64,000 nucleotides of DNA. It comes from Paenibacillus apiarius. GTDB taxonomy: Bacteria; Bacillota; Bacilli; Paenibacillales; Paenibacillaceae. Positions 1 through 64,000 of this stretch are shown here, piece by piece (the first letter of the stretch is position 1; every line of letters begins with the position of its first letter). Where the stretch lies: NCBI RefSeq assembly GCF_017052585.1, contig NZ_JAFFHZ010000001.1, positions 3,463,001-3,527,000 of the forward strand. The letters are read 5' to 3'. The notes under the pieces were generated by a model that saw only the letters and a list, made by a program, of their open reading frames with translations, searched no databases and was not told where the DNA came from. A program made the translations under genes and the position numbers.

Positions 1-2
1 CA

Positions 3-3000
3 CGCTTCGAGACCGCTTTGCGCCAGGCCGTGACGGAGGCGGAAGCGCTGCATGTCCGTTTCGGAGAGGACCGGGACGGACCTTGGCAGACGATAGCCCC
101 GTCTTCAGGCTGGCCGCTTCATCTCATCGATGTCAGCGGGCAGGAGGATCCGCACGAAGCGGCAGAAGCATGGATGAAGCATGATTTGGCTCAGCCTGTC
201 GACCTGCTCTCCGGCCCGCTGTTTACGGAAGCGCTGTTCAAGCTCGCTTCCGATCGTTTCTACTGGTACCAACGCATTCATCATATTGCAATCGATGGCT
301 TCGGCTTCGCGCTTTTAGCGCGGAGGGTAGCTCAAATTTATACGGCGCTTGCCTATGATCTTCCGTCCAGCGAGGGAGCCTTTGGTTCTGTGCGCTCCAT
401 TCTGCAGGAGGATGCGGCTTATCGGGCATCAGATCGGATGGAGGAGGATCGGCAGTTCTGGTTGGCGCGCTTCGCCGATGAACCCGAAGCGGTCAGTCTA
501 GGCGATCGTGCCCAGCGGACATCGCGCAGCTTTTTGCGCCGATCCGCGCAGCTGCCGTCATCCGTCATGAGCGGTTGGCAGGCGGCCGCAAGCGGGTCGG
601 GGACAAGTTGGCCCGATGTCTTGATTGCGGCTGCCGCCGTCTACGTGCATCGGATGACTGGCGCAGACGACGTCATACTCGGCTTGCCCGTGATGTGCCG
701 GCTGGGCTCTGCAGCGCTGCGCGTTCCCGGCATGGTCATGAATTTGCTGCCGCTGCGTGTGGCGGTCCGGCCGGACATGAGTCTGAGCGAACTGCTGCAG
801 CAGGTCTCACGGGAAATTCGCGAGATAAGACGGCACCAGGACTATCGTCATCAGGACCTGCGGCGCGACCTGAAAGTGCTGGGGGATAACCGGAGATTGT
901 TCGGCCCTCTCATTAATGTGATGCCGTTCGTCGAGGAACTGAGCTTTGCCGGATATCGGGGAAGGATACGCAACCTGTCGGCGGGGCCTGTGGATGACCT
1001 GACGATTAACGTGTACTGCAACTCCGACGGCAGCGGACTGCGTATCGACTTTGATGCGAACCCTGCGATTTACAGCGCAAGCGAGTTGATGCTGCATCAG
1101 CGGCGCTGTCTGCATTTGCTGGACAAGATTGCGGCTGCTGCTCCCGGCCAACCGATCGGGCAGCTGGAGCTGCTCCTGCCCGAAGAACGCCGTCAGGTGT
1201 TGAGCGACTGGAATGACACCGCGCATGAGCTGCCGCAGACGAGCGTGCCGGGATTGTTCGAGGAGCAGGTTGCCCGCACCCCTGATGCGGTTGCGGTCGT
1301 CTTTGATGATGCCACCCTGCGTTATGACGAGTTGAATACCCGGGCTAACCGGCTTGCGCATTTGCTGATTGCCTGCGGTGCCGGGCCGGATCGGATCGTG
1401 GCTCTGGCGCTGCTGCGTTCGGCAGAGATGGTCGCCGCCATACTGGCTGTGCATAAGACGGGAGCGGCGTATTTGCCGCTGGACCCGGATTATCCGTCCG
1501 AGCGGCTTGCTTATATGCTGGAAGACGCGAAGCCGATGTGCCTCATAACGGCAATGGAGGTTGCCTCCAAGCTACCGGACTGCGGTGCCGCTGCCACGAT
1601 CGTGCTGGATGATCCCGCAACCATCGGCAGACTGGAGCAGCAGGCCGGGCATAATCCTGATGACGCAGACCGAACGGACCGTTTATTGCCCCTCCACCCT
1701 TCTTATGTGATATACACCTCCGGCTCGACTGGAAGACCTAAGGGGGTGCTGCTTACATTTGAAGGTCTAACCAACCTGCTTGTTGCGATGCGGGCCCGCT
1801 TTCAGCTTGACGGTCAGGAGCGGCTGCTGTCCGTAACTACGATTTCATTTGATATTTCCGTCATGGAGGTGCTGCTCCCTCTCGTGAGCGGAGCCAGCAT
1901 AGATATCGCCCGGAAGGATACGATTCTGGATCCGTCTGCGCTGGCGCAAAGGATCAGGGACACGGGGGCCACCATTATGCAGGCAACCCCGACACTGTGG
2001 CAATCGCTTGCTGCAAGCAAGCCTGACAGGTTCGACGGCCTTACGATCATAACCGGGGGCGAGGCGTTGCCAATCGGACTTAAGCTCGCCCTGCAAGACC
2101 TGAATTGCCAAGTCAACAACCAATATGGCCCGACGGAAACGACCATTTATTCAACTGCCGCGCTGCTGGACGATTCACGCACGGGCAAGCCGTCCATTGG
2201 AGGTCCAATCTGGAATACGAGGCTATACGTGCTGGATGCAGCGCTGGAGCCTGTTCCGCCGGGAGTGGCGGGGGAGCTGTATATTGCCGGCTCCGGATTG
2301 GCACGCGGCTACTTGGGCCGCCCTGACCTGACAGCGGAGCGTTTCGTTGCGGATCCATTCGGTCCGTCTGGCACGCGGATGTACCGTACGGGCGATCTCG
2401 TGAGATGGCTGGAGGACGGCTCCATCGACTACTTGGGGCGTGCCGATCACCAGATTAAGCTGCGCGGTTTTCGGATTGAAACGGGCGAAATCGAAGCTCA
2501 GATTGCGCAGCACGTTGACGTTGCTCAAGTGACGGTGATGGTCCGGGAGGATCAACCCGGGGAGCGGCGCTTGATCGCTTATGTGGTTCCAGCCTCTGCG
2601 TCTGGAATCGATCCGGCCGAGCTGCGCCGTTATGCGGCTGACAAGCTGCCCGATTATATGGTCCCAGCCGCTGTCGTCACGCTTGACGCCATGCCTTTGA
2701 CGCCGAACAAAAAGATCGATCGCAAGGCATTGCCCGCGCCTGATCTCGGCATGACGGCTGCGGGACGCGGACCGCGGACACCGCAGGAGGAGATTCTATG
2801 CGCTTTATTCTCCGAGGTGCTAAGTCTGTCCCGTGTCGGCATCGATGACGATTTCTTCGCTCTGGGCGGCCATTCCTTGCTTGCCGGGCGGGTGATGGTC
2901 CGCATACGCGAGGCATTTGGCGTCGAACTGAACATCGGCAGCCTCTTCGAGTCGCCTACGGTTGCGGGTCTCGTCAAACGGATCGATTATGCGCAGGAGG

Positions 3001-6000
3001 CCAGACCGGCCATACGGCCGGCCGTGCGGCCGGAGAGCGTTCCGCTGTCCTTCGCCCAACGGCGTTTATGGTTCCTGTATCGTCTGGAAGGACCCAACCC
3101 AACCTATAATATTCCGCTTGTAGCCCGTTTGTCCGGAGAATTGGACCTGAAGGCTCTGGAGGCGGCCCTTGGTGATGTGGTGAACCGGCACGAGACGCTG
3201 CGCACGGTGTTTCCCGATACGCTAGGGACCTCGCGTCAGCTTATTCTGGATGCCGGAGAGGCACGGCCTGAGCTGATCCTGACGGAAACGAGCGAGGCTG
3301 AGCTGCCTGAACTGCTTGCGGAAGCCGTGAGGTACAGCTTCCAGCTATCGGCTGAGTCTTCGCTGCGGGCCCAACTGTTCGTGCTTGCTCCGAACGAGTA
3401 TGTGCTGCTGCTGCTGTTGCACCATATTGCCGGGGATGGCTGGTCGCTGACTCCGTTAACCCGCGATCTGTCCGCTGCATATGCGGCACGCTGCCGGGGC
3501 GAACTTCCCGAATGGCAGCCGTTGCCCGTACAGTATGCGGACTATGCGATCTGGCAGGAGCGCCTTTTGGGAAGCGTTGGCGATCCCGGCAGTCTGATTG
3601 CCCGCCAGCTCGATTTCTGGACGCGGACGCTTAAGGACCTGCCGGAGCAGTTGGAGCTGCCAACCGATTATCCGCGGCCGGCAGCAGCAAGCTACCAAGG
3701 CGGCACCGTTCATTTCCATATTAACAGGCAGCTGCACGGCCAGCTATTAGAGCTTGCACGTGACAGCAAGGCGAGCCTGTTCATGGTGCTGCAAGCCGCA
3801 CTGGCCGTTCTGCTTACGCGGCTTGGCGCGGGCAACGATATTCCGATCGGCAGCCCGATCACCGGACGGAGCGACGATGCGCTTGACGGCCTTGTCGGTT
3901 TGTTCATCAACACATTGGTGCTGCGCACCGATACTTCAGGCGAACCGAGCTTCCGCGAGCTGCTGGCCAGAGTCCGCGAGGTCAGCTTGGCTGCGTACGA
4001 GCATCAGGATTTGCCGTTCGAGCGTCTGGTCGAGGTGCTTAACCCTGTCCGCTCCCGGGCCAGACATCCGCTCTTCCAGATTATGCTGGTGCTGCAAAAT
4101 ACGCCGGATGCAGCGCTGGAGCTGCCGGGTGTGACATCCAGCCTTCACATTCAAAGCGCGGGCACGGCGAAGTTCGACTTGACGGTGGAACTGAATGAGC
4201 GCCGCGATGTGAATGGGGAACCTGACGGGTTGGATGGAATTGTGGAATACAGCGCCGATTTGTTCAAGCGCAGTACGGCCGAAGCATTGGCAGCCCGTTA
4301 TTTGCGCGTGCTGGACACTGCTGCCGCCGAACCAAGTAAGCATATCGGAGAGCTTGATATTTTGACGCTGGAAGAGCGGCACAGCATCCTGCAGGAATGG
4401 AGCGCGCCTGTAACCGCAACGCGGCAAGGCACTCTTCCAGAGCTGTTCGAGGCGCAGGCCGCCCGTTCGCCAGAGGCTGTATCTGTCGTCTATGAAAGAG
4501 ACTCCTTGAGCTATGAGGAATTGAACATCCGGGCGAACCGGCTCGCGCATCTGCTCATCGCAGAGGGTGTAGGACCCGAGCAAATTGTAGCTTTGGCGCT
4601 GCCGCGGTCTGTGGAGATGGTTGTCGGCGTGCTGGCCGTTCTGAAGGCTGGGGCTGCCTACCTGCCACTCGATCCGGATTATCCTGTCGAGCGGCTCGCT
4701 TATATGCTGGAGGACGCCGATCCGGTCTGTATGATAACCAACACTCACGTATGCGGCAAGCTGCCTGATACGGGAAGCCTTCCGCGGATTGTGCTGGATG
4801 AGGCCGGCATCGGGGAGCGGCTGCGGCAGTATTCCCCTGCCAACCCAAGCGATCATGAACGCAGGGGGCGCTTGTCTCCGCTTAGTCCGGCTTATATCAT
4901 CTACACGTCAGGGTCTACGGGCAAGCCGAAAGGGGTGCTCATCCCGCACCAGAACGTGGTGCGCTTGTTTGCAGCTACAGAGCACTGGTTCCAATTTGAC
5001 TCTGATGATGTATGGACCTTGTTTCATTCGTATGCCTTTGATTTTTCGGTGTGGGAAATATGGGGCCCGCTCCTGCATGGCGGCCGTCTCGTAGTGGTGC
5101 CTCATACGATCAGCAGGTCGCCGGGCGAATTCCTGCAGTTGCTCTCACAAGAGGGCGTGACCGTCCTGAATCAGACGCCGTCCGCCTTCTATCAATTGAT
5201 GCAAGCCGACCGTGAACATCCAGAGCTAGGGCAGACGCTCTCCTTGCGGTACGTCATTTTCGGCGGAGAGGCGCTGGAGCTTGGCCGGCTGGAGGACTGG
5301 TATGAGCGCCATCCGGATCATGCTCCGCGGCTGATTAACATGTACGGCATTACCGAGACAACCGTGCATGTCAGCTACAATGAGCTTGACCGGAACAGCG
5401 CCGCCCTGGGTGCCAACAGCCTAATTGGCGGGCCTATACCGGATCTTCGGGTATATGTGCTGGATGATGCGCTGCAGCCTGCTCCGCCCGGAGTGACGGG
5501 GGAGATGTATGTTGCCGGCGCAGGTCTGGCCCGCGGTTATTGGGGTCGCCCGGGGCTCACGGCTGAGCGGTTCGTCGCCGATCCGTTCGGTCCGCCAGGC
5601 ACCCGAATGTACCGCACCGGAGATTTGGCGAAGCGGCTCGCCGACGGTTCTCTAGATTATCTGGGCCGGGCCGACCATCAGGTGAAGATTCGGGGCTTCC
5701 GTATCGAACCGGGCGAGATCGAAGCCGTAATTGCCCGGCATCCCGGGGTGGCCCAGGCGGCAGTCGTGGTGCGCGAGGATCAGCCGGGAGACAAACGTCT
5801 GGCAGCTTATGTGGTGTTCGCCTTGGGCGCGAACCTTGAACCGGCTGATTTGCGCCGCCATGCTGCTTCCATTCTGCCTGATTACATGGTCCCGGCTGCG
5901 ATTATAGGCATGGATGCTTTGCCGCTCACTCCGAACGGCAAGCTGGATCGCAAGGCGCTGCCGGCGCCTGACATCTCCTTGGCGCTTGACGGCCGTAACC

Positions 6001-7067
6001 CAAGAACGCCACAGGAGGAAGTTTTGTGTGATTTGTTCGCCGAAGTGCTCGGGATGCGGCGCGTGGGGATTGATGACAGCTTCTTCGAGCTGGGCGGCCA
6101 TTCGCTGCTGGCGGTCCGCCTCATCAGCCGGATTCGCGAAGCTATGGGCAGGGAATTGAGCATCGCCGTTCTCTTCGAGGCTCCTACCGCAGCCGGGCTT
6201 GCCGAAAGGCTCGATATGGGCGGCGGGCACAGCGCGCTGCAGGTGCTGCTGCCGCTTAGAACGCACGGAGCTCAGCTGCCGCTGTTCTGCGTCCATCCCG
6301 CAGGCGGACTCAGCTGGTGCTATGCAGGACTGATGAAGCATCTTGGCATGGATTATCCGATCTATGGCCTGCAAGCCCGCGGCATTGCCGAGGCCGAGGA
6401 GCTGCCGAATACACTCGAAGAGATGACGGCAGATTATATTCGGCATATCCGATCGGTTCAGCCTGCTGGTCCGTATCGGCTGTTGGGCTGGTCCCTGGGG
6501 GGCAATGTGGCTCACGCCATGGCCGTGCAGCTGCAAGCAGAGGGAGAAGAGGTCGCTTTTCTCGCCATGCTCGACGCATATCCGAGCCACTACTTGCCTA
6601 TTCGCGGAGAACCGGATGAGGAGGAGGCGCTGACCGCGCTGCTTGCTTTGGGCGGCTACGATAGGGACAGCATTGGGGACGTTCCGCTCAATATTGCAAG
6701 CGCGATTCAGATTTTGCGCAGCGACAGCAGTGCTTTGGCTACTCTGGATGAAGCCACCATCATGAATTTGAAAACAACGTATGAGAACTCGGTTCGCCTG
6801 CTGGGCGCTTATGTTCCGCGGCGGTTCGAGGGAGATCTGCTGTTCTTCCGTTCGACTATCATACCGGACTGGTTCGATCCGATCGAACCGGACATGTGGG
6901 TTCCCTATATAGGCGGACAGATCGAACGGCACGATATCGCATGCCGGCATAAGGATCTGTGTCAGCCTGGACCGCTCGCCGAGATCGGCGGGCGCATCTT
7001 GGTCAAGCTGCAGGCTGCGCATGGCGCGGCGACTAGACTTGAAGGGAGGGAGCTAATCTATGACTAA
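3..7067 (+). CDS. dhbF: Bacillibactin-type NRPS, DhbF-like (5' partial)
   Basis: Dimodular nonribosomal peptide synthetase that would add two amino acids to a 2,3-dihydroxybenzoyl starter and release the siderophore. The reading frame is open to the left edge, so the N-terminus is missing. By motif the order is condensation (HHIAIDGFG near nt 280), adenylation ([11 protein letters not shown] near 1715), carrier (GGHSLLAGR near 2870), condensation (HHIAGDGWS near 3425), adenylation ([11 protein letters not shown] near 4905), carrier (GGHSLLAVR near 6095) and a type I thioesterase (GWSLGG near 6490). Length and order match Bacillus DhbF (about 2378 aa). The specificity code read by eye is DFWNIGMVHK for module 2, the threonine code. 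Module 1 reads about DIMQIGQIYK, related to but not identical with the DhbF glycine code. Core motif A10 of module 1 reads NKKIDRK instead of NGKIDRK, keeping the lysine. It overlaps mbtH by 8 nt, so the two are translationally coupled. The other dhb genes must lie to the left, outside the window. Confidence 0.93.
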
Positions 7068-7287
7068 TCCTTTTGAGCAAGCGGACGGCGCTTATCTGGT
7101 GCTGATGAATGACGAGGGGCAATATTCGCTTTGGCCTGCCTTCGCCGCGGTGCCGGACGGCTGGAGCCCTGTTCTGGGGCCGGAGACGCGCCAAGAGTGT
7201 GTGGACTACATCAACTTGCATTGGGTCGACCTGCGGCCCCGCAGCCTATACGGCTCTTCAGAGCTTGTTTATGGAGAGAGGCAATGA
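7060..7287 (+). CDS. MbtH-like NRPS accessory protein
   Basis: Small 75-residue protein of the MbtH family, which binds adenylation domains and is needed for their activity or solubility. The family signature is visible: [15 protein letters not shown], and the C-terminal W-x-DLRP. The start overlaps the NRPS stop by 8 nt, and the stop overlaps the next gene in an ATGA junction, so all three genes form one transcription and translation unit. Its partner is almost certainly the preceding DhbF-like synthetase. Confidence 0.95.
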
Positions 7288-8735
7288 AGGCTTGGCTGAA
7301 TCCGAAAAAGGTAGTGTGCATCGTATACGTGGCAGCCATGTTCGTGGTTGCCATGGACGCCACCGTTTTGAACGTTGCGCTGCAGACGATCAGCCAAGAG
7401 CTTCAAGTTCCGCCAGCCGCATCGGGAGCGCTTAATGTCGGCTACTTAGTGAGCCTCGCCATCGTTCTCCCGGTGGCGGGCTGGCTTGGCGACAAATGGG
7501 GGACGAAGCGCACTTTTTTGCTTGCGCTGGCCCTGTTCACAGGAGCCTCGGCATTGTGCGGCTTAGCCGATAATTTGACAACTCTGACCGTGTATCGAGT
7601 TGTTCAAGGCATCGGCGGCGGCTTGCTTACTCCCGTAGGAATGGCGATGCTGTTCCGCACGTTTCCTCCGCAGGAGCGGGCCAAGGTTTCACGGGCCCTC
7701 GTTCTCCCGATTGCCCTTGCCCCTGCGGTAGGGCCGATTGTGAGCGGATTTCTTGTCGAGCATTTCTCTTGGCGCTGGATATTTTATATCAATCTGCCGA
7801 TCGGGATTCCGGCTTTGCTGTTTGGCTTTATGTATTTGAAAGAGCATAAGGAGCCGGAGGCGGGACGCTTGGATATTCCAGGCCTCCTCTTATCGGCTCC
7901 TGGCTTGGCTATGTTGATGTATGCGCTTAGCCAAGGCCCTATGCAGGGGTGGAATTCCCCTGTGATCTTAACCATGGGGGTGACGGGCCTTATCTTGATA
8001 GCCGCCCTTGTCGCCGTCGAGCTGCGCGTGAAGCAGCCGCTGCTTGATCTGCGTCTGTTAGGCGACCGCCTGTTCCGCACGACGGGTCTTGTCGCCATGT
8101 TCGCTGCAGCGGGCTTGCTGGGCATGCTTTATGTATTCCCGTTGATGTACCAGAATGCCCTGCAGGCCTCGGCGCTTGACACCGGCCTGACCACCTTCCC
8201 GGAGGCGCTGGGCCTCATGCTTGCTTCCCAGCTTGTGCCTTGGACTTATCCGAGGCTTGGACCGAAACGCGTCATCATCATAGGGCTATTGTGTACGGCT
8301 TCCATATTTGTGCTGCTGAGCATGGTAGGCTCCGAGACGAATCCATGGTTTATTCGGAGCTTGCTGTTCGGTGTCGGCATCTTCCTGGGGCATACGGTCG
8401 GAGCAGTGCAGATCGCGGCCTTCGCCAACATTCCCCCTTCATCGATGGGGCGCGCCTCGACTTGGTTCACCGTACAGAACAGGCTCGGGCCGGCAATAGG
8501 CTTGGCGATTCTGTCCGGCATTCTAGCCGCTGCAGGCACCAGTACGGTGAATGCCGCAGGAGGCATGGAGCCCAATCTGCTGGCTTACCGCGCGGCCCTG
8601 CTCGGCGCCGCAAGCTTCCTGCTTGCAGGTCTGTGCGTTGCGCTTCGAATCCGTAATAGCGATGCCGCTGCCACCATCCGCAAGCGGGCCCCGGTCAAGC
8701 CGGCGGAGGAAAGGCCTGTTCAAGCTGAAGGATAA
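7284..8735 (+). CDS. MFS transporter, DHA2 (EmrB/QacA) type
   Basis: Predicted drug:H+ antiporter family permease of 483 residues with about 14 hydrophobic segments, the DHA2 layout. Family motifs visible are the start of motif C-like segment [13 protein letters not shown] near residue 18, motif A-like [11 protein letters not shown] near residue 67, and [15 protein letters not shown] in TM4. The frame is open 51 codons upstream, but the ATG at 7284 is chosen because it forms an ATGA overlap with the mbtH stop and begins the first membrane segment. Position directly after dhbF-mbtH suggests it exports the finished siderophore. This is inference from context, since DHA2 proteins have many substrates. 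A terminator follows at 8789. Confidence 0.9.
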
Positions 8736-8788
8736 CGGTCCTTGTGTTAACAGGCATCTCGCTGGCCAAATATGTAAGAATACTTTCC

Positions 8789-8828
8789 AGACCTTGGTTC
8801 AGTTAATCTGAACTGAGGTCTTGCTTTT
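8789..8828 (+). terminator. Rho-independent terminator after the dhbF operon
   Basis: A 14-bp stem (8789-8802 with 8808-8821, two G-U type pairs) closes a TTAAT loop and is followed by TGCTTTTA. It ends the dhbF-mbtH-MFS transcript 54 nt after the last stop. Confidence 0.8.
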
Positions 8829-8993
8829 ATGCCTTTAACTGGACGATTTCCAATAGAAAGGCGAGCTTTCGCTCCAAACTCGGCAGTAAACTGTATATTT
8901 TCCAATGGATCGAATGGTGATTGGAATGAAAAAGTAACATTATGCTGTTTGTCTGCATTCATCCAACAGGAAGTTCTCTTTCCTCCTTAGGCC

Positions 8994-9012
8994 CACTCTC
9001 CCAATGGTTCAG
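8994..9012 (+). repeat. Dispersed 19-bp repeat, copy 1
   Basis: Sequence CACTCTCCC-N5-TTCAG. Five copies with the pattern CACTCTCCC-N5-YTCAG occur in this window, all outside intact genes. This copy and copies 2 and 5 also share a C-TTA-GC-like stretch just upstream. Confidence 0.6.
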
Positions 9013-9151
9013 TACGGTGAGGAGAGCGTTGTATGGCAAGCATAGCCCCGCAGTTCCCAGATTGTGCGCCTGTTAATCGTTGACATGGGAGAAGTCATCG
9101 AACAATATACCACTGTCGAGATGTTCTTCTTATCCATTCCGCGCTTATGCC

Positions 9152-9170
9152 CACTCTCCCCTTCGCTCAG
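9152..9170 (+). repeat. Dispersed 19-bp repeat, copy 2
   Basis: CACTCTCCC-N5-CTCAG preceded by CTTATGCC, almost the same as in copy 5 fifty kilobases away. Confidence 0.6.
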
Positions 9171-9214
9171 CATCTAGCGATTTCCGCATGTCTCAGTCGC
9201 TAGACGATGTTATC

Positions 9215-9791
9215 TTACGGTGATGTTGCTGCATCATCTGGGAAGCAACGGGTACATATGACTCAAAGTTAACCTCACCTATCGGCGGGATACCCATTCT
9301 GAACGAGTGGGAGAGTGGAGAAAAGCGATTGTCAGCGTATCGTGATTGGCTGGAAGTCCATTGAGGAAGGCGGCTTTAAAGGCCGTTCAGGAGCTGGATC
9401 CATCACAAACGGCTTCTTTTGATGCAGCGCAACGCTCCTATTATAAAGATGGGGAGACACTCACAGCATTAAGAAATAAAAAGGTGCTGAGAAGCTGTTA
9501 CAGTTGTTGAATGCAAGTAAATCCTTCAAAATAACGGCAGATAATTTGACCTTTATCAAGAATAAATCTTCTTGGGGCTTTACTGCCCAAGGCAAAAATA
9601 ATGAAAACATTCAGATAGGGATTGATGGAGAAACGGGTACGCCAACAAGTTACTTTATATCCTCGGCTTCGGTTGGATCTTTATTTAGAAGTGTTTGGCA
9701 TTGATTCGACGGGTTACAGCGTAACGCGGGGAAAAGGCGAAACGGCTAACCTGTTTACGTTTATCTCTCTCTTGAATCACCCGAATTCATG
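9215..9791 (+). pseudogene. Multiply frameshifted gene remnant, family not recognised
   Basis: A coherent protein-like sequence can be followed through changing frames. One part (around 9262-9360) reads YDSKLTSPIGGIPILNEWES and on to YRDWLEV. The next (9363-9480) reads through DPSQTASFDAAQRSYYKDGE. After a shift near 9487 comes the open 66-codon piece at 9504-9704 (KSFKITADNLTFIKNKSSWG). After another shift near 9680 it reads YLEVFGIDSTGYSVTRGKGE and stops just past 9780. At least three frameshifts are needed to join the pieces and no single ORF has a ribosome site, so it is a dead gene. The product family was not recognised. Confidence 0.6.
9299..9317 (-). repeat. Dispersed 19-bp repeat, copy 3 (inverted)
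   Basis: Reads CACTCTCCC-N5-TTCAG on the minus strand. It lies inside the decayed gene at 9215-9791. Confidence 0.55.
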
Positions 9792-10515
9792 AATGAGTCA
9801 GACAATCCTCGATAAATTGAATGACCTCTTGACGAATAGGAACCAAGCCCTGATCCGTCGAGGCGGGGTCCTTCCGCAGCTCCCAAAATTTATTCATCAG
9901 CGCCGTGTCTCCCGCAAAGGTCAGCTCCGAGAGCCGATCGATCTCGACTGCAATCGCTGCGCCCTCTGCCGATTGCGGCTTGGCGCCCTCTTGAATGCAT
10001 CTTTCAATGCGGACGATGAGCCCAATCCACTGCCGAGTTATCTCGTCGTTATTTTCCAGCTTGGGGAGGCGGGCTTTAAGCACCTGCAACTCCTCATCAT
10101 TAAAATAAGCCTGCCATGGCTTTGGACCCGGCTGGGAGCTTTGCACGAGCGGAAGCAGCGTATCCCAGCGGAACTCTCCTTCAAGCTCATGGAAATGAAG
10201 CAAGGATGTCGTATTATTCAAGCTCTCTTGAAGCTGAGCTAACTGATTCTCCAACAGTTTCTGATGCGCTTCTAGAATTTGCCGGATCGACAGCTCGTCC
10301 AGCAGTTTCTGAATGTCGCCAAGAGGCAGAGATAATGACTTCAGCAGCATGATTTTCTCGAGTCTGAGCAAATCTTCTTCTGAATAGAGGCGTTTGCCTC
10401 CTGCCTCCTTGTTCCCCGGACTGACCAGCTTAATCTGATCGTAATATCGGATGGTGCGAACGGACAGGCCGAGTTTGGCTGCCACTTGTCCGGTGGTCCA
10501 CTGGTTCATCGTCAT
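9787..10515 (-). CDS. MerR-family transcriptional regulator
   Basis: A 242-residue regulator. The N-terminal winged helix is clear: WTTGQVAAKLGLSVRTIRYY at residues 6-25, then RLYSEEDLLRLEKIMLLKSL. A coiled dimerisation helix follows (about residues 80-105) and a helical C-terminal effector domain of roughly 130 residues, resembling the TipAS type found in multidrug-sensing MerR proteins. The ATG at 10515 is preceded by AGGAGG at 5-nt spacing. It diverges from the CPBP protease gene at 10620, and the intervening region holds a MerR-type promoter (10559-10589) firing towards that gene. It probably activates that gene on ligand binding (inference); the ligand is unknown. Confidence 0.88.
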   Translation of the reverse strand: MTMNQWTTGQVAAKLGLSVRTIRYYDQIKLVSPGNKEAGGKRLYSEEDLLRLEKIMLLKSLSLPLGDIQKLLDELSIRQILEAHQKLLENQLAQLQESLNNTTSLLHFHELEGEFRWDTLLPLVQSSQPGPKPWQAYFNDEELQVLKARLPKLENNDEITRQWIGLIVRIERCIQEGAKPQSAEGAAIAVEIDRLSELTFAGDTALMNKFWELRKDPASTDQGLVPIRQEVIQFIEDCLTHS

Positions 10516-10558
10516 GGTATCCTCCTGATCGAACTTTATTTGTTATCAAAAATAATGC

Positions 10559-10589
10559 TTGCAGGTGACGTAACGTCATCTTTTAAACT
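10559..10589 (+). promoter_or_regulatory. MerR-type promoter/operator with 19-bp spacer
   Basis: A -35-like TTGCAG (10559-10564) and -10-like TAAACT (10584-10589) are separated by exactly 19 bp. Inside the spacer is the perfect dyad TGACGT-A-ACGTCA (10566-10578). Over-long spacers carrying a dyad are the hallmark of promoters that MerR proteins untwist. It points at the CPBP gene whose ATG is 31 nt downstream of the -10. Confidence 0.72.
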
Positions 10590-10619
10590 GGCCCTAAAGA
10601 AAACAGAGGGGGAAGCTGA

Positions 10620-11354
10620 ATGACTACTGTAAGTGTAACAGAATCTATGATAACCAAAAAAAGCAAAGAGTGGAGCGACAAAGATCCTTGGTCCGTCAAG
10701 GAGCTGATCGCTCTGCTGCTGCTAACGTTTGTTCTGGTGCCATGGCTCATTGAAAGCCGGCTGCAGGCTCTATTTGAACATATTTTTCATAACTCGCTGT
10801 ACTCGGGAACCTTGACGGGACTTGTGATGGGAATTACTTTTACCAATGGAGTCTATATTATTGCCTTGCTCCCCAAAAAGATGGGATGGGCTGAGGTAGG
10901 CATACGCTCCTTTCCCCGCAAATACCTGATCTCCATCGCCATTTGGTCTTTCGTTCTGCTCGCGGCGAGCGTGCTGATATTATACCTGATGTCCCTTTTG
11001 GGAGGCAGCTATGAAAATAGCAAAACAGAGAGTATTCAGAGCCAGATATCCCTGTTCACCGTCCTGATTGCCGTTGTGTCAGCAGGCATCGTATCGCCCG
11101 TCTATGAGGAAATTTTCTACCGCGGCTTTCTGTACCGCTGGTTGCGCACGCGCTGCGGCAGGGGATGGGCTTCATTCTTAAGTTCGGCCATCTTCATGGC
11201 GGCTCATATTCCGACCTACAACACACTCGCAATCAATTTTGTCGCAGGCCTGATTTTCGCTTGGACTTATGAGAACACGAAATCAGTCATTCCCGGCATG
11301 ATCGTGCACGGGCTAACGAACACCATTTTCGTGCTGCTAACGGCTGCCGGATAA
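10620..11354 (+). CDS. CPBP-family intramembrane metalloprotease
   Basis: Membrane protein of 244 residues with about six to seven hydrophobic segments. The three motifs of the CPBP (Abi/CAAX-like) family are visible in order: YEEIFYRGFLYRWLR, FMAAHIP, and FVAGLIFAWTYE followed by the VHGLTN histidine. These give the Glu-Glu and His residues of the membrane-embedded active site. Family members process prenylated or other membrane proteins, and several protect producers from bacteriocins. The substrate here is unknown. AGAGGGGGAAGC precedes the ATG. It is controlled by the divergent MerR gene through the 19-bp-spacer promoter, so it looks like an inducible stress or resistance gene. Confidence 0.87.
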   Translation: MTTVSVTESMITKKSKEWSDKDPWSVKELIALLLLTFVLVPWLIESRLQALFEHIFHNSLYSGTLTGLVMGITFTNGVYIIALLPKKMGWAEVGIRSFPRKYLISIAIWSFVLLAASVLILYLMSLLGGSYENSKTESIQSQISLFTVLIAVVSAGIVSPVYEEIFYRGFLYRWLRTRCGRGWASFLSSAIFMAAHIPTYNTLAINFVAGLIFAWTYENTKSVIPGMIVHGLTNTIFVLLTAAG

Positions 11355-11555
11355 TAGGTATACTTCTTTTTGTGAATGAGTTGAATAGATGCATTTTTAC
11401 AGTTGTAGAGATAAGCGCTGCGGTCGAATGCTCCTGCTGTTCCTCTCGCTATGGCATGGCTGATGTGTTTAAAGGGATACAGGAGCACCCCGAATCGCCG
11501 TCCTCGCAACAGCTTGCTGCTCGTATAGCAGCCTACGCTTGTAAAATTCAAGACG

Positions 11556-11790
11556 TTAGTATCCCTTGAGCAAACTGGCTGCAATAACTTGAAGCTGCTC
11601 ATCAAGTGAGTAAGGATCTTCAAGGGCGAATCGATATGGATTACTTTTGTTGAGAGCGCCGCCTATCAGTCGAAGCTTCTCCAATGGACTGGCACTTTGA
11701 TAAGGGATCAAAAGCGTGGGTGCGGATTTGTTCGAGCATCTCGTATTGGTGTTCATTTTGCGTCACAATCAGATCAGGCTGTAATCTGGT
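11556..11790 (-). pseudogene. Remnant of a siderophore-binding (FhuD/FecB-type) protein gene
   Basis: Minus-strand pieces in two frames resemble the C-terminal half of iron-siderophore binding proteins. The upstream frame reads LQPDLIVTQNEHQYEMLEQI, the family's typical substrate-domain stretch. After a frameshift near 11715 comes APTLLIPYQSASPLEKLRLI, and it ends SLDEQLQVIAASLLKGY at 11556. The middle (lobe 2) appears deleted and there is no N-terminus or signal peptide. Decayed sequence may continue to about 11960. The intact ancestor could also have been an AraC-type regulator fused to such a domain, as in Btr; the remnant cannot decide this. Confidence 0.6.
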
Positions 11791-11975
11791 TACACGGGAC
11801 AGGCAGATGGGATATATGGGTATGGAGCCAGCGTCTCAATGGAAATCCAGGCAATTTTTTTATACTTTGGAACGATAGAAGACATCAACATTCCTAATCT
11901 ATACTTCGTGGATAATTGTGACCGTTTCTTCCCGTTCCGAGACCACATAGAAGACAATGTCACGATTAGGCTCCA

Positions 11976-12009
11976 TCAAAACAGAAAAACCACTTCGTAT
12001 AAAGTGGTT
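11976..12009 (-). terminator. Terminator of the marR gene
   Basis: AACCACTT (11988-11995) pairs with AAGTGGTT (12002-12009) around a 6-nt loop. On the minus strand the stem is followed by TTTCTGTTTT. It lies about 50 nt past the marR stop. Confidence 0.75.
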
Positions 12010-12057
12010 TGGATTCTTGTGTTGGTGAGCCTAAGGGGTGCACGGCAGCTAAGGGCT

Positions 12058-12501
12058 TTACTCGGATTTGGCCTGTTTGACATGAAGCATGTGTTGCAGC
12101 AGCTGCTTTATTTGTTTCTCAGGAAAGACCGCTAATAATACTTCTTCAAAAGTCTCTTGTGCCCTGTCGACCTTGTCTTGGCCTATTGGTGTCAACGAAG
12201 TATAGATACTTCTGCGATCATCATCGCAGGCAAGTCTTTTTAAAGCTCCGCAGCCCTTTGCTTCAAATCGGCTAACAAGTCTGGATACGGCGCTCTGGCT
12301 TAAACCAACCATGGACTCCAACTGTTGTAATTTCAATTTTTTCTCTGGAGCCTCTGACAAAAACAAAAGCAAATAAAATTCTTTTAAAGACAACTGATAC
12401 TTCTCTTGCAAATTCGCTTCCAATTCATTGGCTACGTTCATTTGTATATGAGTCAAAGTCAACCAATTCGTTATAAGGTCATGGTTAAGAGCATTCTCCA
12501 T
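12058..12501 (-). CDS. MarR-family transcriptional regulator
   Basis: A 147-residue winged-helix repressor-type protein. The MarR core is visible: LSLKEFYLLLFLSEAPEKK, then LQQLESMVGLSQSAVSRLVS (recognition helix about residues 67-80), then the wing with ACDDDRRSIYTSLTPIGQD. The TCAGGAGAGGAATTGTGAG before the ATG at 12501 gives the ribosome site. It sits downstream of, and in the same direction as, the old-yellow-enzyme gene, but a terminator at 12631-12667 separates them, so it has its own promoter. It may control that flavoenzyme (inference only). Confidence 0.88.
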   Translation of the reverse strand: MENALNHDLITNWLTLTHIQMNVANELEANLQEKYQLSLKEFYLLLFLSEAPEKKLKLQQLESMVGLSQSAVSRLVSRFEAKGCGALKRLACDDDRRSIYTSLTPIGQDKVDRAQETFEEVLLAVFPEKQIKQLLQHMLHVKQAKSE

Positions 12502-12630
12502 CTCACAATTCCTCTCCTGAGCTGTAAGTTACTGATACTAATGAATCTTAATTATCCTTTCAGAATTATAACATTAATGAGCGCAGCTGTCTGAATTCAA
12601 GCTTTTGCCAGCTCAACACCGGTTGGGTGT

Positions 12631-12667
12631 AAAAAAGAGACCAGCTCAAGCTAATTCTGCTGGTCTC
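12631..12667 (-). terminator. Terminator of the old-yellow-enzyme gene
   Basis: GAGACCAGC (12637-12645) pairs with GCTGGTCTC (12659-12667). On the minus strand the stem runs into TTTTTT. Perfect 9-bp stem just past the flavoenzyme stop. Confidence 0.85.
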
Positions 12668-12693
12668 CTAAAAGGAATCATCATATGTAGTCT

Positions 12694-13746
12694 TTATTTT
12701 TTCGTTCTAGGAAATCCAAATTTATATTGTTTAGGAATATCTGCCTCTTTATTAAGTTGAACGGCAGCCTCCAACGCCCAGTAAGGATTTCTCAACATCC
12801 CCCGTCCTACCGCAACAAGGTCAGCCTCTCCATTGCCTATTACCGTATCGGCAAGCGCCGGTTCATCCAACCTTCCAACCGCTATAACCGGAACATCCAG
12901 GCTCTGCTTGATTGCTCTGGCTAACGGCACTTGATAAGCTGCATGGGAACCCGGTTTTTCGCTAGTGGCGATGGGTCCAACCCCAATAGGCCCTTCACCG
13001 CCTGTACTAACATGGAAAATATCTGCTCCCGCTTCTTTATAGGCCTGGCTGAACTCCAGACTCTCGTTAATTCCGTATCCGCCCTCCACATATTCCTTGG
13101 CAGAAATACGCAGAATTAGAGGCATCCCTGCCGGCATTTCGCTTTTGGCAGCGCGAATGACTTCCCGACCGAACCGAGTTAAATCTTGTCCATACTCATC
13201 CGTTCTGTGATTGGTTAAAGGTGAATGAAACTGATGAATGAGATAACCGTGCGCACCGTGAAGCTCAATAACATCAACTCCCGCTTTGACAGCTCGCGCT
13301 ACGCCTTGACGGAATTTCTCGATCATTGCTTTTACTTCTGCAGTCGTTAGTTCTCTCGGCGTTTTAGACTCAGCGTCAAACGGAATTGCCGATGGCGCTA
13401 CAGGAACCGCCGCATCTTCGGCCTTGCGTCCTGCGTGAGCAATTTGAATGCCCACCTTGGCGCCATAAGCATGACAACCCTCAACGATTCTAGCTAATGC
13501 AGGAATTTGTTCATCGGACCAGATCCCAAGATCAAAATCAGAAATGCGGCCATCAGGCTCAACATCGGTCATTTCAATAATAATTAACCCGGCTCCACCG
13601 ATAGCCCGGCTCACATAATGCATATAATGCCAATCCGTAGCGATCCCATCTTTGTCGGTGACTGAATATTGACACATCGGAGGCATAACTACACGGTTTT
13701 TCAGTTTCAGATCCATCATTTCGTAGGGGGTAAATAAATCCTTCAT
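12694..13746 (-). CDS. namA: NADH:flavin oxidoreductase, old yellow enzyme (YqjM/NamA type)
   Basis: A 350-residue FMN-dependent ene-reductase of the YqjM (NamA) class, which reduces activated C=C bonds of enones and some nitro compounds using NADPH. The N-terminus LFTPYEMMDLKLKNRVVMPP with MCQYSV carries the flavin-site Cys typical of YqjM. The active-site pair HGAHGYLIHQF, the substrate loop HAGRK and the C-terminal LVAVGRGMLRNPYWA are all present, and the length is normal (338-350). AGGAGA precedes the ATG at 13746. It is monocistronic with its own terminator. A candidate operator palindrome (13798-13810) lies upstream, and the MarR gene next door is a possible regulator. Confidence 0.93.
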   Translation of the reverse strand: MKDLFTPYEMMDLKLKNRVVMPPMCQYSVTDKDGIATDWHYMHYVSRAIGGAGLIIIEMTDVEPDGRISDFDLGIWSDEQIPALARIVEGCHAYGAKVGIQIAHAGRKAEDAAVPVAPSAIPFDAESKTPRELTTAEVKAMIEKFRQGVARAVKAGVDVIELHGAHGYLIHQFHSPLTNHRTDEYGQDLTRFGREVIRAAKSEMPAGMPLILRISAKEYVEGGYGINESLEFSQAYKEAGADIFHVSTGGEGPIGVGPIATSEKPGSHAAYQVPLARAIKQSLDVPVIAVGRLDEPALADTVIGNGEADLVAVGRGMLRNPYWALEAAVQLNKEADIPKQYKFGFPRTKK

Positions 13747-13797
13747 GACTTATCTCCTCTTCATATGCTAACTGTATTTGGCATGATCATATATGCT

Positions 13798-13810
13798 GAA
13801 CAAAATGTTC
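13798..13810. promoter_or_regulatory. Candidate operator upstream of the flavoenzyme gene
   Basis: Perfect palindrome GAACA-AAA-TGTTC, flanked on each side by TGATCA (13784-13789 and 13814-13819), about 55 nt before the namA start. The nested symmetry suggests a dimeric regulator site; which regulator is unknown. Confidence 0.45.
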
Positions 13811-13819
13811 GAATGATCA

Positions 13820-14439
13820 CTATATATGCATGCTCATGCATTTAATGTAATGAATACAGCCGAGTCTGTCAACATTTTTTTCGAGAAATACGGAACTCGC
13901 CGCTGCCAGCGATGCGATCTGTCGAGAAACCCTGAACTCCGCCGTATGATTCCGTCCATTGAAGTTTGGGTTTCCCGGCCAGATGTCACCAAGATGCGTC
14001 TAGCTTTGTGGAACAGTCCCGATTACGGGCTCTTTTTCCTTGTCAGGGGAGCGTGATCCGGTTGAAGGCTCTGGCGCATCACTTGGCTTGCGTGCCGGAG
14101 CACATGCGCCCAAGAGCGCCAACGTACAGCTCACCACCATCAATTTCATGTAAAGCGCGCGTGTCACCCGTCTCATTCCTTTTCCGTCTGTATTGTCTGG
14201 ATATGATCACAACTATATGTATATATACGGTAAAAAAGGAAAAATACCTCTTAGTTTTGTGGTGAATTCATGAAATTGCCTTATTGACGTGCTATGGTTG
14301 ATTATGTGGCATCAACTTGCCATTCAGGTCTTCTGCTTTGTGCCGCTGTGAGTAACAGGAGAGCATCTTTAGCGACCTCTTTTGATGCATATGTTACAAT
14401 GACCGTAATAACACTTACCAAAATGGACGGGCGGTTATA
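13820..14439. other. Gene-free stretch before the Wadjet operon
   Basis: About 620 nt with no supported gene; open frames here lack ribosome sites and recognisable domains. It must hold the jetD promoter. A TACAAT at 14395-14400 could be its -10, but no good -35 is placed upstream. Confidence 0.4.
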
Positions 14440-15858
14440 ATGAACGATGCATCGACTCAGCTATCTCAAATGATCGCATTTATTAATAATCACTATGTCA
14501 AGAAAAGCGAAGAGCTTCAACTTGTACGGCAAACCGACAGCTCGTTCGACATCGATGTGATGAAGCATTCGGCAAGGACGTATAAACGGGTGGGCATGTT
14601 TACGGGAATTATTCCGGACAAACCACTGGACTCGGTGGAACACGGGCGCATTCAGCCGCTGCTGGCGATATTTCATAGCACCCATGTGAAAAAAAACGAG
14701 CGGGACCTGCTAGCCTCTGCTTCGAGCATTGATCAGGAACGGTTGAATGATTTGCTGGAAGAGGGCTTGATCTACCGAAAGACAGAGTATTATGCCGACG
14801 GAAAGACGGCGAAGCGGGTGTTCTATGTGATGGGACTAGCTCTCTACCATATCCGTCAACAACTAGAGCAGCTAGAGCAAGCGACGATGCTTGAGCAGAT
14901 TGAGATCTGGATTGGCCAATCCGAATTTCTCTTGAGCAAGCTGGCAGGAATAAAAGAAGGAAGCGGACAGAATCAGGTGTGTCATGATGAAGTTTTGGCA
15001 AGCCTGCAGGCGTACATCCAAAGATTGCATGCTGCTCTTTCCGATGCACGGAAGCTGCATTCTATGACCTTAGTTGCGGAGGCTTTTGGCGTCCGTTGGA
15101 GAGATGGCAAGCTAAGAAGATACATGGAATTCGTGCTTGCGGTCGCCATGGCGCGAACGGAGCAGCCTGCCTTTGATTGGAAGCAGATCGGAGCGGCTTA
15201 CTATGGCCACATAGGCGGCTCGAAAGCATTCGATAGTGACAAGGATGACTTTCTGAACAAGCTAGAAAGCGATCTGGAGCTTCCGCTCCATTGTATAGGC
15301 CTAGTCAGTCTCGGTGCCGTGACGCCGATCCTGTTTGCGGGTAAAATGCAGAGCAACTTGGGCGTTTCATATCCTCAAGGATTTATACATGCGACCACCG
15401 ATTTAACCCTGTTTGATATGACATTTTCCACGTCCTGCCGGAATGTATGGCTTGTGGAAAATCGTGCGCTATTGACCCGAATGTGTGCGGAACCGGCTTT
15501 TCTGTCTGATACGGACAGCTTGGTTATTGGACTGGATGGTCAGGTGCGAAGCGGACATCGCAAGCTCATCAAGGATGTCATGACAAGCTCGTCCTCCATT
15601 GTTCAGGTGCTTGTCTGGTGCGACACGGATCGCGCAGGCGGGATTATATCCGCACATGTGCGAGAGCTTCTTCGGATTCATTCCCAAATTCCGGTAAAAT
15701 GGATTCTTTCGCATCCGTTGACGCAGCGGGTGGAAGCTTTTAAAGCATGGGAGGATTATGAACGGGAACTGCAGGATGTGCTAAACAACGAGAGGCTAAT
15801 GGAACAAGAGGAATTGCTTGGAGGGGTGGAGCTGTGGAAGAGTTGGATCATCGGTTAA
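14440..15858 (+). CDS. jetD: Wadjet subunit JetD, Toprim nuclease
   Basis: A 472-residue protein with the JetD layout: an N-terminal winged-helix region, and a C-terminal Toprim (topoisomerase VI-A-like) domain that cleaves DNA. Toprim hallmarks are the glutamate in NVWLVENRAL (about residue 338) and the metal-binding CDTDRAGG (about residue 394). In Wadjet the JetABC SMC complex extrudes plasmid DNA and JetD cuts it, so small circular plasmids are lost. The gene heads the operon and its last 25 nt overlap jetA. The ATG at 14440 has only a weak GGACGGGCGG upstream. An in-frame extension is blocked by a stop. Confidence 0.85.
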   Translation: MNDASTQLSQMIAFINNHYVKKSEELQLVRQTDSSFDIDVMKHSARTYKRVGMFTGIIPDKPLDSVEHGRIQPLLAIFHSTHVKKNERDLLASASSIDQERLNDLLEEGLIYRKTEYYADGKTAKRVFYVMGLALYHIRQQLEQLEQATMLEQIEIWIGQSEFLLSKLAGIKEGSGQNQVCHDEVLASLQAYIQRLHAALSDARKLHSMTLVAEAFGVRWRDGKLRRYMEFVLAVAMARTEQPAFDWKQIGAAYYGHIGGSKAFDSDKDDFLNKLESDLELPLHCIGLVSLGAVTPILFAGKMQSNLGVSYPQGFIHATTDLTLFDMTFSTSCRNVWLVENRALLTRMCAEPAFLSDTDSLVIGLDGQVRSGHRKLIKDVMTSSSSIVQVLVWCDTDRAGGIISAHVRELLRIHSQIPVKWILSHPLTQRVEAFKAWEDYERELQDVLNNERLMEQEELLGGVELWKSWIIG

Positions 15859-17243
15859 TCTCGATATTTGATATCGATCATGATGCGCCCCTGCTGAAAG
15901 AATCGCTTCGCGACATCATTAAGCTGTCAGGTGTGTTGAATGAACTGCGCGAATATTTTGAAGAGCCGTTGAAAGTGCTGCATATGCTGCAATTACTCAA
16001 CTTAATTCATGAAGAAGCGCTCGGTCTTGAACAGCCGCTTGAAGATGCCAATGCTCTTTATTACCGCTACCGGAACCGTTATGGGATAGAACCCCCGCTG
16101 TCGGTCGAACGTTTGTTGAATATATTGGAAAAGTACAACTGGATCGTGCGCACGAAGCGGCGCATTTTGATGATGGATGTGGGCAAACGCCTCATGGATA
16201 CCCTGATTCGTCTTGCGAACGACTCATTGGCGTATTATATGCGGGATGAAATTGCGAGATCGCTATTTCAGGCGTCACGGGATGCCGATTTGAGCGAAGC
16301 ATACGACGACAAAGGCATTTCGGGCGGCAACCGTCTGGCCAGCATGATTCGTAATGTGGAGGAAGCGGTGGACAAGCTGAAGGAGCGGCAGCTGGAATTT
16401 TTGGCAGATCGGCATGCTCTTCCCCAAGTTCAGATCATTGTCGAACTGATGAGGCAATTGGATCAACGCGTCAATGAACGGATGGATAAGCTGAAAACGT
16501 TTGAAGAAGGCTTGCAATGGAATCGGTTGTTCAAAAAAGGGACCGACGTCATGCTCGAAGGGACGCAAATCAGCCTGTCTACTTTGCAGAAAATATTGAA
16601 ATTCGCTCATATCCAGCAGACAGAGGTTGGCGTCCAAATTGACCCGAAAGCCTTCAAGCAATATGTGATCGATTCATTCCATAAAAGGCCGGAGTCAGCC
16701 TTGCCGAGTGGTACGGAAATTTTAAGCTTTATGGAACAAAATCGCGATGAAGGCGAGCGGCTGGATGGACTGTGGGTGCCGGTCAAATTTGCGTCGCCGA
16801 TACCAGAATCGCAAGTCATGTCCGCGATCCGGTATTTAGAAAATTACACGCCGTCCACAGAGCCGATGAATGAGTACGATGAAGGAACCTTCGAGGATGC
16901 GAAGGAGTGGACGGAGGCTGAATTGAAGACGCATCTGGACGATATTGAGTGGCAACTGACGAAGGCGATGATTCGCACGGAAGACGTGGAGCGAGTATTG
17001 GCCGAGAAGCGGCAGGTCGGGATTGAGCCGCTTGTGCTGGAAGCGGGCTCGGAGCAATGGGCGGATGCGATCAATGCCTTGCTGGCTGTATCGGCGGTCG
17101 TATCGAACCGGCATGCCGTGATGTCGCGTGACGCCGATGAAGAAGATGGACGTGACGCAGAACAAATGACGCAGAAGAAGGAGTGGGAGTGGGCTGATGA
17201 ATCAGACAGGCAATATGTTATTCGAACAACCCGAAGTGAATGA
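15834..17243 (+). CDS. jetA: Wadjet subunit JetA, kleisin (MukF-like)
   Basis: A 469-residue kleisin-type subunit linking the SMC heads, predicted almost entirely helical. It has winged-helix-like N- and C-terminal parts and a long acidic/helical middle (residues 180-350). The start is GTG at 15834 with GGAGGGG 8 nt upstream; it overlaps the jetD end by 25 nt and jetB by 47 nt. Overlaps of this kind are typical of stoichiometric complexes. Identification rests mainly on size and on its place directly before a MukE-like and an SMC gene; sequence motifs in this family are weak. Confidence 0.8.
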   Translation: MEELDHRLISIFDIDHDAPLLKESLRDIIKLSGVLNELREYFEEPLKVLHMLQLLNLIHEEALGLEQPLEDANALYYRYRNRYGIEPPLSVERLLNILEKYNWIVRTKRRILMMDVGKRLMDTLIRLANDSLAYYMRDEIARSLFQASRDADLSEAYDDKGISGGNRLASMIRNVEEAVDKLKERQLEFLADRHALPQVQIIVELMRQLDQRVNERMDKLKTFEEGLQWNRLFKKGTDVMLEGTQISLSTLQKILKFAHIQQTEVGVQIDPKAFKQYVIDSFHKRPESALPSGTEILSFMEQNRDEGERLDGLWVPVKFASPIPESQVMSAIRYLENYTPSTEPMNEYDEGTFEDAKEWTEAELKTHLDDIEWQLTKAMIRTEDVERVLAEKRQVGIEPLVLEAGSEQWADAINALLAVSAVVSNRHAVMSRDADEEDGRDAEQMTQKKEWEWADESDRQYVIRTTRSE

Positions 17244-17907
17244 CAGCTATGTGGACAACCACCGGCCATTATCCGCGATGGCTCAACTGGCGGCGGTGCT
17301 GAATCCGGACGAAGAGCATGCGTTCATGCAGATACTATTCTCCTCCTCGGCGACTGTGCGGAATGACAACTTCGGGCTGCCGCGCCGCGAGGTAATGCGA
17401 CTATTGCAGTTGAAGCCGGAAGACGTCGAAGCTTTTCATCAGTTTATCGAGCGCGTCAACCAGTCGGTGACGCGATATTTTCAGCTCGTATACGATGAAC
17501 GGCGGGATCAGACAATCGTGCTGATGCGCGTGCCAGCGCGGCAGGCGAAGGATATGTTGTCTGCGGAGAGCTTGGCATTGTTAATGTTTATCTTTTATCA
17601 TCAAGACGTATTGCAGAATGAATTCACGCTGTTCACCCAACTGCTCGAGGCGTTCGGGCATGAGACATTGGATATTCGCCGGAAAATGCAAGTCAATCTT
17701 AGCGCGCTCATTCGTATCGGGGCAATAACGAAGTTCGAGAGCGTGTCCGAAGAAGAGGCATACGAGCTAACGGCTATCGGAAGCCGGATGTTCGGCAACT
17801 CGTACTTGAAGCGTTTCGCTGAATTCAGCCAGTCGCAGCAGCTGCATATGGACGAAGTGCTCAAATTTTTCAAACGATACAATCTGGGAGGCGCCGATAC
17901 GTTATGA
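17197..17907 (+). CDS. jetB: Wadjet subunit JetB, MukE-like winged-helix protein
   Basis: A 236-residue KITE-type (MukE-like) subunit with tandem winged helices. Visible segments include LPRREVMRLLQLKPEDVEAF, SAESLALLMFIFYHQDVL and the C-terminal ESVSEEEAYELTAIGSRMF wing, patterns common to MukE/JetB. It overlaps jetA by 47 nt and joins jetC by an ATGA overlap. Its role is to bind the JetA kleisin and DNA. Confidence 0.8.
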   Translation: MNQTGNMLFEQPEVNDSYVDNHRPLSAMAQLAAVLNPDEEHAFMQILFSSSATVRNDNFGLPRREVMRLLQLKPEDVEAFHQFIERVNQSVTRYFQLVYDERRDQTIVLMRVPARQAKDMLSAESLALLMFIFYHQDVLQNEFTLFTQLLEAFGHETLDIRRKMQVNLSALIRIGAITKFESVSEEEAYELTAIGSRMFGNSYLKRFAEFSQSQQLHMDEVLKFFKRYNLGGADTL

Positions 17908-20900
17908 TTCCTTGGGAACTCAGCATTTCCGGAGTGCGAGACTATCCGGCGACACGCTTGGATTTGTCAGGCATCATGGAACATATTCTCATTACGGGGC
18001 CCAATGGATCGGGCAAATCCACGCTGACGTTCTGCCTGGGAGCGGTGCTTGGATCGGCAAAAGTGGAATTGGAGGGCTTGCGCTCGAAAAATATTCAACC
18101 GAATGAAGCATGGCATGCCAAAATCCAACTCACATTCGCTAATGTCGGTCCACAGCCGATTGATGCAGCGAGCTTTATTCAGTTCTCCTTGTATCTGGAA
18201 CAGAAGCCTGGCGACCCTCTCAAAAAAGAATATTGGATTCGCGAAGGGGATCTGCAAGGGGAATGGGAGCGGGAAGCCCGATTTACGTCGGGGGACAGTG
18301 TGAACAGCTTGCGGGAATATCGGTATCAGCTGCAGCACAAGTATGTCGTCGATCCTGATTCTTTCTATCTCATCTGGTACCAGCAGGATGTGAATCAGTT
18401 CGCTACGATGAGACCGGAAGAAAGATTCCGTATCTTCAGCGAGATGACGCAAATCGACCGATCACAGCGCAACTGGGAAGCCGCCAAGGAGCAATTGCAG
18501 GAGGGAGCCAAATCGCTGCAAGAGGCGGAGCATAACCAGTTCCATCATAAGTTTGAACTGGACCAATGGCAGAAGGAACGCAATCGGTTGCTGGATCGCA
18601 ATCAGAGAAGGCTGGAGAGCTTGCAAGTATTCGCGCATGCCTCTACGGTGCTCATGGGCCGTTATCAACAAGAACAGTGCGCATTGGAAGGCCAGATGGA
18701 ACAGCTGGCTATCGATATCGTGGAGCTCCGCGATCGCAAGGCGCTGCTGCTCGTGGATATGGAACGGCTGGAATCGGAGCAGGCGGATCGGCAGACGGAG
18801 AAGCAGGAATGGGCTCTGAAGCTGCAGACGACAGAGCTGCGGCTTATACAGTTGAAGTCAGACATTGAAGAGCGCGAGCGGGAGCAGAGGGAACTTAATG
18901 AGCGATTACGAGAGCTGGCCGACCAAGTCAAGATGATAGCGCATACGGCAGAGGAAGTGAAGTTGCTGTTGGCGGATACCCGGAACCAGTCAGAGCGGAT
19001 TCAGTCTGACATCCGGCAATTGAACGAGGAACGTGATTCTCTGCAGCAGAGATTGGATAAGCTGCAAGAAGAAATCGGCGGCTTGTCGGCACGTATTGAA
19101 CAGGATCGGGAAGGCGAGAAGAAATCGCGGGATGTGCTGCGGGAGTTCGGCGACAGCCATTTCGTTCAACTGCAGATTGAAAGCTTGGACGCTCAATATC
19201 TCATGCTGCAAGACGAGACGCGGCTGATGGCTCAGCATATGGAGCAGCTTAAGCAGGAAGCGTCTTCGTTGCAAGCGGAACAGGTGCTATCGAAGCGACA
19301 AGAGCAGTCCATTCGCGCCTTTAAGCAGATAGGGATACATGTATATACAATGCAGCAGCTGCTGGAAATGGACGAGCAAGCTCCCCTGAACCAGGAATTT
19401 AAGCTGGAAGCGGTTAAATACAGCGTATTTGTCGAGAGTAAATTGTTTGTGCCGCCCAACGACCTGATTCATATCGAGCTGCCTTCTGTCGTGCCGGAAC
19501 GCTCGCTGGAACGTCTCGAAGGGTACGGCATTCAAGTGAAGAACGGATTAAGCGACGAAATGTATGCGGCTGCGATGAAGGCGCTGTGGTGGCTGCATGA
19601 ATTAACGCAAGGGGTGAGCGATACGAAGCTGCAGGAGGGGGTGCTCGTTGAACGGTATGCGCGTCGAGGCCCTCAGGAAACGCAACAATGGCTGCTCAAT
19701 ACGAAAGGAGTACGGATCCGCTTGCAGAAGCTGCAAGAGAATATAGCGAAGCAACTGCTTGCGTATGAGAATAAAGAGAGTGAGTGGGATCGGGTCAAGG
19801 AGCAACTGGCGTTATTTCGTTCCGTGCTGCTGCAGGTGCAGCAGGCGGAGACCTTCCTGGCCGATTCCGCCGAACGGGAGCTCAGAGCGAAGCAACTGGC
19901 GCAATATGTTGCCGAACGCGATGTATGCAAGGAACGCCGAAGCGCTGTGGATACGGGGATGGCGGAATTGAACGGCAGGCAAGCAGCATTTGATCATCAA
20001 TGCCGGCAGCTGCAACAATACGCAGAAATCTATGAACAATACGATCATGAGCGGGAGCAGATTGAGCGGCTTCAACAGTTAGGACGGGAGCTGGATGAAT
20101 TAGAGCAGGAAGAAGCAGAGTTAACCCGCGCAGGAAGAGACATTGGGAACCGGTTGGAACGTCTTGATACCTCGATCGAAAGCTGCAAGCGCAGGCTGCG
20201 GGAGAAACGCAGCTCGCTCCAGGATACCGAAGGCTCGATAGAACAGGCAGTGCGCCAGCATCGCAGTCGCGCGGAAGAGCGGGATGTCAGCCAGCAGAAC
20301 TGGGCAAAAATGGAGTTGGAAATGCAGCAATGGCATGGACGGCTTTCATTTTTGTGGGACGATCTGGAAGTGGAGCAAGCTGTAACAGAGGACGATGTAG
20401 AACCTAAAACCGATACCGCTTGGCGCTCTGAACGCGAACAGGCTCTTATTCAATTGCAGGTTGCTTGCAGTGAGCAGGTAAATGAGTATGCGATTGAAAA
20501 CTATGAGCGGACATTGGAAGCATACGAACGCGGCGCTCAGGATGTGCAAAATTCAAAAATACTCATGAACCAGTTGGAAGAGCAGCTTCAAGACTTAGAA
20601 GACAAGCTGTTCAGCTCCATAAAATATCAAGTGCATCGCGTCAATGCCAAATTCATTGCCTATATGGACATGTTCGGCTTCGCTGGCGAGGTCGATTGGC
20701 ATCACCAAGAATCTAAGCATGGAGAGATTAAATACTTCTTGAATGTCCGGGCACGCAAGCAAGGACATCGTGGACCTTTGGAAGAAGTCAGCTTGAAAGG
20801 ACGCGGAAACAAAGTAGGCAAAGGCGTCTCTGGCGGCGAAGAATCACTAAGCTCGCTATTGTTCGCACTCGCGCTATTGAAGACGATTGAGACGAACCCC

Positions 20901-21122
20901 GGCTATATCGTCCTCGACGAATTCGACAGCGCCCTAGACGAGAGCCGCAAGGCCAGAGTGTTCGAACTGTACGAGCAGGAGCTTGCCCGGAAGATGATCA
21001 TTCTTTCGCCGAAGTCGCAGAATGCGGACTACTTGCAGCATTTCGACAAGACATTCGTCGTGTACCACGATGCTTCCATCCCGCAGAGCCAGGTGATAAG
21101 GATTAAAAAAACGCGAGGTTAG
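17904..21122 (+). CDS. jetC: Wadjet subunit JetC, SMC-like ATPase
   Basis: A 1072-residue SMC ATPase, shorter than canonical SMC (about 1190) as expected for JetC. Walker A is GPNGSGKST (residues 33-41), the ABC signature is VSGGEESLSS (about residue 975) and Walker B is YIVLDEFDSALD (about residues 1002-1013). Long Glu/Gln/Arg-rich coiled coils span roughly 190-470 and 590-900, around a hinge near 480-570. It powers loop extrusion along plasmid DNA. A terminator follows at 21198-21253. Confidence 0.93.
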   Translation: MIPWELSISGVRDYPATRLDLSGIMEHILITGPNGSGKSTLTFCLGAVLGSAKVELEGLRSKNIQPNEAWHAKIQLTFANVGPQPIDAASFIQFSLYLEQKPGDPLKKEYWIREGDLQGEWEREARFTSGDSVNSLREYRYQLQHKYVVDPDSFYLIWYQQDVNQFATMRPEERFRIFSEMTQIDRSQRNWEAAKEQLQEGAKSLQEAEHNQFHHKFELDQWQKERNRLLDRNQRRLESLQVFAHASTVLMGRYQQEQCALEGQMEQLAIDIVELRDRKALLLVDMERLESEQADRQTEKQEWALKLQTTELRLIQLKSDIEEREREQRELNERLRELADQVKMIAHTAEEVKLLLADTRNQSERIQSDIRQLNEERDSLQQRLDKLQEEIGGLSARIEQDREGEKKSRDVLREFGDSHFVQLQIESLDAQYLMLQDETRLMAQHMEQLKQEASSLQAEQVLSKRQEQSIRAFKQIGIHVYTMQQLLEMDEQAPLNQEFKLEAVKYSVFVESKLFVPPNDLIHIELPSVVPERSLERLEGYGIQVKNGLSDEMYAAAMKALWWLHELTQGVSDTKLQEGVLVERYARRGPQETQQWLLNTKGVRIRLQKLQENIAKQLLAYENKESEWDRVKEQLALFRSVLLQVQQAETFLADSAERELRAKQLAQYVAERDVCKERRSAVDTGMAELNGRQAAFDHQCRQLQQYAEIYEQYDHEREQIERLQQLGRELDELEQEEAELTRAGRDIGNRLERLDTSIESCKRRLREKRSSLQDTEGSIEQAVRQHRSRAEERDVSQQNWAKMELEMQQWHGRLSFLWDDLEVEQAVTEDDVEPKTDTAWRSEREQALIQLQVACSEQVNEYAIENYERTLEAYERGAQDVQNSKILMNQLEEQLQDLEDKLFSSIKYQVHRVNAKFIAYMDMFGFAGEVDWHHQESKHGEIKYFLNVRARKQGHRGPLEEVSLKGRGNKVGKGVSGGEESLSSLLFALALLKTIETNPGYIVLDEFDSALDESRKARVFELYEQELARKMIILSPKSQNADYLQHFDKTFVVYHDASIPQSQVIRIKKTRG

Positions 21123-21197
21123 TGGAAGCAAGACAGCATTAGAAATGGGATTGTATACTTTGTTGTGGGCAACGTATTCCCTTTTTGGGTGAATAAT

Positions 21198-21253
21198 AGA
21201 CTGATAACAGGAGGATAGCTTAACTGCCGCTCTTTTATCAGTCTAATTTTTTT
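21198..21253 (+). terminator. Terminator of the Wadjet operon
   Basis: AGACTGATAA (21198-21207) pairs perfectly with TTATCAGTCT (21235-21244) over a 27-nt loop and is followed by AATTTTTTT. It lies 75 nt after the jetC stop and just before the convergent lysR gene. Confidence 0.75.
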
Positions 21254-21279
21254 CGATCAGCTATCGGTCTGCTATCAAC

Positions 21280-22152
21280 CTATGTGCTAGACCCGGGGGC
21301 TTTCATAAAATCAATAAATGTTCGAAAGGCATTCGTCATGAACAAATCCCGCCGGTACACGAATAAAACATTGACCTCCCGATAGGGCTCCGGCAAGCGG
21401 TAAGAACAAATCTCTCCTGTGCTTTCACGGCCGGCAACAAGCGATTTGGGCAATAAGGAAACTCCCAATCCGGCGGATACTCCCCCTAATATCGACTCCA
21501 ACGTGCCGAACTCCATAATATGATTGGGGGTGATGCCTTCTTCCAGCAGCAAGCGTTCCGTCCTTGCCCGATGAGAGCAGCCTGCGCCAAAGAAAAGCAA
21601 AGGTCTGGCCAGCAGCTCCTTCAGATTGGATTCGCACGGTTCGGAAACCAACACCAATTCCTCCTCGAACGCGGTAAACTGTTCAATATCAGGATGGGCC
21701 AGCGGCCCGTATATGAAAGCGCCGTCCAGTTCATAATGGAGCACCTTCTGCAACAAAGCGTGCGTGTCGCCCGTAATGAGCGACAGCTTGACCTCGGGAA
21801 ATTTCTTATGGTATCCCGCCATCAGTTGGGGAAGATGAATGGCTGACGTCGTTTCCAGCGCTCCCAGCCGCAGCGGGCCTGCCGGATGTTCCGCATGTTG
21901 CGTTGATTTTACGGCCTCGTCCAGCAAATATAAAATTTTATCCGCATACTCCAATAAGTTTTGCCCGGAGGCGGTTAACTTCATGCCGCGGTTGGTGCGA
22001 TAAAATAGCTGTATCTCTAACTCCGCTTCTAACTGCTGCACACGGTTTGTGACATTGGACTGCACATAATTCAAGGCTTGAGCGGCTTTTGTAATGCTCC
22101 CTTCGCGCGCAACGGCTTGAAATATTCTCAGATCTCCGCTTTCCATCTCCAT
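21280..22152 (-). CDS. LysR-family regulator, YofA-like
   Basis: A 290-residue LysR-type regulator. The N-terminal helix-turn-helix is AVAREGSITKAAQALNYVQS (residues 12-31), followed by VTNRVQQLEAELEIQLFYR. The effector domain continues to the C-terminus with RRDLFMTNAFRTFIDF. Close similarity in reading to Bacillus subtilis YofA and the neighbouring YogA-like oxidoreductase reproduce the yofA-yogA arrangement. AAAGGAAC precedes the ATG at 22152. The gene diverges from the oxidoreductase. A TTGAT-N17-ATCAA inverted repeat (22209-22235) between them is a candidate binding site. Confidence 0.88.
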   Translation of the reverse strand: MEMESGDLRIFQAVAREGSITKAAQALNYVQSNVTNRVQQLEAELEIQLFYRTNRGMKLTASGQNLLEYADKILYLLDEAVKSTQHAEHPAGPLRLGALETTSAIHLPQLMAGYHKKFPEVKLSLITGDTHALLQKVLHYELDGAFIYGPLAHPDIEQFTAFEEELVLVSEPCESNLKELLARPLLFFGAGCSHRARTERLLLEEGITPNHIMEFGTLESILGGVSAGLGVSLLPKSLVAGRESTGEICSYRLPEPYREVNVLFVYRRDLFMTNAFRTFIDFMKAPGSST

Positions 22153-22280
22153 GTTCCTTTCTTGGTATTGTTTTTACTGATATCCGCATTCGATTTTGTT
22201 CATTTTACTTGATGATAACCTCTGTGTAAAATCAAATGCAAATCACAAATAAAAAGATATGAAACATGGGAGGGAACATC

Positions 22281-23270
22281 GTGAAAGCGATCGTGCATGT
22301 GGGCAAGAGCGGCATAGAGGGACTGCAATATAAGGACGTATCGTCTAAAAGCCCCGGTTATGGGGAAGTGAAGGTGAGATTGAAAGCAGCAGGGCTGAAC
22401 CATCGTGATCTGTTTATTATGAGGGCTAGAACGGAAAATGATCAGCCCTTGATTCTGGGTTCCGACGGAGCCGGTGTTATCGAAGCTGTTGGAGAAGGCG
22501 TTGCGGACTTGACCGTAAACCAAGAGGTGATTATTCACCCGAGCCTGAACTGGGAAGCGGTTGATGATGTGCCGCACAATCTGCAAATTTTGGGCAGTCC
22601 CGCGGATGGCACATTTGCCGAATCGGTCATTATTCCTGCTAAAAATGCGGTGGAAAAACCGGCCTGCCTATCATGGGCGGAAGCGGGAGTGCTGCCCTTA
22701 GCCGCATTGACCGCTTATCGGGCCTTGTTCACGAAAGGCCGGTTAAAGAAAGGCGAACACATCATCATACCTGGCATTGGGAGCGGCGTGGCCACTTATG
22801 CGATGATGATGGCCAAAGCGGCAGGGGCCACAGTAACGGTGACGTCTCGCAGCGAACAGAAGAGAGAAGCGGCGCGCACATATGGAGCCGATAGCGCCTT
22901 CGATAGTCACGGCGATTGGAACGAAGGCCTGCACGGCGAGAAAGCAGACCTTATTCTCGACAGCATCGGGCCCGCGACCTTTTCCAACTATTTGGATGTG
23001 CTGAAGCCCAATGGCCGGATTGTAAGCTTTGGCGCCAGCTCAGGCGATCGGATTGAACTCCCTTTGCGCGCGCTCTTTTTTCCTCAACTCAGTATTATAG
23101 GCACATCAATGGGAAGTCTTGAAGAATTTCAGCAAATGCTTGATTTTATGGAGCAGCATGCGCTTAAACCAATTATTGACCGGATGTATCCTTTGCAAGA
23201 CACGGTGCAAGCCTTCCATCGCATGAAGCAGGGGGAGCAATTTGGAAATATAGGTCTGCTTATCGGTTGA
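22281..23270 (+). CDS. MDR-family zinc-type alcohol dehydrogenase/quinone reductase, YogA-like
   Basis: A 329-residue medium-chain dehydrogenase/reductase. The GroES-like half has [11 protein letters not shown] and [15 protein letters not shown]. The NAD(P)-binding half has [20 protein letters not shown] with a glycine-rich loop and ADLILDSIG. No structural-zinc cysteine cluster is evident, fitting the quinone-oxidoreductase side of the family. Start choice: GGAGGG at 22269-22274 is 6 nt before GTG 22281; the ATG at 22266 overlaps that ribosome site and has none of its own. It is divergent from the YofA-like LysR gene, which is its likely regulator. The physiological substrate is unknown. Confidence 0.88.
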
Positions 23271-23314
23271 AAATCGATACGTTTGGTAAGGGAATTTTAA
23301 TAATATTTTAATAT

Positions 23315-23343
23315 TTGGAAATTTTTTTGCAGGATGGTATAGT
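23315..23343 (+). promoter_or_regulatory. Sigma-A-type promoter for the leader peptide and CHAT-like gene
   Basis: TTGGAA (23315-23320) and TATAGT (23338-23343) with a 17-bp spacer, about 44 nt before the leader-peptide start. Confidence 0.6.
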
Positions 23344-23386
23344 ATTAACAATGATTTTTGATAGATATGGAGAGGAGTATACAGCT

Positions 23387-23407
23387 ATGAAAATAACTAT
23401 ATTGTAA
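23387..23407 (+). CDS. Leader peptide MKITIL
   Basis: A six-codon ORF (MKITIL, then TAA) with a very strong ribosome site, GGAGAGGAG at 23369-23377, at 9-nt spacing. It is far too short for a functional enzyme and sits just upstream of an SD-masking hairpin. This is the arrangement seen for translation-attenuation leaders of inducible antibiotic-resistance genes (erm, cat type). The role is inferred; the inducer is unknown. Confidence 0.65.
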   Translation: MKITIL

Positions 23408-23423
23408 CGCGGCTTTATTCCGT

Positions 23424-23500
23424 GGCGGGCCCGACCGCCTCCATATGACAGGCAATTAGACCATGATTGAATCAAAATAACGCCTATATGCATATGGAGG
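23424..23500 (+). promoter_or_regulatory. Translation attenuator masking the SD of the CHAT-like gene
   Basis: CCTCCATATG (23438-23447) is the perfect reverse complement of CATATGGAGG (23491-23500), which contains the gene's Shine-Dalgarno. The resulting 10-bp stem would block ribosome entry. Upstream, GGCGG (23424-23428) can pair with CCGCC (23435-23439), whose end overlaps the anti-SD arm by two bases, so the two hairpins compete at their border. This pair of hairpins, placed directly after a six-codon leader ORF, is what stall-induced translational attenuation requires. Confidence 0.7.
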
Positions 23501-23509
23501 ATGAAAAAA

Positions 23510-24061
23510 ATGAGTAAGCCTGAAATGAATGTTGCTTTGGTATGCGGTCCAGATTGTGATATGGATACGCAAGCGATACGCGCTGCGTTGGAATATTTTG
23601 GCGCGCGAGTGTTTATGTATTGGGTCGGGAGACCGAGTGATTTTATGTCGGTGTTGTCTGGCGAAGACATCTACCCCGGCACGGATCTGATTATCCTCAA
23701 TTTCCATGGCGACGAGGGGAAGTTCGTCATGCCGGAGCTGGGAGAATCGGTCTATGAAGAGGGGGAACCGCGGGATGACTTTGGCCCTGCCGAGATTCGG
23801 CGTTTTGCGAACCTGGATGGCCGGACCATATTGGCTAACGGTTGCGATCTGGGAAATGCCGAGCTGGCTCAGGCCTTTCTGGAATGTGGCTGCAAGACCT
23901 ATATCGGGCCGAACGACTATCCAGATGGCAATGCGGCGCTTATGTTCGCCCTGCGCTTTTGCTATGAGCTCATCCAGCATAAAAAGAGCATTCGGGATGC
24001 TTGCCATATCGCCCGAGCCACGGACGATGACACAACGATGTACCAAATTTATGAGCAATAA
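23510..24061 (+). CDS. Small stand-alone CHAT/caspase-like protein, function unknown
   Basis: A 183-residue cytosolic protein without membrane segments. It shows the pattern of the CHAT/caspase fold. A hydrophobic strand ends in a His (LIILNFHGDEG, His66). A second strand ends in a Cys within an NGCDLG motif (Cys112), comparable to the SACDTG of CHAT peptidases. Then comes AQAFLECGCKTYIGPNDYPD, like the CHAT segment following the catalytic Cys. The C-terminal HKKSIRDACHIAR resembles the last CHAT helix. Assignment is by eye; no exact family is recognised. The start is the ATG at 23510, 9 nt after GGAGG, because the ATG at 23501 directly abuts the SD. It is expressed behind a leader peptide and SD-masking hairpin and ends in a strong terminator. 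Confidence 0.7.
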   Translation: MSKPEMNVALVCGPDCDMDTQAIRAALEYFGARVFMYWVGRPSDFMSVLSGEDIYPGTDLIILNFHGDEGKFVMPELGESVYEEGEPRDDFGPAEIRRFANLDGRTILANGCDLGNAELAQAFLECGCKTYIGPNDYPDGNAALMFALRFCYELIQHKKSIRDACHIARATDDDTTMYQIYEQ

Positions 24062-24088
24062 CCACATATGAATCATTAATGTTATAGG

Positions 24089-24133
24089 GAAACGGCATGT
24101 CGTACCAAGTACGGCATAGCCGTTTCTTTTTTT
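24089..24133 (+). terminator. Terminator of the CHAT-like gene
   Basis: GAAACGGC (24089-24096) pairs with GCCGTTTC (24119-24126), extended inside by CGTAC/GTACG, and followed by TTTTTTT. A very strong U-tract terminator. Confidence 0.9.
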
Positions 24134-24376
24134 GGAAAAGTATAATGTATCTGAATGCAGCGCCGTGCATGAGCTGTCGAAAAACTTTTTGATTCACTCT
24201 CCCCATTATTCAGGTGAGGCAAGGCGAGAGCCGTCGAAATGCTCTTTTGTTCATTGTGAAAAGCGATTGAGCCTTACCAAGTGATTCGATAGGGTTCGCG
24301 TTTTTCTGAATCAAGGGGATAGCGGACAAAAGGACTTTTTTAGAGCCCTCCCTCTCCTTAGAGCAGAGAGCATAAA
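24134..24376. other. Gene-free stretch with dispersed repeat
   Basis: No gene seen. It holds repeat copy 4 at 24195. A clear terminator for the convergent mscS gene could not be identified here. Confidence 0.4.
24195..24213 (+). repeat. Dispersed 19-bp repeat, copy 4
   Basis: CACTCTCCC-N5-TTCAG, same pattern and length as the copies near 9 kb and 59.8 kb. Confidence 0.55.
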
Positions 24377-25480
24377 TCAAGAGTCGCAGCTGAAGGACGA
24401 TTTTGAGAATTCCTGCTCCTTCGCTTCGAGAAATACCCGCTGCGCCGGCATGGCGAGACGGACTCCTTCTTGCTCCAAAATGTCCATAATCGCGAAGTTA
24501 ATTTCCTCCCGCACACGCAAATGCTCCGCCCACACCGTCGACTGTGTAAAAAAGTAACACATAATGCCGAGCTGGTCCGCATGAAACTCGGTGAACCGAA
24601 TCATAATCGTTCCCGGAGCGACCTCGGGATGGGCAGTAATATGCTCCCGAATCCGTTCTACCGCACGAAGCAGGCTTGCCCGCCCCGTGTCCACCGCGAC
24701 GCCTAGCGTAAACGTGATGCGGCGCTTGCCCATCCGGCTGAAATTCGTAATCGCCTGGTCGGCCAGCGTAGCGTTCGGGACGATGACGAGCGTATCCGCG
24801 AACGTGCGGATTCTTGAGCTCCGGAACGAGATGTCCTCGACCACGCCTTCTACGGTAGACGTCTGGATCCAGTCGCCCCGCGCGAACGGCTTTTCCGTTA
24901 TGATGATGACCCCGGCAATGAAATTGCTGAACGTATCCTTGGCCGCCATAGCGACCGCCAGACTGCCAAGTCCGAGTCCCGCCACCAGGCCGTTGATGCT
25001 GTATCCCCATTCGGAGGAAATCATCGTAATGGCTATGGCCACGATAACGATGCGCAGAATGCGCGACAGAAACGGGATCAGCATGCTCGACTGCTCGACT
25101 CCCAAGCGCGTGGTAAATCCGGTAAACAGGTTGGAGGAGCGTCCGGAAAAATTGTATAAGCCCCACCCGACGATGGCAATGAAGGAACTCCGGCTCAACT
25201 GTTTGAATAGCGGCCAATAGGGCCATTGATCGGGAAAGTAGAAATGAAAGGCCGCGTTCACGCCTCCCAAAATAAGCAGCATGCGGACCGGCTGTTCGAA
25301 GGAATGCATGAAGCTGGCGATATTGGTGCTTCGCGTTTTGTCCGCCATGCGAACGATGAAGCGGAACAGATAGCCGGCGACCCAGTTGCGAAAGAACAGA
25401 AACAGAAGCAGGATACCGATGGCGATGAGCAGCCTCGTCCCGTCGATCTGTTCGAAGAACGAGTGAAATGGTTGATCCAT
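24377..25480 (-). CDS. Mechanosensitive ion channel, MscS family
   Basis: A 367-residue inner-membrane channel that opens under membrane tension to relieve osmotic downshock. There are four to five transmembrane segments. The Gly/Ala-rich pore helix is clear (NGLVAGLGLGSLAVAMAAKD, near residue 170), followed by the beta-domain stretch FARGDWIQTSTVEGVVEDIS, with FRSSRIRTFADTLVIVPN next. The C-terminal alpha/beta cage domain is complete. AAGGAGGG lies 10 nt before the ATG at 25480. It is monocistronic and convergent with the CHAT-like gene. Confidence 0.93.
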   Translation of the reverse strand: MDQPFHSFFEQIDGTRLLIAIGILLLFLFFRNWVAGYLFRFIVRMADKTRSTNIASFMHSFEQPVRMLLILGGVNAAFHFYFPDQWPYWPLFKQLSRSSFIAIVGWGLYNFSGRSSNLFTGFTTRLGVEQSSMLIPFLSRILRIVIVAIAITMISSEWGYSINGLVAGLGLGSLAVAMAAKDTFSNFIAGVIIITEKPFARGDWIQTSTVEGVVEDISFRSSRIRTFADTLVIVPNATLADQAITNFSRMGKRRITFTLGVAVDTGRASLLRAVERIREHITAHPEVAPGTIMIRFTEFHADQLGIMCYFFTQSTVWAEHLRVREEINFAIMDILEQEGVRLAMPAQRVFLEAKEQEFSKSSFSCDS

Positions 25481-25710
25481 CTCGTTTTCACCCTCCTTTT
25501 CCTTGTAGATAGTTCCCCATTATAGCATATAATGCTCAGCTGACTGAGAACGGAAGCGACGGGCAGGGCCTGCCTTGATGATGCTCTCATATGAAAATTA
25601 TTGAAAAATAATATCGATATCATGAAAGAAGATTGTCATATTTTCATCATGCGGTCATATGTTGGTTAAGGATGTTCGATATCCGACTCATAGAGAATAG
25701 GAGTGGTGAT

Positions 25711-25977
25711 ATGATGCACGCAATCGACACGTTGGCCCGTTTGGTGAGCGAAGCGAAGGAGGACCCTTCTTGGGAGCTGCGGCTTACCCCGAAGACGAAC
25801 CTTATCGAGGAGGTCGGTTTGGATTCGCTCCAGCTTATTCAGTTCATGCTGAAGGTGGAGGAGCAATTTAAAGTGCAGATGGATTTCGAACGGTTCGATT
25901 ATGAGCATTTGCAGTCGGTGCGGGCGTTCCTCGGCTTCCTGCAAGCATTGGGCGCCGAGGTGGGGCTGCATGCGTAA
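25711..25977 (+). CDS. Acyl/peptidyl carrier protein
   Basis: An 88-residue carrier protein. The phosphopantetheine-attachment motif EVGLDSLQLIQFMLKVEEQF is at residues 34-53 with Ser38 as the modified residue. The four-helix pattern and acidic helix 2 fit an ACP. The frame is open further upstream, but ATG 25711 is chosen because ATAGGAG is 6 nt before it. It is the first gene of the eight-gene cluster and overlaps the ATP-grasp gene by 8 nt, which suggests that enzyme loads it with an amino acid or other carboxylic acid. Confidence 0.85.
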   Translation: MMHAIDTLARLVSEAKEDPSWELRLTPKTNLIEEVGLDSLQLIQFMLKVEEQFKVQMDFERFDYEHLQSVRAFLGFLQALGAEVGLHA

Positions 25978-27415
25978 CCCGCTGCCGGAAGCAGCGGGAG
26001 TATCGCCAGCGCCTAAGCCGCTCTATGACGGGCCGCGCATCGCGCTCGGGACGTTCGACGCCGAGGCGTATTGGCGTCCGGCTGAGCTGGCGGCGCTGCC
26101 TGCCATCCGGGCCGCGCAAAGGCACTCCGCCGCCGGATTCATGGACGAGCTGTTGTTTCCGCTCAGCGGCGAGGGCGGCGTGCTGGTGACGCGGCACGCG
26201 ATGAATGAGGCCCATAAGGCTTATTTGCGGGACATAGGGTTCCGTTTCCGCTCGCTATCCATAGGCAAGACCGCTTCACGTGGAGCCGACCGCCGGGATG
26301 ACATCTTTCAGGCGATTGCCGGACATCCGGCACAGGCGGAATGGCGCAACCTGCTGCGGGAGCTTCCGTGCGCGCCTTATGCGGTTATCCCCTCCGCGGC
26401 TGAATTGGCGCGCCGTTATAACTTGGCCGGAATGATTCCTGCAGCGGACGTCGTCGCCAAAGTTAACTCCAAGGCGTATTCCCTTCGGCTAGCGGAAGAA
26501 TTGGAATTGAAGCCGCAAGGACGCCTTGCGGTGGATGCCGCCGAAGTGGAGCGTATCGGTACGGAGCTGCTGCGGCAGAGCGGCAGGCTGGTGATGAAGG
26601 ACCCTTACGGCGTGTCGGGAAGCGGTAATCTGGCCGTCGATTCCTCTGCGCTCCTCGGGCGGCTGGCCAGCTATCTCCGCGTGCAGCAGAAGGCCGGCAA
26701 GCGAGTCATGCTGCTGCTTGAACCTTGGCTTGCGAAGCAGGCAGACTTCTCCTGCCAGCTATTTATCGCTGCGGACGGGCGCATTACGCTGCTCGGCGTG
26801 CAGCGCATGGTGAACCGTCAGCTTAATTACGCTGGATCGCGCGCGGCGGAAGCCGAACTGACGGAGCGGCTGGCGGAAGCCGGGTATTTCGCGGCGATGG
26901 AGCGGCTGGCTGTCCGACTCTATCAGGAAGGTTACTTCGGTCCCGTATGCGTTGATTCGATGCTGCTGGAGAATGGTGACGTGTATCCCGTCGTAGAGAT
27001 CAATGCCCGGCATTCGATGGGAATGCTGAATCATTGTCTTGATACTCATTTTGAAGGGGACGGCCGGCAGAGCTTTTTAACATGTCTCCAGCTGGGACTG
27101 CCGGAATGGGCGCTGCACCGAGCGGAACGAGCAGAACCAGTGATCGCATCCGGTTCGGCAGACATTGTCCGCACAGCGGCAGCGGAAATGTTCGCACGGC
27201 TGCTGGATCAGCTGGATCAGGCCGGGCTGTTGTTCAAGCCGGAGCACCGTACAGGCATTGTTCCGCTGTCCGCCAATACGCTGTTCACGCCGACGGGCGG
27301 CAATACGTCCGGGCGCTGGTATGTATCGCTTGTGGCAGACAGCCTCCGTGAAAGCGAAGCCTTAAGCAAGCAGCTTCATCATATGTTATCAGAGCTCGGA
27401 TTCCGGCTCTATTGA
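25970..27415 (+). CDS. ATP-grasp ligase, probable carrier-protein-loading enzyme
   Basis: A 481-residue protein with the ATP-grasp fold in its middle. After a variable N-terminal 150 residues come VVAKVNSKAYSLRLAEELEL, the ATP-binding lysine and Gly-rich loop VMKDPYGVSGSG, the adenine-side strand VMLLLEPWLAKQADF, and the metal-binding end VVEINARHSMG. ATP-grasp enzymes join a carboxylate to an amine or thiol via an acyl-phosphate. Its ATG overlaps the ACP stop. In butirosin biosynthesis the ATP-grasp enzyme BtrJ loads glutamate onto the ACP BtrI, and the presence of a BtrH-like gene at the end of this cluster makes the same role attractive here. The substrate is unknown and the role is inference. 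Confidence 0.78.
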   Translation: MRNPLPEAAGVSPAPKPLYDGPRIALGTFDAEAYWRPAELAALPAIRAAQRHSAAGFMDELLFPLSGEGGVLVTRHAMNEAHKAYLRDIGFRFRSLSIGKTASRGADRRDDIFQAIAGHPAQAEWRNLLRELPCAPYAVIPSAAELARRYNLAGMIPAADVVAKVNSKAYSLRLAEELELKPQGRLAVDAAEVERIGTELLRQSGRLVMKDPYGVSGSGNLAVDSSALLGRLASYLRVQQKAGKRVMLLLEPWLAKQADFSCQLFIAADGRITLLGVQRMVNRQLNYAGSRAAEAELTERLAEAGYFAAMERLAVRLYQEGYFGPVCVDSMLLENGDVYPVVEINARHSMGMLNHCLDTHFEGDGRQSFLTCLQLGLPEWALHRAERAEPVIASGSADIVRTAAAEMFARLLDQLDQAGLLFKPEHRTGIVPLSANTLFTPTGGNTSGRWYVSLVADSLRESEALSKQLHHMLSELGFRLY

Positions 27416-27462
27416 GAATTCAACAAGAGCGCATCTTGAATAAGAGTAAGAAGGTGTCTTTC

Positions 27463-28557
27463 ATGCAATCCGCTTCACCCGTTACGATACTGACGTCAGG
27501 GAACTCGCTCGGCGCTTATGTGCCTGGCATTCGGCTGCAGGAGCGGCTCAGGCGGCGCGGCATTCCAGCGGAAGCCGAGGTGCTGGAGCGCCTGTTCCCG
27601 GAAGAGACGCGGCGGAAGCTTGTCCGCACCAAGCAGGCGTTCCACAACAGCTTCGGCGCAGCCTTGATGGGAACCCGCCTCGCGCGCGACATTAGGCACG
27701 CATTCGACACGGAGTCGGTCGATGCGCTGCTCGAGCGCTGGCAGGCAGAGGGCCGGCGCACGTTTCTGGCCATGACGGGCTTCTGGCTCCCCGTTCTGGA
27801 TCAATATGTCCGGCGCATGCGCCCAGATCCCGTACGCGCGGAATTCCTCCGGCTCGATGCAATCGACACGCCGTCATATCGGGCCTATCGCGATGCGTAT
27901 CAGTGCTACCGCCACCATTGGCTGTTCCGGCTGGAGGGGGAGCATCCCGTCCTCCAATATCGGCTGGCGATGTCGGATGAGCCGATCGTGCCATACGCCG
28001 AACGGGACGAACGGATCGTCGTCCATGGCGGCGGCTGGGGCATCGGCACCTATCGCAGCGCGATCACCGCTCTGCAGGAGCGGTTTGCGCTTGACCTCGT
28101 GGCCTATGAACCGGAAGAAGCGGGCGGGGCGCGCCCCTGCGACCGCATCTACATGACCGATCCGGATTGGCATCCGTGGTCGGACGAACCGGAGCTGCGC
28201 GATGAGGCCGCCTACCCGCCGACGGCGGAATGGAAGCCGAACGAGCCGCCCGTCTACGAGCGGGGCACGGATGGCCCGCGTTTGTATGGCGCCATTCGCC
28301 GCAGCCTCGCCATCGTGAGCAAGCCGGGCGGCGGCACGCTTGTCGATTCGCTCTCGGCGGCGACGCCCCTCGTATACCTTGAGCCGTTCGGCGACCATGA
28401 GCGCGCCAACGCTTTGCTATGGGAGCGGCTCGGCTTCGGCATCGCCTATGATCGTTGGGCTCGGTCGGGCTTTGCTATCGGCATATTGAACCAGCTTCAC
28501 GACAATCTGAAAAGACATGCGCTTTCATTATCTGATTACGGGGGGATGTATCCATGA
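27463..28557 (+). CDS. GT-B fold glycosyltransferase (UGT/MurG-like)
   Basis: A 364-residue protein with features of GT-B nucleotide-sugar transferases: an N-terminal Rossmann-type start (VTILTSGNSLGAYVPGIRLQ) and a C-terminal donor-binding region with VSKPGGGTLVDSLSAATPLV and YLEPFGDHERANALLWERLG, close to the UGT signature layout. The ATG at 27463 has AAGGTG 6-8 nt upstream. The frame is open a little further up from a TTG at 27412 that lacks a ribosome site. It sits between the ATP-grasp and radical SAM genes and ends in an ATGA overlap with the latter. A sugar-decorated product is implied. Donor and acceptor are unknown. Confidence 0.7.
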   Translation: MQSASPVTILTSGNSLGAYVPGIRLQERLRRRGIPAEAEVLERLFPEETRRKLVRTKQAFHNSFGAALMGTRLARDIRHAFDTESVDALLERWQAEGRRTFLAMTGFWLPVLDQYVRRMRPDPVRAEFLRLDAIDTPSYRAYRDAYQCYRHHWLFRLEGEHPVLQYRLAMSDEPIVPYAERDERIVVHGGGWGIGTYRSAITALQERFALDLVAYEPEEAGGARPCDRIYMTDPDWHPWSDEPELRDEAAYPPTAEWKPNEPPVYERGTDGPRLYGAIRRSLAIVSKPGGGTLVDSLSAATPLVYLEPFGDHERANALLWERLGFGIAYDRWARSGFAIGILNQLHDNLKRHALSLSDYGGMYP

Positions 28558-29729
28558 CGCAACCGAAGACAAGCGCCACATTGACACCGGCAGAGTTCCG
28601 TTCCTTGAAGCAGACGCTGCACAACATGAGCGCCGCGAGCCGCGGCTTGAAGCAAGAGCCGTCCTACGCGTTCGATCTGCCGCGAGATATCGGCATTAAG
28701 CTGAATAATGGCTGCAATTTACGCTGCAAGCACTGCTTCGAATGGAATCCGGACGGGTACCATCATGAATTCGAGCGTCAGGAGGCGCGGCGGGAGATTG
28801 ATTTCTCCTTGATCGAGCAGATCTTCGCGGAGACAAGGCCGTATCGCTCACGCATGTTTTTGTGGGGCGGAGAACCGCTCATGTACTCCAAGCTCGATGA
28901 GCTGTGCGAGCTGCTCGCCTCCGATCCGCGCATCTCCACCATTTGCTCGAATGCGGTGCTGGTCGAAAAGAAGCTGGAGTCGCTCCTGAAGCTGCCTGAA
29001 GGCGTAACCCTGCTTGCCAGTCTGGAAGGCTTCGAAGCGGAGAACGATGCGATTCGCGGCCGCGGCATCTTCCGCACCGTAATGTCGGCCATCGAACTGC
29101 TGCTGGAACGGAAGCGTGCGGGCGAATTCAAAGGGGACGTGTCGGTCAGCCTGACGATTAACGACGCGATGGTGACCCGGCTGTACGAGTTTATGGAATA
29201 TTTCGAATCGGTCGGGGTCAATTCCGTCTACTTCGTCTTTCCGTGGTATATCCCGAATGAAGTTGCGGAGCGGATGGACACGTATTTCGCCGAACGCTTC
29301 GGCTGGCTCGAAGCGGCGCAGGATCCAGGCAAGAAGAGCTGGCATTCGTTCACGTACCACTTGTCGCCGGAGAACGTCGAGCCGCTGCTCGCCGAGATGG
29401 GGAAGCTGCGCTCGCGCGTCTGGAAGAACCGCATCCGCTTCCAGCCTGCGCTGGAGGCGGACGAGGTGCGCGGCTTCGTGCTTGGGACGGATCGCCCCGG
29501 CATGAGGCGTACGGAATGCCTGGCGCTCTCGACGCGCATGGATGTGCTGCCGAACGGCAAGGTGAATCCGTGCAAGTTTTTCCCCGAGTTCACGATCGCC
29601 GACCTGCGCCAAGCCAGCTTGAAGGACGTATTTCACGGCGACGCCTACACCAGGCAGCGCGAAGCGCTGGCCTGCGGCTTGACGCCCGTCTGCTCGAAAT
29701 GCGTGCTGCTGTACAATAATGGGGCTTAG
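28554..29729 (+). CDS. Radical SAM enzyme with SPASM-like C-terminus
   Basis: A 391-residue radical S-adenosylmethionine enzyme. The [4Fe-4S] site is the C-x3-C-x2-C of NGCNLRCKHCFEWNPDG (near residue 58), followed by the SAM-binding MFLWGGEPLMYSKLDEL. C-terminal cysteines in ECLALS, NGKVNPCKFF and CGLTPVCSKC fit an auxiliary cluster domain of the SPASM/twitch kind. Such enzymes perform C-C or C-S bond formation, epimerisation or dehydrogenation, often on peptides or sugars. It starts with an ATGA overlap to the glycosyltransferase, so it belongs to the same operon. The substrate is unknown. Confidence 0.88.
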   Translation: MTQPKTSATLTPAEFRSLKQTLHNMSAASRGLKQEPSYAFDLPRDIGIKLNNGCNLRCKHCFEWNPDGYHHEFERQEARREIDFSLIEQIFAETRPYRSRMFLWGGEPLMYSKLDELCELLASDPRISTICSNAVLVEKKLESLLKLPEGVTLLASLEGFEAENDAIRGRGIFRTVMSAIELLLERKRAGEFKGDVSVSLTINDAMVTRLYEFMEYFESVGVNSVYFVFPWYIPNEVAERMDTYFAERFGWLEAAQDPGKKSWHSFTYHLSPENVEPLLAEMGKLRSRVWKNRIRFQPALEADEVRGFVLGTDRPGMRRTECLALSTRMDVLPNGKVNPCKFFPEFTIADLRQASLKDVFHGDAYTRQREALACGLTPVCSKCVLLYNNGA

Positions 29730-29756
29730 CCGCTGCGCCGGGAGGGGGAAGCTGCG

Positions 29757-30812
29757 ATGAGCGCCATTACGGTGCGGGATTTGAGCAAGACGTTCGCCTA
29801 TTACCGCAAGCAGAGCGGCCTCAGACACTCGCTGCGGAGCTTGTTCCGCCGCGAGCAGCTGTACCGCCATGCCGTCGCCAATGTTTCGTTCGATATCGCC
29901 CAGGGCGAAGCGGTCGGATTCATCGGGCCGAATGGAGCCGGCAAGACGACGACGCTCAAGATGCTGTCAGGCATCCTTCATCCGTCGGAAGGGGAAGCGC
30001 GGGTGCTCGGCTATGTGCCGTGGGAGCGCCGCCGGGAGTTCAAGCGCCGCTTCGCGATCGTCATGGGCCAGAAGAGCCAGCTCTGGTGGGATCTGCCGGC
30101 GAACGAATCGATTTATTTGAATAAATGCATCTATGGAATCGATGACCGCGAGTATCGGATAACGCTGGATGAACTGGCCGACATGCTCGACGTGAAGCAT
30201 CTGCTTGGCGTGCAGGTGCGCCGTCTGTCGCTCGGCGAGCGCATGAAGATGGAGATCATCGCTGCCCTCATCCACCGGCCGAAGCTGCTGTTTCTGGACG
30301 AACCGACGTTAGGGCTGGACTTCGCCGCCCAGCAAAACGTGCGACAATTCCTCAAAGCATACAAGGAAGAAAAGAACGCGACCATCCTGTTGACGAGTCA
30401 CTACATGCGCGATATCGAGCACGTCTGCGCCCGGGCGCTCGTTATTCATAACGGGCGGATCGCTTATGACGGGGAGCTCTCCCGGATGAGCGAGTCGTTC
30501 GGGCGCCGCAAGCGGATGAAGGTGCGGTTCGCCGCATTCATTGCGCCGGAAGAGCTGCACGAGCTCGTGCGTCTGTTGGCGGATGTCCGTACCCACGACG
30601 GCTTGACGGCCGAGCTGGAGGTGGCGTCGGATGAGGTGAAGCCGCTGGCGCGTCTGTTGCTCGATCACGACCTTGTCGAGGATTGGACGGTCGAGGAGGT
30701 TCCCATGGAGGAAGTGATCGAGCGGCTGTATGAAGCGAAGTCTGCGGATGAAGGAGAAGGAGACGATGGGGAAGCACCCGGAACGAGGCCGCGGCAAACG
30801 TCAGAGGGATAG
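29757..30812 (+). CDS. ABC exporter ATP-binding protein
   Basis: A 351-residue ABC ATPase. Walker A is IGPNGAGKTTTLKML (about residues 56-70), the signature is RLSLGERMKMEI and Walker B LLFLDEPTLGLDF; the H-loop is LLTSHYMRDIEH. About 110 extra residues follow the nucleotide-binding core, as in ATPases of ABC-2 exporters with the ABC2_membrane_6 type permeases. GGGAGGGGGAAGC precedes the ATG. The two permease genes follow directly and the first overlaps it by 47 nt. Together they probably export, or confer immunity to, the product of this cluster. Confidence 0.92.
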   Translation: MSAITVRDLSKTFAYYRKQSGLRHSLRSLFRREQLYRHAVANVSFDIAQGEAVGFIGPNGAGKTTTLKMLSGILHPSEGEARVLGYVPWERRREFKRRFAIVMGQKSQLWWDLPANESIYLNKCIYGIDDREYRITLDELADMLDVKHLLGVQVRRLSLGERMKMEIIAALIHRPKLLFLDEPTLGLDFAAQQNVRQFLKAYKEEKNATILLTSHYMRDIEHVCARALVIHNGRIAYDGELSRMSESFGRRKRMKVRFAAFIAPEELHELVRLLADVRTHDGLTAELEVASDEVKPLARLLLDHDLVEDWTVEEVPMEEVIERLYEAKSADEGEGDDGEAPGTRPRQTSEG

Positions 30813-31671
30813 CGGCGGGCCTGGCAGCCTGCAGCCTGAAGATGGCGGTGCGCGCGTCGAGCAGGCACGCAGTGGCAAGTACGCCGCCGCGTTCAAGATC
30901 GGTCTGCAGGCATCGGTCGAATACAGGCTCCAGTTCGTCATCGGACTTGTCAGCCTTGTGTTCCCGGTCGGCATTCAGTCTCTAATCTGGACAGCGGTAT
31001 ACCGCTCGTCTGCCCAAGATGTATTGTACGGATACGATTACGGCCAAATGATACTGTATACCATTCTGTCGGGCATCGTGGCGAAGTTCGTCATGACCCA
31101 ACTGGAGCACACGATTGCGGAGGATATTAAGAGCGGCGGACTGAACGCATATCTGGTGCGCCCCGTCAGCTATTTCGGCTATCGGCTGTGCGCCTATGCG
31201 GGGAGCCGTGTCGTGTCCGACGGCGTGCTGATCGCCTTGGTGACGGCGGTGCTGCTGACCGCAATCCGCTATGGGCATGCGTCGTTGTCTCCGGTTCGGA
31301 TCGGGCTGTTCGCCGCAGCCCTTGTGCTGGCGGCGGCGGTGCAGTTCTTGCTGTCGTACGCCATATGCGCGCTGGCGTTCCGGCTGGCGGAGATTTCGTA
31401 CTTTTTCGTCATTACCGGACTCGTCGTGCAAATGTTAAGCGGAGGGATGGTGCCGCTCGAAGTGTTTGGTGAGACGCTGAATGGATGGTTCCATTTTCTG
31501 CCGTTCAAATATACGATTTATTTCCCGGTCAATGTGCTTAACGGCCGGCTGGCCGAAGGCGAAGCGCTGACAGGCATCCTCATCCAATGCGGTTGGATCG
31601 TGCTGCTGGCCGGAGCTGCGCATCTGGCGTGGCGGCTTGGCTTGAAACGGTACGTCGGGTTGGGAGGGTGA
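30766..31671 (+). CDS. ABC-2 type exporter permease 1
   Basis: A 301-residue membrane protein with six hydrophobic segments after a basic, low-complexity N-terminus (GKHPERGRGKRQRD). Features of the ABC2_membrane_6 family are seen: FKIGLQASVEYRLQFVIGLV, GLNAYLVRPVSYFGYRL and FLPFKYTIYFPVNVLNGRL. Start choice: AAGGAG at 30751-30756 is 9 nt before ATG 30766; in-frame ATGs at 30730 and 30748 lack this spacing. It pairs with the following permease to form a heterodimeric channel. Confidence 0.85.
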   Translation: MGKHPERGRGKRQRDSGGPGSLQPEDGGARVEQARSGKYAAAFKIGLQASVEYRLQFVIGLVSLVFPVGIQSLIWTAVYRSSAQDVLYGYDYGQMILYTILSGIVAKFVMTQLEHTIAEDIKSGGLNAYLVRPVSYFGYRLCAYAGSRVVSDGVLIALVTAVLLTAIRYGHASLSPVRIGLFAAALVLAAAVQFLLSYAICALAFRLAEISYFFVITGLVVQMLSGGMVPLEVFGETLNGWFHFLPFKYTIYFPVNVLNGRLAEGEALTGILIQCGWIVLLAGAAHLAWRLGLKRYVGLGG

Positions 31672-31677
31672 CGTTCG

Positions 31678-32517
31678 ATGAGCACCGGATTGGGATTGCT
31701 GGCACAATGCCGCGCCGCACTGGGAACAGGGATCGAATATGTGCGGTTATATGGCGTATTCGTCAAAAACTGCCTTGCTGCCGGCATGGAATACCGCTTT
31801 AACTTCTGGATGGGCATTGCGGTCGAGATCGCTTTTTTATGCGCCAAGGCGTTGTACATTCTTATCGTATATCAGACCGATCTGCATATCGGCAAGCTGA
31901 CTCCGGATCATATCCTGCTGTTCATTGGCACCTATACGATGATGACGGGTCTCTACATGGGACTGTTTTACGTTAATTTTATCCGGCTGCAGCAATATAT
32001 CCGGGACGGCACGCTCGATCTGCTCATGACGAAGCCAATCTCGCTGCAATTTCTCGTCTCGCTGCGCTATGTCGACATTGGCTTGCCCGTGCCGAATGTG
32101 CTTGCCGGGGCGATGATGATCGCCGTCGGCTGGCATCGCGCCGGACTGCCGCTTAACGGCAATATTGCAGGCTTTGCCGGTTTGCTGCTGGCGGCGCTGG
32201 CCGTCACATACGGGATTATGCTGCTGCCGGCCTTGCTGGCCTTTCGCTTCGTGCAGACCGGTGCGGTAACGGAAATCTCGCATTCCATCTGGGATGCGAA
32301 CAATATGCCGCTCGACATCTTTCCGCAATGGCTGCAGCGCATTGGCGTGTACATCATTCCCGTGTTTCTCATTAGCAACTATGCGCCGAAGTTCGTCTTG
32401 AATGAGCTCGCCATGTGGGATATCATCTGGGCTGCTGCTGCGCCCGTCTTGCTGTTCGCGCTTGTGAGATGGTGCTGGAAGCGGGCCGCCCGGGGTTACA
32501 GCAGCGCCGGCAGCTAG
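31678..32517 (+). CDS. ABC-2 type exporter permease 2
   Basis: A 279-residue membrane protein with six hydrophobic segments, paralogous in layout to permease 1: CLAAGMEYRFNFWMGIAVEI, the cytosolic loop IRDGTLDLLMTKPISLQF, and FPQWLQRIGVYIIPVFLISN near the end. GGGAGGGTGACG precedes the ATG, 6 nt after the stop of permease 1. It forms the exporter with the ATPase at 29757. Confidence 0.87.
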   Translation: MSTGLGLLAQCRAALGTGIEYVRLYGVFVKNCLAAGMEYRFNFWMGIAVEIAFLCAKALYILIVYQTDLHIGKLTPDHILLFIGTYTMMTGLYMGLFYVNFIRLQQYIRDGTLDLLMTKPISLQFLVSLRYVDIGLPVPNVLAGAMMIAVGWHRAGLPLNGNIAGFAGLLLAALAVTYGIMLLPALLAFRFVQTGAVTEISHSIWDANNMPLDIFPQWLQRIGVYIIPVFLISNYAPKFVLNELAMWDIIWAAAAPVLLFALVRWCWKRAARGYSSAGS

Positions 32518-32553
32518 CTGGTGCGGACTTGGATATGGAGGAAGGAGATCGGC

Positions 32554-33549
32554 ATGATGAATAAAACAGAAGAGAGACTGCGCTATGAGCTCAGCTTTTT
32601 CGACTGCCGGAACATTCAAGTGTCCCTGGCGCTGCAGGACTGGGGGGTTCCAGTCGAGCTGCTCTATTACAATGCATGGGAGAGCACGAGTGACATTTAC
32701 GAGCATTTATATGTGAAAAAGTCGATGCCGTGGTCTTACGCTTCCCCATGTCTTGAACCGGCGGAGCTGGAGCTTGTCGGAGTTCCGTTCGATCTCGTGC
32801 CGTACACGTGCTATGACGATATAGCACCGCTCCTGAAGGAGACGGATTATGCCGCTCGCGCCGTCTTTCTCTGGATCGCCTGCGGGGAAGTGCCATATGC
32901 GAAGCCAGGGGTATTCGGTACCCCGGAAGCGGAGCATTCCATATGGATACGCGGGTGGGCTGCGGAGGAGCGTCCGGGCATACCCGCAGGCTATTGCGTA
33001 CGTGACACGTATCCCGAGTACGAAGGGATGGTGTCGGAGGAGGATATACGCAGAATGTGCGAGGTTCCGCACATCAAGGAGGAAGACAGGAAGGCGTTCA
33101 TCCTCTGGAAACAGGAACAGGCGGAACCCGCAGACGCAGAACGGATTATGGAGAGGTATGCCGATAGGAATAGCGTGCTGGAGGATGATTTGTCTTTCTA
33201 TGATAAGGTGTGCGCATACGCGGAGAGCGGCGGCCCCGGACCATTCGCTGACCTGACGGAGCTGTACGATTGTCATGCGCACGCCTTCAAGTTCATTGCG
33301 GGTTCACGCTATGTATTTTCCGCTTTCGTGGAAGCGGTCGAGGGCGCAAGCGAACGGTCGCGTTTGCTGCGGGACATTGCGCGCAAGGCGGACACGTTGA
33401 AGAATGTCTTCCTGATGGCCGTCCATAGCGGGCGCGCAGACTGCAAGGCCATCATTCGAATGTGCCGCGCTTTGCAGCAGCTGGAGTATAAATGGAAGAG
33501 CAGCGGTGATATAGAGCTGTGCCGGAATGTTTTTGCGATCAAGCGCTAA
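32554..33549 (+). CDS. BtrH-like acyltransferase (papain-like fold), putative
   Basis: A 331-residue soluble protein. The N-terminal 170 residues match the pattern of the BtrH_N domain, a C39/papain-like fold: Cys18 in FFDCRN, His128 in EAEHSIWIRGW, and Asp151 in CVRDTYP followed by VSEEDI. These would be a Cys-His-Asp triad. The C-terminal 150 residues are helical. BtrH in butirosin biosynthesis moves an acyl group from the carrier protein BtrI to the aminoglycoside. With an ACP and ATP-grasp gene in the same cluster, an ACP-to-acceptor acyl transfer is the natural hypothesis. ATG 32554 follows GGAAGGAG by 6 nt; an upstream ATG at 32521 has no ribosome site. Assignment is by eye. Confidence 0.6.
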   Translation: MMNKTEERLRYELSFFDCRNIQVSLALQDWGVPVELLYYNAWESTSDIYEHLYVKKSMPWSYASPCLEPAELELVGVPFDLVPYTCYDDIAPLLKETDYAARAVFLWIACGEVPYAKPGVFGTPEAEHSIWIRGWAAEERPGIPAGYCVRDTYPEYEGMVSEEDIRRMCEVPHIKEEDRKAFILWKQEQAEPADAERIMERYADRNSVLEDDLSFYDKVCAYAESGGPGPFADLTELYDCHAHAFKFIAGSRYVFSAFVEAVEGASERSRLLRDIARKADTLKNVFLMAVHSGRADCKAIIRMCRALQQLEYKWKSSGDIELCRNVFAIKR

Positions 33550-33743
33550 TGGCATTCAAGGCGGTTCCAGCATCATACAGCAAGGTGCTCCCAGACATTT
33601 CCCGGCCTCCTGCATCTCCGGCATGCAGTACTCCTGACTCATAGGGAGAATGAATCAAGCATTGTTTTGACAGGGGGTCTATCATGCCAGCCAACGGCGG
33701 CACCGCCCATCGTTGTCACCTCGCCCGCTGTAACGGCATAGCA

Positions 33744-33769
33744 AAACCCGGGGATATCCCCGGGTTTTT
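33744..33769. terminator. Bidirectional terminator
   Basis: AAACCCGGGG (33744-33753) and CCCCGGGTTT (33758-33767) form a perfect 10-bp stem around ATAT, with T-runs on both strands. It separates the convergent BtrH-like and MFS genes. The 195 nt before it show no gene. Confidence 0.9.
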
Positions 33770-33800
33770 CACGTGCATACACCTCTAAGCCACACCGTCA

Positions 33801-35006
33801 TTACATGCCGCGGTTGACTGCAGCGTGCTGCTGCTTCGCATGGCGCTGCGACCAGTATCCAAGGCTCATCGTGGCGAGCAATAGGATACCGGTCACCCAG
33901 AAGACGGCGTGAATCGAGAACACGCCGCTTATGGCGCCGCCCACGAGCGGTCCCAGCATGCCGCCGAGCTGGCTTGCGGTCTGGTTCAAGCTGAAGGCGC
34001 GGCCGCGGAACTCGCTTTCCGTCGTGCGGACGACAAGACCGTTCAACGCCGGGAACACGGCGCAGAAGAAGATGCCGTACATGAACCGGATGATGGAGAA
34101 CCACCATATGTTGTGGAACGGAATTTGGAGCAGCGTCCCAATGCCTCCGGCCAGCAGGCCGATTAACAATATTTTGTGAAAGCCGATCCGGTCGGCCAGT
34201 TTCCCCCAGCGGGGGGCGAACAGAATGCCGGCAATCCCGACAAGGGAAAAGACGAAGCCTGCAGCCAGCGAGGCGTCCTTCGCCGTAATGCCGAGCTCGA
34301 CAATGTACAGCGGCAGCACCGGTTCAATCGTCATGACGGAGAATTGGGTGCAGAGTGTCAGGATGAGCACGATCATGAACGGCTTGTTATGAGCCGCGAG
34401 ACTGATCGTATGGACGATCGAGCCGCTGTCCTTGCTGGGAACGAAGGATTCCTCCTTGACCCAGAACATAATGAGCAGCGTCGCAATGAAGCAGAGCACC
34501 CCTGCGCTGCCGAAAGCGATCCGGTTATCGAAAATTTTTGACAACACGCCGCCCAGCAACGGTCCCATAATGCTGCCGGTTGCGGTAGCCGTAGATATCA
34601 TCGACAGCGCGTAGCCGACCTTTTTCTCCGGAGTATTCGTGCCGACAAGCGCTATGGATCCAGGAATGAAGCCGGACAGCAGGCCCTGCAGCAGCCGCAG
34701 CGCGAGCAGCTGATACGGACTGGTGACGAATGCGGTTAGAACATAAATGACGCAGAGTGCCAGCCCTGCCCGGATAATCATCGGCTTGCGGCCGTATTTG
34801 TCGCCGATGGCGCCCCAGAAAGGCGATGCGATGGCCCCGGCCAGAAAGGCGCTGCTGAACAAAATCCCGGACCACAGCTCGACATGGTCATTGACGCCGA
34901 TCTGGATCAGGAACAGCGGCAGGAACGGAATGACCATCGAGAAGCTGGAGGATACGATGAATGAGCCGACCCATAGAATCCATAAATTTTTCTTCCACGT
35001 TTCCAT
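33801..35006 (-). CDS. MFS multidrug-type transporter, DHA1
   Basis: A 401-residue permease with 12 hydrophobic segments. Motif A between TM2 and TM3 reads GAIGDKYGRKPMI, the repeat of it in the second half is APRWGKLADRIGFHK, and LRLLQGLLSGFIPG marks TM4. This is the DHA1 drug:H+ antiporter pattern. GGGGGAGTGAAGCTCTA precedes the ATG at 35006. It is monocistronic and faces the biosynthetic cluster. It might add resistance to that product, but it is transcribed separately. Confidence 0.9.
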   Translation of the reverse strand: METWKKNLWILWVGSFIVSSSFSMVIPFLPLFLIQIGVNDHVELWSGILFSSAFLAGAIASPFWGAIGDKYGRKPMIIRAGLALCVIYVLTAFVTSPYQLLALRLLQGLLSGFIPGSIALVGTNTPEKKVGYALSMISTATATGSIMGPLLGGVLSKIFDNRIAFGSAGVLCFIATLLIMFWVKEESFVPSKDSGSIVHTISLAAHNKPFMIVLILTLCTQFSVMTIEPVLPLYIVELGITAKDASLAAGFVFSLVGIAGILFAPRWGKLADRIGFHKILLIGLLAGGIGTLLQIPFHNIWWFSIIRFMYGIFFCAVFPALNGLVVRTTESEFRGRAFSLNQTASQLGGMLGPLVGGAISGVFSIHAVFWVTGILLLATMSLGYWSQRHAKQQHAAVNRGM

Positions 35007-35213
35007 TAGAGCTTCACTCCCCCTATTCCTTTTTAGTAGTGCGATTCCGTTGGAGTGTCTTTCTAACGGGAATCCATTGCTAACTCAAATTCCTCAGACC
35101 GAACACTTTAGACCTAAACTATTATACAGCAATATTCCTCCTTTTTCTCCTCTGACGCTGTTGCAGAGTGTCACTCTCCCTTTCAAATGCCTGTCGTTGC
35201 AAGCAAAATGAAT

Positions 35214-35251
35214 AGAAAAAAGGCTCCTTCCCTAATGTCGGAAGAAAGCCT
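35214..35251 (-). terminator. Terminator of the WYL gene pair
   Basis: AGGCTCCTTCC (35221-35231) pairs with GGAAGAAAGCCT (35240-35251), one bulge, and the minus strand continues TTTTTTCTATT. It ends the WYL transcript about 35 nt after its last stop. Confidence 0.8.
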
Positions 35252-35284
35252 CGTTATTGGCTTCACTATTCCTAGCTGTACAAA

Positions 35285-36139
35285 TTACACGCTCTGCTCC
35301 TCCTTGCGCTGACTTTGCTGACTTTCAAGCTCATCGCCGATCCGGTATCGCGCGAGCGCCTTATCCGCACTTTCACGCATGCGCCGCTGCAGCTTTTCGC
35401 CTTCGATGATGCGCACCCGTTTGCCGAGAAAACGGATTTTGGACAAAATATATTCGCATTCGTCTCCCATAAATGCAAGCCGGATCAGGTATGTATCCGT
35501 GTCATCCAAATATTCCACTTCCTTCTCGAAGCAGGAGAAAGCGTACATAATGCGGGACAGCTCCCGATTGTACATCCGCATCACTTCGATGACTGCGTGC
35601 TCTTTGCGGGAATCAAGGATAGCGGCGATCTTAATGAGCAATTCCTCCGCTCTGGGAGCGGAAATGGGCTCTGCCCGCACGTCCGTAATATTCCGCAGTC
35701 TAGTGGACATGAACATATGACGGCGTGGATGGTGCCATAACAGGTACCACTCCCGTTTGACCATGGAATATTCCAGCTTATAAGGGAATCCGGATTGCGC
35801 CGGCTGCATGCCTCCGTGCTTGAGCCGATAGGAAATGCGGATGCCCTGGCGCTCTGCGATAATTCGGCGCAAGGGGCGCAGGAGCGGGTGGTACACTTGG
35901 CGCTCGACACTGGCTGCCTTTTCGGCGACATGCTCGGCAATATCAATGTCCGCCTCGGATTGCAGCACGGACGCCAGCTTAGCCATCGTCTCCGGCGTGA
36001 ACGCTGCGGCTTCGGCAGGATGGTCCAGCATCGCTTTTAACCATGACCGTTCGTGTGAAGTGACGGCGAACGTGCCGGATTCCTCCAGCCGCGACATAAT
36101 CTGATAGTTAAAAATCTTCTCGAACAGGTTCATCGCCAT
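35285..36139 (-). CDS. WYL-domain regulator 2
   Basis: A 284-residue protein dominated by a WYL domain (residues about 85-250) with RQGIRISYRLKHGG and YSMVKREWYLLWHHPRRH, then a WCX-like C-terminus (ALARYRIGDE). No strong helix-turn-helix is visible at the N-terminus. WYL domains sense nucleic acids or nucleotides and control conflict and repair systems. It overlaps WYL regulator 1 by 32 nt, so the two are co-translated and probably act together. They diverge from the Y-RNA/Ro60/RtcB operon. Confidence 0.8.
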   Translation of the reverse strand: MAMNLFEKIFNYQIMSRLEESGTFAVTSHERSWLKAMLDHPAEAAAFTPETMAKLASVLQSEADIDIAEHVAEKAASVERQVYHPLLRPLRRIIAERQGIRISYRLKHGGMQPAQSGFPYKLEYSMVKREWYLLWHHPRRHMFMSTRLRNITDVRAEPISAPRAEELLIKIAAILDSRKEHAVIEVMRMYNRELSRIMYAFSCFEKEVEYLDDTDTYLIRLAFMGDECEYILSKIRFLGKRVRIIEGEKLQRRMRESADKALARYRIGDELESQQSQRKEEQSV

Positions 36140-37439
36140 AGTATGATTGAATCTCCTTCCACTCGTCGATCAGCTCCTGCCGGAGCTTCTGCGGCTTCAA
36201 CACTTCGCAGCTGGAGCCGAAGCTGCGCAGCCATGGTTTAATTTCCGTAATCCCGTTTACCGTGATTTCATACAAGAACGAATCGTTATTCTCCTCGATG
36301 ACGCGCCCCCACTGGCCCTGCAGCAGCACGCGCTCCTTGATGAAATTCGCGCGCGCGCCTTCGGGGTTATAGAACCGCGCCACCACCGTCATTGGATGGC
36401 CGGTGTCCACAAGCCAGCTGTGACGCGTCCGCTCCTCCAGCTCCTGCAGCTTGCGGTTGAACAGTTCCTCGGGCACGGCTTCGCCTGCTTGAACTTGAGT
36501 CAGCCCCTCCATCCGGTATTTCATGAGCCCTAGCCGGGAGGTGTGGCCGAGCAAATACCATCTGCCGTATTGATGGTCGTAGACCACCTTCAATGGCAGC
36601 ACGCTTTCCTGCTTTCCTTGCGTGTCGCGCTGGAAGAGCGGATTCGTGTTCTGTGAGGCGTACTTCTTCCGCGCCTTGGGCGAGAAATAGAGGAATGACA
36701 GCTTGCGGCGCTCCCGTATCGCCTGCAGCAGCGGATACAGATGCGCCTCATCCAAAATGCGAGAGTAATAATGATATTTGTATAGAAAGAGTTCCGCCGT
36801 GCCGGCGTCCATTTCCTTCCGCTTTAACGCCTGCTTCAAATTATCTCTGAGGATATAGCCTTGAACGGAAGGCACCTGCGTATTCGCCATGACATCGACG
36901 AAGTCGTAGAGGTCGATCAATTCGTCGTCCGTCAGCTCGTTGACGATGTCATGATGCATCGAGTACCGGTAAGGCCGGCCGCCTTTCATTTTACGGATGA
37001 CGCCGACGTCCTCCAAATATTTCAGATCGGAACGAATTGTCTTCTCGTCCGGAAGCGGGTACTCTTCAGGCAACTGGCAGCTGCAAGCGTCAATCAGCTC
37101 CATCGCGGTCATCGCCTGCTCCTGCAAAGCCGCCAAGATGACCGATAAGCGATAGCTTTCTGATTCCTTCAACGATTTGGCCCGGAACAAGAACAGGAGC
37201 ATCGGATCTGCCGATTCATAGTAATTGAAACGGAGCGTGTCTGCGAACTCCCGGCCCTCATCTTGGGGGAGCTGCCGGGAGATTGTATGTACGATTTCCT
37301 TCAGGCGCCGAATCGTCTTGTCGAACGTATGCACCGAAATGCCCAAGCGCTGCGCAAATTGCTGCCGGCTGTAAGCGCCGCTGGTCAGCACAAGCATGCG
37401 GAGAAATTGAATTTCTTTATCGAAGCTTTCTTTCGCCAT
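36108..37439 (-). CDS. WYL-domain regulator 1 with N-terminal HTH
   Basis: A 443-residue transcription regulator. The N-terminal winged helix is ASTS-like in layout: VLTSGAYSRQQFAQRLGISV and HTFDKTIRRLKEIVHTI (residues 14-50), with a second wHTH around 110-150. The WYL domain has RRKLSFLYFSPKAR and VYDHQYGRWYLLGHTSRLGL, and the C-terminal WCX extension ends IKPWLRSFGSSCEVLKPQKL. Start choice: GGAGG is 8 nt before ATG 37439; the frame upstream to 37499 lacks a ribosome site. Its start faces the RNA array at 37.6 kb, so it is the prime candidate to sense RNA damage and control the operon (inference). Confidence 0.85.
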   Translation of the reverse strand: MAKESFDKEIQFLRMLVLTSGAYSRQQFAQRLGISVHTFDKTIRRLKEIVHTISRQLPQDEGREFADTLRFNYYESADPMLLFLFRAKSLKESESYRLSVILAALQEQAMTAMELIDACSCQLPEEYPLPDEKTIRSDLKYLEDVGVIRKMKGGRPYRYSMHHDIVNELTDDELIDLYDFVDVMANTQVPSVQGYILRDNLKQALKRKEMDAGTAELFLYKYHYYSRILDEAHLYPLLQAIRERRKLSFLYFSPKARKKYASQNTNPLFQRDTQGKQESVLPLKVVYDHQYGRWYLLGHTSRLGLMKYRMEGLTQVQAGEAVPEELFNRKLQELEERTRHSWLVDTGHPMTVVARFYNPEGARANFIKERVLLQGQWGRVIEENNDSFLYEITVNGITEIKPWLRSFGSSCEVLKPQKLRQELIDEWKEIQSYYGDEPVREDF

Positions 37440-37610
37440 GGGAGGAGCCTCCTTTCCGGTCCCAGAGGGGTCTATATTCCATTTTAGCAGGGGAGACATA
37501 TGGGGAAAATGGGAAACTTTTTTTCATGTCGTAATACTTCCGCCATGTTCGCGCCTGCAAAAATGAGCGAAGATAAGGATGTGTTGCCGGGCACCCCGAG
37601 TGAAGGCGGC

Positions 37611-37760
37611 ACGGCGCTCCATGAGGCGCATGGACGGGTTACTTCGCCTTTTAAGCGACAGGTCGTTGGTTCGAGTCCAACTCCCGCCACGTATGGCGGG
37701 ATAGCTCAGGTGGTAGAGCAGTTATGTTCCTGTCCGCCCAACTTCCTCATGGACCGTCTT
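37611..37760 (+). ncRNA. Y RNA-like (YrlA-type) RNA 1 with circularly permuted tRNA mimic
   Basis: An outer 9-bp helix, TCCATGAGG (37618-37626) with CCTCATGGA (37745-37753), closes a structured RNA. Inside it, GACAGG (37657-37662) pairs with CCTGTC (37729-37734) and encloses a tRNA-like module in permuted order. First comes the T-arm GTTGG-TTCGAGT-CCAAC (37665-37681). Next is the acceptor helix TCCCGCC/GGCGGGA (37682-37688 with 37695-37701), capped by the loop ACGTAT. Last is the D-arm GCTC-AGGTGGTA-GAGC (37704-37719). Bacterial YrlA RNAs have exactly this design: a Ro60-binding helix plus a tRNA mimic with a closed acceptor end. The RNA lies 280 nt upstream of the Ro60 gene. Ends are approximate. 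Confidence 0.82.
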
Positions 37761-37775
37761 CAAAAAAACAATCTC

Positions 37776-37890
37776 GCAAAGCGAGGCGCTTGAAAGGGAT
37801 CCTTCGACTTTTATGGGAAAAGTAATGACGGTGTTCACCGGTTCGTCCGGAGCATCATGTGGCCTTTTCACTCTTTTCCTCGCTTCTGTT
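37776..37890 (+). ncRNA. Y RNA-like RNA 2
   Basis: AAGCGAGG (37779-37786) pairs perfectly with CCTCGCTT (37878-37885), and AAAGG (37793-37797) with CCTTT (37863-37867). After the outer helix comes the block GAGGCGC-N6-GGG-N4-CTTCG that also occurs at the same place in RNA 1 and RNA 3. The apical part contains CCGG-TTCGT-CCGG, a short T-arm-like hairpin, but no D-arm or acceptor. It is therefore a paralogue of RNA 1 without the full tRNA mimic. Ends are approximate. Confidence 0.65.
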
Positions 37891-37914
37891 ATGAAACTTG
37901 CATGTAAATGAATG

Positions 37915-38010
37915 AATCCGGCGAGGCGCCGGGGAGGGTTCCTTCGCATCCAGCGCTTTGAGGCAGGTTCGAGCCTGCACGACCTTCCCCTCCTTTCCTC
38001 GCCGCTTATT
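37915..38010 (+). ncRNA. Y RNA-like RNA 3
   Basis: CGGCGAGG (37919-37926) pairs with CCTCGCCG (37997-38004), and a second 10-bp helix forms between GGGGAGGGTT (37931-37940) and GACCTTCCCC (37981-37990). The 5' block GAGGCGC ... GGGTT ... CTTCG aligns with RNAs 1 and 2. The apex has a T-arm-like hairpin GCAGG-TTCGAG-CCTGC (37963-37978). It ends about 27 nt before the Ro60 start codon, so it could also act as a 5' untranslated structure. Ends are approximate. Confidence 0.68.
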
Positions 38011-38036
38011 TCTATGAACCGGGAGGCTGAACAATC

Positions 38037-39566
38037 ATGAGTTTTGCGCGGAAATTGTTTTCGGCCGCGAAGCCGACGACGAGAAATTGCGACGGTTATC
38101 CAGCATATGCGCGTTCTGCGGAGGAGCAATATTTGCAGACGCTTTTGACGAATACAATGGGCAATACATTTTACGCGGATCGGAACGAGCTTCTGGAAGA
38201 CGCCAGTCTCATGCATATGGAGATGGCAGAGCGCAATCCGCAGTTCATGGCGAAGGCGCTTGTCTATGCGCGCAATGAAGGCTATATGCGCCTGCAGCCG
38301 CTGTATGGGCTGGCCGTGCTGTCATGTTACCGCTCGGATCTGTTTGCGAAGGTATTTCTGAAGGTAGTCCTCATCCCTTCCGATCTGTCCGACTTCCTTA
38401 CTATCCTGCAGGGCCTGGGACGCGGTGAGGGCGGCCGCGCCGTGAAGCGGCAGGTGAACCGATTCCTGGCGGGCGTCTCGGAATATTGGGCGCTCAAGTA
38501 CAATGGCCGCGGCCGCGGATACAGCCTGGGCGATGCGATTGCTACGGCTCATCCGAAGCCGGCCGACCTGAAGCAGCAGGCGCTGTTCCGGTATTTGCGC
38601 GGTCGCGAGGCGAATCTGGCCTTGCTGCCGCAGGTGGAGGCGCTGGAGAACCTGAAACGCGCGAACACGGAGAAGAAGCAGCTCCGCTGGATTACGCAGG
38701 GGAAGCTTCCCTATTCGACCGTGACGGGAGCCATCAAGCCTACGAAGGCGATATGGGAGGCTTTGCTGTGCCAGATGCCTGCGTTTGCGCTGCTGCGCCA
38801 CCTGAATGCGCTGCTCCGTGCGGGCGTGTTCGAGAACGAGGCGAACTTGCAGTATGCCGTGCAGCGGCTGACCGATCGCGAAGCGCTGGCCAAGGCTAAA
38901 ATATTGCCGTTCCGCTTCGTTCTAGCGTATGAGCAGGTCGACCATCCCGTACTGCGCGACGCGCTGCGGGAGGCGGTGGAGCTGACATTCGGGAATTTGC
39001 CGGAGCTGGGCGAGCAAACCGCGATTTTTCTGGACATCTCAGGCTCGATGAGCGGTGAATATTTGCGCATCGGGTCGGTGTTAGCGCTGGCGCTATACAA
39101 GAAAACGCAGGGCAACTCGCTATTCTGGCTGTTCGACACGAAAGTGCTGGACGCCAAGCCGTCACGGCATGACAGCATCCTGAGCCAGGCGGAGCGCATT
39201 CGAGTCCGCGGGGGAACCGACACCGGAGCGCCGGTGCGGGAGCTTCTCCGGCAGGGGAAGAAGGTCGACCAGCTCATCATCATTACGGATGAGCAGCAGA
39301 ACAGCGGCAGCCCGTTCTATGAGGCCTTGTCTGCCTACCGTGCGCAGGTGAATCCAGAGGTAAAGGCGTTCATCGTGGACATTGCGCCTTACCGGACTGC
39401 GATGGTGCCGCCGCAGGACACGAAAACGCACTACATCTATGGATGGAGCGATAACGTGCTCACGTACATTGCCCAGACCATGCAAGGTTATAAGACGCTT
39501 GTGGAGCGCGTGGAATCAATAACTGTGGAAGAGGCCCGGGATGAGTCGGCGGATGGCCGCGAATAA
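38037..39566 (+). CDS. rsr: Ro60/TROVE-domain RNA-binding protein (Rsr-like)
   Basis: A 509-residue bacterial Ro60 orthologue. The N-terminal two thirds form the TROVE HEAT-repeat ring, with LLTNTMGNTFYADRNELLED and FMAKALVYARNEGYMRLQPL typical of the family. The C-terminal third is a von Willebrand A domain with an intact MIDAS motif DISGSMSGE and RGGTDTGAPV. Ro60 binds Y RNAs and misfolded RNAs and can steer RNase. It lies directly behind three Y-RNA-like genes and before rlaP and rtcB. GGGAGG is 11 nt before the ATG. Confidence 0.93.
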   Translation: MSFARKLFSAAKPTTRNCDGYPAYARSAEEQYLQTLLTNTMGNTFYADRNELLEDASLMHMEMAERNPQFMAKALVYARNEGYMRLQPLYGLAVLSCYRSDLFAKVFLKVVLIPSDLSDFLTILQGLGRGEGGRAVKRQVNRFLAGVSEYWALKYNGRGRGYSLGDAIATAHPKPADLKQQALFRYLRGREANLALLPQVEALENLKRANTEKKQLRWITQGKLPYSTVTGAIKPTKAIWEALLCQMPAFALLRHLNALLRAGVFENEANLQYAVQRLTDREALAKAKILPFRFVLAYEQVDHPVLRDALREAVELTFGNLPELGEQTAIFLDISGSMSGEYLRIGSVLALALYKKTQGNSLFWLFDTKVLDAKPSRHDSILSQAERIRVRGGTDTGAPVRELLRQGKKVDQLIIITDEQQNSGSPFYEALSAYRAQVNPEVKAFIVDIAPYRTAMVPPQDTKTHYIYGWSDNVLTYIAQTMQGYKTLVERVESITVEEARDESADGRE

Positions 39567-39590
39567 GGGCAATAAGAAGGAGGGAAGACC

Positions 39591-40391
39591 ATGTCCGATA
39601 TAAAGCAAACGATATGGCAGGAGCTGCGGCAAATTGAACGGCAGGAGGACGTATGCATCGTATACGCCTGCGAATCCGGCAGCCGGGCATGGGGGTTCCC
39701 GTCGCAGGATAGCGATTACGATGTCCGCTTCCTGTATGTCCGGCCGGTGGACTGGTACTTGTCCATCTTCGAGCGCAGAGACGTCATCGAACGGCCCATC
39801 AGCAACCAGCTTGATATCAACGGCTGGGACTTGCTCAAAGCGCTGCGGCTGTTCCGCAAGTCCAATCCCCCCTTGCTGGAATGGCTGCAGTCGCCGATAC
39901 AATATGAAGAAACGCATTCGGTCGCGGAACAGATCCGCAGCCTGTCTCCGCTCGCCTTTTCGCCCCGATCGTGCATGTACCATTATCTCAACATGGCGAA
40001 GGGAAACTACCGGGAGTATTTGCAAGGGGAACAGGTGAAGATTAAGAAATATTTCTACGTGCTCCGTCCGATATTGGCGTGCGGCTGGATTGAAAAGCAC
40101 AACGCAATGCCCCCGATGGAATTCGGCGTTTTGGTGCGCGAGCTGCTGCCGGATGGCAGCGATCTGCGGGAAGCAGTGGATCAATTGCTGGCACGGAAAA
40201 TGTCCGGGGAGGAACTTGACTGCGAATCGAGAATACAATCCATTAATGAGTTTATTGAAGAGCGCATCGATTATTATGGGCGTGCGGCCGTTAACCTGAA
40301 ATCTATGGAGGGGCGGCAACGGCAGGATCGGGCTTTGGATGAGCTGTTTCGGGCGGCGCTCCGGGAAGTGTGGGCGCAGCAGAAGGGATAG
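39591..40391 (+). CDS. RlaP-type nucleotidyltransferase (RNA repair)
   Basis: A 266-residue polymerase-beta-fold nucleotidyltransferase. The active-site motif is ESGSRAWGFPSQDSDYDVRF (residues 28-47): Gly-Ser followed by the Asp-x-Asp metal ligands. The rest is helical with CMYHYLNMAKGNYREYLQGE and KKYFYVLRPILACGWIE, matching the RlaP/YcgL family often found with RtcB in RNA-repair operons. AAGGAGG lies 7 nt before the ATG. It probably adds or restores nucleotides at broken RNA ends before ligation by RtcB. The acceptor is unknown. Confidence 0.85.
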   Translation: MSDIKQTIWQELRQIERQEDVCIVYACESGSRAWGFPSQDSDYDVRFLYVRPVDWYLSIFERRDVIERPISNQLDINGWDLLKALRLFRKSNPPLLEWLQSPIQYEETHSVAEQIRSLSPLAFSPRSCMYHYLNMAKGNYREYLQGEQVKIKKYFYVLRPILACGWIEKHNAMPPMEFGVLVRELLPDGSDLREAVDQLLARKMSGEELDCESRIQSINEFIEERIDYYGRAAVNLKSMEGRQRQDRALDELFRAALREVWAQQKG

Positions 40392-40422
40392 CCACGGCAG
40401 ACAGGTTAGGAGAGTGAAGCAA

Positions 40423-41649
40423 ATGGCATATGAAACAATTGCAGGCGTGCGGGTATGGGGCAAGCCGGAGGAGAGCGCAGTCGCCCAAGCGAAGACGTGC
40501 GCGCGTAACGGCCGCGTCGTGCAGGCGCTCTTAATGGCAGACCATCATAAGGGCTACAGCCAACCGATTGGGGGCGTCGTCGTCTATGACGGCCAAATCT
40601 CCCCTTCCGGCGTCGGCTACGATATCGGATGCGGCAACAAGGCGGTGCGGACGAACTTGTCCGCTGCCGACATCAAGCCGCGCATCGGCGCCATCATGGA
40701 CGAGATAGCGAAGAAGATATCGTTCGGCGTTGGCCGGCACAACGATGAGAAGGTGGACCACGAGCTGTTCGACGACCCGGATTGGAACGTCTATATGTCC
40801 ATCGGGCGTCAAGAGCATGACAAGCTGAAGGCGCTGGCCCGCGGCCAGCTGGGAACGGTCGGCAGCGGCAACCACTATGTCGATCTGTTCGAGGAATACG
40901 GAACGGGCGCGCTATGGATCGGGAATCACTTCGGGAGCCGCGGCTTCGGGCACAAGACGGCCAGCGGATTCTTGAATTTGGCTGCGGGGCGGGACTTTCT
41001 GGGCAAGGCGCCCGGCGAAAGCATGGATCAGCCGCCGGTGCTGCTTGAGCTGGAGAGCGAGCTTGGCGATATGTACTATCGGGCAATGAAGCTGGCAGGA
41101 CGTTACGCATACGCGGGACGGGACTATGTCATCCGTCAGGTGCTGTCTCTCCTCGGTGCGGAGGCTGATTTTGAAGTGCACAACCATCACAACTACGCGT
41201 GGAAAGAGCAGCATGGCGGCCGCGGCACGATTGTCGTGCGCAAAGGAGCCACTCCGTCGGCGCCAGGCCAGCTCGGCTTCATCGGCGGCAGCATGGGCGA
41301 CATCTCGGTCATTATCCGCGGGAAGGATACGGACGAGAACCGGGATTCCTATTATAGCACCGTGCATGGAGCGGGCCGCATCATGAGCCGCACCCAAGCA
41401 GCCGGCAAAATGAACTGGAAGACGCGGACCCGAACGGGCGGACAGATTGCGCCAGAGCAAATGCGCGCGGCCGTTCGGAGCTTCGGCGTCGAGCTGCGCG
41501 GAGCGGGCACTGACGAGAGCCCGTTCGTGTACCGCAAGCTGCAGGATGTGCTGGACGCCCATCAGAACACGATCGAAGTGCTGCACGTGCTGAAGCCGAT
41601 TGGCGTCTGCATGGCCGGGGCTGACGAGTTCGATCCGTACAAGGATTAA
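40423..41649 (+). CDS. rtcB: RNA-splicing/repair ligase RtcB
   Basis: A 408-residue RtcB, which joins 2',3'-cyclic phosphate or 3'-phosphate ends to 5'-OH ends with GTP and Mn2+. Seen are the metal-binding Cys in GVGYDIGCGNKAVRTNL, the His-rich HNHHNYAWKEQHGGRG and GNHFGSRGFGHK, the guanylylated His in VHGAGRIMSRTQA, and the C-terminal KPIGVCMAG. Start choice: AGGAGAG is 8 nt before ATG 40423; the open frame upstream overlaps rlaP. No archease gene is next to it. It closes the Ro60-RlaP-RtcB operon, whose terminator is split by an insertion element 75 nt downstream. Confidence 0.95.
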   Translation: MAYETIAGVRVWGKPEESAVAQAKTCARNGRVVQALLMADHHKGYSQPIGGVVVYDGQISPSGVGYDIGCGNKAVRTNLSAADIKPRIGAIMDEIAKKISFGVGRHNDEKVDHELFDDPDWNVYMSIGRQEHDKLKALARGQLGTVGSGNHYVDLFEEYGTGALWIGNHFGSRGFGHKTASGFLNLAAGRDFLGKAPGESMDQPPVLLELESELGDMYYRAMKLAGRYAYAGRDYVIRQVLSLLGAEADFEVHNHHNYAWKEQHGGRGTIVVRKGATPSAPGQLGFIGGSMGDISVIIRGKDTDENRDSYYSTVHGAGRIMSRTQAAGKMNWKTRTRTGGQIAPEQMRAAVRSFGVELRGAGTDESPFVYRKLQDVLDAHQNTIEVLHVLKPIGVCMAGADEFDPYKD

Positions 41650-41715
41650 TATGAGCCTTTGAAGCGGCCACTTGGGCGGGACAAGGGCTCATTGCATTGC
41701 GGAATGCGCCGGTAA

Positions 41716-41731
41716 GAAAAAAACTGAGGAG
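41716..41731. terminator. Left half of a split terminator
   Basis: AAAAAAACTGAGG (41717-41729) is the 5' arm of a hairpin whose 3' arm CCTCAGTTTTTTTT lies at 43042-43055, beyond the insertion element. Removing the element and one GGAG target copy restores a perfect hairpin with a 9-10 nt loop that would terminate both rtcB and the convergent SLH gene. Confidence 0.85.
41728..41731 (+). repeat. Target-site duplication GGAG (left)
   Basis: The 4-bp GGAG directly before the element is repeated directly after it at 43030-43033, the mark of IS3-type insertion. Confidence 0.75.
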
Positions 41732-41815
41732 TGGTATTATCCCCTTTAAGTAGACACTCAAAAAAAACCTTGTGCTATCATGAGGAACAAGAGTGAACTT
41801 GGAGGGGATTTTTCT

Positions 41816-42157
41816 ATGGCTAGAAAGGGACAAGTGTTTCAACAGTATACCGAAGAATTCAAACTAGCAGCAGTCAAAGCGTATTTAGAAGGGAAGTCCA
41901 GCTATAAAACGGTAGCGGAAAAGTTAGAAATCAGAAACTGTACCCAATTAAAAGTATGGGTAAGGAAGTGGCAGCATGGAGAAGCGTTCGATATCCGTAA
42001 AGGGGTATCGAATCCTCTTAAGGGACGTCCGCGTACAGCCTTTGACACTGTGGAACAAGAACGGGATTATTTGAAAGCACAGGTCGATTACTTAAAAAAG
42101 CGGTATCCAAATCTGGTAAAGGAGGCACGCTCCGTTCGCAGGATAACTACCAAGTGA
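41816..42157 (+). CDS. IS3-family transposase OrfA
   Basis: A 113-residue DNA-binding subunit. Helix-turn-helix: YTEEFKLAAVKAYLEGKSSY followed by KTVAEKLEI, then a leucine-zipper-like RDYLKAQVDYLKKRY. GGAGGGG is 9 nt before ATG 41816. The slippery heptamer AAAAAAG (42094-42100) would move ribosomes to the -1 frame and produce the OrfAB transposase. The bridging frame reads KKAVSKSGKGGTLRSQDNYQ, confirming the fusion. Confidence 0.9.
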   Translation: MARKGQVFQQYTEEFKLAAVKAYLEGKSSYKTVAEKLEIRNCTQLKVWVRKWQHGEAFDIRKGVSNPLKGRPRTAFDTVEQERDYLKAQVDYLKKRYPNLVKEARSVRRITTK

Positions 42158-42993
42158 TTGAAGAGCTGCGTGATCTCTATGATGTTACGCGTTTGTTAGC
42201 CATTGCGGGGGTACCTAGGGCTAGTTATTACAAGTGGCGAGCGACACGGTCATTAAGGGCCGAAAGACAAACAAGGGATCACGAGATCAAGGAGCACATG
42301 ATGGCTATTCACTTTGCGCACCCCTATTTTGGATATCCTCGTATGATGACAGCTTTATGGGAGGCTGGTTATCGTATTAACCATAAAAAAGTATGGCGGC
42401 TTATGAAGGAATTATCTATCCAGTCCGTCATTCGCAAGAAACGAAAGCGTTCTAGTTCTACGCCTTCCGTCGTGTATCCTAACCGATTGAAGCGTCAATT
42501 CCATGCTGTAGGTCCGCAGCAGAAGCTAGTCACCGATATTACGTATATCTCCGACGGCACACGCTTTTATTACCTGTCGGCGATACAAGATCTGTTCAAC
42601 AATGAAATTGTGGCTTGGCAATTATCCGAGCGAAACGACGTAAAGCTGGTGCTGGATACGATTGAGCAGTGGACACGAAAAAGAGACGTTTCGGAAGCCG
42701 TGCTCCATTCGGATCAGGGCTTCCAGTACACGTCTCAGGCCTACAACTCACGATTGGAAGCATTCAGCGTCAAAGGCAGCCACTCTCGCAAAGCAACCTG
42801 CCTGGATAACGCCTGCATCGAATCCTTCTTTTCGCATCTCAAAACAGAGAAGTTGTATCTTCACCAGTGTACGTCAGAAGCTGAGATTCTTCAAGCTGTA
42901 GAAGAGTATATCTACTTTTATAATTATCAGCGCTTTCAAGCCAAACTCAAACAGCGCGCGCCAATTGAGTATCGGCACGCGCTGGCTGCATAG
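42154..42993 (+). CDS. IS3-family transposase OrfB (DDE integrase domain)
   Basis: A 279-residue catalytic part. HTH_21-type helix VTRLLAIAGVPRASYYKWRA is at the N-terminus, and the rve integrase core carries the DDE triad: D in LVTDITYIS, D in VLHSDQGFQYTS and E in NACIESFFSHLK. The visible GTG at 42154 overlaps the orfA stop by 4 nt, but the active product is probably the frameshifted OrfAB. Confidence 0.92.
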   Translation: MIEELRDLYDVTRLLAIAGVPRASYYKWRATRSLRAERQTRDHEIKEHMMAIHFAHPYFGYPRMMTALWEAGYRINHKKVWRLMKELSIQSVIRKKRKRSSSTPSVVYPNRLKRQFHAVGPQQKLVTDITYISDGTRFYYLSAIQDLFNNEIVAWQLSERNDVKLVLDTIEQWTRKRDVSEAVLHSDQGFQYTSQAYNSRLEAFSVKGSHSRKATCLDNACIESFFSHLKTEKLYLHQCTSEAEILQAVEEYIYFYNYQRFQAKLKQRAPIEYRHALAA

Positions 42994-43029
42994 CTTTTTT
43001 CATCTGTCTACTTGACAGGGGTATGACCA

Positions 43030-43055
43030 GGAGGCAAACAACCTCAGTTTTTTTT
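43030..43055. terminator. Right half of the split terminator
   Basis: After the GGAG target copy come GCAAACAA and CCTCAGTTTTTTTT. The 5' partner arm is now 1.3 kb away at 41717-41729, so a local hairpin can no longer form. Confidence 0.85.
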
Positions 43056-43063
43056 CTTATTGC

Positions 43064-43699
43064 TTAAATCGCAGGAAGACTGGCCGGATTAGTCGGCTCT
43101 TGCGGTCTTTCCAGCAATCCGCCAATCCCGTATTCATATAGGTTCTTCACGAACTGCAATGCTTCTGCACGAGTCAATTCTTTATCGCCATTGAAGCTTG
43201 TGAGCGACATTTGATTCGGATCACTGCCGTTTGCAAGGCCGAATGCAAGCGTATAATGAATGGCATCATCACCCTTGAAGTTAACGCCTTCGGCAGCAGC
43301 AAGCAACTCAGCCACTTGTTGGCGGAGAATCGTCTTGTTTCTCGGCTCAACATCGGCATAGCTTTTTACAGGATAATTCATTTCTTTTGCTTTTTCATAG
43401 TAAGCATCTGACCAAATCTGATTTTGTCCGGTTGTCAGGTTTGGCTCGAAAGTGCGGAGCAGCATGGCAAGGAATTCAGCTTCCGTAACCGTTTTGTTGG
43501 GTTTGAATGAGCCATCCGCATAACCGGTGACTACGCCTTGCGATAACCCCCATTGTACTGCAGCTTCATACCATGCCCCTTGCGTGCCATCGGCAAATGA
43601 GACGGCGCCTGCTGCATGAAGGGCTTGAGGAGCAGCAGCTCCAATAAGAGATATAATAAGTGCTGCAGCGGCTGCCTTAGAGAATGCTGTCGTTTTCAT
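43064..43699 (-). CDS. Secreted SLH-domain protein
   Basis: A 211-residue exported protein. Signal peptide: MKTTAFSKAAAAALIISLIG with cleavage likely after LHAAG. Two to three S-layer-homology repeats follow: WYEAAVQWGLSQGVVTGYAD with GSFKPNKTVTEAEFLAMLLR, then YYEKAKEMNYPVKSYADV and a third with FNGDKELTRAEALQFVKNLY. SLH domains bind pyruvylated cell-wall polymer, so it is probably wall-attached. Start choice: AGGAGATTTCACC precedes ATG 43699. Its former terminator, shared with rtcB, is split by the insertion element. Confidence 0.85.
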   Translation of the reverse strand: MKTTAFSKAAAAALIISLIGAAAPQALHAAGAVSFADGTQGAWYEAAVQWGLSQGVVTGYADGSFKPNKTVTEAEFLAMLLRTFEPNLTTGQNQIWSDAYYEKAKEMNYPVKSYADVEPRNKTILRQQVAELLAAAEGVNFKGDDAIHYTLAFGLANGSDPNQMSLTSFNGDKELTRAEALQFVKNLYEYGIGGLLERPQEPTNPASLPAI

Positions 43700-43780
43700 G
43701 GTGAAATCTCCTGTCCTGGTGCATAAAATATTCATGAATTCCTTACAAGAGAGCTGGATCGCATCAGCTCTCTTTAGATT

Positions 43781-45889
43781 TTATCGAGTGGTAAACTCTA
43801 AAGTCAGAGGATTTTTCAAGTCGTAGGCAACATTCGAATTTAAGCTTGGTTTGCCTTGTACCGTCTTGTCTATGACAAGGGTGAATGTTTCTTGCGAAGG
43901 AAACGTTCCGCTTCCTGGCGTGACGAAAATGCGATTCCACAGGACATAGATGTTGATATCTTTCACCACTTCGCCTTTTCCATTTACAACAAAGACATTT
44001 TCGCCCGGTTTAATGGATGACGGATCGATATATTTGTAGTTCGGGCTCTTCATGGCAACTTGAAGACTGACACTGATCGGAGTGTGTGGATGAACCTGAC
44101 TTTTTGCCGGAATATCTTTCACGCCCAGCTTCTGCTTGATTGTCTCCAATTTCTCTTGGTATTCCTTGCGTTTTTCCTTATTGAATAGAGCTTTAAACGC
44201 AAACTTGGCTTCCATGAAGTCAGCAATGGTTGGCTCCTTTTCCGCTTGCTCAGTCTTGGTGGTTCCTGCATGCGACTGTATTTTTTTTGGCTGCGAGGCA
44301 ACGGAATCACCGCCAGCAGCAGCAGGGGAACTGCCACCCGATGGAGGAGTTGTGCGGTTCATCGGCATAGCTTCTTTGTAGGGAAGCGGTACAGGTGCCG
44401 TTGTAACTGGCGCTTGTGGCACGTTTGGGCCGGTTGCAGGAGCTGTAATATCCACTGGCGTCTTGGAAGATATACTATCACTCGTCGTTCCGGCAATGAA
44501 TTGACCGAAGGATTCTGTTCCTGAAGCATCAACGGTTGTTAACCGGAAGTTATAGGTGGTAGAAGGAGCAAGTCCCCTTACTTCGTATACAGTTCCGGTA
44601 ACGGAATGAACGAACTCCCCATTCATGTAGAGATGCACTTTGTCGTATTTTGCATGAAGCGGATTCGTCCATGAGAGAGATAGTGTAGTTTCCGTGTTAC
44701 CCGTCACTTGCAAGTTGGTGACTTCTGCTGGCGGGACTTCGCCGATGTGCGCAAACGTAGCCAAACCATATCCGTAATCATCATCCCGGCCCGGCGCCCC
44801 CAGATCAATGGCATGCTTCTTCAATTCTTCACGCAATTGAACGTTTGTCATGAAAGGATACTCCTGCTTCAGCAGAGCCAGCATGCCTGTAACGTGAGGG
44901 GCGGCCTGTGACGTTCCGGAAGTAATCCCGTAGCGATTATTGAGATATGTTGAAAGGATGTCATCGCCTGGAGCCGCAAACTCAAGCTCTGATCCTCTGG
45001 ATGAAGAGGCGGATTGAATATTGTTTTCGTCGATAGACCCGACTGCAATTACGCTATCGTATTTTGCCGGATATTGCACGGGGGTTGTACCTGTGTTTCC
45101 TGCCGCAGCAACAATAATGATTCCTTGGGCATAAGCCTGCTCAAGCAGATCGCGAAAAAGCTGAACATCCTTGTCGATTTCAAACGACAGGTTGATAATG
45201 TCCATCTTGTTTTGAATGGACCATTCAATTCCCTTCATAACATCGGAAAGGCTTCCTTTACCGTCTTGTTTTACTGATTTTACGGCATATAGTTCGATGT
45301 CTGGCGCGATTCCTGCTATCCCCCTGCCGTTATGCTTGGAGGCGATAATGCCTGCAACATGGGTTCCATGACCATTATCATCGTCGTAAGAGGACGTATA
45401 GCTTACGGTCGAAATACCGCCTGCAATCGTTAATTCGTCATGTGCGGCAATACCAGAGTCGATTACGGCAACTTTGACGCCTGCTCCCTTATATCCTCTA
45501 TCCCACATTTTTGTAGGTTGGACAGCTTGGAAGTTCCATTTGAACAGCTCCTGTGGAATAGGCGTTGTTACGCTTGCAGATGCAACATCATCTTCAGCGA
45601 GTTGAATGGGGGCATTTCGCTCTATATACGAAATGTTGGGATCGGATGCCAACGCTTTAATGTTCGCGCTTGTAACCGTAGCGGATATGGCTGGAATCAA
45701 ATCGAACGCATGGTTGATATTTACGCTTTCCTTAATTATGGCGGACTTGCCCGCTTCATTTTTATACATGACAATTACTTTTTGTTCCGTTCCTGCTTGC
45801 CGGTCCCTTGCATGCGCGAATCCTGCGTGAAACAGCAGCAGAAAAATCGTGAGGACAGCTGCGGCGATTTTACTTGATCTCCTGCTCAT
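43781..45889 (-). CDS. Secreted subtilisin-like serine protease with Fn3 domain
   Basis: A 702-residue exported S8 peptidase. A signal peptide covers residues 1-27, and an inhibitor-I9-type propeptide runs to about 97. The catalytic domain has Asp144 (VAVIDSGIAAHDE), His174 (DDNGHGTHVAGI) and Ser327 (ITSGTSQAAPHVTG). After it comes one fibronectin III domain (about 385-470), a Pro/Thr/Ala-rich linker and a C-terminal domain of about 150 residues with beta-strand character that is not recognised. It lies between the SLH protein and the LPMO gene on the same strand, each separately spaced. Confidence 0.92.
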   Translation of the reverse strand: MSRRSSKIAAAVLTIFLLLFHAGFAHARDRQAGTEQKVIVMYKNEAGKSAIIKESVNINHAFDLIPAISATVTSANIKALASDPNISYIERNAPIQLAEDDVASASVTTPIPQELFKWNFQAVQPTKMWDRGYKGAGVKVAVIDSGIAAHDELTIAGGISTVSYTSSYDDDNGHGTHVAGIIASKHNGRGIAGIAPDIELYAVKSVKQDGKGSLSDVMKGIEWSIQNKMDIINLSFEIDKDVQLFRDLLEQAYAQGIIIVAAAGNTGTTPVQYPAKYDSVIAVGSIDENNIQSASSSRGSELEFAAPGDDILSTYLNNRYGITSGTSQAAPHVTGMLALLKQEYPFMTNVQLREELKKHAIDLGAPGRDDDYGYGLATFAHIGEVPPAEVTNLQVTGNTETTLSLSWTNPLHAKYDKVHLYMNGEFVHSVTGTVYEVRGLAPSTTYNFRLTTVDASGTESFGQFIAGTTSDSISSKTPVDITAPATGPNVPQAPVTTAPVPLPYKEAMPMNRTTPPSGGSSPAAAGGDSVASQPKKIQSHAGTTKTEQAEKEPTIADFMEAKFAFKALFNKEKRKEYQEKLETIKQKLGVKDIPAKSQVHPHTPISVSLQVAMKSPNYKYIDPSSIKPGENVFVVNGKGEVVKDINIYVLWNRIFVTPGSGTFPSQETFTLVIDKTVQGKPSLNSNVAYDLKNPLTLEFTTR

Positions 45890-46215
45890 GTGTTCATATT
45901 TCTCCCCTCGTTATTTTTGTCTGAAATTTGGTTAGTTCATTTGAATCATCCTTTCTCCTATGAGTTTGGCAGATTCCCTTTATAGATCATAATAGTTTAT
46001 ATAGAAATAAAGGGAGCTAAATAGAGTAATCGGAAGATAAAAGATGCAATTTAAGTGGAATATGTAACCAAATCCCAGTAAATCATGGCAATGACCGCTT
46101 TACCTTGTTCGGTTGTCCCCTGACCACAAAAGAGCGGCATCAGCGCGTCCTAATTCGTTGCTGCCCGCGCTTGTTTCAACTCTCATGCATGACCGCATTT
46201 CTCATCCGCTGCACA
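45890..46215. other. Gene-free stretch upstream of the subtilase gene
   Basis: No supported gene. It must hold the promoter of the subtilase gene (minus strand). Fragmentary open frames at 46080-46200 show no recognisable domain. Confidence 0.4.
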
Positions 46216-46253
46216 TGAAAAAAGACTAACGACGGAAGCCCATCGTTAGTCTT
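46216..46253 (-). terminator. Terminator of the LPMO gene
   Basis: AAGACTAACGA (46222-46232) pairs perfectly with TCGTTAGTCTT (46243-46253); the minus strand continues TTTTT. It lies 27 nt after the LPMO stop. Confidence 0.88.
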
Positions 46254-46279
46254 AATCGTTATGGATATATACGTTGGCG

Positions 46280-47326
46280 TTAATTTACGGCGAGCCATAC
46301 GTCAGACTTGCCTGGCTCTTCGCCCTGTGTCCACCAGCGCGCTTCATAGGAGACGCCCTTGTGCGTCACCCGGTTGCCGGTGACATACACTTTGCCAGCT
46401 TCCCAGGCTGGATAGACACTGCTATCGTTCGACGTCTTGACCGTCAGCCCAGCGGATGGGGCCGACTTGTTCCCGCTTGTGTCCACGGCGAGGACGGTAT
46501 ACGTATATGACGTATTCGCGGTTAGCCCAGAATCGGTATAGGAGGTTCCGGTTGCCTTGCCGACGAGTTGCCCGTTGCGGTACACTTCATATTCCTTAAT
46601 CCCGTTCGGTGAAGAAGAGGCGGTCCAATTGAGTGTGACGCTTGTCGTCGTGTGAGATGGGGATGCGACATTTACCGGTACTGTCGGCAATTGTCCGCCG
46701 GAGCCGTCGTTAACCAAGTTAACGTCGATGACTTGGTAGAAGGCATTGACAGTATCGGCGATCTCCCAGACGCCAAGAATAACATGGTAGCCGCTGCGGT
46801 CGGTAGGCACGCTGCATTGATGCGTGACCTTATTCGACGGTTTTGCGCCGCCATCATTGAAGGAACAGAACAGCTCCAGATTGGCGCGGGCGAGCGGCTG
46901 ATTCGGATTCCAATCTTTTTTTGTAATGTAATATTTCCATTCTCTCGTAGCGTGCGGCGCGGTCAAATGCCATTTGAATGTGTTGGTGCCGCCATTCAAG
47001 GTGACTTTGTTCCAACGCGTCGCAGTTTGCGCGTCAAGCTCCGGGAATACGCCGCCGCCGGCGATGTGTCCGTCAGCAGGGCCGCCCAATGGGAACGAGC
47101 CCGGCCCTTCTACGCTTTGCGGTTCATATTGCACTTGACCGCAGTTCGTGTTCAGCCCTTGCTTGCATTGAAGAGCGCGGCTGGCAGGCGATTCGATATA
47201 TCCATGTGCTGATGCGGTGTCTGCGAACGCGAGCGTACAGGCTATACCGAGCAGCATAGCGGCAAAAGCGACGAATAATGGCGATACTTTGGATAACATG
47301 TGGTTCCAAACGCGTGAATCAGTCAT
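46280..47326 (-). CDS. Lytic polysaccharide monooxygenase, AA10 (chitin-active type) with Fn3 and CBM5/12
   Basis: A 348-residue secreted copper enzyme that oxidatively cleaves crystalline chitin (or cellulose). A signal peptide ends at ADTASA, exposing His41 as the mature N-terminus ([10 protein letters not shown]), the first ligand of the histidine brace. His125 in [11 protein letters not shown] is the second. Conserved cysteines and [13 protein letters not shown] confirm the AA10 domain (41-208). A fibronectin III domain (about 215-300) and a C-terminal carbohydrate-binding module with [20 protein letters not shown] and [13 protein letters not shown] follow. AGGAGG precedes the ATG. A near-consensus cre site lies upstream, so carbon catabolite repression is likely. 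Confidence 0.93.
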
Positions 47327-47930
47327 TTCATTTACCTCCTTGTTTTGGGTGGATTAAGAAACACAAGAAACAGGGTGACTGTTCTCTATGAATACTCTGC
47401 TGCATCACCTCCTTCATAAAATTAAAGCGTTTATGTTCGTGTTGCATAACACTTGGCCGTTCTAAGGCGGGAGACAATAACAATAACGATAAGCAACTTG
47501 GTGTAATTAAGTAAGCGTTTGCAGTGAGTGCGGCAAGTGAAGAATAACCATTTCTGAAAAAAACGCATGTCAATTGCGGATAATTAGCGAGATTGTTGGA
47601 TGGGATAGTGCTGCGAAAAAGAAGCTGTTCATAATAGTTGGGTCGTAATCCAGTTATTTCAACACAGATTATACTAAAGTTTAACCGCTTATGCTATAGC
47701 TATTTTTGATTATTTTTAAACGGGGTGAAAACGGTTCCACTGCAAGCGGAAGTGCATCAAAATGATGCAGCGGCAGCGGGGCGAGCGTAAGGAGAAATGG
47801 GGACTTCGGCACAAGCGCGCTGTCTTGTAGGAACATGGGGATGTTGATATGATGGTGGTATTATTACCCAATCTATTTCATCATTCGAGGCAACCGTCCT
47901 GATGAGCAGGGAAGGAGTCGATAAGATATT
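47327..47930. other. Long intergenic region between divergent LPMO and NAT genes
   Basis: About 600 nt without a gene, AT-rich in its middle. It holds the two AAACGCTT cores for the LPMO side and the promoter of the acetyltransferase gene. No structured RNA was recognised. Confidence 0.45.
47510..47523 (-). promoter_or_regulatory. Candidate cre (CcpA) site upstream of the LPMO gene
   Basis: On the minus strand it reads TGCAAACGCTTACT, matching the Bacillus cre pattern TGNAANCGNWNNCA except for the final A. A second AAACGCTT core occurs at 47425-47432, also between promoter region and start. CcpA control of chitin-degrading genes is known in Bacillota; binding here is inferred. Confidence 0.45.
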
Positions 47931-48740
47931 ATGAACGAGTGCCGCAATAAAATGAAACCAGAAGTGCGAGCCTATTTAGAGCGGATCGGATATGAAGGAG
48001 CGGTGGACGTCAGCTCTGCCGCGTTGGCTGACTTGCAGGAGTGCCATTTGCATGCGGTTCCGTACGAAAATCTCGATATTTTGCGCCGTGTTCCGCTGTC
48101 GTTACATATTCCCGATCTATTCGATAAAATTGTCGTTCGCCGCCGCGGAGGCTACTGCTTTGAGCTTAATGCCCTATTTGGCTGGCTGCTGCGAGAGCTT
48201 GGCTATCCGGTGACCGACCTTATGTCCCGCTTTTGGCGCGATGAACCGAATCCGCCGCCGAAACGCCGTCATCATGTGCTGAAAGTGGAAGCGGGAGGGG
48301 CTTTTTACCTATGTGATGTCGGAGTGGGCGGCATTGTGCCGCGCCGGCCGATTCAAATGACCGAAGGACTGAAGCACCACCAGGGCGAAGAATGCTACCG
48401 CTTGGTTCGCGATCCCCAATATGGCTGGATGCTGTGCGAGCTCAAACGCGGCGAATGGTGTCAGCTTTATTCCTTTACGGAGGAGCCACAGCTTGCCAAA
48501 GATTTCATTATGGCCACGTATTGGTGCGAGAATGCGCCGGACTCGATTTTTATTCAGGATGCGATGGTGGCGATCCGTACCCGCGAGGGGCGCAGTACGG
48601 TTGCCGGACGGGAATTTCGTATCTATGCCTCCGATCAGGTGAGCACCTTTATTCCACAGACGGAGGCGGAGTATGAGGAAGCGCTGCGGTCTTATTTCGG
48701 CATCAGTCTCAATGAAATTACAAAGATGAAGAAACATTAA
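47931..48740 (+). CDS. nat: Arylamine N-acetyltransferase
   Basis: A 269-residue NAT that transfers acetyl from acetyl-CoA to aromatic amines or hydrazines. The catalytic triad is visible: Cys in RRRGGYCFELNALF (about residue 75), His in RRHHVLKVE (about 113) and Asp in YLCDVGVGG (about 128). The length is normal. GGAAGGAG is 14 nt before ATG 47931, a long gap; ATG 47952 is possible but farther. Its 3' end overlaps a remnant frame at 48716. Confidence 0.93.
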   Translation: MNECRNKMKPEVRAYLERIGYEGAVDVSSAALADLQECHLHAVPYENLDILRRVPLSLHIPDLFDKIVVRRRGGYCFELNALFGWLLRELGYPVTDLMSRFWRDEPNPPPKRRHHVLKVEAGGAFYLCDVGVGGIVPRRPIQMTEGLKHHQGEECYRLVRDPQYGWMLCELKRGEWCQLYSFTEEPQLAKDFIMATYWCENAPDSIFIQDAMVAIRTREGRSTVAGREFRIYASDQVSTFIPQTEAEYEEALRSYFGISLNEITKMKKH

Positions 48741-49033
48741 ACAAGCTAAACAGAGAGGAACTTGCTTATGATTTCTATAATGGCCAACATCCTAACTGGT
48801 TAGTTGAAATCGCCCAGGTCCCCGATCGAGAAATATTTATCGATGATGTTGCAAGATGGATCGACAAGCAGATACCTAAGTCTTTTTTGAAGTGGAAATA
48901 TGAGCTTCACGACCTATCGCCGAGGCAAATAGATCCGGATCAATTTGATCATGGGCTAATTTATCATTACCAATTTGATATTAATCAATTTACAGAAAAA
49001 TACATGCAGAAAATCGAAGAAAATCAAAGATAA
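48716..49033 (+). pseudogene. C-terminal gene remnant, no start codon
   Basis: An open frame of 105 codons with clearly protein-like composition (LAYDFYNGQHPNWLVEIAQV, later DKQIPKSFLKWKYELHDLSP, ending YMQKIEENQR). It has no ATG, GTG or TTG in its first half and begins inside the nat gene, so the 5' part has been lost. It ends with its own terminator. The family is not recognised. Confidence 0.5.
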
Positions 49034-49070
49034 CGGGAGATCGTAAATGTTGCGATTCGCCCGTTATTTT
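49032..49070 (+). terminator. Terminator after nat and the remnant
   Basis: AACGGG (49032-49037) pairs with CCCGTT (49060-49065), with ATCG/CGAT inside, followed by ATTTT. Confidence 0.65.
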
Positions 49071-49211
49071 GTGATGTTCCACGGAAGCAAAATCGCCGCT
49101 CACGGCTGAATTTGCCCGAATACGGCGATCGAGGGGCTGGACTATTTCACAAAATCCCGAATTTTGTGAAATAGTCCCGATACGAATACCGTCGTAATTC
49201 CCACAATATGG

Positions 49212-49367
49212 TCAGTCCCTTTTTCTGAAAATATTTTTAATTAAAGAAAACATTTTATCAAAGAAGTCACTTAGATATTTTTTGACTAGAAAACCTACCA
49301 GAGCAAAGAATAGTGAAATACCTATTATAAACACAAATAGTTTTAGTCCTATTTCTATAAATTCCAT
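49212..49367 (-). CDS. Small membrane protein, 51 aa
   Basis: A short ORF with an almost perfect ribosome site (AAGGAGGTG, 10 nt before the ATG at 49367). The peptide begins MEFIEIGLKLFVFIIGISLF, one transmembrane segment of about 22 residues. It ends with an amphipathic, Lys/Arg-rich tail (LIKNIFRKRD). This profile fits small membrane toxins, leaderless bacteriocins or regulatory micropeptides. No family is recognised. The region is AT-rich compared with the neighbours and lies between nat and a dead transposase. Confidence 0.55.
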   Translation of the reverse strand: MEFIEIGLKLFVFIIGISLFFALVGFLVKKYLSDFFDKMFSLIKNIFRKRD

Positions 49368-49561
49368 TTAGATACAGCACCTCCTTTTCATTTATTAAGC
49401 CTCTCGGAATTTATAATTCCGCATCGGCTCTGGCCTTCGGCCAGGGTCTTTTATTGTTTCACCCCCAGAACGGGAGTGCGAACAAACTTTCCTCTTGACT
49501 TTTCCGGATCGCCCCAATAATCGCTGAGAAGGCATTTTTTTGCCTATCTCTTGAGCATTGG

Positions 49562-51067
49562 GTGATCGTTATGAAGCTTGTTTCTCGCTCTCATCAGGAC
49601 TACTTGGCCTTTGTAGGCGAACAACTGAGAAAGGAGTATGATGCACCGGAAGCCCTGCTGTTTTTGGAGCACTTCTACAGCGACTTACTCTTTTGGATTA
49701 CGGCGATTTATCTGTCCGCCACCGCTTCCTTGATGCGTTCGGCTTACTCCGCCAATCCCAGAGGCCGCAAGCCTCATGATCCCGCCGACATGCTCCGCTG
49801 CTTGCTCCTTATTACCAAGCTCGGGCTGAGCGTGGATGACGGAGTCGTTGCGCTGCGCACGACGCCCGTCTATGCCATTCTCTGCGGCTTTCAGCCTGGC
49901 AAGACGCCGGGGGTCGGGACCTTCTACGACTTCTTTGCGCGGCTTTGGCGGGCATTCACCCCGCATAAAACCGGACGCATCAAACGCCGTTTGAAGAAGC
50001 CCCGAAAGAAAGGCAAAAAGAACGAAAAGCAAGAACCGAAAAATCCAAAAATTACAGAGAAACTCGTCTCCCGCGCCCTGCGCCAGGGGAAGATTCACTA
50101 CTCCCCCAAGGAACACGACCTGTTGCAGCAGCTGTTCCAACACATGTTTCTCCTGCCTTCTGCCGCAAAAGGTTTGCTTGGCGATATGAACGCCTTTCGC
50201 GTCATCGGCGACGGTTCCCCGGTTGAAACCGGAGCGCGTTCCTATGGCAAGTTCCTTTGCGATTGCCGAAAGTCGGGCAATTGGAAATGCTCTTGCAAAC
50301 GGCAGTTTTCGGATCCCGATGCCGATTGGGGCTGGGACAGCTATCGTGAGAAATATTACTACGGCCGTACGCTCTACATGTTCACGGCAGCGGACAGTCC
50401 GTACAATCTGCCTGTGTACGCGCGACTGTTCCGCGCCAGCCAGCATGACTCCGTGCGGCTACCGGGAACTGCGTCATTGGTACCGGGATTGGAAAGTGGG
50501 AGAGGCGATCTTGGATTCCGCCCACGACATCCTCCCGATCTATACCATGCTGGAACACGATGATGTTAGCAGTATCATCGACCTGAATCTCAGGCGTTCC
50601 GGGCATACGGTATACAATGAGATGAAAATTGGCGCCGACGGCGTGCCCGTCTGCCCGATCGGACGCAAAATGGTCTGCTGGGGCAAGTGTCCGGGCCGGC
50701 AGCCATCAAGTGGCGCTGTCCCGCCAAAGTCGGTAAATGGGAATGCCCGACTCCGTGTTCGCCTTCCGAGTACAGAAGGACATTCTACACATCCACTGCG
50801 GATAACCCGCGATTATTTCCGCGCATCCGCCGCGACAGCAAGGAGTGGAGAAAGCGTTATGCGCTCCGAACCGGGGTCGAACGTTGCATCAAGCGCCAAA
50901 AAGTCGACTACAAACTGGAAGCTTCACGCGGGCGCAGTTCCCGCCACTGGAACATTCGCGTGTACTTGATCGCCATGTGCCAGCATGCCGACGCATGGCG
51001 GGAAGAAGCAAAGAAGCATCAACAGCAAATGTCCGTACTGGATTGGTTGAATGAAGTTACAGCATGA
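49562..51067 (+). pseudogene. Decayed DDE transposase gene
   Basis: The reading continues through three frames. The first (49562 to about 50455) contains SANPRGRKPHDPADMLRCLL with LLITKLGLSVDD, then FRVIGDGSPVETGARSYGK, a CDCRKSGNWKCSCKR cysteine cluster and YGRTLYMFTAADSPYNLPVY. After a shift it reads RELRHWYRDWKVGEAILDSA with the expected SAHDILPIYTML. After another near 50690 it reads RRDSKEWRKRYALRTGVERC with CIKRQKVDY and ends at 51067. With at least two frameshifts it is inactive. The RNase-H-like transposase is of the IS4/IS5/IS1182 kind, exact family not assigned. Clear inverted-repeat ends were not found. Confidence 0.8.
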
Positions 51068-51384
51068 TGCATTTGGATTACATAGCGATTTTTTTAAAAC
51101 ACCCTTCATTAGGGTTCTTTGGCATACACATTTTTGTAAACAGCTTTCATTTAGGCCATTTCATTGACGTTGCTGCCTCTGATTCCCCTCATCCATGCTC
51201 GGAACTACCACTTAATTCCGAGCGTCTATTTTATGATTATACACATAACATCCACTTCAAGTGAAATTTACACTTTCGTATTAATAGGTCAGCCAGAATT
51301 ACGTCTATTTACAATTTGTAAAAATATACTAGAAAATATGTGCATATTGTGATAGTGTGGTAAAAAAAGGAGGATGGTAGTCCA
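51068..51384. other. AT-rich gene-free stretch
   Basis: Nothing recognised apart from the promoter region of the exoprotein gene at 51385. TGTGATAGT at 51348-51356 may be an extended -10, without a clear -35. Confidence 0.35.
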
Positions 51385-52050
51385 ATGGTAAGAAAATCTA
51401 TTAGTTTATGTATCGCTTTATGTCTATCTATCGCTCTATTTTTACCGGTTGGTGGACTGGCGAGCGCAAGTGGAGCACTATCAACGGACACAATTGTAAC
51501 TGAAGAGAATGTAAACCAAGTTATTGAATATCTAGGATTAGATCCTAGAGATCTAAAAAAAGCTGAAGCTGATGCTTTTTCAGATGATTCCGTTACTGTT
51601 ACTGTCGGGGAATTGGAACAAGCCCTTAATCAATTAAAACAACTTCCTAAAGAAGTTACATCAACAGAAAACCCTAATGCAATAGCTCCTCTAGCTTCGT
51701 CTGATTTTTGTACTGGATTACAAATGTTATATTATACAACTAATCTTGGTGGATCGTTTGAATTATCTTATGAAGTAAGTGCAAATTACTCGTGGAACAA
51801 ATTTACTGCTGCAAATAATGCGACCGTTTCAGTAATAGATAACGATGATAATTTATTAACATCTTTCACAATAGCTAGTAAAGATGTTGGAGCTAAAGTT
51901 ATTGATGACGGCAAAAAAGTTGAACTGAAAGCTAAAGTTAAAGTAGATTCGTGGATATCAGTTGGAAACATAGGACTTGTTAAGGTAACGACAACAACAG
52001 TTAATACAACAAAGGAATGGACTACTACATCAATTCCAGGCTGCGTTTAG
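51385..52050 (+). CDS. Secreted protein of unknown function
   Basis: A 221-residue exported protein. The signal peptide is MVRKSISLCIALCLSIALFL with cleavage probably after ASA (about residue 28). The mature part has an acidic helical region (residues 35-95) then a Thr/Val/Asp-rich beta-type domain with two cysteines (SDFCTG and SIPGCV) that could form a disulfide. AGGAGG is 11 nt before the ATG. No domain is recognised. It is markedly more AT-rich than the flanking enzymes and sits between a dead transposase and a possible toxin locus, which suggests horizontal origin. It has its own terminator. Confidence 0.75.
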   Translation: MVRKSISLCIALCLSIALFLPVGGLASASGALSTDTIVTEENVNQVIEYLGLDPRDLKKAEADAFSDDSVTVTVGELEQALNQLKQLPKEVTSTENPNAIAPLASSDFCTGLQMLYYTTNLGGSFELSYEVSANYSWNKFTAANNATVSVIDNDDNLLTSFTIASKDVGAKVIDDGKKVELKAKVKVDSWISVGNIGLVKVTTTTVNTTKEWTTTSIPGCV

Positions 52051-52086
52051 TAGAATATTAAGCCTTGGTTTGGCTCCAATTGTGGG

Positions 52087-52118
52087 TTACGATCTGTTAG
52101 ATCGTAGCTCTTTTTATT
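52087..52118 (+). terminator. Terminator of the exoprotein gene
   Basis: TACGATC (52088-52094) pairs with GATCGTA (52100-52106), then CTCTTTTTATT. Nearly the same hairpin recurs at 52450-52483. Confidence 0.8.
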
Positions 52119-52246
52119 GTTTGGAGAAATTTTCAACGATTTTTGGACTGTTAATGACGATTTTTAGGCTAGTAGATGGTACTATAGAATAGACAAGTGA
52201 GTTCGGTGGGGTCGCGGCGAAGCCTTTCGCAAGGGAGGTGATAGCC

Positions 52247-52393
52247 GTGACATTCTTGTTAGGTGTCCTGATGCGGTTGAGAAGACCGTCAGCATCGCAG
52301 CTGGCGTGTATGCTTTGTATCAAGCGATTCAAGCGGCGTACAACAAGCGAAAAAACCACCGAGATTAGGTTGGTCTCCTGATCGGTGGCTTTT
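52247..52393 (+). other. Possible small toxin-type locus
   Basis: A GTG at 52247 follows GGGAGGTG at ideal spacing and opens a 44-codon frame starting VTFLLGVLMRL that ends at 52381 inside a terminator hairpin (CCACCGA 52356-52362 with TCGGTGG 52382-52388, then CTTTT). In the neighbouring frame the sequence reads EKTVSIAAGVYALYQAIQAA with YNKRKNHRD and a stop at 52366-52368, which looks more like a short hydrophobic-then-basic toxin. A single frameshift would join the two. A strong SD, a tiny hydrophobic ORF and a stop inside the terminator are typical of type I toxin-antitoxin loci in Bacillota. No antisense RNA can be proven from sequence. Confidence 0.4.
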
Positions 52394-52449
52394 CGCTTTA
52401 GAGTGAATATGCTCGCCGTGGTTGCCCACCGGCTCTTTTGTTAAAGGGG

Positions 52450-52483
52450 CTACGATCTGGCAGGATCGTAGTCTCTTTTTATT
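52450..52483 (+). terminator. Second, near-duplicate terminator hairpin
   Basis: CTACGATC (52450-52457) pairs with GATCGTAG (52464-52471), then TCTCTTTTT. It repeats the hairpin at 52087 with only loop and closing-base changes, as if a segment had been duplicated. Confidence 0.75.
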
Positions 52484-52969
52484 GTATCCAGTAATCGGAT
52501 CAAGTAGTCCAAATTTTGTATCATATATCCACGTGACATATGATAGGAAATCCTATCTTTAATATACCATTCTGAGGGAAAATGCGCAAATCCGTACAAA
52601 GTCACGTAAATACGTCGAATGTCGTTCAAATTTCGTACAGTACGGTTTAAAATCCGCATTTAAAAAATCCCCGTGGTTGTGCAGACCAACGGAGATGCTG
52701 ATGGAGTATCTATCATAGCATGAAATTCGTTGATCTGTACACTGCATGAGGATTTGCACTATTTTCTTTCGAAACGATGTAATACAAATGTATTACACGC
52801 CGTTAATTTGATCGCAATAATGTATTACGGTGTGAATATAGGTATTGTATTGTAAAAATGCTTCGAATCTAGCGATTTTTTCCCGAATTTGAATCGGGAA
52901 GAGGTCGCTTTTTTTGACATAGGAAACCAAATTATGACTTTATTTTTGCATTAGGACAAAAGTATTGTG
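52484..52969. other. AT-rich gene-free stretch
   Basis: No supported gene. Short minus-strand frames (for example 52450-52659) have no ribosome site or recognisable domain. It contains a terminator-like hairpin at 52871. Confidence 0.4.
52871..52915 (+). terminator. Terminator-like hairpin
   Basis: AGCGA (52871-52875) pairs with TCGCT (52905-52909) and TTCCCGA (52880-52886) with TCGGGAA (52894-52900), followed by TTTTTTT. No coding gene ends just before it, so it may end an unseen small RNA or be a relic. Confidence 0.65.
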
Positions 52970-52998
52970 TTTACACAACAAATTTTATTTAGTACAAT
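52970..52998 (+). promoter_or_regulatory. Sigma-A-type promoter of the large protease gene
   Basis: TTTACA (52970-52975) and TACAAT (52993-52998) with a 17-bp spacer, about 107 nt upstream of the GTG start. Confidence 0.7.
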
Positions 52999-53104
52999 TC
53001 TATCAGTTTCCAAGAGGGAATGAGGAATCTGGAAACAGGAGGGTGAACAAGCATTCATCTGCTATAAAAATTTGATAGATTTGTTGGATAAGGAGGAATT
53101 CATC

Positions 53105-56100
53105 GTGTTTTACAAATCTGTGCTTCATCGATGGTTGGCGCTTGCGTTAACTATCATCCTGTTCGTAACGTCCGCTCCGGGGGCGTTCGCCATGAGCGGA
53201 GAGCCGAACGATTCCGCGATGCTGATGATGTCGGAATCCCGGCAAGCTCAAGCGGACACACCAGGCGGCAAGGTAGATGCCGCGCTCTATGAACAATTTG
53301 CGAACCAGCGATACGTTACGTATATCGTGAAGCTGAAAGAGCAGGTAAATGTGGAGGCGGCATCGTCTCTTGCGGCGACATATTCCGTTTTCTCCGGAGA
53401 GACCTCGGCGAAGCGGAAGCAGACGGTGCGCAGCTTCGTCCTTAATTCCTTGATGGAGACGGCCGACCGCGCACAATCTCCGTTGCTCGATGAATTGGAA
53501 GCAGGAGAGCGTTCCGGAACGGTACAGGACTTCCGGCCCTATTACATCGTTAATGCGGTGGCCGTTACCAGCACGCGGGACGTGATGGAGCGACTGTCCG
53601 CCCGTTCTGATGTGGAGGCTATTTCTCCTAACCATACATATACGTTGGACACGCTTAAGAGTCCTGAGGAGGAGCCGGTGCAGCCGCAATCCTTCCAAGC
53701 GAATGGCATGAATGGTGTGAGTGGCGCTGAGGGCAAGCCGAACATTCCTTGGAATTTACGGAACATTAACGCGCCTCAAGTGTGGGAGATGGGGATTGAC
53801 GGCACAGGCATCGTCGTCGCGAATATGGACTCTGGCGTTGACTGGACCCATCCTGCGCTGCAGCGCAAGTGGAGAGGATATAACGCTCAAGGCGAATTGG
53901 ACAAGCCTGAGCTGCATTGGTACGATGCTACGCTCGAACAGAAAAAGCTGCCTTATGATGGCGTCGGACATGGCACCCATGTTATGGGCACGATGGTCGG
54001 TTCCGAAGCGGATGGCAACAACCCGATTGGCGTTGCCCCGCAGGCGAAGTGGATTGCGGTGCGCATCTTTGACTCGGCGGGAGCGGCGACCGACGCCGGC
54101 ATTTTGGCTGCCGGCGAATGGCTGATGGCGCCTACCGACAAGAGCGGGCGCTCCTATCCTGAGCTGGCGCCGGACGTTGTCAACAATTCATGGGGCAACG
54201 TGCAGGCCGGGAAGAATGAGTTCTTTCAGGATATTGTGAGAGCATGGCGGTCAGCCGGCATTTTCCCGGCCTTTTCTGCGGGAAATACGAAGCCTCCGGA
54301 GAACAATGGCGGACCAGGCTCGATCACGCCTCCGGGGAACTACCCGGAATCGTTCGCGACCGGAGCCATTGATATCGATAACAGACTGGCCAGCTTCTCG
54401 CTGCAAGGACCGACTCCGTATGGACAGATGAAGCCGGAAGTGTCTGCCCCGGGCGTTCATATCCGTTCGTCGATGCCGGATGGGAAGTACGGGCTCATGA
54501 ACGGGACGTCAATGGCCAGTCCGCATACGGCAGGGGTTGCCGCTTTGCTGCTGCAGGCCAATCATTCGTTGACGGTGGAAAAATTAGAGACCATTTTAAA
54601 GAATACAGCTGTACCGCTAACAGACGATGAATTCCCTCAGACGCCGAACAACGGCTTTGGCTGGGGCATCGTCAATGCTTTCAATGCGGTATCCACGCTC
54701 AAGGGCGGACTCGGCTCGGTGGAAGGGACGATCACGATCGATGGAGAGGATGACGGCAAGCCTGTCATCGAGCATACGCCGATTACACTGACCTTCAATG
54801 CGATGGAGCTGGATATCTTTGCTCGTGTCATGGACGATAACAGTGTCGTCGGCGTTGAGCTTATGGTGCGCACGATTGGTGACAAGGACTGGACTGCGCT
54901 TCCGATGCGCCGCATCTCGGGCAATCATCAAGATGGGAAGTATGAAGGGAACATCCCAGTGTCTTCGCTTGTGAAGGAGGGCATTGAATATCGGATTCGC
55001 GCGGTTGATTTCAGCGGCAACGACGTCGAGACGGATATTTATCCGGTGAAGGTATCAGAAGGGGTTAAGCGGGGATACAAGCAGGATTTCGAACGCGATA
55101 TTGATGGATTCGACTTTGGCGGAGAGCTAGGCATTTGGGAATGGGGCGAGCCGACAACAGGTCCCGGCAAGGCTTATTCCGGCAGCAAGCTTATGGCTAC
55201 GCGGCTGCATGGCAATTATCCGGAAGGCGTGAAGGAGACATTCTTCGTGCTGCCGTTAATCGACTTGAGAGACGGCGAGCATGCCATATTGTCGTTCAAG
55301 CATTGGCACAAGCTTGGCGATTGGTTTTTCGCCTTGTTCGACAAAGCGGAGGTGTTCATCGGACGTGAATCGAACGGTTTTCAATATGAATTGGTGAAAG
55401 ATTTCAGAATGAGCAGCAGAGGCTGGCAAACGGAGTACATCGATTTATCACCGTACAAGGGCGATAAAATCTACGTCATCTTCAACTTGCGGGGCGAAAA
55501 CGGCAGTGACGAAGGCTGGTATGTCGATGACATTGAACTCATTGAGCCGGACCAAACCCAGCCATCTGCGCCAAAGGTGAAAGCAAGAAGCAATGCTCCC
55601 GGCCGTGTTATTGTGGAATGGGACAAGGACCCTCAGGGCGATGTGATGGACTATGTCATCTACCGCTCCACGACATCAGGAGGAGGATATGAAGAAATCG
55701 GCTCAAGCAAAGGCCGGAATTACGGCGACTATCCGGTGCAGGAAGGCACGTACTACTATATCGTTAAGGCGAGAACGTACAGCCAGGTGCTGAGCGAGGC
55801 CTCGAATGAAGTGTCATGGACATTTACGGGCGGCACGCCGATTTTTAGCGACAACTTCGAGGGAGAAGATAAAGGCTGGACGTTGGAAGGAGAGAACAAC
55901 CAGTGGGAGCACGGCGAGCCTAATCCGAAGTATGGTCCGGAGAAGGCGGTGTCCGGCAGCAAGGCCTGGGGAACGAATTTGTCTGGTTACTATGCAAAAA
56001 ACACGGATCAAAGTCTTATTTCCCCGGAAATTGACTTGACGGGCGCGCAGCATGCTTCCATCTATTTTCAGCAGTGGTACGATATCGACGCGCCTGACAA

Positions 56101-59100
56101 GGGAATGGTGGAAATAAGTTCAGATGGCGGAGTGACGTGGCGCCAGCTGAGTTCTTATCCTAAGCCGTCGTATGACAGCAATCACCCGCGCATGTTCTGG
56201 TATTTGGAGGAACTCGGGATTGACGATTACGCAGGCAAAAAAGTGAAAATCCGCTTCCGTTTGAAGAGTGGCAACACGACTCTCGGCAAAGGCTGGTATA
56301 TCGATGACTTCCAAGTTAGGGATACACCGCCGGTGAAGACGGTCATATCCCCGTTGAACGCTGCAGAGGAAGCATCGCCGGGGGATGGACCGCCTATGCC
56401 GGATATAACGGATGATCCGAAAACGGCAGACATGCTGAAAACATCTCCAACCGGGCCGAATCGCCTGCATATGGCGGATGTGCTGAATGGTCCGGACGAT
56501 CAAGAAGGAGCGGCGACGCCAAGCCAGATCATCTCTGCATGGAAAGCAGCGAAGCAGGCTGCGCAAACAGCGCAAACGCAAGGCGCCGGCCAATCTCGTC
56601 TGCCGGCAGCGGCGACGGTCACGATTGTAGAGACCGACCGTTCCGCGAAGACGGACTTGGGCACGGGACGCTACAAGCTTCAACACCCGCCTGGGGATTA
56701 CCAGATGAGAGTGGAAGCTTACGGATATCGGACCGTCAATCAAGACGTAACCATTGCGGACAAGCAGCCGACGGTAGTTGATATTCATCTGCAGCCGCTG
56801 CCTAAGGGAACGCTTACGGGCACCGTTACAGATGAGGAGACGGGCACGCCGATTGCCGATGCCAGCGTGCGGGTTATGGAGGATGCCCATGTGCCTTCCG
56901 TCATGACCGATGCCAATGGGAATTATACGATCGAAGCATATGAAGGAAACTATCGGCTTCTCGTATCTTCATTGGGCTACTTATCCTCTGAACAGCAAGT
57001 AAGCGTAACAGGAGAGCGGAACGTTACGAAGAATATCGCGTTGAAGTCCTTTATGGGAACGGCTGGCGAGCTCGTCTATGACAGCGGCAAGGGAGATAAT
57101 GCGCTCGCATATTATAGCCCGGGAAATGGTTACGCCGTACGAATGACAACGGAAGGTCCGGCCCAAGTGACGGGAGCCCGTCTGTTCTTCTGGGATGAAG
57201 GCTGGCCGCTGCCGGGCGGGACGGAGTTCCAATATGCGATGTACGATGCGGAAGGTCCAGACGGCTTGCCGGGAGCCATGATTGCCGGCCCGCATACGGG
57301 GACGGCCCGGTTGGACGGAACGTGGACCGAGGTGGATTTCCCCAATACGCCAGTCGTTAATGGGGATTTCTATATTGCCTACATTCAACCGGGAGTTTAT
57401 CCCGATGTTCCAGGCCTTGCTGTCGATCAGACAGGAATCAACCACAATCGTTCCTGGAAGCTTGAAAGTGGATTATGGAAGCAGGCGCCTGCCTCGCAAG
57501 GCAATTATATGATTCGGGCCCGGATTACGAAGATCGGCGGCGATTCAGCGGCTGCGGAGATCACAGTGGAGCCGCGGGATATAACGCTGTTCGCGGGACA
57601 ACAGACGCAATTGACTGTGAAGGCGCGCAATCAAGCGGGCTACGAACGAGAAGTGACGCATCTGGCGTCTTACCATATCGAAGCAGATCACGTGGCCGTA
57701 GCAGACAGCGTTGGGATAATTACTGCGCTTGCTGAAGGCGAAGCGATTGTCACCGTTACCTATAACGGGCTGCAGGACACGGTTCGCGTGACGGTAGAGA
57801 AAGCGCCGGATATTCCGGATGGAGAAGTTCGATCCATTGCGGTACAGCCGTCGAGCTTGACGCTAAGCGAAGGAAAATCGGCACAGTTGAGCGTTACTGC
57901 GGTGGTGTATGCCGATGGGGAACTGAAGAGCGTTCCGCTTGTGCAAGGGTTGACATTCGTTTCTTCCGATTCCGATATTGCTGCGGTGAACGATGCAGGA
58001 TGGGTCACTGCCCGTCAAGCTGGCCACGCAACAATCACCGCCCGGTATGGGGAACTGCAGGATGCCGTGCATGTTACGGTAGAAGAGAATGCGGAACCGC
58101 CTCGGGAAGAAGTAAGATCAATCTCGGTTCAACCGTCCGCGCTTGCATTGACGGCAGGAGAATCTGCACAATTGAGCGTTACGGCGTCCGTATATGCCAA
58201 TGGCGAGTTGAAGACCGTACCGGTTACGGAAGGGCTGAGGTTCTCCTCCTCGAATCCGGAGGTGGCCAAGGTCGGCGGCACGGGCCGGGTCAGCGCTCAT
58301 CGTTCTGGACAAGCTCGTATCAATGTGGAATATGGAACGTTGCGAACGTCCGCGGCAGTGACGGTGAACAAGCCGGATACATCCGTACCGCCTGCGCCAC
58401 GGCCTGGTACGGCTGCTCCTGCTTCATCTTCTGGCACCGGCGCCGGAGCTGTGTCCGCTCCCGTTCCGGGCAAAGGGACTCCGATCATTGTAAATGGCAA
58501 AACGATCGGCAGCTTGAAAGAGGAGTTAAAAGAGGGAGTCAAGAACGCGCGTGCTGTCATCGCTCAAGCGTGGCTGGACGATGAGCTTGCCAAGGCGAAG
58601 CAAGAAGGATACGATACTCTTACACTCGACTTGTCGTCCGTGGCATTTGAGGATTATGGCGCTGTCAAGCTTGAACTGGCTTCATCGTTAGCCAAGCAGC
58701 TAAGCGCGCCGCGCAAGACTGTCAAAATTATGGGCGCACGGTTCGCATTGACCATACCTGCTGAAGCGTTGCCGGACTTTATTGGTCAGAGCGGGCTGGG
58801 GATGACGATCGCTGTGAATCGGGGCATGGCAGGACAGAACGACAGCATAGCTCAAGGAGACAAAGCGTCTGTCGTGTCGGATATCGTCACGATTGGGGCG
58901 GAGCGTGAGACGTTAAGCAAGCCGCTTCACCTTGCGATGAAGCTGGATGACAAAGCTGGCCGAGATGTGCGCAAGGCCGGGATATATTATCGCAATGAGA
59001 CGAAAGATCGCATTCAGTGGGAGTTTGTCGGATTGGCTGCCCGCAGCGGGCAGCAGGACGGCCAAGCAGAGCTTCTCGTTACGATTCAGCAGCTCGGCTC

Positions 59101-59581
59101 CTATGCCGCATTGGAGTACGGGAAGACGTTTGCGGATATCGCCAATCATTGGGGCAGAAAAGAAATTGAAGTGTTGGCTGCCCAGCATATTGCCGTTGGC
59201 CGGAATGAGTACCAATTCGCTCCGAACGATCAGGTCACCCGGGCAGAGTTCATGACTTTGTTGGACCGCGTTCTGGGCAAGGAAGCGAATTGGGCGAAAC
59301 GGGCAAGCGAACCGGGAGCGCACGACATCTTGCGGCGTGAGGAGATGATCGTCATGCTTGTAACAGCGCTGGAGGCAGAATTGCCAAGCGGGCAAGTGGA
59401 TGACGGATGGCTCGTTCAAGACAACGTTTCCCCGGAAGCCCGCGCTGCTGTGGAGTATGCTTACCGCAATGGACTCGTGAAGGGAATCGGGAACAATCGA
59501 TTTGCGGGTGACGCGCCGACATCTCGCGCACAGGTTGCAACTATCCTGCACCGAGTGTTGGAGATGCTTCATCGACTATGA
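53105..59581 (+). CDS. Giant bacillopeptidase-F-like surface protease with SLH anchor
   Basis: A 2158-residue exported multidomain S8 protease. Start choice: AGGAGG is 8 nt before GTG 53105, which begins the signal peptide (LALALTIILFVTSAPGAFA); the open frame further up starts at a TTG without a ribosome site. After an I9-type propeptide comes the subtilase domain with Asp242 (NMDSGVDWTH), His289 (VGHGTHVMG) and Ser469 (NGTSMASPHTAG). Then follow two immune-inhibitor-A/MAM-like domains (about 650-820 and 910-1075) around an Fn3 domain, two carboxypeptidase-regulatory-like domains, and three bacterial Ig-like (Big2) domains from about 1480 to 1755. A Pro/Ala/Ser linker, a beta domain and about two SLH repeats at the end (FADIANHWGRKEIEVLAAQH) complete it. 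The SLH end implies retention on the cell wall. Confidence 0.92.
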   Translation: MFYKSVLHRWLALALTIILFVTSAPGAFAMSGEPNDSAMLMMSESRQAQADTPGGKVDAALYEQFANQRYVTYIVKLKEQVNVEAASSLAATYSVFSGETSAKRKQTVRSFVLNSLMETADRAQSPLLDELEAGERSGTVQDFRPYYIVNAVAVTSTRDVMERLSARSDVEAISPNHTYTLDTLKSPEEEPVQPQSFQANGMNGVSGAEGKPNIPWNLRNINAPQVWEMGIDGTGIVVANMDSGVDWTHPALQRKWRGYNAQGELDKPELHWYDATLEQKKLPYDGVGHGTHVMGTMVGSEADGNNPIGVAPQAKWIAVRIFDSAGAATDAGILAAGEWLMAPTDKSGRSYPELAPDVVNNSWGNVQAGKNEFFQDIVRAWRSAGIFPAFSAGNTKPPENNGGPGSITPPGNYPESFATGAIDIDNRLASFSLQGPTPYGQMKPEVSAPGVHIRSSMPDGKYGLMNGTSMASPHTAGVAALLLQANHSLTVEKLETILKNTAVPLTDDEFPQTPNNGFGWGIVNAFNAVSTLKGGLGSVEGTITIDGEDDGKPVIEHTPITLTFNAMELDIFARVMDDNSVVGVELMVRTIGDKDWTALPMRRISGNHQDGKYEGNIPVSSLVKEGIEYRIRAVDFSGNDVETDIYPVKVSEGVKRGYKQDFERDIDGFDFGGELGIWEWGEPTTGPGKAYSGSKLMATRLHGNYPEGVKETFFVLPLIDLRDGEHAILSFKHWHKLGDWFFALFDKAEVFIGRESNGFQYELVKDFRMSSRGWQTEYIDLSPYKGDKIYVIFNLRGENGSDEGWYVDDIELIEPDQTQPSAPKVKARSNAPGRVIVEWDKDPQGDVMDYVIYRSTTSGGGYEEIGSSKGRNYGDYPVQEGTYYYIVKARTYSQVLSEASNEVSWTFTGGTPIFSDNFEGEDKGWTLEGENNQWEHGEPNPKYGPEKAVSGSKAWGTNLSGYYAKNTDQSLISPEIDLTGAQHASIYFQQWYDIDAPDKGMVEISSDGGVTWRQLSSYPKPSYDSNHPRMFWYLEELGIDDYAGKKVKIRFRLKSGNTTLGKGWYIDDFQVRDTPPVKTVISPLNAAEEASPGDGPPMPDITDDPKTADMLKTSPTGPNRLHMADVLNGPDDQEGAATPSQIISAWKAAKQAAQTAQTQGAGQSRLPAAATVTIVETDRSAKTDLGTGRYKLQHPPGDYQMRVEAYGYRTVNQDVTIADKQPTVVDIHLQPLPKGTLTGTVTDEETGTPIADASVRVMEDAHVPSVMTDANGNYTIEAYEGNYRLLVSSLGYLSSEQQVSVTGERNVTKNIALKSFMGTAGELVYDSGKGDNALAYYSPGNGYAVRMTTEGPAQVTGARLFFWDEGWPLPGGTEFQYAMYDAEGPDGLPGAMIAGPHTGTARLDGTWTEVDFPNTPVVNGDFYIAYIQPGVYPDVPGLAVDQTGINHNRSWKLESGLWKQAPASQGNYMIRARITKIGGDSAAAEITVEPRDITLFAGQQTQLTVKARNQAGYEREVTHLASYHIEADHVAVADSVGIITALAEGEAIVTVTYNGLQDTVRVTVEKAPDIPDGEVRSIAVQPSSLTLSEGKSAQLSVTAVVYADGELKSVPLVQGLTFVSSDSDIAAVNDAGWVTARQAGHATITARYGELQDAVHVTVEENAEPPREEVRSISVQPSALALTAGESAQLSVTASVYANGELKTVPVTEGLRFSSSNPEVAKVGGTGRVSAHRSGQARINVEYGTLRTSAAVTVNKPDTSVPPAPRPGTAAPASSSGTGAGAVSAPVPGKGTPIIVNGKTIGSLKEELKEGVKNARAVIAQAWLDDELAKAKQEGYDTLTLDLSSVAFEDYGAVKLELASSLAKQLSAPRKTVKIMGARFALTIPAEALPDFIGQSGLGMTIAVNRGMAGQNDSIAQGDKASVVSDIVTIGAERETLSKPLHLAMKLDDKAGRDVRKAGIYYRNETKDRIQWEFVGLAARSGQQDGQAELLVTIQQLGSYAALEYGKTFADIANHWGRKEIEVLAAQHIAVGRNEYQFAPNDQVTRAEFMTLLDRVLGKEANWAKRASEPGAHDILRREEMIVMLVTALEAELPSGQVDDGWLVQDNVSPEARAAVEYAYRNGLVKGIGNNRFAGDAPTSRAQVATILHRVLEMLHRL

Positions 59582-59628
59582 TGTGCGGAGCAATGCGCGG
59601 CTCTGTATGGAGTCAATAGTAACAGCAA

Positions 59629-59666
59629 AGGCACTTCTGAACGAATCGTTCGGGAGTGCCTTTTTT
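59629..59666 (+). terminator. Terminator of the large protease gene
   Basis: AGGCACT (59629-59635) pairs with AGTGCCT (59655-59661), with GAACG/CGTTC inside, then TTTTTT. Confidence 0.9.
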
Positions 59667-59984
59667 CAGCGCTGGCATCTATCTGGAACATGTCGGAAGC
59701 AATGCGGTCCGCCACACCTACTAACGGACTATGTACAGTTAACGATAACTAGCGAACCATGTGCGACCTGCAAACGGGAGGAAGGATGCTTGCTTGAGTG
59801 ACTTGAGCGAATGTATTCTTGTTCTGACCCTTATGCGCACTCTCCCATTTGCTCAGAAACTGTTTAACCAAGGTTTGCAGTTCCCTTTAGTGCTCGCAAT
59901 GGAGAACCGTTCTACTATTGAACCGGAAGCCTTCAATCCTCAAGTAAGGATAAGGAGGACAGCCGCAGCCGCTGTTCAACGCTT
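59667..59984. other. Gene-free stretch with dispersed repeat
   Basis: No supported gene. It holds repeat copy 5 at 59838. The surrounding open frames have no ribosome sites. Confidence 0.45.
59838..59856 (+). repeat. Dispersed 19-bp repeat, copy 5
   Basis: CACTCTCCC-N5-CTCAG, preceded by CTTATGCG, matching copy 2 upstream of the core. Confidence 0.6.
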
Positions 59985-60016
59985 AAAAAGAACCCGAGGC
60001 AGCAACCCCGGGTTCT
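59985..60016 (-). terminator. Terminator of the mqnB-mqnD operon
   Basis: AGAACCCG (59989-59996) pairs with CGGGTTCT (60009-60016), and the minus strand continues TTTTAAG. Confidence 0.85.
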
Positions 60017-60033
60017 CTCTGGTAGCTTTATTA

Positions 60034-60867
60034 TTATAAGCGCAACGCGTCGAGATCGAACTGTGGCACGAGCCCCTCTTCCGCTGCACGGCCGAGCAGG
60101 GCTGTAATGGCGCCATAGCCGTCCTCGCCGAGATTTCTCGTGAATTCGTTGACGTACAGGTTGATGTGTGCCTGCGCGACCTCCGGGTCCATCTCTTGCG
60201 CATGGCTCAGGATGTAATCCCGCGATGCTTCAGGATGAGCCCACGCGTATTCGACCGAGGCGCGGGTCCAGTTAGTGATGGCCGCGAGGTCCATGCCGCG
60301 GCGGGCGATAATCGCCCCGAGCGGAATCGGCAATCCAGTGTCGGCTTCCCACCAGTTGCCCATATCAGCCAGCAGGGTCAGGCCATAATTCTGGTAGGTG
60401 AAGCGTGCCTCATGGATGACGAGTCCAGCATCAACGTCACCGCTCTGCACTGCCGGCATAATTTCGTTAAATGGCATGACTACGATGTCGCCAACACCTC
60501 CCGGCACATGCTGTGCCGCCCACAGACGGAACAGCAGATAGGCGGTCGAGCGCTCGCTAGGCACTGCCACCTGCCGGCCAGACAGCGCAGCCGGATCATT
60601 GGAGCCGCTTTTCGTCAGCACGAGCGGTCCGCAGCCTCTGCCCAATGCTCCGCCGCATGGCAGCAGCGCGTATTCTGACAGGACCCACGGCAACGCCGCG
60701 TAAGAGATCTTGAGCACCTCGGGGCCATTGCCGCTGGCTGCCAGCCCGTTCGTAATATCAATATCCGCGTACATGACGGCAAGCTGCGGCGCATCCGGGA
60801 TGAGGCCGTGCACCCAAGCGTGAAAGACGAATGTATCATTCGGACATGGTGAAAAAGCAATGTTCAT
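60034..60867 (-). CDS. mqnD: 1,4-dihydroxy-6-naphthoate synthase, MqnD
   Basis: A 277-residue enzyme of the futalosine menaquinone pathway that converts cyclic dehypoxanthine futalosine to 1,4-dihydroxy-6-naphthoate. The periplasmic-binding-protein-like fold has the family start MNIAFSPCPNDTFVFHAWVH and later LVIHEARFTYQNYGLTLLAD and GLPIPLGAIIARR. Start choice: GGAGG is 7 nt before ATG 60867, which also overlaps the mqnB stop (TAATG); the frame upstream lies inside mqnB. It forms a two-gene operon with mqnB. Confidence 0.92.
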   Translation of the reverse strand: MNIAFSPCPNDTFVFHAWVHGLIPDAPQLAVMYADIDITNGLAASGNGPEVLKISYAALPWVLSEYALLPCGGALGRGCGPLVLTKSGSNDPAALSGRQVAVPSERSTAYLLFRLWAAQHVPGGVGDIVVMPFNEIMPAVQSGDVDAGLVIHEARFTYQNYGLTLLADMGNWWEADTGLPIPLGAIIARRGMDLAAITNWTRASVEYAWAHPEASRDYILSHAQEMDPEVAQAHINLYVNEFTRNLGEDGYGAITALLGRAAEEGLVPQFDLDALRL

Positions 60868-61535
60868 TATAACACCTCCATTAATACGGCGCTTGCCGCT
60901 TCCAATGCTTTCAATGCCTCCGGGATACGCCATGCGTCTCGATTGCGCGGTCCGACGGCGTTGGAGACGGAGCGGAGCTCAAGCACGGGTACGCCGCACG
61001 CTTGAGCGGCCACGGCCACGCCGTAGCCCTCCATCGCTTCGGCGGCTGCGCCCGGTACTCGCGCGGCCAATTCGGCCGCCGTCGCGGCAGTGCCGGTCAC
61101 GGTCGCCAGCGTGAGCACCGGACCGGAAGCGGCCGGCAATCCGGCCGCCCGCAGCGCCTCCGTCAAGCGCGCCGTCAAGCCGGCGTCGACCGGAACGCGG
61201 GCGGAGCCGAATCCGAGCTCGTCCACGCTGCAGAAGCCTTCCGGCGTTTCAGCGCCCAGGTCGGCGGCCACGATCTCGCTCGCTACGACGAGCGAGCCCA
61301 GGTCGGCCTGACCGGCGAAGCCGCCTGCGATGCCGGCACAGACGACCAGCCTATACTCCGCGGCCGCCAGTGCCCGTGCCGTACTCGCGGCTGCCGCGGC
61401 GGTGCCGACGCCGCCGATCGCGACGTCGCAACGGGCGTCGCCCTTCAGTCCGCGCAGCACCGCATCCCGCTCGGCGGGAACCGAGGTCATGATAAGCACG
61501 CGCGGGGTCGAATCTTTCGGTATATCTTGATTCAT
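60867..61535 (-). CDS. mqnB: Futalosine hydrolase, MqnB
   Basis: A 222-residue nucleosidase of the PNP/UDP family that removes hypoxanthine from futalosine. Typical are RVLIMTSVPAERDAVLRGL at the N-terminus, LVVCAGIAGGFAGQADLGSL, the substrate-contact AEAMEGYGVAVAAQACGVPV and LELRSVSNAVGPRNRDAW. Very GC-rich (Ala/Gly runs). AAAGGAG is 8 nt before the ATG. It is the first gene of the mqnB-mqnD operon; the remaining mqn genes are not in this window. Confidence 0.92.
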   Translation of the reverse strand: MNQDIPKDSTPRVLIMTSVPAERDAVLRGLKGDARCDVAIGGVGTAAAAASTARALAAAEYRLVVCAGIAGGFAGQADLGSLVVASEIVAADLGAETPEGFCSVDELGFGSARVPVDAGLTARLTEALRAAGLPAASGPVLTLATVTGTAATAAELAARVPGAAAEAMEGYGVAVAAQACGVPVLELRSVSNAVGPRNRDAWRIPEALKALEAASAVLMEVL

Positions 61536-61872
61536 GCTTATATTCTCCTTTAATAGGATTCGTTATGGATTTCTTATATTCCTTACTCCAAATTATCCCG
61601 ATCTGCGGCTCCGTGTAAAGTGCCCGAGCGGGTTAGGCTGAATCAATGAAAACGGAAGCCTTTGGTGCGCACTGCAAATATATGTTTATTCTAACATATA
61701 ACATGACCTATGTACTCAGAGGTAAACTTTATTGAATTTCCAGTTTGGGCGTAGCCCACAGAAACATCAAAATGCTCCGGCCAAAACAACTCAAAAAGTC
61801 CTCCAAATTGCTGCACGTGTATGTCTCTCTATAGAGATTCGTTGAATGGTCCATGACTTTACGCAGCAGCAA
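61536..61872. other. Gene-free stretch upstream of mqnB
   Basis: No gene recognised. It holds the mqnB promoter region (minus strand). Confidence 0.4.
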
Positions 61873-61910
61873 TAAAAAATCAGAGTGGCCGCTCTCCCAC
61901 GGTCACTCTG
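61873..61910 (-). terminator. Terminator of the ABC importer operon
   Basis: CAGAGTGGCCG (61881-61891) pairs with CGGTCACTCTG (61900-61910) with one G-U-type mismatch; the minus strand continues ATTTTTTATT. Confidence 0.82.
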
Positions 61911-61985
61911 AATGTCTGCTCCTTCCCTGCATTGTTACTCCGATAGATGCGTTCACGGCCCTAACTCGTAATTGTTACCGCAAGC

Positions 61986-62756
61986 CTACTCTCCAGTGTT
62001 CCAGCGCATGATATATTTACGCAAAGGCCGTATAATCATTTGCTCGATAACGACAATCAGGGCAATGCTTACCGCTGACCAAGCAAATACCTTAGCCGTA
62101 TCCATATTGACTCTTGCCAGCGCGAGGGAATAACCTATCCCCTTGTCACTGCCCATCAGTTCGGCCATAATCGTAATTCGCACGGCTGAACCGACAGCCA
62201 GGGTAATTCCCGTAAACACCGGAACAGCAAGGCCCGGAATAATAATATGCACAAGTCTGTGTATGAACGGGACACGGTAGACCTGAGACATTTCAAGCAG
62301 GCCGTGATCAATACTCCGCATCCCGTCTGCCGTATTAAGATACATTGCCGGAAAGATAAGCAAGGCCACGACAAATAGGGGGACCCCGGAGCCGGTTCCG
62401 AACCAGACCATAGCCAGGACAACAAGAATAATCGGAGGTACTCCCATGAGTAAAGACAGGACAGGGCGCATTGCTTCATAGACGACCGGAAGCCCTCCTG
62501 CCAGAAGTCCACAGAGCATACCCGATCCTACACCCAGTGACAGGCCATACAACATCCGTGAACCGGAGATGAGAAGCTGTGCACCAAACTCCCCGCTGCG
62601 GAGAATGTTTCCGAAAGATGCCAGCGTCTCCAACGGTGAGGCAAACAAGATGTCAGGCAGAGACATAGACAAAAGCTGCCAGAGCAGAATGAGAACGGCA
62701 ATGCTTGCACCCTGAATCCACAGCCGCCGGTTACGGCTTATAATAGAAGTCTTCAT
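61986..62756 (-). CDS. ABC transporter permease, SsuC/TauC type
   Basis: A 256-residue permease with six hydrophobic segments of the nitrate/sulfonate/taurine (NitT/TauT) class. The EAA-type cytosolic loop is EMSQVYRVPFIHRLVHIIIP with GLAVPVFTG, and the start has IAVLILLWQLLSMSLPDILF. Start choice: GGAGGG is 10 nt before ATG 62756, inside the end of the binding-protein gene (26-nt overlap). It works with the lipoprotein at 62731 and the ATPase at 63846. The substrate may be an aliphatic sulfonate, a thiamine precursor or another small molecule; the sequence does not decide. Confidence 0.88.
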   Translation of the reverse strand: MKTSIISRNRRLWIQGASIAVLILLWQLLSMSLPDILFASPLETLASFGNILRSGEFGAQLLISGSRMLYGLSLGVGSGMLCGLLAGGLPVVYEAMRPVLSLLMGVPPIILVVLAMVWFGTGSGVPLFVVALLIFPAMYLNTADGMRSIDHGLLEMSQVYRVPFIHRLVHIIIPGLAVPVFTGITLAVGSAVRITIMAELMGSDKGIGYSLALARVNMDTAKVFAWSAVSIALIVVIEQMIIRPLRKYIMRWNTGE

Positions 62757-63825
62757 CCGGCAACTTCCCTCCGATAATTTCGGGCGAAAGAACGGACAGC
62801 TCCGTATAGAAGAATTCAAGCTCCTCTTTGGCATCTTGAGCCGGTACAAATTGCAGGTTAATGGAAGGGAGCAGATTGGCAATCAGTTCCGGTGTCAGGC
62901 CGTCCTGATATTTGATGATTCCCTTTGCCGCTTCCTGCGGCTGCTTATTCAAATAACTGACAGATTGCTCAAATGCCTGCTGCAGAGCGGCAACGGTCTC
63001 CGGATGTTCCTTGACCAGCTTGCCTGAGACAAGAATACCCGCCTGTGGAATCCGCGCCGGCAGTCCGGTGACCTTGGCCCATTCTTCCTGGAGGTTCATC
63101 GCCTTGAAGGTTCCCTTAACCTTTTTCGTAGCCATCGTAGCCAAGTGCTCCGGAATAACGGCATACTTCGCCTTGCCTGTAGCAAGCATCGCAACCAGTT
63201 CCTGGGGAGCACTGACATATTCCAGCTTCAAATCTTTAGAGGCATCAAGCCCGTTCTTTTTCAATAAATAACGGAATACGAGATCAGGCATATCGCCTTT
63301 CAGCGGCACATATACGGTCTGTCCGCGCAGTGTTTCCCAATCGACAGGCTCACCTTCGGGACCGACGACATAGAGAATACCCCATATGAGCACGTTCAAC
63401 AGCTTCACGTCCATCCCTCTGTTGTAGAGGTTGGCGCCAACATACGAGGGAACCGCAGATATATCCGCTTGTCCGCTCGTTATTCTCGCCCGCAGCTCAT
63501 CGGGAGATTTCCATGGCGTGTATTCAATGGTGTCCGCATACGGCTCCAACAGATGCTGCTCCAAAATATGATAAACAGGTGAAGAGATGGAGATGCCAAG
63601 CGGAGCCTGAATCGTCAGCTTAGCCAGCTTGGCTGCCTCTGTTGCGGCAGGAGAAGCAGATTCAGCAGCAGACGCTTCAGGGGAAGAAGTCTGCTGTACC
63701 TGCTGATGTTCCAATGAGGAAGCCGGCTTCTCTGCGTCTGCCCCGCAGCCAGAGATTAACATGGCACATAAGGAAATGGCTGTAACAATGATGGGAAACC
63801 GTTTGATTTTTAATGAATATGACAT
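62731..63825 (-). CDS. ABC transporter substrate-binding lipoprotein, NitT/TauT type
   Basis: A 364-residue lipoprotein. The signal sequence ends in the lipobox LISGCGAD, placing Cys at about residue 24. A Glu/Ala/Ser linker follows, then a type II periplasmic-binding fold with LTIQAPLGISISSPVYHILE, QADISAVPSYVGANLYNRG, GKAKYAVIPEHLATM and QAGILVSGKLVKEHPETVAA, the typical NMT1/OmpF-like series. Start choice: the ATG at 63825 directly precedes the signal sequence; the open frame to 63852 begins with TTG and lacks a ribosome site. It is co-transcribed with the permease. Confidence 0.88.
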   Translation of the reverse strand: MSYSLKIKRFPIIVTAISLCAMLISGCGADAEKPASSLEHQQVQQTSSPEASAAESASPAATEAAKLAKLTIQAPLGISISSPVYHILEQHLLEPYADTIEYTPWKSPDELRARITSGQADISAVPSYVGANLYNRGMDVKLLNVLIWGILYVVGPEGEPVDWETLRGQTVYVPLKGDMPDLVFRYLLKKNGLDASKDLKLEYVSAPQELVAMLATGKAKYAVIPEHLATMATKKVKGTFKAMNLQEEWAKVTGLPARIPQAGILVSGKLVKEHPETVAALQQAFEQSVSYLNKQPQEAAKGIIKYQDGLTPELIANLLPSINLQFVPAQDAKEELEFFYTELSVLSPEIIGGKLPDEDFYYKP

Positions 63826-63845
63826 AGGTTCATGTATCCTTCCAT

Positions 63846-64000
63846 TCACCAATCTTGATTAATATGAGTAAGAAGCACTTGCTTCACTTCCTGGATGTAA
63901 GCCTCCGTACGCAGAGCACGGGGAATCCTTAAATCGTCCTCCGGAATAAAAGCTGCCCTGGAGGGTGAAAAGCGGAGAATGCGATCCGCCAGCCGCGCGA
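63846..64000 (-). CDS. ABC transporter ATP-binding protein (5' part outside window)
   Basis: The last 50 codons of a minus-strand ORF run in from the right edge and end at 63846. The piece begins ARLADRILRFSPSRAAFIPE, the region after the H-loop in SsuB/TauB-type ATPases, and ends EVKQVLLTHINQDW. It lies 21 nt before the binding-protein start, so it is the first-placed ATPase of the importer operon seen here. The catalytic motifs are outside the window. Confidence 0.72.
   Translation of the reverse strand, partial: ARLADRILRFSPSRAAFIPEDDLRIPRALRTEAYIQEVKQVLLTHINQDW

Follow-up and report, generated by a model that had tools for sequence, protein, structure and literature searches.

Three Y-RNA-like elements of different classes, one with a circularly permuted tRNA-like module, precede the Ro60, RlaP and RtcB genes of Paenibacillus apiarius

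Between a divergent gene for a WYL-domain protein and a gene for a Ro60 homologue, the genome of Paenibacillus apiarius carries three consecutive structured segments. What are these segments, and what might three of them do beside genes for RNA repair? We addressed this question in a window of 64,000 nucleotides (assembly GCF_017052585.1, contig NZ_JAFFHZ010000001.1, positions 3,463,001 to 3,527,000), whose own numbering is used throughout. Bacterial Y RNAs, their occurrence in tandem pairs and their mimicry of tRNA were already known. A preliminary description of this DNA had proposed that three Y-RNA-like genes precede Ro60, RlaP and RtcB, and sequence comparison makes this the best-supported reading of positions 37618 to 38004. 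It agrees with the Pfam assignments of the genes, the co-occurrence of the elements with Ro60, the covariation of their helices, and a permuted tRNA module of the YrlA type in the first element.

RESULTS

Three structured elements stand in front of the Ro60 gene

The features of the locus are listed below; R1 is a class A covariance model of 47 sequences.

35285 to 36139, minus strand: second WYL-like protein (20.4 bits, slightly below the cut-off of 21.8)
36108 to 37499, minus strand: divergent WYL-domain protein, putative regulator (Pfam WCX and WYL; HTH matches weak)
37529 to 37551, plus strand: conserved motif TCGTAATACTTYCGCCATGTTCG, candidate operator or promoter, in the interval that separates element A from the divergent WYL gene
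37618 to 37753, plus strand: element A, putative class A Y RNA gene containing a circularly permuted tRNA-like module (covariation; R1 143.9 bits, a score expected because R1 was built with this copy among its rows)
37779 to 37885, plus strand: element B, putative Y RNA gene of class B with hairpins replacing the full tRNA module (R1 39.9 bits; B is not in R1)
37919 to 38004, plus strand: element C, putative Y RNA gene of class C, core plus T-arm hairpin (R1 47.3 bits; C is not in R1)
38037 to 39566, plus strand: Ro60 (Rsr) homologue, 509 aa (Pfam TROVE and vWA_Ro60; PDB 2nvo RSR, E 1.4e-18)
39591 to 40391, plus strand: RlaP nucleotidyltransferase of RNA repair (PF10127, E 9.5e-98)
40423 to 41649, plus strand: RtcB RNA ligase (PF01139, E 3.5e-67)

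The elements lie 33 to 418 bp ahead of the Ro60 start and on the same strand. Behind rtcB, at 41780 to 42993, two overlapping reading frames resemble an IS3-type transposase pair.

As had been described, each of the three segments is closed by its own helix (9 bp in A, 8 bp in B and 8 bp in C) and opens with the same block, GAGGCGC-N6-GGG-N-T-N-CTTCG. Their common layout is a lower stem ending in GAGG, the bases CGC, an upper stem ending in GGG, and N-U-N-CUUCG; the 3' sides consist of CCU, a pyrimidine-rich loop and CCUC. In the 6.58-Mb genome an exact copy of the core was found at three places, all within 37618 to 38004. Allowing up to 2 mismatches gave five matches, these three and two others with 2 mismatches each, and the same pattern read backwards gave 7. 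When a looser detector, requiring the core and two helices, was run on mononucleotide-shuffled loci (16.0 Mb) and on the opposite strand (0.80 Mb), it gave 47 and 3 matches, respectively, and against this background three elements in 400 bp are beyond chance.

Folding energies were compared with those of shuffled sequences and gave z values of -3.3 for A, -0.8 for B and -2.7 for C, so that for B taken singly the energy does not reach significance. When A was folded on its own, the minimum-energy structure contained the lower stem, the T arm and the acceptor stem. It lacks the upper stem, the anticodon arm and the D arm, which therefore rest on comparison and not on energy. Three separate closed units were not seen in the minimum-energy fold of the whole 571-nt region (z = -1.6). 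Across 159 distinct elements of all classes, about 98% of the positions pair, a figure inflated by the pairing demanded when candidates were detected. Thus, as in bacterial Y RNAs, the paired 5' and 3' ends form a conserved stem that includes an internal loop as well as conserved bases, some of this pairing having been demanded at detection. One upper-stem position is a G-U in 154 of the 159 elements, with covarying outer pairs, and the fixed wobble suggests recognition by a protein.

The motif TCGTAATACTTYCGCCATGTTCG has a single match in the genome when up to 3 mismatches are allowed. Of 79 distinct regions preceding class A, 60 contain the 8-mer CCATGTTC of this motif, and in many of these loci AGCGAAGATA follows TCGTAATACTTYCGCCATGTTCG. 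A promoter scan found no sigma-70-like site. Going by position and conservation, our guess is that the WYL protein may be a regulator and 37529 to 37551 its site.

Element A contains a permuted tRNA-like module

Closer inspection of element A added a feature that the preliminary description had missed, namely that it has the nature of a permuted tRNA. Its parts, all on the plus strand, are these:

37618 to 37626, plus strand: 5' strand of the lower stem, followed by internal loop CGCAT and the 5' strand of the upper stem (37632 to 37638)
37644 to 37658, plus strand: anticodon-arm mimic UCGC-CUUUUAA-GCGA, loop at 37648 to 37654 (from comparison; not in the minimum-energy fold)
37665 to 37681, plus strand: T arm GUUGG-UUCGAGU-CCAAC
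37682 to 37701, plus strand: acceptor-stem mimic UCCCGCC / GGCGGGA, its halves joined by a 6-nt loop
37702 to 37719, plus strand: U8-A9 and D arm GCUC-AGGUGGUA-GAGC (not in the minimum-energy fold)
37729 to 37735 and 37745 to 37753, plus strand: 3' strands of the upper and lower stems

From the upper stem, class A thus runs through an anticodon-like arm, a variable region, the T arm and the 3' half of the acceptor to a short loop, and from there through the 5' half of the acceptor, U8-A9 and the D arm back to the upper stem. All 47 aligned class A rows have U8, A9, A14, U54, U55, C56, G57 and A58, and the 15-48 pair is G-C in 46 rows and A-U in 1. The invariant bases and this pair indicate that the tertiary core of an L-shaped tRNA is apparently kept. 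Because a loop joins the two acceptor halves, class A has no aminoacyl end and no free 3' CCA. The permuted module with T, acceptor and D arms is restricted to class A; elements B and C of the window lack it.

One candidate tRNA gene was rejected. The only Rfam call in the window at its gathering threshold was a tRNA at 37633 to 37689, and it was marginal (29.2 against 29 bits). It was judged false, since its alignment builds the 5' half of the acceptor from bases that belong to the upper Y stem, and since ARAGORN found no tRNA in the window. In relatives, tRNA finders report presumed false tRNAs within Y elements (ARAGORN tRNA-Asn in L122, 4598 to 4671, and tRNA-Trp in L161, 3210 to 3302), so Y RNA genes may be mis-annotated as tRNAs.

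Helices of classes A and C covary among homologues

The preliminary description had taken the differing closing helices of the three segments as strong covariation within one locus. The helices do pair as described, but this support is thin, as B and C both have GCGAGG; real support comes from homologues, in which the helices of A and C are kept by compensatory changes. In the class A alignment 98.9% of 1597 cells are paired and 18 of 34 pairs show double changes. There were 191 double-change cells, compared with a mean of 52 in shuffled alignments, and none of 500 shuffles was as high. When the partner was slid by 1 to 3 columns, pairing fell to between 39 and 56%. Double changes were seen in all 7 pairs of the acceptor stem, 4 of 8 in the lower stem, 3 of 7 in the upper stem, 2 of 5 in the T arm, 1 of the 3 counted in the anticodon arm and 1 of 4 in the D arm. 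For class C, 99.4% of 517 cells are paired and 7 of 20 pairs have double changes, a count equalled or exceeded in 4 of 500 shuffles; its count of further pair types was not above that of shuffles (193 of 500). All of these values are to be read with the facts that the candidate search demanded at least 5 lower-stem pairs, that the structure was drawn on one sequence and that the sequences are related. Rows with mis-set ends or degenerate sequence were left out: L033 from alignment A1 (47 of 48 distinct sequences used), L057 and L060 from A2 (26 of 28) and L013 from A3 (13 of 14). Covariation was not established for class B, whose tops are highly variable, and no such claim is made for the top of B because the MAFFT alignment A3 was too poor for pair counting.

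The anticodon-like loop of class A has two changeable positions

The anticodon-like loop of class A has 7 nt, with U33 in all 47 rows, C32 in 45, U36 in 44, A37 in 45 and A38 in 46. Its "anticodon" is UUU in 17 rows, GUU in 13, UCU in 10 and CUU in 2; GCU, UCC, CGU, GUA and UCA occur once each. Changes at each position were counted by parsimony on the Ro60 tree for 46 loci. Positions 32 to 38 changed 1, 0, 8, 10, 2, 1 and 0 times, respectively; the mean over 127 well-filled class A columns was 2.9, and T-loop position 59 changed 11 times. The loop-closing pair changed 4 times on each side and is found only as A-U (40 rows) or C-G (7 rows). U36 and A37-A38 favour the modification t6A, and positions 34 and 35 are the usual cut site of anticodon nucleases. 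A mimic of the tRNAs for ANN codons is expected to show free positions 34 and 35 together with a nearly fixed U36-A37-A38.

The elements accompany Ro60 in the family

To what extent do the elements go with Ro60? A Ro60 protein search of 295 Paenibacillaceae genomes matched 69, of which 68 loci were fetched; the remaining match, G238, is 33% identical over the vWA part. Loci L001 to L065 have a near-full-length Ro60 (in two frames in L064, with stops reported inside in L065), and L066 to L068 have fragments. By the detector (core and both helices), at least one element is upstream of all 65 near-full-length Ro60 genes and of none of the 3 fragments. Within 700 bp of the Ro60 start there are three elements in 16 loci, two in 23, one in 25 and none in 1. 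The last is L035, with an intact element at -1046 and, near Ro60, a degenerate class A copy (R1 84.4 bits). Since the detector script is rough, these counts are lower bounds: it misses the class A element of L031 (R1 99.7 bits) and the degenerate copy of L035, and it mis-bounds the first element of L025.

In 26 named Paenibacillus and Brevibacillus loci, 12 have three elements, 12 have two and 2 have one within 900 bp; the nearest named relative is P. profundus, whose Ro60 is 94% identical. Within the locus DNA examined, the WYL pair was found in 23 of the 26 loci, RlaP in 18 and RtcB in 15. The repair genes therefore are not always adjacent, RlaP not being found in 8 and RtcB in 11 of these stretches.

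A covariance-model search of the same 295 genomes was carried out with R1, with 11 candidates per genome scored under strict filters. Full-length matches of 80 to 149 bits were obtained in 62 of the 69 genomes with a Ro60 match and in none of the 226 without one. As 46 of the 62 genomes had supplied rows to R1, the informative part of this census is the absence elsewhere together with the 16 further genomes, some of whose copies are identical to R1 rows. Seven genomes with a Ro60 match lack a strong class A element: G021, G098 and G122, which have Ro60 fragments; G238, with its weak vWA match; and G155, G178 and G244, whose only elements near Ro60 are of class B or C. Counting against the link, G239 (locus L100) has no Ro60 match and, next to tRNA genes and rtcB, retains one Y-like element (48.5 bits). 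Among the matches listed, the weak full-length ones of the Ro60-less genomes G133 and G234 were rejected as tandem tRNA junctions.

Some elements stand farther from Ro60. The class A elements of L128 are only at -868 and -664, and L033 and L035 each have an intact class A element about 1 kb upstream plus a degenerate one near Ro60. In L099 a second class A element (5567 to 5699, 137.9 bits) was noted on the far side of the WYL pair, 7.4 kb ahead of Ro60.

We also noted tRNA clusters in the repair islands of several relatives: L096 (4439 to 5779, 14 genes), L097 (4737 to 5074, 4), L098 (6785 to 7495, 8), L101 (6329 to 6882, 6) and L100 (8411 to 9127, 8, without Ro60). They encode tRNAs for His, Gln, Glu, Pro, Asn, Trp, Ile, Asp and Lys. 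An RNase H-like gene is found in such islands (PF04308 in L096; similar proteins in L097, L098 and L100). Upstream of the clusters lies a further Y-like element with the same core (L096, 6477 to 6594; L097, 4107 to 4223; L098, 8180 to 8300; L100, 7613 to 7736), which has a T-arm-like hairpin in L096, L098 and L100 and is 1.9 to 4.8 kb before Ro60 in L096, L097 and L098. In Anabaena, a tRNA operon and rtcB are reported to be under a single repressor, TrcR (PMC10272220).

The elements fall into three recurring classes

The three elements had been described as paralogues with different apical domains; their tops are not arbitrary, and they represent three distinct classes that recur among the loci. 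Where more than one class was called, the order is A, B, C, the exception being the mis-bounded first element of L025. Element B of the window has a T-loop-like GGTTCGT and was hence labelled "C" by the detector script. Element C is 86 nt long, compared with 109 nt for the copy in the nearest relative, L002. Nor is the array of three unique: 16 of 65 loci carry three elements, and multi-element arrays occur in phages too. A limited literature search found no Paenibacillaceae Y RNA arrays, though key primary papers may differ.

Related elements occur in other phylum genomes and in phages

Pfam TROVE matched 8 of 398 phylum genomes and misses at least G007, which was found by protein search. In the five matched loci from outside the family, the R1 scores were 94.9 (L133), 79.9 (L139), 70.0 (L138), 42.8 (L135) and 25.1 bits (L132). 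The loop of L133 is UUGUUAA, with one stem pair mismatched; L139 and L138 have noncanonical loops of 8 and 9 nt; and L135 is without a D arm and has a 5-bp hairpin with loop CUUAGGA.

R1 also matches loci of actinobacterial phages. A script examined 11 such matches for the arm (L093, L142 twice, L143 twice and L144 to L149). In L093, the second match of L142, the second match of L143 and L149, 3 or 4 stem pairs carry a loop of 7 nt that has U33 and A37; L148 has a 5-bp hairpin ending in UAA, with G at 33; and the remaining 6 of the 11 (the first matches of L142 and L143, and L144 to L147) have no anticodon-like arm. Judged by these phylum and phage loci, the arm is neither universal nor confined to the family. 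In Streptomyces phage BRock, four Y-like elements (L140, 1853 to 2336; two by model, two by eye) stand immediately ahead of the Ro-like gene, and in Mycobacterium phage Nappy three do (L093, about 2520 to 2880; one by model, two by eye). None of these is in the feature tables shown. Such arrays resemble the window locus in having several Y-like elements before a Ro-like gene, a UUAC motif and some anticodon-like loops. They differ in their core stems, and a canonical anticodon loop is absent from the first YrlA of BRock and from five of its relatives.

In Listeria phage P100 (L168, about 25170 to 25430, minus strand), three tandem hairpins were seen by eye directly before gp165 (DUF2828, DUF7788). 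They have different closing stems, a common ACAGCAA-U/A-UACUA block and fold z values of -1.4, -2.5 and -3.6. P100 gave no full-length R1 match above 10 bits. The hairpins may correspond to a highly transcribed noncoding region reported for the P100-like phage CKA15 (PMC12282133).

DISCUSSION

Relation to known Y RNAs

Salmonella YrlA adopts a permuted tRNA fold (PDB 6CU1; PMC11472068), is modified by TruB and DusA, and binds PNPase (PMC8394870). Class A shares with the Salmonella type, RF02553, a long terminal stem, a circularly permuted module of T, acceptor and D parts, and an adjacent rsr. It differs from it in core sequence and in an extra 16-nt hairpin exactly at the place of the anticodon arm, where the Rfam consensus joins the Y stem directly to the tRNA module; the insert was seen in the aligned relative L074. 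The arm is thus new relative to the Rfam YrlA consensus, and a review lists just the D, T and acceptor arms (PMC8394870). A limited literature search found no anticodon arm in a Y RNA, though primary YrlA papers may describe one. Element A matches RF02553 in part, at 36.3 bits (39.8 and 39.9 bits in two relatives), and since this is under the gathering cut-off of 69, class A was not filed as a member. No match at the cut-off was found in 18 relative loci or 199 phylum genomes. The Rfam model was rejected as a census tool, as 134 of the 199 genomes match at E of 0.001 or less with none over the cut-off. Judged from the junctions seen with R1, many of these weak matches probably span tandem tRNA junctions.

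The locus is reminiscent of the Salmonella operon, where tandem Y RNAs, Ro60 and RtcB are found together (PMC9879122, PMC7790460). There the order is rsr-yrlB-yrlA-rtcB-rtcA (PMC9879122), with two Y RNAs after rsr and control by sigma-54 with RtcR, and the operon is induced by tRNA fragments (PMC7790460). The window locus, unlike that of Salmonella, has its Y-like elements before Ro60, up to three classes of them, RlaP between Ro60 and RtcB, and a WYL pair upstream. A 2020 study of the RNA repair operon states that the roles of Ro60 and Y RNA lay outside its work (PMC7790460).

Possible functions of the three elements

The explanation that best fits the whole, and one we hold to be probable, is that A, B and C are adaptor Y RNAs of an RNA-repair operon that bind Ro60, with one handle and three ends. 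The shared stem-bulge-stem core would be the Ro60-binding handle. The ends differ: A has a permuted tRNA mimic that comprises D, T, acceptor and anticodon arms, B has hairpins and C has a lone T arm. We infer that the RNAs would be transcribed and made together with Ro60, RlaP and RtcB, would bind the same Ro60 ring singly and would gate its cavity, the end of each selecting the partner tethered to Ro60. For A and C this partner may be a tRNA recogniser, either a nuclease such as PNPase or an enzyme of tRNA repair or modification; B, by analogy, might steer Ro60 toward other partners. Exchange of the Y RNAs could then switch one Ro60 between tasks after RNA damage. In Deinococcus, Y RNA is reported to tether Rsr to PNPase and to gate entry (PMC4726728). 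The likeness to RYPER of Deinococcus radiodurans (Rsr, Y RNA and PNPase) would lie in the proposed working alone, a Ro60-binding stem plus a nuclease-tethering end.

The anticodon-like arm of A, lying in a locus with RNA repair enzymes, raises another possibility, namely that A, and partly C, acts as a decoy or sensor of anticodon-loop damage. The nucleases that attack host tRNAs would also cut or occupy the arm, Ro60 would present the damaged mimic, and RlaP and RtcB would repair it along with real tRNAs. The 8 and 10 changes at positions 34 and 35, next to only 0, 1 and 0 at 33, 37 and 38, are in keeping with this, as are the tRNA gene clusters in the same island of some relatives and a proposal that YrlA is a competitive inhibitor (PMC7790460). 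However, rapid change at 34 and 35 may equally mean a lack of constraint, T-loop position 59 having changed 11 times; B has no such arm and needs another role; and Salmonella YrlA is reported not to be cut by an SOS-induced anticodon nuclease (PMC7790460), though the arm is missing from the Rfam YrlA consensus. On balance we consider the decoy unlikely. Rather doubtful, too, is a joint reading in which class A would be a complete tRNA mimic whose loop has been selected to resemble ANN-decoding tRNAs, carrying t6A37 and offered to anticodon nucleases as a bait that can be mended. Ro60, RlaP and RtcB would then do the mending, B and C would direct Ro60 to other tasks, and positions 34 and 35 would change quickly in an arms race.

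Two further readings would deny that the elements are Y RNAs of their own. Standing 33 to 418 bp before the Ro60 start on its strand, they could be cis-acting, riboswitch-like leader structures of the operon and not separate RNAs. This is very improbable, given the greater distances in relatives (L128, L033, L035 and L099) and the closed units, each with its own helix and a different top and repeated two or three times, which would be superfluous in a leader. They might also be remnants of tandem tRNA genes, as a junction alone yields the order T arm, acceptor, D arm. R1 does match tandem tRNA gene junctions, at about 41 bits; many weak Rfam YrlA matches fall in a similar range, and tRNA clusters lie near the loci of some relatives. 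Against this, the acceptor halves of A pair with each other over a short loop, with double changes in 7 of 7 pairs, the whole module is enclosed in the Y core, full-length matches of 80 to 149 bits occur only in genomes with a Ro60 match (295 searched), and ARAGORN found no tRNA in the window. An origin of this kind is extremely improbable.

With the elements read as Ro60-binding adaptor Y RNAs, the locus would provide three natural Y RNAs that share a handle and differ in their ends, beside a ligase and a nucleotidyltransferase, and their roles could be separated by single deletions. The anticodon arm of class A, which recurs throughout the family and partly also in the phylum's other genomes and in phages of actinobacteria, would be a concrete clue to the partner: a reader of whole tRNAs.
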